The notes under the pieces: model-generated | What the model was told of the DNA's origin: nothing | What the model saw: the letters and a program-made list of their open reading frames with translations, nothing else | Database searches by the model: none | In this document: positions 1 to 43,763 of the stretch, in pieces | How the letters are laid out: each line of letters opens with the position of its first letter | How positions within the stretch are numbered: position 1 is the first letter of the stretch | Origin: Candidatus Adlerbacteria bacterium | GTDB taxonomy: Bacteria; Patescibacteriota; Minisyncoccia; Phycocordibacterales; SBAW01 | DNA: 43,763 bases | Direction of reading: 5' to 3' | Assembly: GCA_903884345.1 (NCBI GenBank) | Contig: CAISEE010000045.1 | Coordinates: 1 to 43,763, forward strand | Position numbers and translations under genes: made by a program

Positions 1-813
1 GCTTGCGCCAAAAAGAGCAAATTCTTTCTCGCAGGTCTTGGTGAGGTGCTCGCAGATGTGGCGCATGAGGTTGGTCTCCATCGCCATGATGTCGGTGTGG
101 TCTTTGATGAAACCCATCTCGATGTCGATCGAGGTGTACTCATTGAGGTGGCGTGTGGTCGAGTGCTTCTCGGCGCGGAAGACGTTGCCGGTCGTAAAGA
201 CACGCTCGAAGACGCCGACCATAATCTGCTTGTAGAGCTGCGGCGAGGTGGCCAGGTGCGCGGTCTTGCCGTATAGGTATTTGACCTCGAAGACTTCCCC
301 GCTGCCCTCGGCGTCGTCGCCAATGAGGCGCGGTGCCTGAAACTCGGTGAATCCTTCGCTGTTTAAAAATGCGCGGTAGGCTTTGAGGATTTCGGCTTGT
401 ACCTTAAACGTCGCGCGCGATTTCTCGCGGCGCAGCGTGTACGGCAGGTAGTCGAGATAGGTGTCGATGTTGATGTCGGCCTCCAAATCAAATGGCAAAT
501 CGCGCGCCTCCGACAGTATTTCGATCTTCAAAATCTCCAGCTCGATGTCGCCGTTTTGAACCTCGGGGTTAGCGTTCTTCTCGGGTCGCTGATTGACGTT
601 ACCCTCGACGGCGACGACGTACTGGGCGCGCAGCTCTTTGGCAACGTCCATTGCCTCGGACTTCGGCAGCACGACGCCCTGGACCGAACCGCTCATATCA
701 CGAAAGTCGAAGAAGACCATTTTGCCCTGGTCGCGACGCACGGTGACCCATCCTTTGATGAGTGCCGCCTGCCCTACCCTCGCGTGTAATTCGCCAATGA
801 GAGTTCGTTCCAT
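1..813 (-). CDS. aspS: Aspartyl-tRNA synthetase, archaeal-type, 3' part missing at window edge
   Basis: The open frame runs from an ATG at 813 off the left edge (271 codons visible). The N-terminal OB-fold anticodon domain carries KGWVTVRRDQGK near residues 19-30. The class II core shows SPQLYKQ, FRAEKHSTTRHLNE (motif 2) and SIDIEMGF, the pattern of archaeal/eukaryal AspRS rather than the longer bacterial form with a GAD insert. The enzyme charges tRNA-Asp. The residue after GWV is Thr, neither the Trp of discriminating archaeal enzymes nor the His of non-discriminating ones, so specificity for tRNA-Asn cannot be read. There is no SD sequence. The gap to trpS is nine bases, so the two are probably cotranscribed. 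Confidence 0.93.
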   Translation of the reverse strand, partial: MERTLIGELHARVGQAALIKGWVTVRRDQGKMVFFDFRDMSGSVQGVVLPKSEAMDVAKELRAQYVVAVEGNVNQRPEKNANPEVQNGDIELEILKIEILSEARDLPFDLEADINIDTYLDYLPYTLRREKSRATFKVQAEILKAYRAFLNSEGFTEFQAPRLIGDDAEGSGEVFEVKYLYGKTAHLATSPQLYKQIMVGVFERVFTTGNVFRAEKHSTTRHLNEYTSIDIEMGFIKDHTDIMAMETNLMRHICEHLTKTCEKEFALFGAS

Positions 814-822
814 AAAATATAT

Positions 823-1773
823 TTAAAGTAATGTGACGCCTACCTTCCCTCGCACGTCTGCCATCTTCGCCGACGCAATCGCCTTGGCCTTCTCGCTCCC
901 CTCGGCGATGATGTGCTTAATTTCCTCGTCGGTAATCGCCGCCCGTCGCTCGCGCATAGGTGCCACGAACGCGTCGATGTCTTCGATGAGCGCTTCTTTG
1001 AGTGCCTTGTACTTGCCCTTGTTCGCCTCGTAGATTGGTGCGAGTTCTTCCTCGGCGCGAAAGAGTTTGTGAATGGCGTACACGTGCTCGGGGCGCTCGC
1101 CGCTGGAGTCGGTAACAATGCTCATGACCGCCTTCGAAATCTCCTCGCGCGTACCAAAGAGCGGGATGGTGTTGCCGTAGCTCTTGCTCATCTTCTTGCC
1201 GTCGGTCCCGGGGACGATGGCTACTGAATCGGCAATCAGTTCTTTGGGTTCAACGAACGTTTTGCCGTAGGCGATATTAAACTTCGCCGCTGCCTCGCGG
1301 GCGTACTCGACGTGCTGGCGCTGGTCGGCGCCCACCGGCACGATGTCGGTGTCATAGAGGATGATGTCGGCCGCCATGAGCATGGGGTAATTAAAGAGCC
1401 CCGCATTCGCCTCAAGCCCCTTAGCAACTTTGTCTTTATAGGCGTGACCGAGTTCGAGCATCGAGACCGAGACGAGGCACTCAAGAATCCACGCGAGCTC
1501 GGTGTGCTCGGAGACGCGCGATTGCTGAAAGATGACTGCCTTCGATGGGTCGACGCCAATGGCCAGGTAGTCGCGCACGACGTTATAGATACTCTCGCGC
1601 ACAGCCACCGGGTCTTTGAGCGACGTCAGCGCATGATAGTCGGCAACCATGAGGAAGCTGTCGAAGTTTTGGTACGAATCAAGAAACGGTTTGAGCGCGC
1701 CAAAGTAGTTGCCAATATGCAACTGCCCGCTCGACTGCAGCCCCGTAAAAATCCGCTTCTTTGCGTCCGTCAT
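823..1773 (-). CDS. trpS: Tryptophanyl-tRNA synthetase
   Basis: This is a 316-residue class I synthetase that activates tryptophan and charges tRNA-Trp in the cytoplasm. The HIGH-type motif is HIGN at residues 19-22, and the KMSKS loop is present as GKKMSKSYGN near residue 195. Length is normal for bacterial TrpRS. The ATG at 1773 lies eight bases from the dnaJ stop codon. A perfect TATAAT sits six bases upstream of it, overlapping the end of dnaJ, so the gene may have its own leaderless start. It is followed by aspS. Confidence 0.97.
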   Translation of the reverse strand: MTDAKKRIFTGLQSSGQLHIGNYFGALKPFLDSYQNFDSFLMVADYHALTSLKDPVAVRESIYNVVRDYLAIGVDPSKAVIFQQSRVSEHTELAWILECLVSVSMLELGHAYKDKVAKGLEANAGLFNYPMLMAADIILYDTDIVPVGADQRQHVEYAREAAAKFNIAYGKTFVEPKELIADSVAIVPGTDGKKMSKSYGNTIPLFGTREEISKAVMSIVTDSSGERPEHVYAIHKLFRAEEELAPIYEANKGKYKALKEALIEDIDAFVAPMRERRAAITDEEIKHIIAEGSEKAKAIASAKMADVRGKVGVTLL

Positions 1774-1779
1774 AGTCGT

Positions 1780-1785
1780 ATTATA
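1780..1785 (-). promoter_or_regulatory. Candidate -10 box of trpS
   Basis: The minus strand reads TATAAT with six bases between it and the trpS ATG. No good -35 is visible. The spacing predicts an mRNA that begins at or next to the start codon. Confidence 0.4.
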
Positions 1786-2876
1786 TCCCCTCCTCCTTCA
1801 GCTTCTCGATGAGATTTTTTGCGGTCTTGGAAAGTTTTTGCGGGAGTTGGATTTTGACGCGTACAAGCAGGTCGCCTCGGCGGCCGCGGTTGTTGGGGAC
1901 GCCTCGGCCTTTGATGGTGAGCATCTCGCCGTGGGTCACGCCTTGCGGGATTGAAAGCGGCTCGTCGCCGTCGAGCGTCGCGATGGTGTACTCGGCGCCC
2001 AGGAGCGCATCCGAGAGTTTGACCGAGAGGTCGGTCACCAAGTTGACGCCTTCTTTCTTAAAGCGCTGGTCGTGGCGCACGTGGACTTTGACGTAGAGGT
2101 CGCCTGCGCTACCACCGGCAATCGCTTCGCCCGCACCCGTGAGGCGGATCATCTCGCCGCCGTCGATGCCTGCGGGCACGATGATCTCGACTTCCTCTTG
2201 CTTGCGGTAGACACCCTCGCCGCGGCAGGTGCGGCACTTGTCTTTGGCGATTTTGCCCGTTGCGTGGCAGTGGCGGCAGGGGCTCTGCATCGTGATTTGG
2301 CCGAAGAAGGAGTTGCTCGTCTCGTGGACTTTGCCGGTGCCATTGCAGTGTTTGCAGGTTTCAAGTTCGCTCCCCGGTGTGGCACCCGAGCCGTCGCAGG
2401 TATCGCACTTGGCGATTTTGGCGAGCAGCACATTGCGCTTGGTGCCGAAGACCGACTCTTTAAATGAGATTTCGAGGTCGATCGAGATGTCGCGACCACG
2501 GCGTGTGGCACGGCCCGTCTGTTGGCCGAAGAAGTCGGTGAAGACGTCACCGAAGTCGAATCCGAAGCTGCCGTTTTGGAACGCATCCTGAAATTGCGAA
2601 AAGTCGAAGTTGGCACCGTTGGCTCCACCCCTGGAATCCGCCCGGCCCCGCGCCGTCGCTAAAGACACGCCCATACGAGTCGTACTCGGCGCGCTTCTTG
2701 TCGTCGGAGAGGATGCTGTACGCCTCGCTCACCTCTTTGAATTTCTCGACGTCGCCGGTCGCTTTGTCGGGATGAAATTTGTGCGCGAGTTTGTGGAACG
2801 CCTTCTTGACCTCCTCTTTCGAGGCGGTTTTCTGAATCCCCAGTACCTCGTAATAATCTTTTTTAGACATACTCAT
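1781..2876 (-). CDS. dnaJ: Chaperone DnaJ, interrupted by a frameshift
   Basis: DnaJ is the J-domain co-chaperone that stimulates DnaK ATPase. The 5' frame encodes the J domain (KDYYEVLG, then HKFHPDKA with the HPD triad) and the start of the Gly-rich linker (GAGPGGFQG). A second frame then carries the Gly/Phe region ([11 protein letters not shown]), four zinc-finger repeats ([32 protein letters not shown]) and the C-terminal substrate-binding domains. The break lies at 2624-2630, in CAGGGGTGGAGCC on the minus strand. Dropping the T, or restoring two G to the run, rejoins the frames. All domains are otherwise intact, so a sequencing indel or very recent mutation is more likely than an old pseudogene. 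ATGs at 2876 and 2870 are both possible starts. Confidence 0.9.
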
Positions 2877-2883
2877 TACAGGT

Positions 2884-2911
2884 ATTCTAACAGAAAAAGC
2901 ACCTTGCGCAA
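2884..2911 (-). promoter_or_regulatory. Promoter of dnaJ
   Basis: The minus strand has TTGCGC, a 16-base spacer and TAGAAT. Only seven bases separate the -10 box from the ATG at 2876, so the transcript would be nearly leaderless. No CIRCE heat-shock operator was seen. Confidence 0.55.
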
Positions 2912-2936
2912 GAAAACGCTTGACGCAGGATGAATA

Positions 2937-4742
2937 CTATGCGGCAACTAACGTCTCGTCTTCGTCGGCGATGAATCCGCCCGCTTGGATGCTCCACAAT
3001 TTTTGGTAGAGGCCCTCTTCTTGGAGCAGTTCATCGTGCGTGCCGTCGGCCACGACTGCCCCGTTTTGGATGACGACGATGCGGTCCATTTTCATAATGG
3101 TCGAAAGACGGTGCGCGACGACGAGCACGGTTTTGCCACGCATCAGTACTTCGAGCGCTTGCTGGATCAGTTGCTCTGACTCGGAGTCAAGACTTGACGT
3201 CGCTTCGTCGAGGACCAAGATGGGCGCGTTTTTGAGGATGGCACGAGCGATTGCCACACGTTGCCGTTCGCCTCCCGAGAGTTTGACGCCACGCTCGCCG
3301 ACGAAGGTATCGTAGCCTTCGGGGAGTGACAAAATAAAGTCGTGGCAGTTGGCCTGCTTGGCGGCCTCGATTATTTCGTCTTCCGTCGCATCGCGCTTGC
3401 CGTAGCGGATATTCTCGCGCAGCGAGCGGTGAAAGAGAATCGGCTCCTGCGGCACGAACGAAATCGCGTCGCGCAAACTGTCTTGCGTCACGGTTGCGAT
3501 GTTCTGTCCGTCTACCTCGATGCTACCTGCTTTGACGTCAAAGAGGCGCAACAATAGTTTCGTGATGGTCGACTTCCCTGCGCCCGAGGGGCCCACAAAC
3601 GCGACGCGCTGCCCCGGTTCGATGGTGAGGTTGAGGTGCGATAAAATCGGTCGCTCCTGGTCGAACGAAAACGACACGTCGCGAAACGATACTTCGCCAT
3701 GGTCGACGACCAGCGCGGATGCCTTCGGTGCGTCTTGCACCTCGTGTGGGGTTTCAAGAATGGCGACCATCTCTTGCGCGTCTGCGAGCGTGTCGTAGAA
3801 GCGGCGCAAGACGCGGTTGATGCTGAAGAGTCGGTCGAAGGTTCCCAACAGGTACGTTTGCAGAAGCATGATGTCGCCCACGGTAAGAACCCCGCGTGTC
3901 CACAGCACGCCGCCCATGTAGAGCATGGCGACGTTGATGCCGATGACCATAAGGCCCATCATCGCCCAGGTGTTGTCGTCGGTAAACCACACGGACGAGG
4001 TGGCGTTCTTCCATTTCGTTATCGCATCCTTAAACCGCGCCGTTTCAAACGCGAAGCCCGAGAACAGCGTGACGGTGTGCTGATTGGAGATCGCGTCGGC
4101 AAGTGCGCCGGTTGCTGCCGTTGACGCAGCGGCACGTGCGACTCGCAGCGGCACGAGTCGGCGTGCCATGACGATTTGAAACCCGAGGAAGAGTATCGAC
4201 CACACGGCAAGGACCGCGCCCAGGGTCCAATGCTGCAATCCTAAAATGATGACGGCACCGATGACGAATACGGCCGTGGGGAAAAATTCGAGCAGGACGC
4301 TGTCGGCAATCGATTCATACGCACCTGAAAACTTGCCGACCTTCGACGTGAGGCTGCCGGTAAAGTTCGTGCCGAAAAAGGAGTGCGAATGCTTCAGGAG
4401 ATACCCGAACGAATGGTCGTAGAGTTCGGCCATCACAGCAAGCTCGAGCCGCATGATGCCGCGCGATTGCACTCGTCGAAACACCCATCCGCACAATCGG
4501 GACAGGCCGACGAGTACGACGATGGTAAGCACTGCCCCCGCGAGCACGGTGCTTGGCTTGTGTGTTGCGAGCAAGTTCAGAAATTGTTTGAGGAACCATG
4601 GCGTCGCCAAGTCGGCCATTTGCACGCCAAAGCTGCCCGCAACCACGAGCACGAACGCAAGAAGGTGCTTGCGCGTGTAGTGCCAGTAGATGCGTCGGAC
4701 CGAACCGACGGAGGCCAATTTCTTTGGGGTATGTGTGCTCAT
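2937..4742 (-). CDS. ABC exporter, fused membrane and ATPase domains
   Basis: This is a 601-residue half-transporter of the MsbA/LmrA exporter type. The N-terminal half has about six membrane segments (for example FVLVVAGSFGVQ and ILFLGFQIVMA). The C-terminal nucleotide-binding domain has Walker A GPSGAGKST, signature LSGGERQRVAIARAI, Walker B ILVLDEATSSLD and the switch histidine in VVAHRLST. The protein probably works as a homodimer, since no partner is adjacent; the substrate cannot be told. The start is chosen at the ATG giving MSTHTPKK; further ATGs exist upstream at 4808 and 4796. A TATTAT upstream may be its -10 box. The gene lies between dnaJ and the secreted cassette. Confidence 0.93.
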   Translation of the reverse strand: MSTHTPKKLASVGSVRRIYWHYTRKHLLAFVLVVAGSFGVQMADLATPWFLKQFLNLLATHKPSTVLAGAVLTIVVLVGLSRLCGWVFRRVQSRGIMRLELAVMAELYDHSFGYLLKHSHSFFGTNFTGSLTSKVGKFSGAYESIADSVLLEFFPTAVFVIGAVIILGLQHWTLGAVLAVWSILFLGFQIVMARRLVPLRVARAAASTAATGALADAISNQHTVTLFSGFAFETARFKDAITKWKNATSSVWFTDDNTWAMMGLMVIGINVAMLYMGGVLWTRGVLTVGDIMLLQTYLLGTFDRLFSINRVLRRFYDTLADAQEMVAILETPHEVQDAPKASALVVDHGEVSFRDVSFSFDQERPILSHLNLTIEPGQRVAFVGPSGAGKSTITKLLLRLFDVKAGSIEVDGQNIATVTQDSLRDAISFVPQEPILFHRSLRENIRYGKRDATEDEIIEAAKQANCHDFILSLPEGYDTFVGERGVKLSGGERQRVAIARAILKNAPILVLDEATSSLDSESEQLIQQALEVLMRGKTVLVVAHRLSTIMKMDRIVVIQNGAVVADGTHDELLQEEGLYQKLWSIQAGGFIADEDETLVAA

Positions 4743-4834
4743 AAATGAGTGAAAATGCGTTTCAGAAACAAGACTGAAGACGGTATGAATGTTCATAATA
4801 ACACACAAACAGTCTTCCCGAAAGTGCTGTCGGG

Positions 4835-4868
4835 ATAAAAAATAGGGCCCTGCATTGCTGCAGGGCCC
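4835..4868 (-). terminator. Rho-independent terminator of the CsgG-type cassette
   Basis: There is a perfect 10-bp stem (GGGCCCTGCA / TGCAGGGCCC) with a 4-base loop. On the minus strand it is followed by TATTTTTTAT. It lies 21 bases after the stop codon of the last cassette gene. Confidence 0.9.
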
Positions 4869-4888
4869 ATGTTGTGGCCGGACGTGGA

Positions 4889-5338
4889 TCAGGGAGCGGT
4901 CGGCACCGGCGGCGGAACGATGACCGGGGTGCTTGCGCCGGGCGCTGCGCCCAGGTTGACGGCGGCCAGGTTGGCGACATTGGCGATCGTGACGGATACG
5001 GCGCCGAAGCTGTTGCCGGTCACCTTGGCGACCTGGTCGAGACCAGTAATCGTCTGGTTCACGTTGGCGTTTGCCGATGTCCAGGTGGGAACCTGGAACG
5101 TCGAGTAGTAGTACGGATTCGACACCGGGCCTGTAGCTGTCGCGTTGACGACGGCGTCGTTGCCGAGGTTGATCGCGCTGAACGTGGCACCGGCCACCTT
5201 GCCGTTGATCCGTTGGGCGCTGTCGTAAACGCTCTGATTGACGTTGGCAAGAACGTTGAACTCGTCAGCCCGAGCAGGTTGTGCGAACGCGGCCACGGCA
5301 GCGACAGCGCAGATGCTGAGAACGGAAGTAAGCTTCAT
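4889..5338 (-). CDS. Secreted repeat protein of the CsgG-type cassette, putative fibre subunit
   Basis: The protein has 149 residues. A Sec signal peptide ends in ARA before residue 25. The mature part is rich in Asn, Gln, Ala, Val and Thr and contains an imperfect internal duplication, each unit opening with ANVNQ (residues 31-35 and 91-95). A TGPVSNPYYYS segment lies between the units, and the tail is proline-rich (VPPPVPTAP). The Asn/Gln-rich repeat is reminiscent of curli and holdfast-anchor subunits, but the family cannot be named from sequence alone. It is the last gene of a three-gene unit with a CsgG/HfaB-type lipoprotein, the position of hfaD in Caulobacter. An SD (AGAAGG, nine bases before the ATG) supports the start. 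A role as exported surface fibre is inference from context. Confidence 0.75.
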   Translation of the reverse strand: MKLTSVLSICAVAAVAAFAQPARADEFNVLANVNQSVYDSAQRINGKVAGATFSAINLGNDAVVNATATGPVSNPYYYSTFQVPTWTSANANVNQTITGLDQVAKVTGNSFGAVSVTIANVANLAAVNLGAAPGASTPVIVPPPVPTAP

Positions 5339-5372
5339 GGTGGCGTACCTTCTCTTGTGTCGCGATGGAAGT

Positions 5373-5424
5373 GTCTTGGCGGGTGCGACTCATCCGCCAA
5401 GACTGTACCCCGGCACTATGCCGG
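5373..5424 (-). other. Two intercistronic hairpins in the CsgG-type cassette
   Basis: A perfect 10-bp stem (GTCTTGGCGG at 5373-5382 with CCGCCAAGAC at 5394-5403) and a smaller one (CCGGCA/TGCCGG, 5410-5424) lie between the lipoprotein gene and the last gene. There is no U-run, so they look like RNA-processing or stabilising hairpins rather than terminators. Confidence 0.55.
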
Positions 5425-5439
5425 AGATTCGATGTGGGA

Positions 5440-6330
5440 TCAGGAGCCCGTCTTCGGGGTGTCCGTGAGACCGCAATTGGTGATGCCGAATACCTGGCTC
5501 AGCAGGTCGGCGATGCCGACGTCGAGCATCCGGCCCGTGGCCAGCTTGACCGGCGTACGGTAGGACGCGCCCAGATTGAAGTTGACCAGTGTCGGGCCGC
5601 TCATCGGTCCGGCGTAGCGGGAGAGTGCGAGTTGCACGCCGCCCTGGGTGGCTTCGGTCTGGATGCTGGTCGCCGCGATCACCTTGCCGCCGACTTCGCC
5701 CGCGATGGGCAACTCGACAACCCGAAGATCGACGCGAATCAGCATCGCGTTCTTGTAGACGCTCAGGTTCGCGCCGTAGGCTCCCCCGCCAATCTCCCCA
5801 CCGGGGAGTGCGTCAGTGGTTGTGATCGCGCCCGTAATCGCGTACTTCGCTGGGAAAATCGTCCCATTGAAGAGCGGGATGTACGCGAGCTCGACCGACT
5901 TGCCGTCGGGACCCCTGAACGTGTTGAGTCGCCCGTTGCCGATCAGTTTCTGAGCGGCGTGTTGGGTGATCCAATCGACCAGGTTTCGGTAGCTCGGCCC
6001 CAGCTCGGTTTGCGTCAGCCCTGCGCGTTGCAGGATGGTTGCCGCGATGTCCGCCGCGCCCTGCGTGTTGGCGAAGCCGGACGCGTCGTTGCCACCCGAG
6101 AAGTTGAACGTGCCCGTGCGGTCCGGGATTTCCAGAACCGTGAACGAGACGCGCTTGGCCTCGGGTGTCAGTTGTGAGGCGACGCATTGCAGCGGAGCCT
6201 CCAGCGCGTGGATGATCTGCGGAGTCGGGCCAACAGGGACCGCGATCGGATCGCTCGGCGGCATGCCGCAGCCGGCGAGCAAGAAAGCAATTGCCGGAAT
6301 GGCCGTACTGAGACGAAGAAGTCTCTTCAT
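5440..6330 (-). CDS. CsgG/HfaB-family secretion-pore lipoprotein
   Basis: This is a 296-residue lipoprotein with signal peptide and lipobox LLAGC (Cys21). The mature region follows the CsgG/HfaB pattern: VLEIPDRTGTF near residues 65-75, the A-ADIAATILQRAGL helix region, AKYAITGAIT, and VDLRVVELPIAGEVGGKVIAA, which corresponds to the CsgG strand ending in the sentence-like NLRVVNVSTGEIL. CsgG family members form outer-membrane channels that export curli or holdfast-anchor subunits. The ATG at 6330 is preferred to the one at 6339 because AAGGA lies nine bases upstream of it. The gene is flanked by two small secreted proteins, the arrangement of hfaABD. Such a pore is unexpected in a Patescibacterium, whose envelope is usually thought to lack a typical outer membrane. 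Confidence 0.8.
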   Translation of the reverse strand: MKRLLRLSTAIPAIAFLLAGCGMPPSDPIAVPVGPTPQIIHALEAPLQCVASQLTPEAKRVSFTVLEIPDRTGTFNFSGGNDASGFANTQGAADIAATILQRAGLTQTELGPSYRNLVDWITQHAAQKLIGNGRLNTFRGPDGKSVELAYIPLFNGTIFPAKYAITGAITTTDALPGGEIGGGAYGANLSVYKNAMLIRVDLRVVELPIAGEVGGKVIAATSIQTEATQGGVQLALSRYAGPMSGPTLVNFNLGASYRTPVKLATGRMLDVGIADLLSQVFGITNCGLTDTPKTGS

Positions 6331-6346
6331 GATACGCATTCCTTTC

Positions 6347-6766
6347 TTACTGCTTGGGCGCGGCCGAGGCTGCCGAAGTCGGCGTCCCCAACTGACTCAA
6401 GCCTGCGGAGTTTTGGCTTGCAGTGACGCTTGCCGCACTTTGGCCGGAGACGTCGACCGATGTCAGATCACCGATGTTGGTGTTGCTGACACTGCTCTGT
6501 GAACCATTGTTGACGCTGTAGTACGTCACCGGGCCGGTATTCGTGACCGCGCTGCTGCTGCCTCCCGACGTGCCGGTTGCCCCGCTATTGCGGCGCAACT
6601 GCAGTTCCAGAGCTGCCTGGTTCATCATATAGGGGTTTGGACCCGAGGTTGGACCCCAGGTGCTGTTCCAGGAGTTCGCCTGGGGCATCCAGTCAGCCCT
6701 CGAAGGGCTGGCTACCGCGAGGCAGGACAACCCTGCCAGCGACACAGCAAGCATGAAGCGTTTCAT
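6347..6766 (-). CDS. Secreted Ser/Asn/Gly-rich protein of the CsgG-type cassette, HfaA-like
   Basis: The protein has 139 residues with a Sec signal peptide (MKRFMLAVSLAGLSC..., SRA before residue 25). The mature chain has a WNSTWGPTSGPNPYMMNQ segment, then a low-complexity Ser/Asn/Gly/Thr region with regularly spaced N and Q residues (SVNNGSQSSVSNTNIGD). It shares TGPV-YYS with the third cassette gene, suggesting a common fold or interface. HfaA of Caulobacter is likewise a small secreted protein encoded just before the CsgG-like HfaB, so an HfaA-like role is plausible but unproven. The start is chosen at 6766, where GAGAGG lies six bases upstream; an in-frame extension to 6862 crosses the dnaK terminator and is rejected. 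Confidence 0.7.
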   Translation of the reverse strand: MKRFMLAVSLAGLSCLAVASPSRADWMPQANSWNSTWGPTSGPNPYMMNQAALELQLRRNSGATGTSGGSSSAVTNTGPVTYYSVNNGSQSSVSNTNIGDLTSVDVSGQSAASVTASQNSAGLSQLGTPTSAASAAPKQ

Positions 6767-6810
6767 CGTGCACCTCTCTGTCGTTTTTGAACGTGTGGTT
6801 ACAAAGAGCA

Positions 6811-6840
6811 GAAAATGAAGCCTCTGTTGAGGCTTCATTT
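6811..6840 (-). terminator. Terminator after dnaK
   Basis: The arms AAATGAAGCCTC and GAGGCTTCATTT form a 12-bp stem with a 4-base loop. On the minus strand it is followed by a pyrimidine-rich tract. It separates the grpE-dnaK unit from the secreted cassette. Confidence 0.75.
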
Positions 6841-6888
6841 CTCGCTGCACGTAGTATTTCATGAATACGTCACGAAGTCAAGAGTGAC

Positions 6889-8784
6889 TTACTTCGTTTC
6901 GTCAGGTGTCGCTTCGCCCCCGTTTGGCGGTGTCTGCTCGTCTGCTTTCGGTGCTTCCTGCTGCGGCGCGGCCTTCTGAATCGCCTCGTAGACCTTCGAG
7001 AGTTCGCGCGAGAGTTCTTCGGTGGTGTTCTTCATCGCGGCTGCGTCGTCGGCGGTCTTGGCTGCCTCGACGGCGGTGATTTTCTCGTTAATCGCCATCT
7101 CGAGGTCGGCCGGGACTTTGCCCTTGTTGTCGGCGAGTGCTTTGCGCGCCATGTAGACGGCTTGGTCGGCACTGTTGCGGGTCTCGGCGAGCTCGATTTT
7201 TTTCTTGTCGTCCTCGGCGTTGGCCTCGGCCTCCTTCTGCATGCGCTCGATGTCCTGGTCCGAGAGGCCCGACGAGGCTTCGATACGGATCGATTGCTCT
7301 TTGCCGGTCGCCTTCTCTTTGGCTTTGACCGAGAGGATGCCGTTGGCGTCGACGTCGAAGGTTACTTCAACCTGCGGGAGTCCGCGCGGCGCCGGTGGGA
7401 TGCCGTCGAGCACGAAGCGGCCGAGTGATTTGTTGTCCCCCGCCATGGCGCGCTCGCCTTGGACGATGTGGATCTCGACGCTCGGCTGGTTGTCGGTCGC
7501 GGTCGAGTAGACCTGGCTGCGGCTGGTCGGGATGGTGGTGTTTCGTTCAATAAGTTTGGAGACGACGCCGCCCATGGTTTCGATGCCGAGCGACAGCGGG
7601 ATGACGTCAAGAAGAAGGATATCGCGCACCTCGCCGCCGAGGATGCCGCCCTGGATGGCTGCGCCGATTGCGACGACTTCGTCGGGATTGACCGACATGT
7701 TCGGCTTCTTGCCGAAGTACTTCTCGACGGCCGCCTGGATTGCTGGCATGCGGGTCTGGCCGCCGACCAAGATGACTTCGTTGATGTCGCCGATCTTAAA
7801 CGGTGATGCTTCCATCGCGCGCTTGGTGATGGCGAGTGCGCGGTCGATGAACTCGGCCGAGAGCTCTTCGAGCTTGGCGCGGGTCATCTTGATGAGGAGG
7901 TGGCGCGGTCCTGACGAATCCGAGGTGATGAACGGGATGTTGACCTCGGTTTCCATCGCGGTCGAAAGCTCGATCTTGGCCTTCTCGGCAGCCTCGTCGA
8001 GGCGCTGGCGAGCAAGTGCGTCCTTGCGCACGTCGATGCCGCTCTCTTTCTGGAACTCGGTCGCGAGCCAGTCGATGATCTTTTGGTCGAGGTCCTTGCC
8101 GCCCAAGTGTGCGTCGCCGTCGGTCGAGCGGACCTCGATTGACCCTTCGTTGCCCTCGGCCATAACGACCTCCAAGACCGAGATGTCGAAGGTGCCGCCG
8201 CCGAAGTCGAAGACGACGACCTTCTCGTCTTTCTTTTTATTGAAACCGTATGCAAGCGCTGCCGCCGTCGGCTCGTTTATGATGCGCTTGACGTCGAGGC
8301 CGGCAATCTTGCCCGCGTCGCGGGTTGCGGCGCGCTGTGCATCATTGAAGTATGCCGGCACGGTGATGACCGCCTCGGTGATGGTCTCGCCCAAGCGCTT
8401 TTCGGCGTCGGCTTTGAGCTTCTGCAAAATCATCGCCGAGATTTCCTCGGGGCGAAACCATGCATCCCCCATCTCGACTTCGATGCCGCCGTTTGCCGAC
8501 TTGCGCATCTCGAACGGGACGACTGCCTTGTCTTTCTGCGCCGATGCTTCGTCGTAGTTGTGGCCGATGAAGCGCTTGATCTGGTAGACGGTGTTTTTAG
8601 GATTGGTCACGGCCTGGCGTCGTGCGATGAGGCCGACGACGCGCTCGCCGGTTTTGGTGGTCGCCACAACCGACGGGGTCGTGCGTGCGCCTTCGGCGTT
8701 TTCGATGATCTGCGGCTCGCCTGCGCGCATGACCGCGACGGCCGAGTTAGTGGTACCAAGATCGATGCCAAGAATTTTTGCCAT
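6889..8784 (-). CDS. dnaK: Chaperone DnaK (Hsp70)
   Basis: This is a 631-residue Hsp70. The ATPase domain opens with [18 protein letters not shown] and includes the phosphate-2 loop [15 protein letters not shown] and [15 protein letters not shown]. The substrate-binding domain follows ([17 protein letters not shown]) and the helical lid ends in an acidic tail. Length is typical. It refolds client proteins with DnaJ and GrpE. The gene follows grpE by 38 bases with no SD, so it is probably expressed from the grpE promoter. In contrast to the usual grpE-dnaK-dnaJ order, four genes separate it from dnaJ. Confidence 0.99.
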
Positions 8785-8822
8785 ATATGTGTGTGATGAT
8801 GTTAATAAAATTGGTAACGATA

Positions 8823-9356
8823 TTATTTGGTGGTGTAGACCGATACCTGTGCCGGTCTGATTATTTTCTCGCCGATACTATACCCTGCTCGCTCGACGCG
8901 TTCAATGGTGTGGTCAAGCGACGGGTCCTCGGTCTCGACTTCGCGCAGCGCCTCGTGTTTGTAGGGGTCGAATCGCTCGCCCGTGGGCACAAACTGCACG
9001 ACGCCGACTTGCTCGAGCGACTTCAGTAACCCGCCGAACAGCGCCTCGATGCCCTTTCGCCAGTTGGCGTCGGCTGCCTTAAACGAGTCGGTCCCGAAGG
9101 CCATCTCGAACGAGTCGAGTGCTGGGATGAGCGCCTCGCAGAACTCCGCCTTGAGTCTCGACTCGCGATCCTTCTGGATGCTCGCCTCTTCGCGCTTGAA
9201 GTTCGCAAAGTCCGCCCGTGCCCGCTGCCACCCTTCGAGGTACTCTTGCTTTTCGGCCACGGCCTTGGCGAGCTTTTCCCTCAGTCTTTTCAGCGCCGCC
9301 GGCCCCTGGTCGTCCTCATCCTCTGCTATAAACTCTTCGTCTAATGAATCAACCAT
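8823..9356 (-). CDS. grpE: Nucleotide exchange factor GrpE
   Basis: The protein has 177 residues. An acidic N-terminus precedes a long coiled coil ([20 protein letters not shown]), the family motif [11 protein letters not shown], then the beta-domain region with [21 protein letters not shown] and the closing [15 protein letters not shown]. It releases ADP from DnaK. It is the first gene of the unit and is driven by a strong promoter ending ten bases before the ATG. Confidence 0.97.
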
Positions 9357-9366
9357 AATTGCCTGC

Positions 9367-9394
9367 AGTATACCAAAACTGGGGTGTGGGTCAA
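9367..9394 (-). promoter_or_regulatory. Promoter of grpE-dnaK
   Basis: The minus strand reads TTGACC, 16 bases, TATACT, with TTTTGG just before the -10 box. Ten bases lie between the -10 box and the ATG, giving a predicted leader of only a few bases. Confidence 0.75.
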
Positions 9395-9435
9395 AAGAAA
9401 GGCGAGCTCACCGTGCCTATGATTATTCATGCACT

Positions 9436-9500
9436 AAAAAGACGAATCCTCCGATTCCCCGACTCGCGCGATTGCGCGAGAACAGAGAATGCGGAGGATT
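9436..9500 (-). terminator. Terminator hairpin after orphan gene A
   Basis: The outer stem is AATCCTCCG (9445-9453) with CGGAGGATT (9492-9500), and the inner stem is CTCGCGC/GCGCGAG. On the minus strand a T5 tract follows four bases later. Its core CCGATTCCCCG plus CTCGCGC recurs in the hairpin after the paralogous gene at 16565. Confidence 0.75.
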
Positions 9501-9511
9501 TTTCGGCGTGA

Positions 9512-10037
9512 TTAGGTTTCCTTGGCGAGCGGATTCTCTGGAATGAGCCACATGAGTTTGAAGGTGTGGGAGCCAATCACCATGCCCGATCCGTCATATA
9601 TCTTTTCGGTGTATCGGGCCATATAAACGCTCCCCATCATTCGCGGCGGACACTCGTATCGGTAGGGTCCGGCCGTAACGGATGGCGGTCCTCGTCCGCA
9701 CGCATAGAAGTTGTTGGCTTCCCATGCGGCCCGCAATATCCGCATCAGTTCAGGGATAGCCGCTTCTTTGTACTTTCCTTCGTACTGAATAGCCAAGACG
9801 GAAATCCACCCGGACTCTGTTTGCCAGTAAACGGTAGTCTGCCCTACTTCATTCCCCCACCAATCAACGACGTAGAGCTGATGCCCGTCAACCTCCACCA
9901 GTTCTGAAGTGAATACTTTTATTTCGGTTCCCGCAACTTTCTTGATGCGCAGGTTCGGCTTCGTCTCCGAGACATAGCTGCAGCATCGCTTGGCAGTAGG
10001 CACGCTGTATTGCATCGCGAGTTGGGAATTTGCCCAT
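9512..10037 (-). CDS. Orphan protein A, frameshifted member of a two-copy unknown family
   Basis: I do not recognise this family. A start at 10037 with AGGAG six bases upstream gives MGKFPTRDAIQRAYCQAM, which aligns without gaps to PTAEFLHGMYCRGM of the gene at 16565. The frame then breaks near 9974. The next frame continues with VSETKPNLRI, WWGNEVGQTTVYW, RILRAAWEANNFYACGRGP and GSHTFK, again matching the paralogue (VSEEKPTVRL, KILSQSW, GCRGP, GTHTF). Adding two bases at 9974 would restore both frame and alignment spacing. The second part is open on its own from 10015, but that start lacks an SD. No signal peptide or membrane segment is visible, and conserved Cys, Trp and His residues suggest a folded domain. 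Confidence 0.65.
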
Positions 10038-10100
10038 ATTTAGCTCCTGTGCGCATGATGTTTGTTAACGAAGTCTGTATCTATATAAACACATATACAT

Positions 10101-10134
10101 CAAAAAACAAGACCCCGCTGCCGGGGTCTTGTTT
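10101..10134 (-). terminator. Terminator of the ribosomal protein operon
   Basis: A 12-bp stem (AAACAAGACCCC / GGGGTCTTGTTT) with a 6-base loop is followed by T6 on the minus strand, 20 bases after rpsI. Confidence 0.92.
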
Positions 10135-10154
10135 CGAAAGTCGTTGATTGAGGG

Positions 10155-10571
10155 TTAGCGCTTCGACCACTGCTTGCGCTTGCGGGCTTTGACGAAGCCG
10201 AACTTGCGGCGCTCTTTGGCGCGCGGGTCGCGCTTGAGGAAGCCCTCCTTCTTGAGGATGCCGCGGAGCTCTGCATCGTACTCGGTGAGTGCGCGCGAGA
10301 TAGCGTGACGGATGGCGACTGCCTGGCCGGCGATGCCGCCGCCGCGGACGATGACCGTGACCGCAAACTGCGTCTGCAGTGCAACTTTAAGAAAAGGGTC
10401 GACGGCAATAGCGCGCAGCGACTCAAGCGAGAAGAACTCGGTGATGTCCTTGCCGTTGATGGTGACGCTGGTCTTCGGAGCCGGGGTGAGGCGCACACGT
10501 GCGATGGCCTCCTTGCGGCGACCGACCGTCTCGATGTACTGCGTGTCTTTTGCTTTGGTAGTAGTAGCCAT
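10155..10571 (-). CDS. rpsI: Ribosomal protein uS9
   Basis: The 138-residue protein of the small subunit has TVGRRKEAIARVRL near the start, the GGGIAGQAVAIRHAISRAL core and the basic C-terminus ending in KRKQWSKR, whose last arginine reaches the P-site tRNA in known ribosomes. The ATG at 10571 is one base from the rplM stop. A longer upstream frame overlaps rplM and is rejected. It is the last gene of the operon, followed by a strong terminator. Confidence 0.98.
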   Translation of the reverse strand: MATTTKAKDTQYIETVGRRKEAIARVRLTPAPKTSVTINGKDITEFFSLESLRAIAVDPFLKVALQTQFAVTVIVRGGGIAGQAVAIRHAISRALTEYDAELRGILKKEGFLKRDPRAKERRKFGFVKARKRKQWSKR

Positions 10572-10572
10572 A

Positions 10573-10914
10573 TTATTTCTCGATGGTGAGCATTTTGATG
10601 CGCTTTGCCTGGAGTCGGTTTTTGGGAAGCATGCCAAGGATAGCCTTGCGGAGTGCCTCGGTCTCGCCTTTGCGCGCCGTGAGCATCTGGTAGGACTCGA
10701 TCTTCTGGCCGCCCGGGTAGCCGGAGTAACGGACGTACTTCTTGTCGGTGACCTTCTCGCCCGAGACGGTGACCTTCGAGGCGTTGATGATTTTGACACC
10801 ATCCTCCGCCACGACATTCTTGGCGAATGCAGCCGAGTGCTTGCCGAGGAGGGCTTTCGCCGCTGCGCTCGCAACGCGACCGAGTGTCTTGTTTGTTGCG
10901 TCGATAGTTATCAT
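10573..10914 (-). CDS. rplM: Ribosomal protein uL13, short form
   Basis: The protein has 113 residues against about 142 in E. coli. It starts directly at IDATNKTLGRVAS, missing the usual dozen N-terminal residues, and ends soon after GMLPKNRLQAKRIKML, missing the C-terminal extension. The core (YSGYPGGQKIESYQML) is intact. It overlaps rplQ by four bases (ATGA). The trimming fits reduced Patescibacterial ribosomal proteins. Confidence 0.96.
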   Translation of the reverse strand: MITIDATNKTLGRVASAAAKALLGKHSAAFAKNVVAEDGVKIINASKVTVSGEKVTDKKYVRYSGYPGGQKIESYQMLTARKGETEALRKAILGMLPKNRLQAKRIKMLTIEK

Positions 10915-11258
10915 ACGAATTCGATTATTGCCATCGGGCTTGCGTCGCCTTTGCGCGGGCCGGTCTTCACGATGCGAAGGTAGCCGCCGTCGCGCTCTTT
11001 GTAGAGCTCCGCGGTCTTGATAAGTTTGCTTGCGGTCGTCTCATCGCCGAGGCTCGCGACGAGCAGGCGGCGGTTGTTGACCGAGTCGACTTTGCCGCGC
11101 GTGACGAGTTTCTCGACGAGCGGGCGGATCTCCTTGGCCTTTGCCTCGGTGGTGGTGATGCGTCCTTCAAGGACGAGTGAGCGGGCAAGCGACTTCAGCA
11201 GCGCTCGGCGCTCGTCAGTCTGTCGTCCGAATTTTCTGTTGTGGTTGCCGTGCCGCAT
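10911..11258 (-). CDS. rplQ: Ribosomal protein bL17
   Basis: The 115-residue large-subunit protein opens with MRHGNHNRKFGRQTDERRAL and includes LVLEGRITTTEAKAKEIRPL, diagnostic of bL17 near the exit tunnel. Length is normal. It sits between rpoA and rplM, overlaps rplM by ATGA, and has no SD. Confidence 0.98.
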   Translation of the reverse strand: MRHGNHNRKFGRQTDERRALLKSLARSLVLEGRITTTEAKAKEIRPLVEKLVTRGKVDSVNNRRLLVASLGDETTASKLIKTAELYKERDGGYLRIVKTGPRKGDASPMAIIEFV

Positions 11259-11277
11259 ACGAATAGCTGATTATAAA

Positions 11278-12249
11278 TTACTTAAGGATGATGCCGAAGT
11301 TGGCGAGTGCGCGCTTGATCTCCTGGATTGCCTTCGGGCCGAGGCCTTCGACTTCGAGGAGGTCGTCTTCCTTCTTGCGGGCGAGGCCGCCGACGGTGCG
11401 AATGTTCGCACGCTCGAGTGCCGAGACGGTGCGAGACGAGAGATCGAGATCCTCGATACGCGTCTTCATCGCATCGCTTGCGCTGTCTGCCGCTGCCGAC
11501 GTTTCGGTCGACGAGGTCGCGGTTGCCGGAGCTTCGTGCGCTGTTTGTAGTTCTTCCTCACGGAAGCCTACGATCGCCTTAAGCTGGGTAATCATGACTT
11601 CGATCGACTGTTCAAGCGCCGCGCGCGGGCTGATGGTCCCGTCGGTCTCGATCGAGATGCGCAAACGATTGAAGTCGGTTCGGTCGCCCACGCGCATGTT
11701 CTCTACCTCGTAGTTCACGCGGCGGATCGGTGAGAAGATGGCGTCGACGGAGATCTCGCCGATGTCGACGCGATCCTTCTTGAGTGCCTCGCGCGGGACG
11801 TAGCCGAGGCCGCGCTCGACGCGGAACTCTGCCTCGAAGTGCGCCTCCTTGTCGGTCAACTCGCAGATGTAGGAGTTCGGGTTGAGGAGACGGATCTGGC
11901 CAGGGAGGGTCAAATCGGCGCCCGAGACCTTCTTCGGTCCCTTGGTCGATACGGTGACGGTCTGTGGCTCGCTGGTCAGAATCTCGAAGCGCAGCTTCTT
12001 GAGGTTAAGCAGGATAGTAACGACATCCTCGCGGAGGCCGTTCATGGTGGAGAATTCGTGATCGACGGCGTCGATCTTGACGCTGGTGATAGCGGCACCC
12101 GGGAGCGACGAGAGGATGATGCGGCGCAAGCTGTTACCAAGCGTGTGACCGTAGCCAGGGTACAGGCCATCAATCTCGTACGTGCCCGAATGTTCTTCTT
12201 CCGAGACGATGCGCGGCTTGCTCGGGAGCGTTATCGAATATTCCATCAT
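11278..12249 (-). CDS. rpoA: RNA polymerase alpha subunit
   Basis: The protein is about 323 residues. The N-terminal assembly domain shows GYGHTLGNSLRRIILSSLPG and the C-terminal domain shows the helix-hairpin-helix region (TVSALERANIRTVGGLA, EVEGLGPKAIQEIKRAL). It is the scaffold of RNA polymerase and its C-terminal domain contacts promoter DNA and activators. Tandem ATGs at 12249 and 12246 are both possible. There is no SD. It lies in the classical rpsD-rpoA-rplQ order. Confidence 0.98.
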   Translation of the reverse strand: MMEYSITLPSKPRIVSEEEHSGTYEIDGLYPGYGHTLGNSLRRIILSSLPGAAITSVKIDAVDHEFSTMNGLREDVVTILLNLKKLRFEILTSEPQTVTVSTKGPKKVSGADLTLPGQIRLLNPNSYICELTDKEAHFEAEFRVERGLGYVPREALKKDRVDIGEISVDAIFSPIRRVNYEVENMRVGDRTDFNRLRISIETDGTISPRAALEQSIEVMITQLKAIVGFREEELQTAHEAPATATSSTETSAAADSASDAMKTRIEDLDLSSRTVSALERANIRTVGGLARKKEDDLLEVEGLGPKAIQEIKRALANFGIILK

Positions 12250-12289
12250 ATGCAAATACAAAAATCCTAATAATTACTAATGACTACGA

Positions 12290-12898
12290 CTATCGGCTGT
12301 AGAATTGAATGATGACCGCGGGGCTGAATGCGAGTTCGGTCTCGGCGACGGTCGGAGTAGCCGTAAGGGTAAAGGAAAAGGTGTCCTCTTCGAGTTTCAT
12401 CCATGCAGGAGTCTTGGTAGCAGCAGCTTCCTCAGTGCGGCTCATGAAGAGCGGGCTCGTGCGGCTCTCGGTGCGGATAGCGACGACGTCACCCTCTTTG
12501 AGGAAGTGCGACGGGATGGTCAGGCGCTTGCCGTTGACGGTAACGTGGCCGTGCGAGACGAGCTGGCGTGCGGCGCGGCGCGTCTTGACGAAGCCTGCGC
12601 GGAAGACGGCGTTGTCGAGGCGTGCCTCAAGGCGCGTGACGAGTGCTGCGCTCGGGACGCGGCCCTCCATCGCCTCGAACACGTAGCGAGAGAATTGGCT
12701 TTCGGAAAGACCATACGTAAATCGCGCCTTCTGCTTCTCGAGCAGCTGGGCACCGAAGTCGGATCCGCCACCGCGCTTGGGGCGGCTACGACGAGGGGTC
12801 GCGTTCGCCTCGGCGAGCTGGAATTTCTGGGTCTGGCATTTTTCGAATACCGAGGCGCCAAGGCGTTTGCAGATTTTGTATTTTGGTCCTACCAACAT
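12290..12898 (-). CDS. rpsD: Ribosomal protein uS4
   Basis: The 202-residue primary 16S rRNA-binding protein opens with GPKYKICKRLGASVFEK and includes GLSESQFSRYVFEA and the S4 RNA-binding domain (RLEARLDNAVFRAGFVKTRR, ARQLVSHGHVTVNGKRL). Length is normal. It lies between rpsK and rpoA with no SD. An autoregulatory leader was not recognised. Confidence 0.98.
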   Translation of the reverse strand: MLVGPKYKICKRLGASVFEKCQTQKFQLAEANATPRRSRPKRGGGSDFGAQLLEKQKARFTYGLSESQFSRYVFEAMEGRVPSAALVTRLEARLDNAVFRAGFVKTRRAARQLVSHGHVTVNGKRLTIPSHFLKEGDVVAIRTESRTSPLFMSRTEEAAATKTPAWMKLEEDTFSFTLTATPTVAETELAFSPAVIIQFYSR

Positions 12899-12921
12899 GT
12901 TAATTAAAGCTATTTGTTATG

Positions 12922-13347
12922 TTATACGCGGCGAGGCTTCGGAGCGCGCGGGCCGTTGTGCGGCACCGGGGTCGTGTCCTTGATGCTCGTGATGTGGATG
13001 CCCTTGCTGGTGAAGGCGCGGATCGATGATTCGCGACCGGCACCGACGCCCGAGACTACCACCGAGACCTCTTTGACGCCCATGACGCCTGCGCGGTCTG
13101 CGAGGAGCTCGCCAACCTTTGCAGCAGCAAATGGCGTGCCCTTCTTGGCACCCGAGAATCCGAGGCTGCCCGACGATGACCAAGCGACGACATTGCCGCG
13201 CTGATCGGTGAGCGAAACCTTGGTGTTATTGTAGGTTGCCTCGACATAGAGCATCCCGGCATCGAGCTTGCGCTTACTTGCGCGAGTCGAAGAACCGCGG
13301 CTGCCTGCATCGTCTCCCCCTTTTTTGACTATTCGTTTCTTACCCAT
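12922..13347 (-). CDS. rpsK: Ribosomal protein uS11
   Basis: The protein has 141 residues. A basic N-terminal extension (KKRIVKKGGDDAGSRGSS) is followed by the core ATYNNTKVSLTDQRGNVVAW, FAAAKVGELLADRAGVMG and the C-terminal TPVPHNGPRAPKPRRV that lines the mRNA exit channel in known ribosomes. It lies between rpsM and rpsD. Confidence 0.98.
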   Translation of the reverse strand: MGKKRIVKKGGDDAGSRGSSTRASKRKLDAGMLYVEATYNNTKVSLTDQRGNVVAWSSSGSLGFSGAKKGTPFAAAKVGELLADRAGVMGVKEVSVVVSGVGAGRESSIRAFTSKGIHITSIKDTTPVPHNGPRAPKPRRV

Positions 13348-13377
13348 AGGTATGTGTCAGTAGTTATACAACTTATT

Positions 13378-13755
13378 TTATGTTTTTTCAACCTTACGGC
13401 GACCCGAAGCCATGGTCTTGCGGACGTTGCCACGGACGGTGCGCGAATTGGTCTTCGTGCGCTGGCCGCGAACCGGAAGGCTCTTTGCGTGGCGCGAGCC
13501 GCGGTACGAGCCGATATCCTTAAGCCGTTTGACGTTAGTGGCAACCTCGCGCTTCAAGTCACCCTCAAGCTTGAAGGTCTCGATGACGCGGCGAAGTTCG
13601 TTTTCTTCCTCAGCGGTGAGGTCGTCGGCTTTCTTGGTGTCCTCGACCTTTGCCTGCTTGCAGATGAATGCAGCGCGCGAAGGGCCGATGCCGTGCAGCG
13701 CCGTGAGCGCGTAGACGAGTCGTTTATTGGGAAGTGTAATACCTGAGATACGCAT
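13378..13755 (-). CDS. rpsM: Ribosomal protein uS13
   Basis: The 125-residue head protein opens with MRISGITLPNKRLVYALTAL and carries GIGPSRAAFICKQA and the C-terminal basic tail (GQRTKTNSRTVRG, RKTMASGRRKVEKT), which contacts tRNA and forms intersubunit bridges. Length is normal. There is no SD. Confidence 0.98.
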   Translation of the reverse strand: MRISGITLPNKRLVYALTALHGIGPSRAAFICKQAKVEDTKKADDLTAEEENELRRVIETFKLEGDLKREVATNVKRLKDIGSYRGSRHAKSLPVRGQRTKTNSRTVRGNVRKTMASGRRKVEKT

Positions 13756-13772
13756 GATGATTCGTATTGAAA

Positions 13773-13886
13773 TTAACCTTGGCGCTGCTTATGACGTGGA
13801 TTCGCGCAGATAACATATACCCGCCCTTTTCGGCGGAGCATCTTGCAATTCGCACAACGGACTTTTATAGATGCTTTGATTTTCAT
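13773..13886 (-). CDS. rpmJ: Ribosomal protein bL36
   Basis: The 37-residue protein reads [20 protein letters not shown] and ends in [11 protein letters not shown]. The CxxC...C...H zinc ligands are all present, so this is the zinc-binding form. It sits two bases after the infA stop and 17 bases before rpsM, its usual place. Confidence 0.96.
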
Positions 13887-13888
13887 GA

Positions 13889-14101
13889 TTACAGTCGTCG
13901 TGTGATCCGCCCCTTGCCCCCGTACGGGTCAAGCAGCACGGTTACTTTATCGCCCACCAGAACCTTGATTCGGTGCAGCCGCATCTTACCTGCGAGGTAC
14001 GTCAGAATCACTTCGCCAGACTCGAGGGAAACACGAAATAAAGTGTTCGGCAACGCTTCTTCAACAATGCCCTGTACTTCTTTTGCTTCGTTTTTCTCCA
14101 T
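13889..14101 (-). CDS. infA: Translation initiation factor IF-1
   Basis: The 70-residue S1/OB-fold protein has [40 protein letters not shown] and [10 protein letters not shown]. It binds the ribosomal A site during initiation. It is the first gene of the operon, with a near-consensus promoter 18 bases upstream and no SD. Confidence 0.98.
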
Positions 14102-14119
14102 TAGTTGGTGACGTGGTCC

Positions 14120-14148
14120 ATCATATCAGAGTCGCGTATCGGCGTCAA
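14120..14148 (-). promoter_or_regulatory. Promoter of the infA-rpsI operon
   Basis: The minus strand has TTGACG, a 17-base spacer and TATGAT. The predicted leader before the infA ATG is about a dozen bases and contains no SD. Confidence 0.82.
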
Positions 14149-14163
14149 CATGAAGGGCCTGAA

Positions 14164-15441
14164 TTACGGCTGTATCGCAAGGAATAGTTTGCTCTCGCTG
14201 GTTGGAATGGTCTTCTTCCAGAACGGGCGCAGCGATAGCGTGGCCGAATCGACGGCCGGTTTGAACGTCGAGACGACGGTCGCGAAATCGGTTTTATCCT
14301 TACCCAGCAAGGCTGTTTTGAGGGCGCTTTGGTCAAACTGCCACACGAGTGTCGCAGAACCGCCGAGTGAGAGGTCGATCGGCCCCACGAGGACGGGCCC
14401 TGCGCCCGTTGGTTCGCTGAGTGTCGCGCTCGACGGGTCGGCCAGGGCGATCGGCTCACCGTGGTAGTCGCTCGCAAACGAGGTGGCGATGACCGATGCC
14501 AGTTGTGACGCGTTCACGATCGCGACCGTTGCCGTCGCGCTCTGCGAGAGGAGGACGGTCATGTCGCTCCCCTGCGTTTGTGCGATGTTGGCGTACGTTT
14601 CAGATGTCGAGTTTGTCACTTCGACTGACCCTTGCGGTATTGCCTGTGCCAGAGAGGTCAACAATGATGCGTCGAGCGTTTGCTTGAGAGTCGTCTCGGC
14701 TGCGGTCATGTCGGCCGGTGCCACGACCGGCTGCTCGCCGATGAAGCCGCCCGCAATCGGCCCCTGCGAGAGCGCCGAAAACAGCTTGTAGCGCGGTGTT
14801 CCCATGAAGTCTGGAATCGTGAATTGCGTCCCGTCGGTGCGGTTATACTCATCTCCTGCTGCGTCGGCGTAGATGGTTGCGATGACGGAGCCTGGCTCGG
14901 TCGCGCCATCGGTGCTCTTGGTCGCGGCTGGTACGACGACCGAGTCTTTCAGTCGGTAGATTTTGCCGTCCGGTGCGGCAAAGCGGGTGTTTTTAATGAG
15001 GCGACGCGAGGTCGTATCGTTGCTGTAGACGGTGATGACGCCGATTGCCTGCTTGGCGACGTGCGCGGTCTTCGTCGTGGTCACCGAGGTGGTTGCCGAC
15101 TGGGTGATCGAGACGGTCTGGTAGGTCAGATTGCCGACGGTGGCGTTTGGTGATGCGGTGAGTGTCCGCCCGTCGAGGCTCAGGGTCTGCTTTTTGGGGT
15201 GCACCGTGACCGTCGCGCCCTCAAAGAGAGTCGACAAGAGGAGCCCCAGGACGACGCAGGCTGCGATGACACTGAACGCGCGGGCAATATTGCCGAGAAG
15301 GTTCCTCCGACCACCGCGGTGCGGCGGGCGCAAATCGAGCCCGACGTCGTCGGCGGTGCGATGCGGGGGCGCGTCGCGGCGGGTAATCGGAACGGCGTTT
15401 CGGATGGAGCGGTCGCCCTTCGGCGGGGTCATGTCCTGCAT
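14164..15441 (-). CDS. Membrane-anchored baseplate-J-like protein, partner of PilM-like ATPase
   Basis: The protein is about 425 residues. A basic, proline-rich cytoplasmic N-terminus is followed by one membrane segment (AFSVIAACVVLGLLLSTLF) and a large external part. That part contains the baseplate-J-like pattern IGVITVYSNDTTSRRLIKNT, RFAAPDGKIYRL, EPGSVIATIYADAAGDEYNR and FTIPDFMGTPRYKLF. Such genes occur next to PilM/FtsA-like genes in Patescibacteria; the function is unknown, but a link to type IV pilus assembly is reasonable. The start is chosen at the ATG at 15441; another ATG lies at 15432. A TATAAT eight bases upstream predicts a leaderless start. Confidence 0.75.
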   Translation of the reverse strand: MQDMTPPKGDRSIRNAVPITRRDAPPHRTADDVGLDLRPPHRGGRRNLLGNIARAFSVIAACVVLGLLLSTLFEGATVTVHPKKQTLSLDGRTLTASPNATVGNLTYQTVSITQSATTSVTTTKTAHVAKQAIGVITVYSNDTTSRRLIKNTRFAAPDGKIYRLKDSVVVPAATKSTDGATEPGSVIATIYADAAGDEYNRTDGTQFTIPDFMGTPRYKLFSALSQGPIAGGFIGEQPVVAPADMTAAETTLKQTLDASLLTSLAQAIPQGSVEVTNSTSETYANIAQTQGSDMTVLLSQSATATVAIVNASQLASVIATSFASDYHGEPIALADPSSATLSEPTGAGPVLVGPIDLSLGGSATLVWQFDQSALKTALLGKDKTDFATVVSTFKPAVDSATLSLRPFWKKTIPTSESKLFLAIQP

Positions 15442-15449
15442 ATGTGTCA

Positions 15450-15477
15450 ATTATAGCGTAGTAAATTTGGTATCCAA
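15450..15477 (-). promoter_or_regulatory. Promoter of the baseplate-J-like gene
   Basis: TTGGAT, 16 bases, TATAAT on the minus strand, lying inside the 3' end of the PilM-like gene. Eight bases separate the -10 box from the ATG. Confidence 0.6.
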
Positions 15478-16449
15478 AAATATCGCCTCTACCATGAGGA
15501 AAACATCGGGGTTTTGGGCGTGCAGGGCGATGTGCGGTGAGAGGTGCTGCGGTCGAAGCGCGCGGACGGTGCTGCCGTTTTTGAAAAGTGCGGCGAACGG
15601 CTCGCTCTCGGAGAGGGCCCGGGCCACCCACTGCCCCACCGGCTCGTGCGCCAATACAAGCACACCGGCGGCGTCACTGTCGCGGATGAGCGGCGCGGCG
15701 CTTTGTGCGATGTTGGTGGCGATGTGTCGCGCTGCCGCATCGAAAGGTTCGCTGAGCTCGGGGATGGCACGACCGTCGTGGTTTACCGCCAAACGCACGG
15801 CGGAGCGCGCCTCGGGGAGCGATAGGCCGCCGTGGTGGCGCAGCGTGCGCAGGAGCGTGTGCAAGCCTGTCGGCACGGTGGCTCGCCCCGTGGGCAGACC
15901 ATCGGCAATGAGCACCAGCTCGGCGACTTCGCCGGTTACCGTGCACAGAATGAAATCACTCTGCTGCTCGAAGACGCTCGTGGTGGCATGCGCCGCAGCG
16001 CCCCCGATTGCCCGAAACGAGACAGGCACTGGGCCAAACTGACGCACGATCGCATCGGTAAGCTCGCGTGTGAGGTGTGGCTCGTGATCCCAGGCGAAGC
16101 CCTGCTCGCCTACCGAAGCCGAAGACCAGGGTGGCGCCAAAAACACGACCGCTTGGCTGACGACGCCAACCGGGGCGAGCGACTCGTTTTGGCGTAGGCG
16201 CGCGGCGACCTCGGCGGCGTGCTGGAGCGTCGTTTGTGCCGCCTCGACGACCGCCTGCGCGATGGCAGTGCTTGAAAGCGTCGGGAAGACGGGCAGCTCG
16301 GTGCGCAATTCGGCAAACAGGCGCGGCTGATTGGTCGTGTCGAGCCGCACCAGTGCCCCGCCGACGCTACCATTTTCAACATCCAACACAAGCACCGTTT
16401 TGGTGCCGCCAATCCCCTTTTTGTCGCGTCCCCCGAAGAGCGAAAACAT
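15451..16449 (-). CDS. PilM/FtsA-like actin-fold ATPase
   Basis: The 332-residue cytoplasmic protein opens with MFSLFGGRDKKGIGGTKTVL and then VLDVENGSVGGALVRL, the phosphate-1 region of the actin/FtsA/PilM fold. An SHS2-like middle and a second ATPase half (FILCTVTGEVAELVLIADG) follow. PilM-type proteins form the inner-membrane platform of type IV pili with membrane-anchored partners. The next gene is such a partner. The start at 16449 is supported by a TATACT seven bases upstream; a longer frame to 16554 crosses the neighbouring terminator and is rejected. Confidence 0.75.
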   Translation of the reverse strand: MFSLFGGRDKKGIGGTKTVLVLDVENGSVGGALVRLDTTNQPRLFAELRTELPVFPTLSSTAIAQAVVEAAQTTLQHAAEVAARLRQNESLAPVGVVSQAVVFLAPPWSSASVGEQGFAWDHEPHLTRELTDAIVRQFGPVPVSFRAIGGAAAHATTSVFEQQSDFILCTVTGEVAELVLIADGLPTGRATVPTGLHTLLRTLRHHGGLSLPEARSAVRLAVNHDGRAIPELSEPFDAAARHIATNIAQSAAPLIRDSDAAGVLVLAHEPVGQWVARALSESEPFAALFKNGSTVRALRPQHLSPHIALHAQNPDVFLMVEAIFLDTKFTTL

Positions 16450-16456
16450 GTTCTTT

Positions 16457-16462
16457 AGTATA
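16457..16462 (-). promoter_or_regulatory. Candidate -10 box of the PilM-like gene
   Basis: TATACT on the minus strand with seven bases to the ATG, and a weak -35 (TTATCC) 17 bases upstream. Predicted leaderless. Confidence 0.5.
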
Positions 16463-16481
16463 TCGCAGAAATCGGCAAAGG

Positions 16482-16543
16482 ATAAAAACAACCCCCCCCG
16501 ATTCCCCGCTCGCGCATTGGTGCAAGCGAAGACTCGGGGGGGG
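16482..16543 (-). terminator. Terminator hairpin after orphan gene B
   Basis: An eight-C run and G at 16492-16500 pair with C plus eight G at 16535-16543. The minus strand continues TTGTTTTTATC. The internal CGATTCCCCG and CTCGCGC are shared with the hairpin after gene A. The long C run is a likely site for sequencing slips. Confidence 0.75.
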
Positions 16544-16564
16544 TGGTGAGTCATGAGTCGTGAT

Positions 16565-17110
16565 TCAAGAGTTTTTCTTCATGGCTGCTGGCGGCACATT
16601 CAGGAGCGTGCCGCCCCAAAAGGTATGTGTGCCCATCTCGCAACCGTTCCTCCAGATATTCTCGGTTCCGTCGAAGTGTTTAAAGGTGCCGGTGAAGGTC
16701 CTTCTGTAGATGGTCGTACCTTGTCTGACAAGTGCGGGTCCGCGACAGCCCTGGAACTTTTCCGTCGACCACGACTGGCTGAGGATCTTCTTCAGAAAGG
16801 GAAACACCGCTCTGTCATACGAGCCACTGCAGTGCATGGCCCAGAGTAGCGTGCGCGGGACGCCGAGCGACAGGAGTTCGAGGGTGGTGCATCCTTGCCC
16901 AGCGCCCCAGGTGTCGGTAAGGCGAATGGGCAAGCGATCCTCTCCGTAGAATTCATCGTACTGGAAGCTGGTACATCCAGTCAGGAGCGGGTGTTCTTGG
17001 AGTCGAACCGTTGGTTTTTCCTCGGACACCCAGCCGTAGCGCATTCCCCGGCAGTACATGCCATGTAGAAACTCGGCGGTAGGCAGGTCCTCAAAGGCAA
17101 CAGGGTACAT
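16565..17110 (-). CDS. Orphan protein B, intact member of a two-copy unknown family
   Basis: The protein has 181 residues, and I do not recognise the family. It opens MYPVAFEDLPTAEFLHGMYC and contains WVSEEKPTVRL, DTWGAGQGCTT, FPFLKKILSQSW, GCRGPALV and MGTHTFWGG. The same landmarks appear in order in the frameshifted gene at 9512. It has six or so cysteines and several Trp, with no signal peptide or membrane segment. GGAGG five bases before the ATG at 17110 fixes the start and excludes a longer frame to 17161. It is an isolated unit between alaS and the PilM-like gene with its own terminator. A possible promoter is TTGTTT-N17-TATCGT upstream. Confidence 0.7.
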   Translation of the reverse strand: MYPVAFEDLPTAEFLHGMYCRGMRYGWVSEEKPTVRLQEHPLLTGCTSFQYDEFYGEDRLPIRLTDTWGAGQGCTTLELLSLGVPRTLLWAMHCSGSYDRAVFPFLKKILSQSWSTEKFQGCRGPALVRQGTTIYRRTFTGTFKHFDGTENIWRNGCEMGTHTFWGGTLLNVPPAAMKKNS

Positions 17111-17178
17111 TACGCCCTCCGTGGTTGGTGCGTGGCAATACGATACAACGATTGCAGCCAAAAAACAAGGCGTGACCC

Positions 17179-19056
17179 TTACTCAAGGGTGGCCTTGATG
17201 CGACGGATGCCGGCGGAGACTGCTTCCTCTTTGAGGATCTTGAAGGTACCCCCAAGTTCGCCGGTGTGGGTGACGTGCGGGCCGCCGCAGAATTCAATCG
17301 AGAAGGGTGCGTCTTCGGAGCCCACCGAGTAGACGGTGACGCGGTCGGGGTACTTGGCGCCAAACTCGTGCTCGGCACCGAGCTGCTCGGCCTCTTCTTT
17401 AGGCATCTCGCGACGCACGACCGGCAGGTCTTCTTGGATTTTTTCGTTGACGATGCGCTCGACTTCCCTTTTCTGCTCGTCAGTCATCTTGCCGTCGTGT
17501 TGAAAGTCGATGCGCAGGCGCTCCTCGGTGATGTTGCTGCCACGCTGGTGCACGTGGGGCCCCAAAACGGTTTGCAAAGCACGAAGCAACAGGTGGTGCG
17601 CGGTGTGGAGTCGCGTGGTTTTCTCCGACGTGTCGGCCAAGCCACCTTTGAACTTTTGCTCGGAGCCGGCGCGCGAGAGCGCCTGGTGTTCTTTGAGAAG
17701 CTCGGTAAAGCCCACGATGTCGATTTGTTTGATACCCTTGGCACCCGCCTCTTCGATGATGAGTTCGAGCGGGAATCCGTAGGTGGTGACGAGTTGAAAG
17801 GCGTCGTGTGCAGAAAGTGCGCCCGGCTCCATGAATCGCTCGAACTCCTTCATGCCGCGGGCCAAAGTATTGCGGAAGCGATTTTCTTCGTCGGATATAA
17901 CTTTTTGGATATCGGCTGCCTGCGTAGCAATCTCGGGGTACGCGTCGCCGTAGGCGTCAGCCACGATTGAGACCACGGTTTCGAGCCCACTTTGATGGAT
18001 GCCGAGTTTGTCGGCGTAGCGCACTGCGCGGCGGATGAGGCGGCGCACGAAGTACCCTTGGTCGGAATTGGATGGGCGCACGCCGTCGGCGATGAGGAAG
18101 ATGGCCGCCTTGCTGTGATCGGCAACGATGCGAAAGGCACGGATTTCGTCTAGTGATGATCCGTATGTCTTGCCCGACAGTTTCTCCAATTGGTCGAGGA
18201 TGGGGCGATGGCAGACCGCGATGATGTCGGAACTGTTGGTGGCTGCCATCGTGATGCGCTCGAGCCCGCCGCCGAAGTCGACGTTTTGTTTGGGCAAGAG
18301 CGAGAAGGTGCCGTCCTCATTTTTGAGGTACTGCATAAAGACCGAGTTGCCGATTTCGAGGAAGCGGCCGCAGTCGCAGTTGGGGTGGCAATGCTCGCCG
18401 AAGCGCGTATCGTGCTGGACGTCGGTGAATTCGTAGAAAATCTCAGAATCCGGGCCGCCTGGCTCGCCTGCCGGCATCTTGTCGGGTGTGCCTGCGCGGC
18501 TCCACCAGTTTTTCTTGGCTTCGTAATAAAAGATTCGCTCGCCCTCTTTGATACCACGTGCGTAGCCGTCGGCCTCGGAGCCGATAATCGCAGCATCTGC
18601 GTCGATACCTTTTTCTTTAAAGAGGCACTGCCAGATGGCGACCGACTCGGTGTCGCGCGGGAGATTATTTTTTTCGTCGCCCAAAAACACCGTCACGTAG
18701 AGTCGCTTTGGGTCGAGGCCGATTTCTGTGGTCAAAAACTCAAAAACCCACGGCAACTGTTCTTCTTTAAAATAGTCACCCAACGACCAGTTGCCGAGCA
18801 TCTCAAAGAGCGTCGTGTGCCGATTATCCCCCACCTCCTCGATGTCGTCGGTGCGGAAGGCCTTCTGCGAGTCGGTGATGCGTGTGCCCTTGGGGTGCGT
18901 GGCGCCCAAGAGGTAGGGCACCATCGGCTGCATGCCCGAGCCCGTAAAGAGCGTCGTCGGGTCGTTTTGCGGCACGAGCGATGAGGACTGAACAACGACG
19001 TGCCCGCGGTCCTTATAAAATTGCAGATATTTCGAGCGAATCTCGTTGGGGGTCAT
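17179..19056 (-). CDS. alaS: Alanyl-tRNA synthetase lacking the C-Ala domain
   Basis: The 625-residue enzyme opens with RSKYLQFYKDRGHVVVQSSS and has the class II core. The editing domain retains its zinc/water ligands (HTAHHLLLRAL and CGGPHV). The protein stops right after the editing domain, whereas bacterial AlaRS is about 875 residues with a C-terminal oligomerisation/tRNA-elbow domain. Loss of C-Ala is seen in small-genome Patescibacteria. It should still charge tRNA-Ala and clear Ser/Gly mischarging. The gene follows the M16 peptidase pair. Confidence 0.96.
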   Translation of the reverse strand: MTPNEIRSKYLQFYKDRGHVVVQSSSLVPQNDPTTLFTGSGMQPMVPYLLGATHPKGTRITDSQKAFRTDDIEEVGDNRHTTLFEMLGNWSLGDYFKEEQLPWVFEFLTTEIGLDPKRLYVTVFLGDEKNNLPRDTESVAIWQCLFKEKGIDADAAIIGSEADGYARGIKEGERIFYYEAKKNWWSRAGTPDKMPAGEPGGPDSEIFYEFTDVQHDTRFGEHCHPNCDCGRFLEIGNSVFMQYLKNEDGTFSLLPKQNVDFGGGLERITMAATNSSDIIAVCHRPILDQLEKLSGKTYGSSLDEIRAFRIVADHSKAAIFLIADGVRPSNSDQGYFVRRLIRRAVRYADKLGIHQSGLETVVSIVADAYGDAYPEIATQAADIQKVISDEENRFRNTLARGMKEFERFMEPGALSAHDAFQLVTTYGFPLELIIEEAGAKGIKQIDIVGFTELLKEHQALSRAGSEQKFKGGLADTSEKTTRLHTAHHLLLRALQTVLGPHVHQRGSNITEERLRIDFQHDGKMTDEQKREVERIVNEKIQEDLPVVRREMPKEEAEQLGAEHEFGAKYPDRVTVYSVGSEDAPFSIEFCGGPHVTHTGELGGTFKILKEEAVSAGIRRIKATLE

Positions 19057-19065
19057 GGCTCTACT

Positions 19066-20343
19066 CTACGATGCGAGCGCGTTTTTCTCAATAGGGCCAG
19101 CGGCAGCCTCGGAAAACAACTCTGGCTTGAGATACGTTTTGAGTGCAGCGCGGATGTGTTTGCTGTCGAGCGAGAGGACGGTTTTGGTGAATCGATCGAG
19201 GTAGGCTGCGGTTCTCCCCTGCGCGGCGAGGTTGTGCCCCACCTGGGCAAGTGAGGCAGAGTCGGCAAGTTGGACGCGTGTGTAGGCGTCGTAGAGTTCG
19301 CGGTGCTTTTTTACTTCGGCGTCGGTGACACCCTTGTCGACTATTTTTTCAATCTCGCGACGGATGGCGGCGCGACCTTGCGGGAAGAGTGCGGGTGCGA
19401 AGGTGCCCCAGACCATCGCGTAGCCGTCGGTTTTAGCCGAGATGCCGGGCATCGACGCGTAGACGCCGTAGGTCAGGCCCTCTTCCTCGCGGACGGTCTT
19501 CATGAGGCGGCCCGTGAATCCGCGCGGGTTACCCAAGACTTGCATGCCAAGCATGAGTGCCGCGTAATCGGCGTGGTCGCTGGTGATGCCAAGCGCGATG
19601 CCGGTCATGTAGTCGATGCTCGCCTTGTGCGGGAGGGCCACAATCTCGCGTTTCGCCTCAGCTGCTTCGCTCGGGGCGAACTCGGGCAATGTCACCTCGC
19701 GTGCGGGCAGCTTCTTAAACTTTTGGTCGACGAGTTTGGCCGCGCGCTCGAGGGTGATGTCGCCCGCAATCGAGACGATGAGCGTTTTTCGGCTGAGAAT
19801 CGATTCGTGAAAGGCGACGAGCGTTTTGCGCGTGATGCTGGAAAGGATGGCGAGCGACTCGTCAGTGGTGTGTGCGTAGTTGGGGTGCTCGGGCGAGAAA
19901 AGCGCGCGCGAAAGTGCGATGCTCGCCTGCGTTCGGGTATCCTGTGCTTCGAGTGCCAGGTTGCTTTGCTCGCGTTGCTTCAGCACGGTGAGTTCGCGTG
20001 CCGGGAAGCTCGGTTCGAGCAGTGCTTCGGCCACGAAGGCAAAAAGTTTGTGGAGATTTTTTTCACTGACGCGTCCCGCGAAGACGAGGCGGTCGTTGGA
20101 CGAGCCAAACGACAGCGACGCGCCGATGTCATCGAGAAACAGTTGAATATCTTTTTTAGTGCGCTTCGCGGTCCCTTCGGCGAGCATCGCGGCATGAATC
20201 TTTGCCAACTCCTCGGTGCCCGCCATGCGCGAGCCGCCGGCGATGCTGCCCACGAACGAGACGGTGCCATGGACCGGAAATGCCGCCGAAAGAACGGTCG
20301 CGCCCCAAGGAAGTGTCGTCTGCGTAATGAGTTTTGAATACAT
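19066..20343 (-). CDS. M16 peptidase-like subunit without the zinc motif
   Basis: The 425-residue protein has the M16 fold. It shows TVSFVGSIAGGSRMAGTEEL at the place of the usual HxxEH helix, but the sequence there is KIHAAMLAE, so the metal-binding motif is lost. The C-terminal half keeps the substrate-binding signature GLTYGVYAS and the arginine-rich helix LMKTVREEE. In two-gene M16 systems one subunit carries zinc and the other this R/Y motif. It overlaps the stop region of the catalytic subunit gene, so the two should be made together. The start is at ATG 20343 rather than further upstream inside the neighbour. Confidence 0.92.
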   Translation of the reverse strand: MYSKLITQTTLPWGATVLSAAFPVHGTVSFVGSIAGGSRMAGTEELAKIHAAMLAEGTAKRTKKDIQLFLDDIGASLSFGSSNDRLVFAGRVSEKNLHKLFAFVAEALLEPSFPARELTVLKQREQSNLALEAQDTRTQASIALSRALFSPEHPNYAHTTDESLAILSSITRKTLVAFHESILSRKTLIVSIAGDITLERAAKLVDQKFKKLPAREVTLPEFAPSEAAEAKREIVALPHKASIDYMTGIALGITSDHADYAALMLGMQVLGNPRGFTGRLMKTVREEEGLTYGVYASMPGISAKTDGYAMVWGTFAPALFPQGRAAIRREIEKIVDKGVTDAEVKKHRELYDAYTRVQLADSASLAQVGHNLAAQGRTAAYLDRFTKTVLSLDSKHIRAALKTYLKPELFSEAAAGPIEKNALAS

Positions 20344-20344
20344 A

Positions 20345-21628
20345 TTATGCGATATTTTTGAGTATGCCGGAGGTCTCGCCCGATGCCACGAGGTACTGCT
20401 TTGCGACGCGCAGAATGTCGCTCGGGCGAACGGCTTTGATGTGCTCCTCTGCACGATACACGAGCATCCAATCCCCCGCCGCGATGGCTTCAGAGACCGC
20501 ACGCACTTCGGTTAAGACGCCATCTCGATCGTAGGCGATGTGCGAGAGAATGCGCTCGACCGCACGTGCCAACTCCTGCTTGTCGGGTGGCGTTTTGAGG
20601 ACGCTCAGAATTTCTTTGCGCATGGTGGTCAATGCCTTCGCGAGGTCGACTCCTTCGTTGATTTGCGCGGTGAAAGTCATGAATCCCGGGTCGCGCAGTT
20701 CGGGTACCGAGACCGACACGTCGGTCGCAAGTCCCGTGTCGACGAGTTTCTTTTGCAGACGGCTCGAGAACCCGTCCGCCAAAATTGTGGCAAGCGCCAG
20801 GACGGCCGGAGAATCCTCGTGCGTGGCCTCAGGGATTTTGTAGCCCAGTGAGACGATGGAGACGCCGAAGGGTTTCGCGATCGACACCGCGCGGCTTTCG
20901 GTTTGCACCGGCTCGACGATGGTCATTTCGGGAATGGCTTCGGGCGAGGATGGAATCGGTCCGAAGTGTTTGAGCACGAGCGCCTCGGCGTCCTTCGCCG
21001 AAATATCGCCGTAGATGGCGACCGTCGCGTTGTTAGGCCAGTAGTACTGATCGTAAAATTCGCGCAGTTTCTTGGCGGTCGAGCCCTCGATGTCTTCTTT
21101 GAGGCCAATGGTCGGGATGCGGTACGGGTGCTCGGTGAATGCCGCGCCCCACATCTCTTCCTCAAGGAGCTCGAACGGATTGTTGCGCGAACGCTCATAC
21201 TCGTTTCGCACGACTGTCATCTCGGAGGCCAAGTCAGCATCGGAGAAGAGCGACCCGCGCATGCGGTCTGCTTCGAGTTCAATCGCGGCCTCGGCGTGTT
21301 CGCTGGGCAGAAGCTCGTGATAGTTGGTGCAATCGAGCCACGTCGAGGCGTTGATTTTGGCACCAAACCACTCGAGGTAGTCGGTGATGGCCTTCTTGTT
21401 CTTCTTGTTAAACTTTTTTGAGTCCTTAAATAAAAGATGCTCGAGGATGTGGGTCGCGCCCGTGTGCCCCGGAGCCTCGTTGCGCGAGCCGACGTGGAAG
21501 GTCACACACACCGCGACGACCGGCGCCGCCTTCTCGCGGCGGTACAGGACGCGAAGCCCGTTCGAAAGTTTGTATTCGGTGACGCCCGAGACCGTACGCA
21601 CTTTACTGAGTGTTGGGGTCGTTTTCAT
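20345..21628 (-). CDS. M16 zinc metallopeptidase, catalytic subunit
   Basis: The protein has 427 residues. The inverted zinc motif is HILEH at residues 60-64, with the downstream glutamate in AIELEADRMRG. The C-terminal half also has the M16 fold. It is probably cytoplasmic, since no signal peptide is seen, and would degrade peptides in a clamshell with the following subunit. The ATG at 21628 is chosen; TATAAT lies ten bases upstream inside the end of ung. Confidence 0.94.
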   Translation of the reverse strand: MKTTPTLSKVRTVSGVTEYKLSNGLRVLYRREKAAPVVAVCVTFHVGSRNEAPGHTGATHILEHLLFKDSKKFNKKNKKAITDYLEWFGAKINASTWLDCTNYHELLPSEHAEAAIELEADRMRGSLFSDADLASEMTVVRNEYERSRNNPFELLEEEMWGAAFTEHPYRIPTIGLKEDIEGSTAKKLREFYDQYYWPNNATVAIYGDISAKDAEALVLKHFGPIPSSPEAIPEMTIVEPVQTESRAVSIAKPFGVSIVSLGYKIPEATHEDSPAVLALATILADGFSSRLQKKLVDTGLATDVSVSVPELRDPGFMTFTAQINEGVDLAKALTTMRKEILSVLKTPPDKQELARAVERILSHIAYDRDGVLTEVRAVSEAIAAGDWMLVYRAEEHIKAVRPSDILRVAKQYLVASGETSGILKNIA

Positions 21629-21638
21629 GAGTCCTCGC

Positions 21639-21644
21639 ATTATA
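21639..21644 (-). promoter_or_regulatory. Candidate -10 box of the M16 pair
   Basis: TATAAT preceded by TTGGG on the minus strand, ten bases before the ATG at 21628. Confidence 0.45.
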
Positions 21645-22308
21645 CCCAATCGATCGGTTTCTCACCATGAGCCACCAAATACTCCTTCGCCTGTTTGAAA
21701 TGCCCGCAGCCGAAGAAGCCGTTGTACGCCGAAAAGGGCGACGGGTGTGGCGATTCGAGGACCAAATGTTTGGTGCGATCGATGTGCGCACCTTTCGCCT
21801 TGGCGTAATTGCCCCAGAGCATAAACACCAAGTGCACGCGCTCTTTCGAGAGCGCTGCAATCGCCGCGTCGGTAAACGCTTCCCACCCCTGGTTTTGATG
21901 CGAACCCGCCGTGTGTGCTCGGACCGTTAACGTTGCGTTGAGCAATAACACGCCCTGGGTTGCCCAATGTTCCAGATCGCCACTTGTGTTCGCAATCGGC
22001 TGCCCGAACTCGTTTTCGATTTCTTTAAAAATGTTGCGAAGCGACGGCGGCAATGTCGTCCCCTCGTCGACCGCAAAACAGAGTCCGTTCGCCTGCTTGG
22101 GTCCATGGTACGGATCCTGCCCCAAAATCACGACGCGCGTCTTTTCAAATGGACACAATTCAAACGCCCGAAACACCTGCGCCGGCGGCGGATACACCAC
22201 CCCACTCGTGTACTCGCCCCGCACGAACGTCGAAAGCGCCACAAAATACGGCTTCGAGAATTCCCCCGACAAATGCCGTTTCCACGTCTCCTCGATTTTG
22301 ACGTCCAT
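21640..22308 (-). CDS. ung: Uracil-DNA glycosylase
   Basis: The 222-residue family 1 UDG removes uracil from DNA to start base-excision repair. It has the catalytic-water motif GQDPYHG (Asp65), LLLNATLTVRAHTAGSHQNQ, and the DNA-intercalating loop HPSPFSAYNGFFG. The start at 22308 is supported by TATACT six bases upstream. Length is typical. Confidence 0.98.
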   Translation of the reverse strand: MDVKIEETWKRHLSGEFSKPYFVALSTFVRGEYTSGVVYPPPAQVFRAFELCPFEKTRVVILGQDPYHGPKQANGLCFAVDEGTTLPPSLRNIFKEIENEFGQPIANTSGDLEHWATQGVLLLNATLTVRAHTAGSHQNQGWEAFTDAAIAALSKERVHLVFMLWGNYAKAKGAHIDRTKHLVLESPHPSPFSAYNGFFGCGHFKQAKEYLVAHGEKPIDWV

Positions 22309-22314
22309 GGTGCC

Positions 22315-22320
22315 AGTATA
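22315..22320 (-). promoter_or_regulatory. Candidate -10 box of ung
   Basis: TATACT on the minus strand, exactly six bases before the ATG at 22308, predicting a leaderless mRNA. Confidence 0.5.
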
Positions 22321-22347
22321 CAAGATTTCGAAATTGAAAATCCCTAC

Positions 22348-22368
22348 TACATAGGTCCGTCCTATGTA
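22348..22368. repeat. 21-base hairpin repeat, copy 1
   Basis: The 8-bp stem TACATAGG / CCTATGTA has loop TCCGT (plus strand). It lies 14 bases after the stop of the 2H phosphoesterase gene. An identical copy is at 23366 and a stem-variant copy at 38455. Confidence 0.85.
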
Positions 22369-22382
22369 AAAGATGTTTCGCT

Positions 22383-22844
22383 TTATGGTTGTTCAGAAAA
22401 AGACACTGTGCCAAAAACATGCCGTTCGTCGTTGCGTATCTCGACTAAAGAAACGGCTTTGATAAAGACTTCGTCGCCGACGGCGAGCGCCAACGAAACA
22501 GCGTCAGTAACGTGCGGGCGAAAAGTGTCGAAACTCGGCGCAGAGAACTCAATTTGTGTTTCGAGTTTGGTTTTAATGCGAAGGCGCAGTGCTTGCAGCT
22601 CGGGAGTGAGCGTCAGTTCGACGACGGGAACGTCGAGATGTTCGCCAAACAGTTCCTTGGATTTTCCGACCGTGCGAATCGATTTTGTCTGAGCACCCAC
22701 TTTTTTTAGTGAGCCGAAAATATCGTCGGCGCTCGCTTCAGTCGTGAACGGTCGCAGAATTGTCACGTGAAGCGGCCACTCGGATTTGCGAAATGACGCA
22801 GGAACATCCTGCTCAAGAAATGAGACGATGACGAATTGGTTCAT
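22383..22844 (-). CDS. 2H phosphoesterase (2'-5' RNA ligase-like)
   Basis: The 153-residue protein has the two HxT motifs of the 2H superfamily: HVT at residues 26-28 (WPLHVTIL) and HVT at 111-113 (FRPHVTD). These hold a 2',3'-cyclic or 2'-5' phosphodiester. It may act in RNA end processing; the exact substrate is unknown. It overlaps the upstream acetyltransferase gene by ATGA, so the two are coupled. Confidence 0.85.
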   Translation of the reverse strand: MNQFVIVSFLEQDVPASFRKSEWPLHVTILRPFTTEASADDIFGSLKKVGAQTKSIRTVGKSKELFGEHLDVPVVELTLTPELQALRLRIKTKLETQIEFSAPSFDTFRPHVTDAVSLALAVGDEVFIKAVSLVEIRNDERHVFGTVSFSEQP

Positions 22845-23350
22845 ACGCGAGAGTACGGCACGGGGGAATATCTCATAATCGTCTTATTCGCCTCCCTTCC
22901 GTCTTGTTGGAATCCGAGATTTTTGTAAAACGTGAGTGCGTCAACGTTTACGTCGTGGACCTCGAGCATTATAGGAATTCGCGAATCGATAGACTCGCGT
23001 ATCAGGTTGGTGAACAGTGCCGTGCCGATTCCCCGGCCCTGGTACTCGGGTAAAATTTGAATGCCGCCAATGTAGATTGACTCGGGCGTTCGCGCGACAC
23101 GCAGACGGCCCACATCTTTTCCATCAACCTGGATGATGTCGATTTTCGACGGGTCGAATTTTGCCGTGTACTCCGCAAAATCTCTTTCCTCGTCCACAAC
23201 CTTGTTGGGGTTGAGCGCGTCGACCACCGGCTTCATTGCTTTGGTCGAGACTTCGTACAGAAACCGCGCGTCGCTCGGCGTAGCTTTGCGTAACGAATAC
23301 GCACACGTGCGTTCTTGGTTGGTGTGGATGGTCGGTGCTTGTTCAGACAT
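22841..23350 (-). CDS. GNAT-family acetyltransferase
   Basis: The 169-residue protein has the GNAT fold with SIYIGGIQILPEYQGRGIGT, where QGRGIG is the acetyl-CoA pyrophosphate loop, and the C-terminal LTFYKNLGFQ. The substrate is unknown. The ATG at 23350 lies just downstream of a copy of the hairpin repeat, and the gene is coupled to the 2H phosphoesterase. Confidence 0.9.
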   Translation of the reverse strand: MSEQAPTIHTNQERTCAYSLRKATPSDARFLYEVSTKAMKPVVDALNPNKVVDEERDFAEYTAKFDPSKIDIIQVDGKDVGRLRVARTPESIYIGGIQILPEYQGRGIGTALFTNLIRESIDSRIPIMLEVHDVNVDALTFYKNLGFQQDGREANKTIMRYSPVPYSRV

Positions 23351-23365
23351 GGTGCCTAAATGGGA

Positions 23366-23386
23366 TACATAGGTCCGTCCTATGTA
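23366..23386. repeat. 21-base hairpin repeat, copy 2
   Basis: Identical over all 21 bases to the copy at 22348 (stem TACATAGG / CCTATGTA, loop TCCGT), but with different flanks. It lies between the stop of the nuclease gene at 23397 and the acetyltransferase start. Confidence 0.85.
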
Positions 23387-23396
23387 CTGGTGATTG

Positions 23397-24269
23397 CTAG
23401 AATAATTGCGCCATATTCCCGTCGTCGTCGTTCTTGGCGATTTTTTTCTGTGGGGGCGTGGGTGGTTTGTAGGTGGGCGCTTTAATTGCCGGTGTGGAGT
23501 GTGCGTGGCCGCCTACCTTCGTAAGGCTGGCGCTCACAGCGTCACGGTACTTACAGTAATCGCAGTCGGATGAGGGTGGTGGCGGGAGCGGGTTATCGAG
23601 GCAGGTTTTGATGTCGGCGATGGCCTGGTCGACCCAAGCGGTCTCCCCTTCGCAGGGAATAAGCGTGATCTCGAAATCGAGTTGGCCGTCGAAGGCTGCT
23701 TTGTCGATACCGGCGTTGGCGTAGACGAAGTAGCCGGTGTCCGAGACGTCAAAACCGCACTTGCGCAGGAGCCATTGATAGATGCCCATCTGGCGGCGGT
23801 ACTGCTCCTCCCACGACGAATCCGCAAGGGTCTCAATCGAGCCCTCTTTTGATGTGGCTTTGTAGTCGACCACGATGAGTTTCCCTTCTGGGTTCACCCA
23901 GATATCGTCGACGGCGCCGCAGATGGTCATGCGGGTCGCGGGGTCGCGGTAGTCGATGCCCTCGAAGTTCTCGCGCCAGGTGTCCATCTTGGGATGCTGG
24001 TACGGGACGGCGTCGAGGCCGTACGCCTTCATTAAGGGGTGCGTGGTTTTTGCGGCACGATGTGCGTCGAACTCTTTTTTAAGGAGTGTGTCGACCGCGA
24101 CGTTAAGGGTAAAGGACGGGCCGCGCGGGCGCGCGGTGCCCAGTTTGTTGTCGATGTAGAAGCAATGCGGGCACTCCATGAAGAACTCGATTTTGGAGCG
24201 CGAGAGACGCCATTTGTCGCCGCCGTAGTTCCAGCCCGGGTTTCGATGTGGTTTGTAGTAGAGGCTCAT
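23397..24269 (-). CDS. PD-(D/E)XK nuclease-fold protein with two CxxC pairs (Cas4/RecB-like)
   Basis: The 290-residue protein has a nuclease core GAVDDIWVNPEGKLIVVDYK with the Asp...DYK arrangement. A CPHC at residues 33-36 and a CDYC near 236-239 could hold an iron-sulfur cluster or zinc, as in Cas4 and AddB-type exonucleases. The C-terminal tail is proline/lysine-rich and disordered. No CRISPR array or helicase is nearby, so a role in DNA processing is only inferred. The long frame upstream of ATG 24269 overlaps mgtC and is rejected. Confidence 0.8.
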   Translation of the reverse strand: MSLYYKPHRNPGWNYGGDKWRLSRSKIEFFMECPHCFYIDNKLGTARPRGPSFTLNVAVDTLLKKEFDAHRAAKTTHPLMKAYGLDAVPYQHPKMDTWRENFEGIDYRDPATRMTICGAVDDIWVNPEGKLIVVDYKATSKEGSIETLADSSWEEQYRRQMGIYQWLLRKCGFDVSDTGYFVYANAGIDKAAFDGQLDFEITLIPCEGETAWVDQAIADIKTCLDNPLPPPPSSDCDYCKYRDAVSASLTKVGGHAHSTPAIKAPTYKPPTPPQKKIAKNDDDGNMAQLF

Positions 24270-24275
24270 GATTGA

Positions 24276-24305
24276 GGAAGGCGCCCCATATGCGAGGCGC
24301 CTTCC
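24276..24305. other. Perfect 10-bp hairpin between mgtC and the nuclease gene
   Basis: GGAAGGCGCC and GGCGCCTTCC enclose a 10-base loop containing CATATG. No U-run follows on either strand, so it is not a standard terminator. A TACAAT (24306-24311, minus) lies at its edge. Confidence 0.6.
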
Positions 24306-24334
24306 ATTGTACCCTATAAACCTAAACGGAGGGA

Positions 24335-24823
24335 TTAGGCGATCGGTTCGGTGTGGTTGAGGCGCGAACGAATGCGACCTTCGACACGCGACAGCAGCGA
24401 AAGAATGATGACGCTGAGGATGGTAGTGACCGAGGCGATGATGTAGAGCCCGAAGCCGCAGGCCATGCCGATTGCCGAGACGACGAGGATGCCCGAGGCG
24501 GTCGTAAGCTCGCCGGGGTGTTCGCTGCGAACGACCGCGAGGCCGCTGCCCACGAAGCCGATGCCGATTGCGATCGAGCCGGCGATTTGGAGCGGGTTGA
24601 TGCTCGAGAACATCGAGAGCTCGAAGCTCGCCAAGGTGCCGACGAGGCAAAAGAGGCAGGATGCGAGCGCCACGAGCGCGTACGTGCGCATGCCCGCGTG
24701 CTTGCCCGCGATCGTACGTTCGAGCCCCATCAGCACGCCGAGTATCGCAGCCGCCAAAAGGCGGACCGAGAAACTGATCTCGATTGCGTTAAACCCCGAG
24801 CCGATGGAGAGGAGCGTATGCAT
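24335..24823 (-). CDS. MgtC/SapB-family membrane protein
   Basis: The 162-residue protein has about four membrane segments. The family signature is RLLAAAILGVLMGLERTIAG followed by KHAGMRTYALVALASCLFCL and GIGFVGSGLAVV. MgtC-like proteins modulate Mg2+ homeostasis or ATP synthase in other bacteria; here the role is unknown. It follows the DUF7282 gene by two bases, which suggests one operon. Confidence 0.9.
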   Translation of the reverse strand: MHTLLSIGSGFNAIEISFSVRLLAAAILGVLMGLERTIAGKHAGMRTYALVALASCLFCLVGTLASFELSMFSSINPLQIAGSIAIGIGFVGSGLAVVRSEHPGELTTASGILVVSAIGMACGFGLYIIASVTTILSVIILSLLSRVEGRIRSRLNHTEPIA

Positions 24824-24825
24824 GA

Positions 24826-25494
24826 TTACTTCGTCTTGAATTGTACCATGACCGGGTTGCCCTGTGCGTCACGGATGGCCGGGTCGCGATCCATCGAGTA
24901 GATGTGGTCGCCGTCGTCGCGCGACTCGCCCACGAAGTAGCTCTGGCCCGGGAGCGTGCCGCGAAGGAGGTACACGACGCCGCTGTCGCGACCGTCGACG
25001 AAGAGTCCCGCACCAAGCGCGTTGCCCGGCTCACCGTTGTTGTTTTCATAGACGACGACCCAGGTCGGGTTGGTTACGACGACGTTCGACACGGCGACCT
25101 GGAGCCCTGCGTCCTGCGGCGACGGAATGGTCAGTGCGTCTGATCCGGCGCTGACGACGCTTTGATTGGCATCGCTCTTGGTTGCGGTCGTCGAGACGGT
25201 CGAGGTTGCGGTCGTGCTGCTGGTCGGTGCCTCCGATTTGCGTGCGGCGACGAGTGCCCAGACGATGAGGCCGATGATGACGATGCAGGCGACGATGAGC
25301 GAAATGATTCGCTTCGGGCTGTTGTTGCCGTTGTGTTTTGGTGCAGCGGGCTGGGTCGTGCGTGCCTGCTCGGGTACCACGGGCTTCGGATTATTAAAAT
25401 TGTTTTGCGGCTGCGACCACGAAAGTCCGGGTTTCGGTTGCCCGTTTTGCCCCTGACCGTTCTGCGGGTTCTGCTTGCCGTTTGTGTCTGCCAT
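24826..25494 (-). CDS. Single-pass membrane protein with DUF7282-like domain
   Basis: The 222-residue protein has a Gln/Asn/Pro-rich cytoplasmic tail (about residues 1-60), a membrane segment (IISLIVACIVIIGLIVWALV) and a Ser/Thr linker. An external domain with NPTWVVVYENNNGEPGNALG and LRGTLPGQSYFV resembles DUF7282, a small beta-rich surface domain. The function is unknown. It is coupled to mgtC. Confidence 0.75.
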   Translation of the reverse strand: MADTNGKQNPQNGQGQNGQPKPGLSWSQPQNNFNNPKPVVPEQARTTQPAAPKHNGNNSPKRIISLIVACIVIIGLIVWALVAARKSEAPTSSTTATSTVSTTATKSDANQSVVSAGSDALTIPSPQDAGLQVAVSNVVVTNPTWVVVYENNNGEPGNALGAGLFVDGRDSGVVYLLRGTLPGQSYFVGESRDDGDHIYSMDRDPAIRDAQGNPVMVQFKTK

Positions 25495-25508
25495 AGTGAT
25501 CTCTGTCT

Positions 25509-25543
25509 ATATGATAATTAAAAAATGCACACCATTATCATAT
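25509..25543. other. AT-rich inverted repeat
   Basis: ATATGATAAT (25509-25518) and ATTATCATAT (25534-25543) form a 10-bp inverted repeat with a 15-base spacer. It covers the stop codon of the ATP-cone gene and the leader of the next gene. It could be an operator or a weak hairpin. Confidence 0.4.
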
Positions 25544-26374
25544 ATCTTTTCCAGATGCGCACAATGCCTGCGCTTCGTCAAAGACCGACTCGGCCCGTTG
25601 CCCCGTCACGCCGACCTGCTTTAAAATGCCCTTGTCAGTGACTATCGCCGCACATAGGACGATTTTTTGGCTCAACAGGGCTGTTTTCTCGCGGCGTGTC
25701 AGCGTGGTGAGCGCGGTAATGGGGTAGAGTTTCGCGGTGTCGATGCGGTCATGCAGGTTTCCTTCCCGTGGATATTCCCAGGCGAGAAGGTCGAGACCCT
25801 CGCAGGTTGCGTACTGGACCGCCTTGGACGTGAACTTGGTATTGGTCACGATGAGACCGCGGATGTGTCGCTTGGGTGCCACGGCTTTAAGGTCGTCGAT
25901 GCGCGCCTTAACGTAGAGCGTCGTCTTGAGGTCGGTCTTGAACCCGGCGGTGTTGTGAAATTTTGCCTCGACGTACGTGGTCACGTCGCCTTTGGTGAGG
26001 ACGACGTCGACTTCATGCTCGACACAGGTCCCCTGCACGATTTGATCGATGATCGCATGGTACCCTTCGACGCGAAATAGCTCCGCCATGTATGCCTCGA
26101 ACGGGAATCCGGACGGACCGAAATCAAGTATCGCTCGTTTCAGTGAGTACTTGGCTGCGACACCGCGCCTGTGGTCGCGCAGGTGCGCGAATGCTCTCGT
26201 AAAAATCTCGCTGGTCGAGATGCCGTCGTACAACTCGCCTCCGATCTCATGCAAAATCTCCTCGGTCGCCTCGTCTGAGGCGCCGACACGCTGCAGGGAC
26301 GCGCGCAGTTTAGATTCGTCGAAGGGTTCGGTCGTGCCGTCGGCTTTGGTGATGTGGATTGGCGTCACAATCAT
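25538..26374 (-). CDS. ATP-cone domain fused to an Mrr-like restriction nuclease domain
   Basis: The protein has 278 residues. Residues about 5-85 match an ATP-cone (ITKADGTTEPFDESKLRASL, ending YSLKRAILDFGPSGFPFE), a nucleotide-sensing module known from ribonucleotide reductases and NrdR. The remainder is a PD-(D/E)XK-type fold with EVDVVL (Asp123) and YVEAKFHN (Glu136, Lys138). The combination implies a nuclease gated by ATP/dATP. No methyltransferase is adjacent. It overlaps the upstream gene by four bases. Confidence 0.78.
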   Translation of the reverse strand: MIVTPIHITKADGTTEPFDESKLRASLQRVGASDEATEEILHEIGGELYDGISTSEIFTRAFAHLRDHRRGVAAKYSLKRAILDFGPSGFPFEAYMAELFRVEGYHAIIDQIVQGTCVEHEVDVVLTKGDVTTYVEAKFHNTAGFKTDLKTTLYVKARIDDLKAVAPKRHIRGLIVTNTKFTSKAVQYATCEGLDLLAWEYPREGNLHDRIDTAKLYPITALTTLTRREKTALLSQKIVLCAAIVTDKGILKQVGVTGQRAESVFDEAQALCASGKDI

Positions 26375-26832
26375 CGCTGGTCATCTACAATCGAATAGGA
26401 CGCCGATGCTCCGTTGACCATAATTGCGTCGACGACCGCTGCTTCATTGTTGACCTTCGAAAGGGCGACCAAGAACGGTGCGCTCGAACTTGCGGTTGAG
26501 GTGCAGGTGGTCGATGCTTTCGCGATGTTGAACGAAAGGCTCAAGTGGGACGGGTTGCCAAAGGTGGTCTCGGCATTGGTCGAAAACGTATCGCAGGCAG
26601 GAAGCGTCAAATTACCCGAGAAGGATTCGGTTTTTTGTTTTTGCGCGTGATGCACAATCAGGGTGTGCGACAGTGTGTAGATGCCGTCGCCGACGTCGTG
26701 TTGTTGCGTGTCGGACTGGGCGAGCATGGGTGCTGACGTCTCGAGCGGTCGAATGGTCGACAGCGCGGCCCACGCGCTCAGCACGCTAATCAGCAGCACG
26801 AGGAGCGCCAAGACACCGCGTTCTTTATTCAT
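26371..26832 (-). CDS. Membrane-anchored extracytoplasmic protein of unknown function
   Basis: The 153-residue protein has an N-terminal membrane segment (GVLALLVLLISVLSAWAAL) followed by an external region rich in Ser/Thr, with two cysteines (PACDTF and TTCTST) that could pair. No family is recognised. TATACT lies six bases before the ATG. It overlaps the ATP-cone nuclease gene by ATGA, so the two are expressed together. Confidence 0.7.
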   Translation of the reverse strand: MNKERGVLALLVLLISVLSAWAALSTIRPLETSAPMLAQSDTQQHDVGDGIYTLSHTLIVHHAQKQKTESFSGNLTLPACDTFSTNAETTFGNPSHLSLSFNIAKASTTCTSTASSSAPFLVALSKVNNEAAVVDAIMVNGASASYSIVDDQR

Positions 26833-26838
26833 GCATCT

Positions 26839-26844
26839 AGTATA
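26839..26844 (-). promoter_or_regulatory. Candidate -10 box for the unit starting at 26832
   Basis: TATACT on the minus strand with six bases to the ATG, predicting a leaderless transcript. Confidence 0.5.
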
Positions 26845-26849
26845 CGTTT

Positions 26850-27938
26850 TTATGCGAGCACAAGCTCCGAATTATCAACAGTTCCCCCACCAAGGCATCG
26901 GTCGCCCTGGTAGAGGACGAGGGATTGACCCAGCGGCACATGGAACGGCTCGGCAAGGACGACGCGTGACTCGTCGCCCATGGTCTCGATTGTCGCGTTG
27001 AGGAGCGTTTGGCGGTAGCGAAACCGAGCCTGGCACGTGCCCGGGGTGACGGCGCCGATCCAATTGCATTCGACGAGAGAAAGGTCTGTCGCGGTGCTGT
27101 CGGTCGGGTACCGATTCGGCGAGACGGTGATGGTGTTGTTGTCGATGTCTGTTGCGATGACGAACATCGGCGTCGCGTCCGGAGATTGCGTCGCGAGGGT
27201 AAACCCGTGCCGCTCGCCCAAGGTGTAAAGTGCCGCACCCTGATGTGTGCCAAGCACATCGCCATTTTCGGCAAGGACCGGCCCCGGCTGGATGTCGAGC
27301 TCGCGCTGCAACATGTCTTTAATGGAAATGTCGCCGAGAAAGCACAGGCCCTGACTGTCTTTGCGCGATGCGTTCGGGAGGCCGAATCGCTGGGCGATTT
27401 TGCGCACATGCGGTTTTTGCATGCCGCCCACGGGGAAGATGACGTGGGTCAGCACTTCCTCGGGCACCATCCACAAAAAGTAACTTTGGTCTTTGTTGGG
27501 GTCGTCGCTGGCAACGAGTTCGGTCCTGCCGTCTTTGCGTCGCCTCGTTTTGGCGTAGTGCCCGGTTGCGATGAAGTCGGCGCCGTGCAGTCGTGCGAAG
27601 TTATAAAACGCGCCGAATTTGATTTCGCGATTACAGAGCGTATCGGGGTTCGGCGTGCGCCCGGCCGAGAATTCGTCGATCGAGGCGCGAAAGACTTCTT
27701 CTTGGTATTCCTTCGAGAGGTCGATTTCGAGAAACGGGATATTGAGGTGTGCTGCAACGCGCATCGCGTCGCGCTTGTCCTCCCCTGCCGTACACGGGTA
27801 GTCGGGAATGGAGATGCGAATAAAGACGCCCGTCACGTCGTACCCATCACGCTTCAGCAGCGCCGCGGACACCGCGGAGTCGACGCCGCCAGAGAGGCCC
27901 ACGAACACCTTTTTCTTTTGTCGTCTGAGTCGAATCAT
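26850..27938 (-). CDS. mnmA: tRNA 2-thiouridylase MnmA
   Basis: The 362-residue enzyme thiolates U34 of tRNA-Lys/Glu/Gln. The PP-loop is VFVGLSGGVDSAVSA, and the two catalytic cysteines are Cys102 (NPDTLCNREIKFG) and Cys199 (DSQGLCFLGD). Length is normal. The start overlaps the mltG stop by four bases, so it is translated together with mltG. Confidence 0.98.
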   Translation of the reverse strand: MIRLRRQKKKVFVGLSGGVDSAVSAALLKRDGYDVTGVFIRISIPDYPCTAGEDKRDAMRVAAHLNIPFLEIDLSKEYQEEVFRASIDEFSAGRTPNPDTLCNREIKFGAFYNFARLHGADFIATGHYAKTRRRKDGRTELVASDDPNKDQSYFLWMVPEEVLTHVIFPVGGMQKPHVRKIAQRFGLPNASRKDSQGLCFLGDISIKDMLQRELDIQPGPVLAENGDVLGTHQGAALYTLGERHGFTLATQSPDATPMFVIATDIDNNTITVSPNRYPTDSTATDLSLVECNWIGAVTPGTCQARFRYRQTLLNATIETMGDESRVVLAEPFHVPLGQSLVLYQGDRCLGGGTVDNSELVLA

Positions 27939-28981
27939 CGCAGGTATTTATTTTGATTGGCCAACTGTTGCGCGTATGTCACGCTGAAATGAAAGTTGCT
28001 CTGCAGGTCAGAGAGGTAATAGAGGTAATTCGTTTTGATGGGTGTCGCCGCCGCGAGGATGGCGTCGATGCCGGGGTTGGTTATGGGGCCCGGCGGCAGC
28101 CCTTTGTTGGTGTATGTGTTGTAGGGAGACGTCGTCTTGAGGTCGGTGCGTGTCAGCTGGAGCGAATTTTTGCCGATGATGAACGGGAACACCGCGTCGA
28201 CCTGGAGCGGCATGCCGAGCTCGATGCGCTTCCAGAGAATCCCCGCGATGACTTGGCGGTCTTGTGTACGTGGCGCCTCTTTTTCGAGGAGCGACGCCAT
28301 GGTAACGATGTCGCCGAGTGGTCGGCCCGAGGCGCTGATTGCCGCCGCCACCGACGGGTCGCTGATGTGCTTTTGGAAGTTCTTTTCGAGCGCCGAGAGC
28401 ACCGTGTCGACATCCTCGCCGGGCAAAAAGAAGTACGTGTCCGGGAAGAGGTACCCTTCTTTGCTGGCCGCCTCGTTCACGAACGTCTGCTCGTCGAAGT
28501 CGGGGATTTTCTGTGCCAAGAGCTCCCCCATCTCGCGCGAGTTGGCGCCCTCGGGGATCGTCACGCGTATCGGCACCAACTCGTAGTCGCCGCGCGCGAG
28601 TCGTCTCCCCACGGTCAGGATATCCTCGGCCCCTGAAAAGAAGTATTCGCCGGGAATGATGTGTGTTTTGCTGTTGTAGAGTTTTGTGGCGATCTCGAAA
28701 CCTTTTGCCGACCGTACGATGTGTTTGCTCTGCAGCATCGCACCGACGTCGGCGACGCTCTGATCCTTCCCCACCCGCACGAGCGATCCGGTGGGAAAAT
28801 CGAGTGGCGCGGCGATGGTGACGAAGTAGATGAGGAACAGCAAGACGCCGACCAAAAACGCGGTCGGGAGCACACGGTTGTAGACACGCCACTCGCGGCA
28901 CGCGGCATCGCACACGTTGGCCACACGGGTAATGTGTTGGCGCGCCCGTATGTGTATCGGTTTCTTGAATTCTTCCGGCAT
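27935..28981 (-). CDS. mltG: Endolytic murein transglycosylase MltG
   Basis: The 348-residue protein has one N-terminal membrane segment (AFLVGVLLFLIYFVTIAA) and a YceG-like domain. This includes the catalytic glutamate in ASLLEKEAP, GILWKRIELGMPLQVDAV and SPYNTYTNKGLPPGPITNPG. It cleaves nascent glycan strands and ends their growth. Its presence shows that the cell makes peptidoglycan. It is followed by overlapping mnmA. Confidence 0.97.
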   Translation of the reverse strand: MPEEFKKPIHIRARQHITRVANVCDAACREWRVYNRVLPTAFLVGVLLFLIYFVTIAAPLDFPTGSLVRVGKDQSVADVGAMLQSKHIVRSAKGFEIATKLYNSKTHIIPGEYFFSGAEDILTVGRRLARGDYELVPIRVTIPEGANSREMGELLAQKIPDFDEQTFVNEAASKEGYLFPDTYFFLPGEDVDTVLSALEKNFQKHISDPSVAAAISASGRPLGDIVTMASLLEKEAPRTQDRQVIAGILWKRIELGMPLQVDAVFPFIIGKNSLQLTRTDLKTTSPYNTYTNKGLPPGPITNPGIDAILAAATPIKTNYLYYLSDLQSNFHFSVTYAQQLANQNKYLR

Positions 28982-28993
28982 CGATTACTTTGG

Positions 28994-30433
28994 TTAGATG
29001 GGCAGGTTGAGCGGTGCCTCCGAGCGGCGCGACGACACGCGGTTGAGGCCCGGCGTCACGATGCCCGAGCTCGGGAAGTGCCACAGGGTCGCCAACTCCT
29101 CGGTCGTAAGGTAGACCGGCACCTGGTCGTAGGGCACGTAGAAGTACGCGCGGTGCTTGTATTGGAAGAACAGGTTGCGCTTGAGGATGCGATGGCGGAT
29201 GTCGTGGAAGTCTTGCCATGCGTAGTCGAAGATCGACACGCCGCGCGTCGGCATGATGTTATTGTATTCGCGTGTGGTGTCCTGCCCGCGAAAGGCGCCG
29301 AAGAAGTTGACCGTCGCGCCGATGTTGATGCCGTTGAACTTCTCTTTCTTGGCGATGTAGAGGACGCGCACGCCGCAGTCGAAGACGAGTTTGGCCATCG
29401 AGCGCTCGATTTGCTCGATGCGCAACTGCTCGTTCTTGGTCATGGTCACCATGCGACCCTGCTCGATCTTGTACTCGTCGATGACCTTTTGCGCGCGCTT
29501 TGCGGCGTCGGCCATCGACTTCTCAATCTCCGCAGTGGCTCCCTTTTTAAACGCGTCGTCCCCAGCCGTCTTTATGCCGTACCACTCGGATTCGCCGCGG
29601 TGACCCTTGAGGATGATTTGCATCCAGAAGTACTCCCCTTCGGAGATGCTCGCCAAGAGTTCGAGGATGTTCGCGATGGGGTCGATTTTAAACTCTTCCT
29701 TCGGGTCACGGTCGAGGCCGTAGTCGATGTAGGACTTGATAGGGAGCGCTTGTGGGCCCAGCTTGTTAAACTCGGCGCCCCACATGTCGTACTCGGTGAG
29801 GTTGAAGGGCAGTTTGGCCGCGTAGTCGTCGACCTCGGTGACCTTTGCTTCAGGGAAGAGGCCGTAGAGGCGTGCCTCGACGATGTTGCGCCACGCTTTG
29901 CGCAGGTGGATGTAAAAACCGATCTTGCCGCCGTTACTTGCGATCTCGAGCGCCCAGACTGGACGATACTTACCGAGCCAGAATCGGTCGACGAACGTGC
30001 CCTCGCCGCCGGTATTGTGGAGCGTCGTAAGGAAGGTCTCCATCGCGACCGGCGACTTGGTCACCTCGGGCGGCAGCTGCACTTCCAACAGGACGGTCCC
30101 CTGCGAGAACCAGAAGAGCAGGCGCACGTAGTCGACCCACGAGACCCAGAGGAAGACGACGAGAAAGAGTGGCAGCCACACGGGCGAGAGTGCGATCGTC
30201 GCCATGAACATCGCGCGGACCGCGCCGGCATCCATCACGGCAGCGACGAGGCCGACCACGATGATGAATATGGTGGAAAGGAACAGCGGGTCCATCTTCC
30301 AGCTTTCGAGCCACTTCCGCACCTTTTCGCTTTTCTCGTGCGTCCCCCACAGAAAGAGGATGTCGATGACCCACATGAAGGATGTCACGAACGCCGATTC
30401 TTTTGGTGCCGGCGGTTTTGCTGCGGTTGCCAT
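28994..30433 (-). CDS. Large membrane protein with HerA/VirD4-partner-like C-terminal motif
   Basis: The 479-residue protein has about three N-terminal membrane segments (for example FLSTIFIIVVGLVAAVMDAG and PLFLVVFLWVSWV) and a large soluble part beginning LLEVQLPPEVTKSPVAMETF. It ends with YLTTEELATLWHFPSSGIVT and SRRSEAPLNLP. The TTEELATLxHFP motif followed by PLNLP also occurs just before the ATPase domain of HerA/VirD4-like proteins in many bacteria and archaea. The gene may belong to a DNA- or protein-transfer machine whose ATPase lies elsewhere; this is inference. A TATACT seven bases before the ATG marks its promoter. Confidence 0.75.
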   Translation of the reverse strand: MATAAKPPAPKESAFVTSFMWVIDILFLWGTHEKSEKVRKWLESWKMDPLFLSTIFIIVVGLVAAVMDAGAVRAMFMATIALSPVWLPLFLVVFLWVSWVDYVRLLFWFSQGTVLLEVQLPPEVTKSPVAMETFLTTLHNTGGEGTFVDRFWLGKYRPVWALEIASNGGKIGFYIHLRKAWRNIVEARLYGLFPEAKVTEVDDYAAKLPFNLTEYDMWGAEFNKLGPQALPIKSYIDYGLDRDPKEEFKIDPIANILELLASISEGEYFWMQIILKGHRGESEWYGIKTAGDDAFKKGATAEIEKSMADAAKRAQKVIDEYKIEQGRMVTMTKNEQLRIEQIERSMAKLVFDCGVRVLYIAKKEKFNGINIGATVNFFGAFRGQDTTREYNNIMPTRGVSIFDYAWQDFHDIRHRILKRNLFFQYKHRAYFYVPYDQVPVYLTTEELATLWHFPSSGIVTPGLNRVSSRRSEAPLNLPI

Positions 30434-30440
30434 ATGCTAT

Positions 30441-30446
30441 AGTATA
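30441..30446 (-). promoter_or_regulatory. Candidate -10 box of the large membrane protein gene
   Basis: TATACT on the minus strand, seven bases before the ATG at 30433, in a short region shared with the divergent gene at 30467. Confidence 0.45.
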
Positions 30447-30466
30447 TACGAAAACGCAATCGCAGT

Positions 30467-30739
30467 ATGCAGTATCTACTCGCAACACTTGTGGCAAACC
30501 CGATGTACTACGTCGGCGTCGGGTTTAGTATCTGGGCGGCGTACGCCTTCATAACGTTCCTTCGCGGTTTTTTGGCCGGCGTGCGGCATTGGTTTCGGAT
30601 CAGCCACCACCAAGAGCACCTCGATCACGCGCGCAGCCATGCCGTACAAGGCGCGCTGCTTCTCGCTGAGATTTTCATTCTTTGGGAGATACTAACGTTC
30701 ATAGTGAACCTGATGAAGGCGCACTTCATGCAGTCATAA
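30467..30739 (+). CDS. Small membrane protein, divergent from the HerA-partner-like gene
   Basis: The 90-residue protein has a hydrophobic start (MQYLLATLVANPMYYVGVGF), a basic/histidine-rich middle (RHWFRISHHQEHLDHARSHA) and a second hydrophobic segment (LLLAEIFILWEILTFIVNLM). No family is recognised. It is transcribed away from the large membrane protein gene from a 33-base gap and ends at a bidirectional terminator. The divergent pairing suggests a shared function. Confidence 0.65.
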   Translation: MQYLLATLVANPMYYVGVGFSIWAAYAFITFLRGFLAGVRHWFRISHHQEHLDHARSHAVQGALLLAEIFILWEILTFIVNLMKAHFMQS

Positions 30740-30753
30740 CCGCGACACGCACG

Positions 30754-30786
30754 AAAAAAGCCGCTCCATTGGGGAGCGGCTTTTTT
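30754..30786. terminator. Bidirectional terminator
   Basis: The stem GCCGCTCC / GGAGCGGC has a 5-base loop and is flanked by A6 on the left and T6 on the right. It serves the convergent genes ending at 30739 and 30800. Confidence 0.93.
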
Positions 30787-30799
30787 CGTCTGCTGTGGG

Positions 30800-31843
30800 T
30801 TACTTAACGAGTGAGAACTTCCCTTCCTTGCTGCGTTTGAAGTATTTCTGATTTTGGAGGTTCACGACGATGGTGCCCGGCTTCACGTGGCGCTCTTTGA
30901 GGACCTTCTCGATGATCTCGTCTTTGGTGAGCGCGCCGTGCTTGCGCAGGATCTCGCGGATGACGTCGCGGACGACGCCCGAGGTGTAGCCCCACTCCTT
31001 GAGCGCGTACATACCGCGGCCGACGAGGACGAAACGGTCATCTTTGATGAGCTCGTTGTGGGTGGTGGCGACGTGTGCAACGCGGCTGAACATCTTCTCG
31101 ATGAGCTCGGCTACCTCGCGGAAGTGCAAAGGCGATCCGTGCTTCTTAACGGCGAGGTATGCGTAGTCGCGCACGCCCTTGGTCTTGACGTTTGGCGACG
31201 CTGCGTGACCCCATTCGCCGAGCGGGTTCTTGCCGATTGACTTCGAGATCGAGAGCCAGCGCTTGAGGACCTCTTCGTTTTGGTATTTGTTGTTGATGGT
31301 CTCGAGCTCTTTGAGGAAGCGGTCCACCATCTCGCCCTCGGGGATGAGGTCTTCGTCAGAGAGGTTGGTGTAGAGGGTCTTGAGTGCGCCCTCGACTTTG
31401 TCGGCCAACTCGTGGTCGAGAAACCAGCTGCGGTGCATGTCGTCGTCTTCTTTGCGGTACTTGAACGGATCGCCGAGTACCAAAAGGAAGTGGATGTGAT
31501 TCTGCATCGACTGCTCCTTCGTGATGAAATTGAGGAGGTCGTGTTCGGTGACGATACCGCCGAGGGTGTCGATGACGCGCTCGAGTTCTTCGAAGGCGGT
31601 CTCTGCCTCGACATAGGCCGGAAGCTTCTTCAGAGATGCAAGGGCATGATTCTCGATCTGGCGAACGCGCTCGCGAGTAATGCCGTAGCGCTGGCCGATC
31701 GCCTCAAGAGTGACACGGTCCGGGCTGGTACCCAAGCCAAAGCGTGCCTCGAGGACGACGCGCGAGCGCTCGGGAAGACCCGTCAAAAGTTTCTTGACGA
31801 TGTTCTTCGGTTTGAAGCCCGTTTTATCGATTGTTTGTGTCAT
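30800..31843 (-). CDS. Sigma-region-4 plus HARE-HTH transcription regulator
   Basis: The 347-residue protein has an N-terminal sigma-70 region 4 (GLPERSRVVLEARFGLG, then LEAIGQRYGITRERVRQIEN). A long middle and a HARE-HTH/winged-helix C-terminus (YLAVKKHGSPLHFREVAELI, REILRKHGALTKDEIIEKVL) follow. Sigma regions 2 and 3 are missing, so it is not a standalone sigma factor. HARE-HTH occurs in the RNA polymerase delta subunit. It may tune polymerase or recognise -35 elements. The ATG at 31843 is chosen over an upstream frame that overlaps leuS. Confidence 0.85.
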   Translation of the reverse strand: MTQTIDKTGFKPKNIVKKLLTGLPERSRVVLEARFGLGTSPDRVTLEAIGQRYGITRERVRQIENHALASLKKLPAYVEAETAFEELERVIDTLGGIVTEHDLLNFITKEQSMQNHIHFLLVLGDPFKYRKEDDDMHRSWFLDHELADKVEGALKTLYTNLSDEDLIPEGEMVDRFLKELETINNKYQNEEVLKRWLSISKSIGKNPLGEWGHAASPNVKTKGVRDYAYLAVKKHGSPLHFREVAELIEKMFSRVAHVATTHNELIKDDRFVLVGRGMYALKEWGYTSGVVRDVIREILRKHGALTKDEIIEKVLKERHVKPGTIVVNLQNQKYFKRSKEGKFSLVK

Positions 31844-31881
31844 AGTGGTGCAATGCACATTAGCATGGATTACTTTTATGG

Positions 31882-34269
31882 TCAAATTTTGTCCACGACG
31901 AAGTTAATAATTTTACCCGCAATATAAAGCGCCCGGGATTCGGTCCCTTCTGCCAACCACTTTGCTACCAAAGGGTTTTCTCGCGCCTGCTGCAGCGCGT
32001 CTGCCTCCGAAATGTCGGTTGGGAGCACCAAGGTGGCACGTACTTTACCATTAATCTGAACCGGGACGGTCTGTGTGTCGGACACGAGTTTGGCAGGGTC
32101 AAAGGTAGGCCAGGTTGAGGTGTGGATTGAGCCGCTGTGTCCTACTGTTGCCCACAATTCTTCAGTCAGGTGCGGGGCGAAGGGGGCAAGAATCTGCAGA
32201 AAGGCCGAAAACTGATTCTTGCCGACGCCCTCTTTCTCGAAGGCATTAAGAAGAATCATCATCTGGCTGATGGCCGTATTGAATTTGAATGCCAGGATAT
32301 CCTCCCCCACTTTCTTGATGGTGGCGTGCAGTATTGGTTCGACGGCGGCGCTATCTTCCTGTGCTACCGATGCAGATAGGCGGAAGACACGCTCGATGAA
32401 GCGACGCGCGCCGATCATGGCGTTAGTATTCCAGGCGATGGCGTTCTCGAAGGGGCCCATAAACATCTCGTAGACGCGGAGCGTGTCGGCACCATACACC
32501 TCGATGATGTCGTCGGGGTTGATGATGTTGCCGAAGCGCTTACTCATCTTGCGCCCGTCCTCGGCAATAATCAGGCCGACGGACTGGAGTTTGGCGAACG
32601 GCTCGGTGGTCGAGACGACGCCAATGTCGAAGAGGAATTTGTGCCAGAAGCGTGCGTAGATGAGGTGGCGCGTCGCATGCTCGGCCCCGCCGACGTACAT
32701 GTCCACAGGTGCCCAGTACTTCTCGCGCTCGGGGCTAACCAACGCAGAATCATTTTTGGGATCCATAAAGCGCAGGTAGTACCACGATGACCCCGCCCAC
32801 TGCGGCATCGTGTTGGTTTCGCGCTTGGCTGGGCCGCCACAGGTCGGGCAGGTCGTGTTGACCCACTCTGAAATGGTGGCCAGAGGGGACTCCCCCGTGC
32901 CGCTGGGCTCGTAGGACTCGACGTCAGGCAACAGAACCGGCAACTGCGATTCGGGCACCGCAACGGCACCGCATTTTGAGCAATGCACAATCGGAATCGG
33001 CTCACCCCAGTACCGCTGGCGTGAGAACACCCAGTCTTTGAGCCGGTAGGTCTTGGTGAGCTTTCCGCCGACAAATGCGGTAATCTTCGTTTTTGCTTCC
33101 TCTGACTCGAGGCCGTCGAATGGTGCCGAGTTGATGAGCGTGCCCGAGTCGATGTACGGCATGGTAGCGTCTGCTGAACCAATGACCGGCTTGATTGCGA
33201 TTCCAAATTTTGTCGCGAACGCAAAGTCGCGCTCGTCGTGTGCGGGGACGGCCATGATGGCGCCGGTACCGTAGCCTGCGAGCACGTAGTCGGCGACGTA
33301 CACGGGAATCTCCTGTTTGGTTGCAGGATTGATTGCAGAGACGCCTTCCAGTTTGACGCCGGTCTTCTCTTTGGTGTCGTTGGTGCGGTCGATTTCGGTC
33401 TTTTGTGCGGCTTCGTGTTGGTATGCCGCGACGTCAGCCCAGTTGGTGATAGAACTGCGCAACGTCGAAAGCAGCGCGTGTTCGGGTGCAAGCACGACGT
33501 AGGTCGCCCCAAAGAGTGTGTCGGGGCGCGTGGTGAAGACTTTTATTTTGTCGTCGCCCGCGGTGAGCGCGAACTCTATTTCGGCCCCCTCGGAGCGGCC
33601 GATCCAGTTTCGTTGGAGTTCTTTGATGTGCTCGGGCCACGCTAGTGCGTCGAGGTCTTCGAGCATGCGGCCGGCGTAGTCGGTGATTTTGAGCACCCAC
33701 TGCGGGAGAATCTTCTTCTCGACTTGGGTGCCGCAGCGCTCACAGGCTGTGTCCTCGAGGTCTTCGTTCGAGAGACCAGTCTTGCACGAGGGGCACCAGT
33801 TGATTGGCTCTTTGGACTGGTAGGCCAGACCTTTTTTAAACAATTGCAAAAAAATCCACTGCGTCCATTTGTAGAACGCCGGGTCGGTGGTGTCGACTTC
33901 GCGACTCCAGTCGTGATCAAAGCCGATATTGAACAGCTGCTCTTTAAAGCGCGCGATGTTTTTGGTGACCGCCACACGCGGATGAATTTTATTTTTGAGC
34001 GCGTAGTTTTCGGCGGGCAGACCAAACGCATCCCATCCCATGGGGTGGAGCACCGAGTGCCCCTGCATGCGCATGTGACGCGAGTAGACGTCGGTTGCGA
34101 TGTATCCCTTGGGGTGACCGACGTGGAGCCCTTCGCCCGAAGGGTACGGGAACATGTCGAGCACGTAACACTTGGGCTTTGCCGAATCTTCAACGGTTTG
34201 GTACACATCGTCGACAGCCCACTTCTTCTGCCACTTCCCTTCAATTTTAGTGTGATCGTAGTGTTCCAT
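31882..34269 (-). CDS. leuS: Leucyl-tRNA synthetase
   Basis: The 795-residue class I enzyme has HVGH at residues 49-52 (GLHVGHPKGYIATD) and the CP1 editing domain (TTRPDTLFGATYV, GYGTGAIMAVPAHDERD). It has a zinc-type cysteine knuckle CPSC...CERC, catalytic KMSKRFGN and the C-terminal anticodon domain. It is somewhat shorter than E. coli LeuRS but complete. It is followed by the sigma/HARE gene. Confidence 0.98.
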   Translation of the reverse strand: MEHYDHTKIEGKWQKKWAVDDVYQTVEDSAKPKCYVLDMFPYPSGEGLHVGHPKGYIATDVYSRHMRMQGHSVLHPMGWDAFGLPAENYALKNKIHPRVAVTKNIARFKEQLFNIGFDHDWSREVDTTDPAFYKWTQWIFLQLFKKGLAYQSKEPINWCPSCKTGLSNEDLEDTACERCGTQVEKKILPQWVLKITDYAGRMLEDLDALAWPEHIKELQRNWIGRSEGAEIEFALTAGDDKIKVFTTRPDTLFGATYVVLAPEHALLSTLRSSITNWADVAAYQHEAAQKTEIDRTNDTKEKTGVKLEGVSAINPATKQEIPVYVADYVLAGYGTGAIMAVPAHDERDFAFATKFGIAIKPVIGSADATMPYIDSGTLINSAPFDGLESEEAKTKITAFVGGKLTKTYRLKDWVFSRQRYWGEPIPIVHCSKCGAVAVPESQLPVLLPDVESYEPSGTGESPLATISEWVNTTCPTCGGPAKRETNTMPQWAGSSWYYLRFMDPKNDSALVSPEREKYWAPVDMYVGGAEHATRHLIYARFWHKFLFDIGVVSTTEPFAKLQSVGLIIAEDGRKMSKRFGNIINPDDIIEVYGADTLRVYEMFMGPFENAIAWNTNAMIGARRFIERVFRLSASVAQEDSAAVEPILHATIKKVGEDILAFKFNTAISQMMILLNAFEKEGVGKNQFSAFLQILAPFAPHLTEELWATVGHSGSIHTSTWPTFDPAKLVSDTQTVPVQINGKVRATLVLPTDISEADALQQARENPLVAKWLAEGTESRALYIAGKIINFVVDKI

Positions 34270-34296
34270 TGTTGAATCGGTGAGTCGCCCTGTAAA

Positions 34297-35262
34297 TTAT
34301 TGAACCTGTTTGGTCGGCGGATGCAGTTGCGTATCGATCGTTCGAGTAAAACATACACGACCGGCGGTGTGCTGCCAATTGTCCGATACTCTCGAATAGG
34401 CAACCGATGGGTCGGTTGGTGCGGCAAACCGGGCGCCGCTTCCAGTGGGGCTCTCACGGTTGAATGTCGCGCAAAGGCTGAACGAAGGCGAAGATGTGCT
34501 CACCTTCCCCGGGAGGTACTCGTACGCGAGCTTGGTGTTTTGATCGGTCGGAACGGTAAAACCCGAAATAGGATCGTTGAGGTCACCGAGTGATGCGGGC
34601 AATTTCTGTTTTTGCTGCCAATACATGACGGTTTCGGACTGAATTGTCTCGAGGTCGCTGATTTTGTTTTGGTCTTCGCGATACTGGCGCGCTTGGCTCG
34701 GCGTGCCCACAATGAGGAATCCTGCGGCGATGGTTACCAATACGAGTGCGCCTGCAGCCCAGCCAACCGAGTGCGCTCGCTGCGGAAATTGTGCCCAGTA
34801 GCCCCACAGGTCGGCAATGAAGTGCATGAACACCGCGCCGGCGACGAGCAGCACAATCGCAACCTTCAAAAGGAACGCCGCGGTCAGTTCGTTGCCCTGG
34901 AAGAATTCGTTGAGCAGCACAACGAGGTCAACGGCGATCGAGACGCCCGCCACGAATAGGGTCAGCACAATCGCCCAGCGGCGCACCCAAATGTCGCGCT
35001 TGGATGGGTCGGCAATAATCCCCTGGTTGATGAGTCGCATCAAGACGAGGAAGATGGGAAACAGGACGAGGAGCGAGGCCATCTCGAAGCTGATGCCGCT
35101 CGCGTATGGGTCGCTGTAGTATTGGCTTTGCAGCGGATTCGGAAACGCGTGACTAATGTAGTCGAAGAGAAGCCCGATGAACGACGAAACGCTCCAGTAG
35201 AGCCCGAGCATCGCCCCTGCCCAGAGAAAGAAATCCTTCGGCGTCGTTCTTGCTGTTTCCAT
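34297..35262 (-). CDS. DUF5671-type multi-pass membrane protein
   Basis: The protein is about 321 residues with roughly five membrane segments: FFLWAGAMLGLYWSVSSF, MASLLVLFPIFLVLMRLI, WAIVLTLFVAGVSIAVDLVV, LLKVAIVLLVAGAVFMHFIA and AAGALVLVTIAAGFLIV. The first four form a DUF5671-like domain. An external C-terminal domain (LETIQSETVMYWQQKQKLP, with two cysteines) resembles the pseudopilin-like tails seen on such proteins. The function is unknown; the family is frequent in Patescibacteria. The start at 35262 fits a strong promoter further upstream. Confidence 0.78.
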   Translation of the reverse strand: METARTTPKDFFLWAGAMLGLYWSVSSFIGLLFDYISHAFPNPLQSQYYSDPYASGISFEMASLLVLFPIFLVLMRLINQGIIADPSKRDIWVRRWAIVLTLFVAGVSIAVDLVVLLNEFFQGNELTAAFLLKVAIVLLVAGAVFMHFIADLWGYWAQFPQRAHSVGWAAGALVLVTIAAGFLIVGTPSQARQYREDQNKISDLETIQSETVMYWQQKQKLPASLGDLNDPISGFTVPTDQNTKLAYEYLPGKVSTSSPSFSLCATFNRESPTGSGARFAAPTDPSVAYSRVSDNWQHTAGRVCFTRTIDTQLHPPTKQVQ

Positions 35263-35290
35263 AAATGTATTGTTGCGTACTATTGCATAC

Positions 35291-35317
35291 ATAATAGCAC
35301 AAAAATGCGTTTGTCAA
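35291..35317 (-). promoter_or_regulatory. Promoter of the DUF5671 gene
   Basis: Consensus TTGACA, a 15-base spacer and TATTAT on the minus strand. The predicted leader to the ATG at 35262 is about 20 bases. Confidence 0.65.
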
Positions 35318-35420
35318 AAGTTCTTCACCGTGTCTGCATTGAACCTAGAGTCTACTGAAAGTGCATATGTGGTATGCTTACGTCAGCCTTGATTCAACTG
35401 AGTACCAGCAAGGAGGTCTC

Positions 35421-35654
35421 ATGAAAGTAGTTTTTTTCGCAGCAGCTGTGGGTGTTGCGCTTTGTGTGTCGCTCGGTTACTACGCGTCGACTGAATTGCT
35501 CGTCGTAATCAGTGCGTTTTGCACCTACGGTATTGGAGTGCTTTGGTTGTTTAGCGGGCACGAGCAACGCTTCGACGCAACGCTTGTCATGATTCTGACG
35601 GTAAATTTTTCCCTGTTTTTCTGCCTGATGTGGGGTGCACATGTCTTCAGGTAG
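35421..35654 (+). CDS. Small membrane protein with a strong SD
   Basis: The 77-residue, mostly hydrophobic protein has about three membrane segments (VVFFAAAVGVALCVSLGYY, VVISAFCTYGIGVLWLF, LVMILTVNFSLFFCLMWG) and a short charged loop SGHEQRFD. No family is recognised. AAGGAGG four bases before the ATG at 35421 excludes a longer frame starting at 35361. It is a single-gene unit with its own terminator, lying convergent to ychF. Confidence 0.75.
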   Translation: MKVVFFAAAVGVALCVSLGYYASTELLVVISAFCTYGIGVLWLFSGHEQRFDATLVMILTVNFSLFFCLMWGAHVFR

Positions 35655-35704
35655 ATATTGGTCGATCCGTCAACAAAGACATAGATTGTACCGTAATTCT
35701 CCTT

Positions 35705-35762
35705 CCGCCCAAGCTCGTAATCGAGAGTAATCTCGGTCACGCGCTCGGGCGGTCTTTTTTTT
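35705..35762 (+). terminator. Terminator of the small membrane protein gene
   Basis: CCGCCC (35705-35710) pairs with GGGCGG (35747-35752), with AGC/GCT extending the stem around a bulge, followed by TCTTTTTTTT. Confidence 0.75.
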
Positions 35763-35774
35763 GTGCGCAAGCGA

Positions 35775-36875
35775 TTAGCTATGCAAAAACTCCATCACGT
35801 CGCCGTCTTGGACGACGTACTCTTTGCCCTCGGTGCGCACCAAGCCCTGCTCGCGCGCCTTGGCATACGAACCTGCGGTCAGCAGCGCCTCCCAGCCGAT
35901 GGTTTCGGCACGGATGAACTTCTCTTTGAAATCTGAGTGGATGGCGGCGCCGGCCTCGGGTGCGGTCGAGCCGCGCGGGATGGTCCACGCACGCGTCTCG
36001 TCGGCCCCGGTCGTAAAGAAACTCATGAGTCCCAGCGTTTGGTAACCCGCGCGAATGAGGTCATTAATCCCGTCATCGACGACGCCGTACTCTTGGCGGA
36101 AGGATGCCTTGTCGTCGGGGTGCAGCTCGCGCAACTCGCTCTCGATGTTGGCGTCAACCGTGACCCACACCGCGCCTGCGGCCTCGAGAAACTCCTGAAG
36201 CTTCGTCCAGCGCTCGTCACGTGCTTCGTCGAGGTTGTGCCCGCCCGCCTCTTTATTTAATACATACAAAATCGGCTTCATGGTGAGAAGATGCAGCCCT
36301 TTTAGTGCCTGACGCTCCTCGGGCGTGTACTCGGCGCTCGATGCCAAGAGTCCCAGGGTCAGCTTTGCATTGGCCTTTTTGACCGCCTCAAATTCGGGAA
36401 TCGCCTCTTTGACGCCGCGCTTCACATCGCGATCGAGCGCCTGAAGCCGCTTCCCCGCCGTCTCCATGTCGGCCAAGACGAGTTCGAGGTTAATCGTCTC
36501 GATATCGCGCACCGGGTCGATGTTGCCATCCACATGCAGCACGCTCGTGTTGTCGAAGATGCGCACCACCTGTGCAATCGCATCGACCTCGCGGATGTGC
36601 GAGAGAAACTTGTTGCCGAGCCCTTCGCCTTCGGACGCGCCCTTCACGAGCCCCGCGATGTCGACGAATTCGACTGCAGCCGGAACCTTCTTCTCGGAGT
36701 TTGAGAACTCGGCCAAGTTGTCGACGCGTCTATCCGGTACCGACACAACGCCCACCGACGGGTCGATGGTGGCAAACGGATAATTCGCCGCCAACACGCT
36801 CTTTTTGGTAAGCGCGTTAAAGAGAGTCGATTTCCCCACGTTCGGGAGCCCCACGATGCCGATTGATAGTGCCAT
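35775..36875 (-). CDS. ychF: Ribosome-binding ATPase YchF
   Basis: The protein has 366 residues. The Obg-family P-loop is GLPNVGKST at residues 9-17, with FVDIAGLVKGASEGEGLGNK, a coiled-coil insertion, and a TGS domain (WTIPRGSTAPEAGAAIHSDF, YVVQDGDVMEFLHS). It binds ribosomes and hydrolyses ATP. The second ATG (MALSIGIVGLP) is preferred because it lies eight bases after a CATAGT box with TTGAGT 17 bases further up. Confidence 0.98.
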   Translation of the reverse strand: MALSIGIVGLPNVGKSTLFNALTKKSVLAANYPFATIDPSVGVVSVPDRRVDNLAEFSNSEKKVPAAVEFVDIAGLVKGASEGEGLGNKFLSHIREVDAIAQVVRIFDNTSVLHVDGNIDPVRDIETINLELVLADMETAGKRLQALDRDVKRGVKEAIPEFEAVKKANAKLTLGLLASSAEYTPEERQALKGLHLLTMKPILYVLNKEAGGHNLDEARDERWTKLQEFLEAAGAVWVTVDANIESELRELHPDDKASFRQEYGVVDDGINDLIRAGYQTLGLMSFFTTGADETRAWTIPRGSTAPEAGAAIHSDFKEKFIRAETIGWEALLTAGSYAKAREQGLVRTEGKEYVVQDGDVMEFLHS

Positions 36876-36883
36876 AGACATGC

Positions 36884-36912
36884 ACTATGGCCCGAAACGG
36901 CTTAAAACTCAA
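36884..36912 (-). promoter_or_regulatory. Promoter of ychF
   Basis: TTGAGT, 17 bases, CATAGT on the minus strand; eight bases to the ATG at 36875. The -10 box is only a partial match. Confidence 0.4.
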
Positions 36913-36945
36913 GGGCACAACCTTCATCATCGGAAATGTGCCTGG

Positions 36946-37443
36946 TCATTGAATCACTTCGCAACCATTAACAATTTCGTCGACTATCTTTGTTATGTTC
37001 TTGCCTTCCGTTCTAAATATTTTGTCGGCGTATTTGACGTATAAGGGCTGCCGTTTCAAAAGCAGCGATCGGGTATCTTCAGCTGCTCCTCCAATCATCG
37101 AGCGGGGCTCGGATGCGATTCTTGCGAGAATAGTTTCAAGTGGCGTATCAAGAAAAATGACGGTCGAGATCCTTCGCAGATGCTCCATGCTTGCGGTCGA
37201 ATAGATCACACTGCCGCCCGGCGAAATAATACTATCCTTCGGCGTTAGACCAAGTATGGCTTCTTTTTGTTTTTGCAGGAACGCAGCTTCACCGTGCAGA
37301 GCGATAAATGCTGGAATGGTTAGTTGAAATTCAATTTCAAGCAATGAGTCGACGTCAATCAGCGAATACGAGAGCTTCTCAGCAAGCGCCTTCCCTATCG
37401 TACTTTTGCCCGAGCCGGGCATGCCAATTAAAGTTATATTCAT
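36946..37443 (-). CDS. Shikimate-kinase-like P-loop kinase
   Basis: The 165-residue protein has Walker A GMPGSGKST (residues 7-15), the DVD motif at 30-32 (LIDVDSLLE), ISPGGSVIYS matching the substrate-binding GG loop of shikimate kinase, and a lid arginine region. The pattern is that of AroK. No other aromatic-pathway gene is present, and Patescibacteria often lack the pathway, so the true substrate is uncertain. It overlaps the preceding acetyltransferase gene by ATGA. Confidence 0.8.
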   Translation of the reverse strand: MNITLIGMPGSGKSTIGKALAEKLSYSLIDVDSLLEIEFQLTIPAFIALHGEAAFLQKQKEAILGLTPKDSIISPGGSVIYSTASMEHLRRISTVIFLDTPLETILARIASEPRSMIGGAAEDTRSLLLKRQPLYVKYADKIFRTEGKNITKIVDEIVNGCEVIQ

Positions 37444-37841
37444 ACATTTTGCCCGTAGTTGCGCAGCATCATGCCGTGGGATTTGTGCATGCCGAATTTT
37501 TCATAAAATGGTTGCATGTCTTCGTCGCATGAAAGGTCAATCATGTACAAATCACCAAGCTGTTTGAGCATACGCGAGACAAGCTCGGAGCCGATGCCTT
37601 TGTGTTGATATGCGGGAAGGACTTCAAGCAGTGGCAGGTATGCCGAAAGAACTCCGTCGCTGAGTGCGGTCACGAACCCCACGACGTTTCGCGTCTCTTC
37701 ATCGATTGCAAGCACGACGTGGTTACTCCCCTGTAAAATCTTCAGCAGTGTTGCAGCAGTTGGCGCACTCTTCCACCCCACAAAAAAGCCGTTGAGGTGG
37801 TTTTCGGAAACGCCTTCGATAGATGAAAGATATTCAATCAT
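37440..37841 (-). CDS. GNAT-family acetyltransferase
   Basis: The 133-residue protein has the GNAT fold with LLEVLPAYQHKGIGSELVSR (acetyl-CoA loop HKGIGS) and DMQPFYEKFGM near the end. The substrate is unknown. The ATG at 37841 is fixed by TATACT six bases upstream; a longer frame to 37961 runs through the divergent gene and is rejected. It is translationally coupled to the shikimate-kinase-like gene. Confidence 0.88.
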   Translation of the reverse strand: MIEYLSSIEGVSENHLNGFFVGWKSAPTAATLLKILQGSNHVVLAIDEETRNVVGFVTALSDGVLSAYLPLLEVLPAYQHKGIGSELVSRMLKQLGDLYMIDLSCDEDMQPFYEKFGMHKSHGMMLRNYGQNV

Positions 37842-37847
37842 AGCGGC

Positions 37848-37853
37848 AGTATA
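37848..37853 (-). promoter_or_regulatory. Candidate -10 box of the acetyltransferase-kinase unit
   Basis: TATACT on the minus strand, six bases before the ATG at 37841. It faces the plus-strand box at 37866 within a 36-base divergent gap. Confidence 0.5.
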
Positions 37854-37865
37854 GCAAATTTTTGG

Positions 37866-37871
37866 TACACT
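37866..37871 (+). promoter_or_regulatory. Candidate -10 box of the RBBP9-like hydrolase gene
   Basis: TACACT preceded by TTTTTGG, six bases before the ATG at 37878, predicting a leaderless mRNA. Confidence 0.5.
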
Positions 37872-37877
37872 AGAGGC

Positions 37878-38447
37878 ATGAAAACCGCCGTTATCATCCA
37901 CGGGATGCCCTCGAAAGAAAATTATTTCGACGAACAAAGTCCGTCCCCATCTAACCACCACTGGTTCCCGTGGCTACAACGCGAACTCTTGCTGAACGGC
38001 GTACTTGCACAGACGCCCGAGTTCCCCGTACCCTATGAGCCTGACTATAAAAAATGGAAGGCGGTTTTCGAGCAATTCAAGCTCGATGAAGAAACGATAC
38101 TTGTTGGCCACAGTTGCGGCGGCGGGTTTTTGGTGCGTTGGCTCAGCGAGAACTCTGTCAAAGTGGGCCGCGTGGTGTTGGTCGCGCCGTGGATCGACCC
38201 AAATCATGATTCTGCGCCAAAGATGTTTGCCGATATGGCAATAGATGCCAACTTAGCGACTCGCACAAAAGACCTCACCCTCTTTATTTCTCTTGACGAT
38301 GACAAAGAAGAACTCGACACGGCTGAGCAATTGAAGGCCACAATCAAAGGACTACAGGTTGTAGAATTTACGGACAAAGGACATTTTACGATGGGAAGCA
38401 TGAAAACGAGCATGTTCCCCGAACTGCGAAATTATTTGTTGAATTGA
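37878..38447 (+). CDS. RBBP9/YdeN-like alpha/beta hydrolase
   Basis: The 189-residue protein opens MKTAVIIHGMPSKENYFDE. The nucleophile elbow is VGHSCGGGF (Ser79), and the histidine of the triad is probably in DKGHFTMG near the C-terminus. These small serine hydrolases have unknown substrates in bacteria. It is a single-gene unit ending just before the third hairpin repeat and is convergent with the kinase gene at 38500. Confidence 0.9.
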   Translation: MKTAVIIHGMPSKENYFDEQSPSPSNHHWFPWLQRELLLNGVLAQTPEFPVPYEPDYKKWKAVFEQFKLDEETILVGHSCGGGFLVRWLSENSVKVGRVVLVAPWIDPNHDSAPKMFADMAIDANLATRTKDLTLFISLDDDKEELDTAEQLKATIKGLQVVEFTDKGHFTMGSMKTSMFPELRNYLLN

Positions 38448-38454
38448 CACGTGA

Positions 38455-38475
38455 TACGGAGGTCCGTCCTCCGTA
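38455..38475. repeat. 21-base hairpin repeat, copy 3 with compensated stem
   Basis: The stem TACGGAGG / CCTCCGTA has the same loop TCCGT as the copies at 22348 and 23366. Two stem pairs differ (AT to GG on one arm, AT to CC on the other), so pairing is kept. It lies between two convergent genes. Confidence 0.85.
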
Positions 38476-38499
38476 GTTACAAAAACTTCTTTCGCGGTT

Positions 38500-39009
38500 T
38501 TAATGCAACCCCTCCAGATACCGCCTGACTGCCATATAGCTGCGGAGAGTGACAACCTTGTCGCCACGCTCACGGACAAATTCACGCATTGCCGGTCCGT
38601 GCCTGTAGGTACGCGTGACTATTTGCCAGCTAAATGTGAGATCCTGCCATTTCGTCAGTTCGGCATGACGCTCGGTACACAGCACGCGGTAGATATGATT
38701 GAACAAGCGCCGCCACAAGGGTATATCCAGAAAGACAATAACATCTGCTCGCCCGGCGATAATCGGCTGCACTTTCCGATACCAACCATCGGACACCCAT
38801 GCATCCTGCTTCACAAATTCTTGCACCCTCTCGTCGATTACACTGTCCACTTTCTCGCGGCCTACAGTATCGCTTTTTGGAACAGTGTTACCTCCCGCCT
38901 GAAACCAAAGTCGATCGATCTCAAGGCGCGGAATATGCAGCTTCTCGCTGATTGTGCGAGCAAACGTACTCTTACCGCTTGCACAATGTCCGATAATGGT
39001 GATGCGCAT
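38500..39009 (-). CDS. P-loop kinase, FlaR/topology-modulation-like
   Basis: The 169-residue protein has Walker A GHCASGKST at residues 7-15, LEIDRLWFQAGG typical of the adenylate-kinase-like group annotated as topology modulation proteins, VSDGWYRK and VIVFLDIPLWRR. The substrate is unknown. There is no SD. A possible 38-codon reading frame ends five bases upstream. Confidence 0.85.
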   Translation of the reverse strand: MRITIIGHCASGKSTFARTISEKLHIPRLEIDRLWFQAGGNTVPKSDTVGREKVDSVIDERVQEFVKQDAWVSDGWYRKVQPIIAGRADVIVFLDIPLWRRLFNHIYRVLCTERHAELTKWQDLTFSWQIVTRTYRHGPAMREFVRERGDKVVTLRSYMAVRRYLEGLH

Positions 39010-39014
39010 AAAAA

Positions 39015-39131
39015 TTACTCAGTTATATACTCCCATCCGGGCTTCCAGGCTTTGCGCATACGCCAGTCGTTATCAACCGTCTTCCCTGGACAAAATAGGT
39101 TATGGGGACAGTCATGGCTCGAATATAGCAC
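39015..39131 (-). CDS. Possible 38-residue protein upstream of the kinase
   Basis: From a GTG at 39131 the frame reads a short Cys-containing stretch (HDCPHNLFCPG) and ends DNDWRMRKAWKPGWEYITE. The Trp-rich, charged ending looks protein-like, and the stop is five bases from the kinase ATG. No SD or convincing -10 box supports it, and the region also carries the promoter of the plus-strand reductase gene. It may be chance. Confidence 0.25.
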   Translation of the reverse strand: MLYSSHDCPHNLFCPGKTVDNDWRMRKAWKPGWEYITE

Positions 39132-39146
39132 GGGGGCATTTTTTGG

Positions 39147-39152
39147 TACACT
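39147..39152 (+). promoter_or_regulatory. Candidate -10 box of the RibD-type reductase gene
   Basis: TACACT preceded by TTTTTTGG, the same string as before the hydrolase gene at 37878. A GTG follows after five bases and an in-frame ATG after eleven. Confidence 0.45.
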
Positions 39153-39157
39153 GGTGA

Positions 39158-39859
39158 GTGACTATGACAAAACCATTCACAACATTATTTATGCTCATGT
39201 CAGTCGACGGGAAGATTTCTACCGGCGATGCAGACGACCGTGATATCGATAAAGATCTGCCGCACATAGACGGGGCACGCGAGGGTTTAGAGCAATACTA
39301 CGAGCTTGAGCGATGGACCGACTTGTGGTCACTCAACACAGGACGCGTATTCGCCAAGATAGGTGTCAACGAGAAGACCGACGAGCCGACCAAACTGCCG
39401 GTGAGCTTTGTGGTAATCGATAGTAAGCCACATTTAACCGAAAGCGGCGTTGCCTATCTCGCAAAAAAAGCGCATACGTTTGTCCTTGTGACAACAAACC
39501 CTACACATCCTGCGCATGCGCTGACAGATGCTCACCCAAATCTGCATGTTATTTCATATACAGAGCAAATTGACTTTGTTGACCTGTTTTGCCAACTGAA
39601 AGAAACCTACATCGCCGACAAACTCACCGTCCAATCGGGCGGTACGCTAAATACCCGATTGCTGCGAGATGGATTGATCGACCGTGTGTTGTTGGTTGTC
39701 GCTCCGCTGCTTATTGGTGGCAAAGATACGGCATCACTCCTCGATGGCAAATCGCTCCACACAATGAAAGACCTGGCAGAGATTCGTACGCTCGAGCTCG
39801 TGCAAGCAAAACCGCTCGAGCATTCCTATTTGCTGCTCGAATACAAGGTACGAAACTAG
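39158..39859 (+). CDS. RibD C-terminal/dihydrofolate-reductase-family protein
   Basis: The protein has 233 residues from GTG 39158 (231 from ATG 39164). The RibD_C fold is shown by LFMLMSVDGKISTG near the start, the NADPH-binding VQSGGTLNTRLLRDGLIDR and VAPLLIGGKDTASLL. In riboflavin synthesis this domain reduces the pyrimidinone intermediate. No deaminase domain or other rib gene is present, so it may act on another substrate. It is a single-gene unit. Confidence 0.88.
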   Translation: MTMTKPFTTLFMLMSVDGKISTGDADDRDIDKDLPHIDGAREGLEQYYELERWTDLWSLNTGRVFAKIGVNEKTDEPTKLPVSFVVIDSKPHLTESGVAYLAKKAHTFVLVTTNPTHPAHALTDAHPNLHVISYTEQIDFVDLFCQLKETYIADKLTVQSGGTLNTRLLRDGLIDRVLLVVAPLLIGGKDTASLLDGKSLHTMKDLAEIRTLELVQAKPLEHSYLLLEYKVRN

Positions 39860-39865
39860 CGGTTT

Positions 39866-39881
39866 CATAAGGTACCTTATG
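39866..39881. other. 16-base perfect palindrome between convergent genes
   Basis: CATAAGG-TA-CCTTATG follows the reductase stop by six bases, with GTTTCA/TGAAAC arms outside it. No U-run is present. It resembles the hairpin repeats in position but not in loop sequence. Confidence 0.5.
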
Positions 39882-39902
39882 TGCTGGTTCTGAAACGCGC
39901 TT

Positions 39903-40514
39903 TTAGAGCGCGTGTGTGCCCAACCGCACGACCCGGCGGCGCCATTCGTTGCGCTTCCATTCGGGGGCTTTCAGCGACGGACCGAATGTGGAGACGCTCG
40001 TTTTCATGCCGGCAAATTCCAAAATGGCTTTGCGGATAATGCGCGTGTGGTTGGTGTTGAAAAGCTTCAGGAGCGTGGGTTGTCCGGCCGAGAGCGTAAT
40101 GACGCGGGCGGTCTTCCCTACCAGCAATTTTTTATGCAAGTCGAGGTGCGCGCCAATGCCTGTTTTGTAAAAGTTAAAGGCAAAGCCCGGGAGCCACATG
40201 CGGTCGAACATTCCTTTGAGGAGCGCGGGCAGCGAACACCACCATGTGGGGTAGATGACGACGAAGTGGTCGCACCACGAAATCGCATCTTGTAGTTCTT
40301 TGAGTTGCGGCTCGAGCTCTTGGCGCGTCATGTAGCCTTTGTGGAGGATGGGATCGAATTGGATGTCGCCCAGATTGAATCGACGCACCTCGTGGCCTGC
40401 CTTCTTTGCTGCTGTTTCGTACAACAACGCCAACTCGCCGCAGTACGTTTGCCCAGAGTTGGGGTGGCCAAGCAAGACGACAATTTTCTTATTTTTCTGG
40501 GAATCAAAAAACAT
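39903..40514 (-). CDS. Flavodoxin-fold NAD(P)H quinone oxidoreductase-like protein
   Basis: The 203-residue protein has an FMN-binding start KIVVLLGHPNSGQTYCGE and the family core FVVIYPTWWCSLPALLKGMF followed by DRMWLPGFAF. This is the NQO1/MdaB/YwrO-like pattern. It would reduce quinones or related electrophiles. The start is at ATG 40514, seven bases after the second stop of the proline-rich gene, which suggests one transcript. Confidence 0.88.
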   Translation of the reverse strand: MFFDSQKNKKIVVLLGHPNSGQTYCGELALLYETAAKKAGHEVRRFNLGDIQFDPILHKGYMTRQELEPQLKELQDAISWCDHFVVIYPTWWCSLPALLKGMFDRMWLPGFAFNFYKTGIGAHLDLHKKLLVGKTARVITLSAGQPTLLKLFNTNHTRIIRKAILEFAGMKTSVSTFGPSLKAPEWKRNEWRRRVVRLGTHAL

Positions 40515-40640
40515 ACATGATTAGGGCTGCGGCGGTCGCGGGACGGTGCGGATGGTCGGGAGGCTGCTTACTTCGGGGTCGGGGATTTCGGGCGTGGGCG
40601 GCGGCACGGGGCGTGGTGGCGGGGGGAAGATTGGTGCGGG

Positions 40641-41573
40641 TTATGCCGCCATGTGTGCGGGTGGCGCAGGTGGCGATGGGAACATACCGACAGGCTGCAT
40701 GTTCAACACGACAGGCGGCAGCGGTGGTTCGGCCGGCGCTGCCGGTGCCAACGGGCGCATTGGCGCTGGTCGCGGCACAGGCGGCGGGATGGGAGTCGGT
40801 GGCATCGATGGGGAGGCCTTCATCGGCGCAAACACCGCCGACTCGGTGCTGATGGTTGGTTTGGGTTGGAGAATCGGCATTGCTGTTGGCTCAATTATCT
40901 GCTGGCGCGGGGTGAGTGTGGGGGCGGGCTTCATGGTCGGTGCCAATTCTTGACCCATAAAGTTTGGCTGCACGTAGGGTTTGCGCATGGTCTGCTCTTG
41001 CAGGTTAACCGACGGCGGGGGGATCTTCCCTACCAAGTAGGCTTCGGCACCGCTCGCAACCTCTACTTTTTTGTCGCGCATCGTAAAGACGAGCACCGTC
41101 CAAATGAGCATGAACCCAAGCATCCAAAAGCCATAGAAGATGCCGAGTTGTTGGAGCGGAAGCGCCGGCTGCAAAATATGGACGGCAAAGAGCGCAAACC
41201 ACGTGCCGCCGACCAGGCCCTCGAAGACGCTTGCCATCGTGCTGCCCGGGCTTCGTGCCATAAGCGACAGCAGCACCATGAGTCCAATGAGCGCGCATTT
41301 AAATAGGTAGATGTTCGATGCCGCAATACTGTCCTGCTGTAGGTACATAACCCCAGTGATGCCAGCCGCCGAGGCGAACACCAAAAAGACGCCGACCATG
41401 AGGACGCGCCGGATCGCGCCGTTGAAGCGCTGCTCGTCGGGGCTCACCACGCGGTCGCGCATTGTCATGATGTAGGCCACGAGCGTGAGCGTCTCGGCAC
41501 CCACGCCAAGCGCCATCCCCAACTGTTGGGCGCAGTAGCAGATGAGGTTGAGCAACGCGAAAGAAAAGACCAT
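40641..41573 (-). CDS. Multi-pass membrane protein with proline-rich C-terminal tail
   Basis: The 310-residue protein has four to five membrane segments (FSFALLNLICYCAQQLGMAL, VLMVGVFLVFASAAGITGVM, ALIGLMVLLSLMA, FWMLGFMLIWTVLVF). A long Pro/Ala/Met-rich cytoplasmic tail (SMPPTPIPPPVPRPAPMRPL) then ends at TAA 40641-40643. In the same frame beyond this stop, 39 further codons are open (40524-40640) with the same style (PAPIFPPPPRPVPPPTPEIP, ...RTVPRPPQP) and a TAA at 40521. The visible stop is therefore probably a nonsense change, a sequencing error or a read-through site. TACAAT lies six bases before the ATG. Confidence 0.72.
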   Translation of the reverse strand: MVFSFALLNLICYCAQQLGMALGVGAETLTLVAYIMTMRDRVVSPDEQRFNGAIRRVLMVGVFLVFASAAGITGVMYLQQDSIAASNIYLFKCALIGLMVLLSLMARSPGSTMASVFEGLVGGTWFALFAVHILQPALPLQQLGIFYGFWMLGFMLIWTVLVFTMRDKKVEVASGAEAYLVGKIPPPSVNLQEQTMRKPYVQPNFMGQELAPTMKPAPTLTPRQQIIEPTAMPILQPKPTISTESAVFAPMKASPSMPPTPIPPPVPRPAPMRPLAPAAPAEPPLPPVVLNMQPVGMFPSPPAPPAHMAA

Positions 41574-41579
41574 ATAAAA

Positions 41580-41585
41580 ATTGTA
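41580..41585 (-). promoter_or_regulatory. Candidate -10 box of the proline-rich membrane protein gene
   Basis: TACAAT on the minus strand, six bases before the ATG at 41573. Confidence 0.45.
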
Positions 41586-41608
41586 GCACATGCAAACGGG
41601 AGTGGTGT

Positions 41609-41656
41609 CTATAAAAATGGAAAAGTCGGTGCACGCAATTTTTGCGATACACCGAC
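41609..41656 (-). terminator. Terminator of the cold-shock-type gene
   Basis: GTCGGTG (41625-41631) pairs with CACCGAC (41650-41656), with an inner CGCAA/TTGCG stem. The minus strand continues TTTTCCATTTTTAT. Confidence 0.85.
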
Positions 41657-41672
41657 CGTTGTGACCAAAAAG

Positions 41673-42032
41673 TTAGACCCCGAAGAACTTGCTGACGCGA
41701 CGTGCGATTTTGCTGAGTGGCGCCTCCGTCGTGACGCTCGCCGCTGTGGCTTGCGCCGGAATCGGCGTGGGTTCTTCGCTGAGGAACACCGTCCCCCACG
41801 ACGTACGGTATTCGCCGTCACGTTTGGGATTGGGTTCGATGTGGAACTTGACCCAGGCTCCCGCGACGATGGACGCTCTTTGTCCGAAGTCCGGGCAATT
41901 GTTCGCGTGGATGAGAATGTCGCCCCGCAGGATGATTCCTTGTGGTGAAAGGCTGGTCAGACCGACCCAGCCAAACCCTTTCGTAGGGTCAAATTTGGCG
42001 ATTTGACCAACGAAATCAACGTCTCCGACCAT
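41673..42032 (-). CDS. Cold-shock-domain-like protein
   Basis: The protein has 119 residues. Residues about 8-70 resemble a CSD/OB fold: GQIAKFDPTKGFGWVGL (compare the KGFGF motif), GDILIHANN and AGAWVKFHIEPNPK. RNP aromatic residues are partly kept (FGWVGL, ILIHA). The tail is Ala/Pro-rich with a basic end (KIARRVSKFF). It probably binds single-stranded nucleic acid. GGAGAG six bases before the ATG and its own promoter and terminator make it a separate unit. Confidence 0.75.
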   Translation of the reverse strand: MVGDVDFVGQIAKFDPTKGFGWVGLTSLSPQGIILRGDILIHANNCPDFGQRASIVAGAWVKFHIEPNPKRDGEYRTSWGTVFLSEEPTPIPAQATAASVTTEAPLSKIARRVSKFFGV

Positions 42033-42067
42033 GTTGCACTCTCCAACGATGTAACAAACCTAGCGCA

Positions 42068-42096
42068 ATCATAGCACGGTATGGTCGGATTGTAAA
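42068..42096 (-). promoter_or_regulatory. Promoter of the cold-shock-type gene
   Basis: TTTACA, 17 bases, TATGAT on the minus strand, with a predicted leader of about 30 bases that contains the SD. Confidence 0.7.
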
Positions 42097-42147
42097 GCTA
42101 TTTGCTGCGTCAATACAATACCAATCGGCACGTTCCCGAATATGAGA

Positions 42148-42179
42148 AAAGGGCGAACCAAATGAATGGTCCGCCCTTT
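42148..42179 (-). terminator. Terminator downstream of the tandem repeat
   Basis: AAAGGGCG and CGCCCTTT, extended by ACCA/TGGT after a mismatch, form a hairpin. The minus strand then reads TCTCAT, so the U-run is short. It closes the transcript of the lipoprotein gene. Confidence 0.65.
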
Positions 42180-42195
42180 ATCGACCAAAGTCGTT

Positions 42196-42305
42196 AGCAC
42201 AGTAGCACATAAGCACAGTATCCTTTCGCACAGTAGTCTTCAGCACAGTAGCCCGGTAGCACAGTAGTCTTTAGCGTAGTAGCCCAAAAGTCGGTAGCGC
42301 GGTAG
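42196..42305. repeat. Tandem array of AGCACAGTAG-like units
   Basis: Seven units of AGCACAGTAG or close variants begin at about 42196, 42212, 42227, 42242, 42258, 42273 and 42296, so the first six are spaced 15-16 bases apart. The last two units are the most degenerate. The array lies between the lipoprotein stop and a terminator, that is, in its 3' untranslated region. Confidence 0.85.
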
Positions 42306-42309
42306 CCGT

Positions 42310-43065
42310 TTATTCAATTGCCGGCGAGATGGTGACGCTGGTGAACGCATGCGCTTGGCGTGAGGTGTCGCGCGGCGCAGGCGGTTCGTGTGACCACCGT
42401 ACCGGGCCTTGGCCAGAGTATGGTGCTACGTAGATGACTTCGGTGGTCAATTGACTGTTCTTACGCTCGCCGCCCGGATAGATCACCTTCGGCAACGGCG
42501 GCAGCGCGACGTACGGTGTTAACTCGTAAAGCGAACTCTGTTCGGTGATGGCCGGTTTGGAAGCGGCCGCGGCGGCGGGAGGAACAGCAGGAGTCGCGAT
42601 GGGGGCAGCAGATTGCGCCGCTGGCGCAGGAGCCGGAGGCGCCGGTGCTTTGGCGGCAGATGTCGGTGCTGGCTTGGGAGCCGTGCCGGCCTTGGGCGGG
42701 CCCGAGTCCCAAATGATGAAGCTGTTGCCGCTGTTGGCGGCGTCGGCCTCATGTTTGGGTGTAGCAACGCGAGGCGCGGCCGGTCGATGTTTGGCGACCG
42801 TCGCCGGTGCCTTGGTCGAAACCGGTCTCCTGATGTGTGTCGGCAGCGGCGCTTTCTTCGCCACGGTGGCCGATACGATTGGTTGCGGAGTCGCACGCAC
42901 AGCGGGTGCCTGCGGTTGTGCCGGCACAGCCGGATGGTCCACAAGTTGCACCTGTGCCGCCCACGTGTGTGCGGTGGCGTCAGGTGTTGGCGTGCTGCTG
43001 CATCCGACGACGAAGAACAGCAGAAGAAGAGGCAGTACTGATAGTACCGCGTGTATGCGTCGCAT
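42310..43065 (-). CDS. Proline/alanine-rich lipoprotein
   Basis: The protein has 251 residues. The signal peptide ends in lipobox VVGC (MRRIHAVLSVLPLLLLFFVV then GC). A long Ala/Pro/Lys-rich stretch (about residues 40-175, for example APKPAPTSAAKAPAPPAPAP) looks like a wall-spanning linker. The C-terminal part (LYELTPYVALPPLPKVIYPG, TTEVIYVAPYSGQGPVRW) may be a small domain. No family is recognised. AAGGAG six bases before the ATG fixes the start and excludes a longer frame. It overlaps the upstream secreted-protein gene by 86 bases. Confidence 0.75.
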   Translation of the reverse strand: MRRIHAVLSVLPLLLLFFVVGCSSTPTPDATAHTWAAQVQLVDHPAVPAQPQAPAVRATPQPIVSATVAKKAPLPTHIRRPVSTKAPATVAKHRPAAPRVATPKHEADAANSGNSFIIWDSGPPKAGTAPKPAPTSAAKAPAPPAPAPAAQSAAPIATPAVPPAAAAASKPAITEQSSLYELTPYVALPPLPKVIYPGGERKNSQLTTEVIYVAPYSGQGPVRWSHEPPAPRDTSRQAHAFTSVTISPAIE

Positions 43066-43471
43066 CGTGATCTCCTTTCGCGTTCTTCGGTTCAGCGGGC
43101 GTCGGCAGCGTTGTCGTGACCGTGATTTCGTACCACGGCTGCATCGCCACCTTCCAGGACCGGATGACCCCGATCTGGTAGTGTTGTCCGACACCGCCCG
43201 ACAACTGGTAGTTGGCCGGATAGATGGTGACGGTCATGCCGCCGAGACTAGCCGTCATCGGCTTGTGCGTATCCACGTGCGAAAAGCACGCGTGCCCGAA
43301 CTTGCCGTCGTACTCGAAGTACAAGACGGCCGCGAGCTTGGTCGGACTCATTTTGCAGTCCTCGTGAGCCAACACCGAGTACGGCCGAAGATGTTCGGCC
43401 TTTGCCGGCGCGGTGCCGATTGCAGACACTGCAATCACAGCTCCCGCAGCTAACAATGTATTTTTCAACAT
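42980..43471 (-). CDS. Secreted protein of unknown function
   Basis: The 163-residue protein has a Sec signal peptide (MLKNTLLAAGAVIAVSAIGT, APAKA before Glu26). The mature part has two cysteines (HEDCKMS and HACFSH) that may form a disulfide, and a beta-rich stretch (MTVTIYPANYQLSGG, WYEITVTTTLP). No family is recognised. GGAGA six bases before the ATG supports the start. The last 29 residues are read within the start of the lipoprotein gene. In another frame a TGA lies shortly before that gene's SD, so a small indel may have removed the original stop. Confidence 0.68.
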   Translation of the reverse strand: MLKNTLLAAGAVIAVSAIGTAPAKAEHLRPYSVLAHEDCKMSPTKLAAVLYFEYDGKFGHACFSHVDTHKPMTASLGGMTVTIYPANYQLSGGVGQHYQIGVIRSWKVAMQPWYEITVTTTLPTPAEPKNAKGDHDATHTRGTISTASSSAVLRRRMQQHANT

Positions 43472-43630
43472 CCGTGTTCTCCAGTTGGGTTTCTTGCAGT
43501 CACACCACGTGCCGCAAGCAGTCTGTTTTCTCCATTCTGGAGAATGATAGGAACCGTATATAAAAGGACGGCTATCTTGACCATACCAACTTCTTTACAG
43601 CCTGTCTAGTAGTCGTTATTCAAATGAACA
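43472..43630. other. Intergenic region upstream of the secreted protein gene
   Basis: No gene seen. It contains inverted repeats around 43529-43545 (TCTCCA/TGGAGA and CATTCT/AGAATG, nested) and an AT-rich TATATA at about 43557 that could be the -10 region of the secreted protein gene. Confidence 0.35.
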
Positions 43631-43653
43631 ACCTCGCAGCAAGCTGACGAGGT
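43631..43653 (-). terminator. Possible weak terminator of the right-edge gene
   Basis: ACCTCG/CGAGGT 6-bp stem just after the stop of the partial gene; only a short T-rich tract follows on the minus strand. Confidence 0.35.
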
Positions 43654-43654
43654 A

Positions 43655-43763
43655 TCAAAACAAGACAGGCTGATCTGCGTGCAATTTGATGTACTCCTTG
43701 TCTTTGCCTTGCGACTTGACGTATTCGAGCACCGCTCGTTCTGAGCCAGAGCGGCCGACAGTA
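43655..43763 (-). CDS. 3' end of an unrecognised gene at the window edge
   Basis: An open frame enters from the right edge and gives 35 residues (for example SGSERAVLEYVKSQGKDKEY and ending HADQPVLF) before a TGA. It is charged and helix-like. A short hairpin follows. Nothing more can be said without the upstream sequence. Confidence 0.5.
   Translation of the reverse strand, partial: TVGRSGSERAVLEYVKSQGKDKEYIKLHADQPVLF

Follow-up and report, generated by a model that had tools for sequence, protein, structure and literature searches.

Genes and features at the locus

The window, i.e., the whole stretch of DNA that was analysed, comprises an entire contig of 43,763 bases and, about 1.45 kb before the contig ends, carries a tandem array of short units in non-coding DNA between two open reading frames (ORFs) of the minus strand. 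ORF calling places a lipoprotein-like ORF of 251 amino acids (aa) at 42310-43065 (minus strand), with the array on its 3' side; it contains the segment VVGC, which we take to be a lipobox-like motif. No Pfam or NCBIfam match was found for this ORF, a relative is absent from 34 other genomes of the genus and none was detected by peptide patterns in genome contigs or phages. Over about 85 bases its start is overlapped, in a different frame, by a 163-aa ORF with a signal-peptide-like beginning (42980-43471, minus strand). Both are exported-looking orphans (for the first 141 residues of the 163-aa ORF a relative is absent from 296 other genomes of the order), and they may truly overlap, or the sequence may contain a frame error. 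Beyond the array lies a 119-aa ORF at 41673-42032 (minus strand), whose start codon is 163 bases away from the array. It has no relative in 34 genomes of the genus and one weak match among 396 other genomes of the order (31% identity, E 2e-4). This only recognisable relative is the N-terminal part of a 477-aa ORF in another genome of the order (locus L131, 382-1815, minus strand), in which a long remainder without a Pfam match is fused to the 119-aa-like start; the relative itself does not match a Pfam family either. The 163-aa and the 119-aa ORFs have no relatives in viral contigs, and the flanking ORFs matched no Pfam family (for three of them, with the threshold set at E 10). As the neighbouring ORFs are nearly without relatives, the site is not recognisable in related genomes; such a near-absence is expected in a fast-changing stretch.

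The array ends two bases from the reverse-strand stop codon of the lipoprotein-like ORF (42310-42312), and the earlier note had correctly placed it beside this stop. The terminator that was named as its other border corresponds to a terminator-like hairpin only (42148-42179, minus strand), which was recognised from the sequence and by folding. Its arms at 42148-42160 and 42167-42179 are 13 bp long with one mismatch and enclose a 6-base loop, and a weak T tract follows the stem on the minus strand; the hairpin was not listed by a consensus terminator scan. The strip between the lipoprotein-like stop and this hairpin measures roughly 130 bases. Further away in the window, a 361-aa ORF (30800-31885, minus strand) possesses sigma-70 region-4-like residues (27-87) and weakly RNA-polymerase-delta-like residues (240-304), all of these domain matches being below curated cut-offs.

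Period and unit structure of the array

The tandem array reported in the earlier note is real and located at approximately 42189-42309, but its anatomy differs from the 15-16-base units described there. Scanning lags 3-69 by autocorrelation, the self-match of the array was found to reach a maximum z of 7.5, compared to at most 4.8 for any lag in 2000 dinucleotide shuffles. Values of z > 2.5 occur only at lags 8, 15, 23, 31, 38, 46, 54 and 69, which form a series with a step of about 7.7 bp; its member near 61 is absent. The basic period of the array is about 7.7 bp; the spacing of 15-16 bases is the double of it, and the strong units do sit at this distance. TRF scored the array with 111 (period 46), 96 (period 31), 69 (period 15) and 48 (period 8), while outside the array no row of the window exceeds 53.

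Based on TRF, autocorrelation and our own segmentation, which was verified against the sequence to tile the interval without remainder, 14 units of 7-8 bases and one partial unit cover 42195-42308 (plus strand), instead of the seven units counted before. The 8-base units have a consensus of approximately TAGCACAG and the 7-mers of approximately TAGTCTT; on the minus strand, i.e., in the mRNA, the units read CTGTGCTA-like. The chain starts with TAGCACAG, TAGCACAT, AAGCACAG, TATCCTT, TCGCACAG, TAGTCTT, CAGCACAG and TAGCCCGG and continues with TAGCACAG, TAGTCTT, TAGCGTAG, TAGCCCAA, AAGTCGG, TAGCGCGG and the partial unit TAGCCG. What had been regarded as spacers between cores turned out to be weaker units themselves (e.g., TAGTCTT, TAGCCCGG, TAGCCCAA), and the previously proposed 10-base core encompasses most of one unit and the start of the next.

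TRF, autocorrelation and block alignment furthermore revealed that a higher-order block of 46 bp is present twice, at 42189-42234 and 42235-42280 (plus strand), each copy consisting of six units. The two blocks differ at 11 of 46 positions (76% identity), and wear of the units is strongest next to the lipoprotein stop. One-sided Fisher tests on the differences between the two blocks were performed with eight overlapping definitions of the core. The differences avoid the core in four of the eight definitions (p 0.0016, 0.0043, 0.0085 and 0.0085), and the remaining four gave p values of 0.079, 0.081, 0.081 and 0.87. With p ranging from 0.0016 to 0.87 by definition, the earlier view of a core conserved against drift is not established. 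As the outcome varies with the core definition and as homogenisation between units would result in the same pattern as selection on the core, the comparison of the blocks at most suggests that the core is held against drift.

Coding potential and folding of the array

It had been stated that the array does not look coding, and in agreement no open frame spans it. A coding repeat was ruled out, as a spanning open frame is absent and all three minus-strand frames contain stops. That the array is instead a worn coding repeat, derived from a former C-terminal part of the lipoprotein or from a small protein, is very improbable: past the stop the frame continues without interruption for 12 codons, and YCA recurs every 15 bp in one minus frame, but periods of 8, 31 and 46 are not divisible by three and break the frame.

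Both strands of the array alone fold worse than shuffles (z +2.1 and +2.2). A longer stretch that includes the terminator-like hairpin folds with z -2.1, a value matched by 7 of 200 shuffles. A structured RNA was ruled out, as the array alone folds less than shuffles and the value of the longer stretch includes the hairpin. No Rfam match was found within 41500-43763 at E up to 1.

Occurrence in the own genome and in other genomes

The own genome has a size of 887 kb, is 100% complete and is a draft of 56 contigs; its size at this completeness suggests a Patescibacteria-like organism. The exact core AGCACAGTAG occurs three times in it, always in the array. Allowing one mismatch, 20 matches were found in the genome, five of them in the array, compared to 46 for the reversed-pattern control; the genome as a whole is thus not enriched for the core. 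A second cluster, the search for which had been proposed as a check, was found neither with the exact nor with the one-mismatch core.

The array was likewise sought in relatives, and it was found in none of 296 other genomes of the order, where no match is longer than 28 bases (best E 0.0033), nor in the genus genomes outside the own one: of 35 genus genomes, the own one included, the TAGCNNNGTAGCNNNGTAG pattern is present in the own genome alone, once and at the array. Including the own genome, 67 of 297 genomes of the order match at E up to 1, the matches in the others being short, 28 bases or fewer. A search of 60 genomes gave three with a match: the own genome and two others, which share 28 and 24 bases with the coding part and not with the array.

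A sample of the own genome (20 stretches and the window; 303,912 bases, about 30% of the genome) and 334,579 bases from 20 of the 34 genus relatives were scanned with TRF. The window array is the only non-coding array with a TRF score of at least 80 in both samples; three further arrays at this threshold (two in the own genome, one in a relative) are all contained in frames of 164 aa or more without a stop. Such non-coding arrays are therefore not routine in this genus, which counts against reading the window array as a minisatellite.

A pattern search in unrelated organisms yielded 49 genome loci, compared to about 37 expected by chance according to our own arithmetic at 50% GC. At least three similar cores with other spacers are present at 14 of these 49 genome loci and at 6 of 11 viral loci, and their occurrence in unrelated bacteria and in viral contigs fits a repeated independent origin. 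The single Patescibacteria locus among the 49 (L066) has two cores only. Regular arrays of 16 bp and 15 bp with GCACAGTAG cores were observed at L050 (from 7754 onwards) and L086 (from 7 onwards), the hosts being a Pirellulaceae genome and a viral contig, and their spacers are unlike those of the window. In the literature searched no paper on this array was found, and the repeat string itself appeared in none.

A solitary unit-like site and possible regulatory roles

A weight matrix was built from six strong units and used to scan the window on both strands. The top-scoring site outside the array is the solitary unit-like site TAGCACGGTAT at 42072-42082 (plus strand). It overlaps the extended -10 element of a predicted sigma-70-like promoter of the 119-aa ORF (42068-42096, minus strand), which was detected by a consensus scan with 10 of 12 positions matching and consists of TTTACA, a 17-base spacer, TATGAT and the extended -10 TG. 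On this basis, clustered DNA sites upstream of the 119-aa gene, the array included, could be bound by a regulator with a preference for TAGCAC(A/G)GTA; one site would lie on the -10 element and the array, about 100-240 bp upstream, would provide auxiliary or titrating sites. At the density of the own genome 0.007 sites as good as TAGCACGGTAT are expected in the 162-bp spacer, its score is reached by 41 of 3000 mononucleotide shuffles of that spacer, and the distance of 15-16 bp between strong units corresponds to about 1.5 helical turns. However, the overlap with the promoter is a post hoc observation, and as a consensus match the promoter does not exceed chance, since the region contains five promoter-like sites compared to 2.9 (sd 1.7) in shuffles. 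The own genome has 13 comparable sites in 303,912 bases (array excluded) and the relatives have 21 in 334,579, so that the density is not above that of the relatives, which counts against a regulatory reading; all 12 sites in the 20 own stretches score at least as high as the TAGCACGGTAT site. Moreover, the genome contains 11 copies of TAGCRCNGTA (three in the array, one at 42072 and seven elsewhere) and 30 of its reversed control; the seven copies elsewhere are distributed over six places, each inside a stop-free frame of 123 aa or more. No regulator was identified and a terminator-like hairpin lies between array and promoter, and taken together we regard such an operator as unlikely.

The transcript could alternatively be the active form. 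Here, the array would offer about fourteen single-stranded sites of 7-8 bases in the lipoprotein mRNA, and a small RNA or cold-shock-type protein bound there would modulate the stability or the termination of this mRNA. A role of this kind is consistent with the array RNA folding less than shuffles, but weak folding is what direct repeats of a non-self-complementary unit produce, and the core search finds no second array in the mRNAs of the genome. The next gene may itself be cold-shock-like: the KGFGWV and ILIH segments of the 119-aa ORF presumably resemble RNP motifs, and the ORF is perhaps a divergent cold-shock domain. This nature is, however, unproven. A search of the whole genome with PF00313 missed the 119-aa ORF at E up to 1 and found another gene, the clear cold-shock gene of the genome, which is located on another contig (C53), and a comparison of the ORF with Pfam yielded nothing at E up to 10. 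In the PDB, cold-shock chains (E 0.52-1.2) ranked behind three toxin repeat chains (E 0.11-0.21), none of these matches being significant, and the AlphaFold model computed from the single sequence to check for a five-stranded OB fold has a pLDDT of 37. According to work cited by MacGregor (2015, PMC4679880), CspB can bind heptamer repeats with one protein per unit, and the unit length of the array would suit such binding. Even so, an RNA platform is improbable. Both ideas can be combined into a multi-site operator or RNA platform that controls a divergent cold-shock-like gene as one element for two genes, in which the solitary unit would sit on the promoter and the about fourteen upstream units would constitute the 3' untranslated strip of the preceding gene; this appears quite unlikely. 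Should the array and the promoter unit have a regulatory function, the 3' end of one gene and the promoter of the next would be linked through a single element, in a very small genome. A near-unit, CGGCACAGTAG, was also observed close to the true cold-shock gene, past the terminator-like hairpin of that gene and before the next gene, and is treated as a chance occurrence.

Comparison with known repeat systems

Plasmid iterons are direct repeats with near-regular spacing and units of about 20 bp. The array shares the near-regularly spaced direct repeats, but its units are of 7-8 bp and no initiator gene was recognised beside it, as the flanking ORFs match no Pfam family; an iteron-like DNA site, one of the suggestions made previously, is thus unsupported. 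The STRR heptamer arrays of cyanobacteria are also composed of short tandem units in intergenic DNA, but they recur at many sites of a genome, whereas the array described here was found once.

According to MacGregor (2015, PMC4679880), the TAACTGA heptamers of Beggiatoaceae form about 169 sets per genome, have an exact unit and in most cases immediately precede start codons, and cold-shock proteins are among the candidate binders. They are intergenic direct repeats of about 7 bases that are sometimes split by related units, in which they resemble the array. In contrast, the array is single, worn and positioned after a stop codon: one cluster exists in 887 kb, and the next start codon is 163 bases away rather than a few. 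Many prokaryotic satellites sit in genes and encode amino-acid repeats, as stated by Subirana and Messeguer (2019, PMC6749651). With the prokaryotic minisatellites treated there the array has in common short tandem units, a non-coding site, a low number per genome and an explanation by slippage and duplication, while it differs from the satellites in genes in its non-coding nature, its heavy wear and its mixture of 7- and 8-base units. Head-to-tail copies beyond chance, as in minisatellites, are present (TRF score 111; z 7.5 vs. 4.8).

Origin of the array

Most likely the array is an ordinary repeat that arose by slippage. More specifically, it is probably a species-level, non-coding minisatellite that originated by slippage and duplication and has no sequence-specific function. 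A 7-8-bp unit (approximately TAGCACAG) may have been multiplied through replication slippage, a six-unit block of 46 bp would then have been duplicated, and point changes would afterwards have worn the copies, most visibly beside the lipoprotein stop. The array would today form a loosely folded stretch of the 3' untranslated strip in the mRNA of the lipoprotein-like ORF; slippage as its source, transcription of the strip and neutrality are what we infer. Of the origins considered in the earlier note, slippage fits best, although it appears to be old rather than recent because the two blocks are only 76% alike. Against neutrality stand the avoidance of the core in four of eight definitions and the solitary unit on the predicted promoter. 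An assembly artefact, i.e., collapsed or misjoined repeats, could be suspected in a draft of 56 contigs with the array this close to a contig end, but adjacent units differ, so that reads should place them, and the flanking ORFs are open, which makes such an error highly unlikely. If the minisatellite is neutral, it is of little significance, being one more bacterial minisatellite and at most a strain marker.

Stronger tandem arrays of the own genome were observed at L091 (3196-3290, 30 bp) and L104 (5990-6111, 21/42 bp); they lie inside stop-free frames and probably represent protein repeats.
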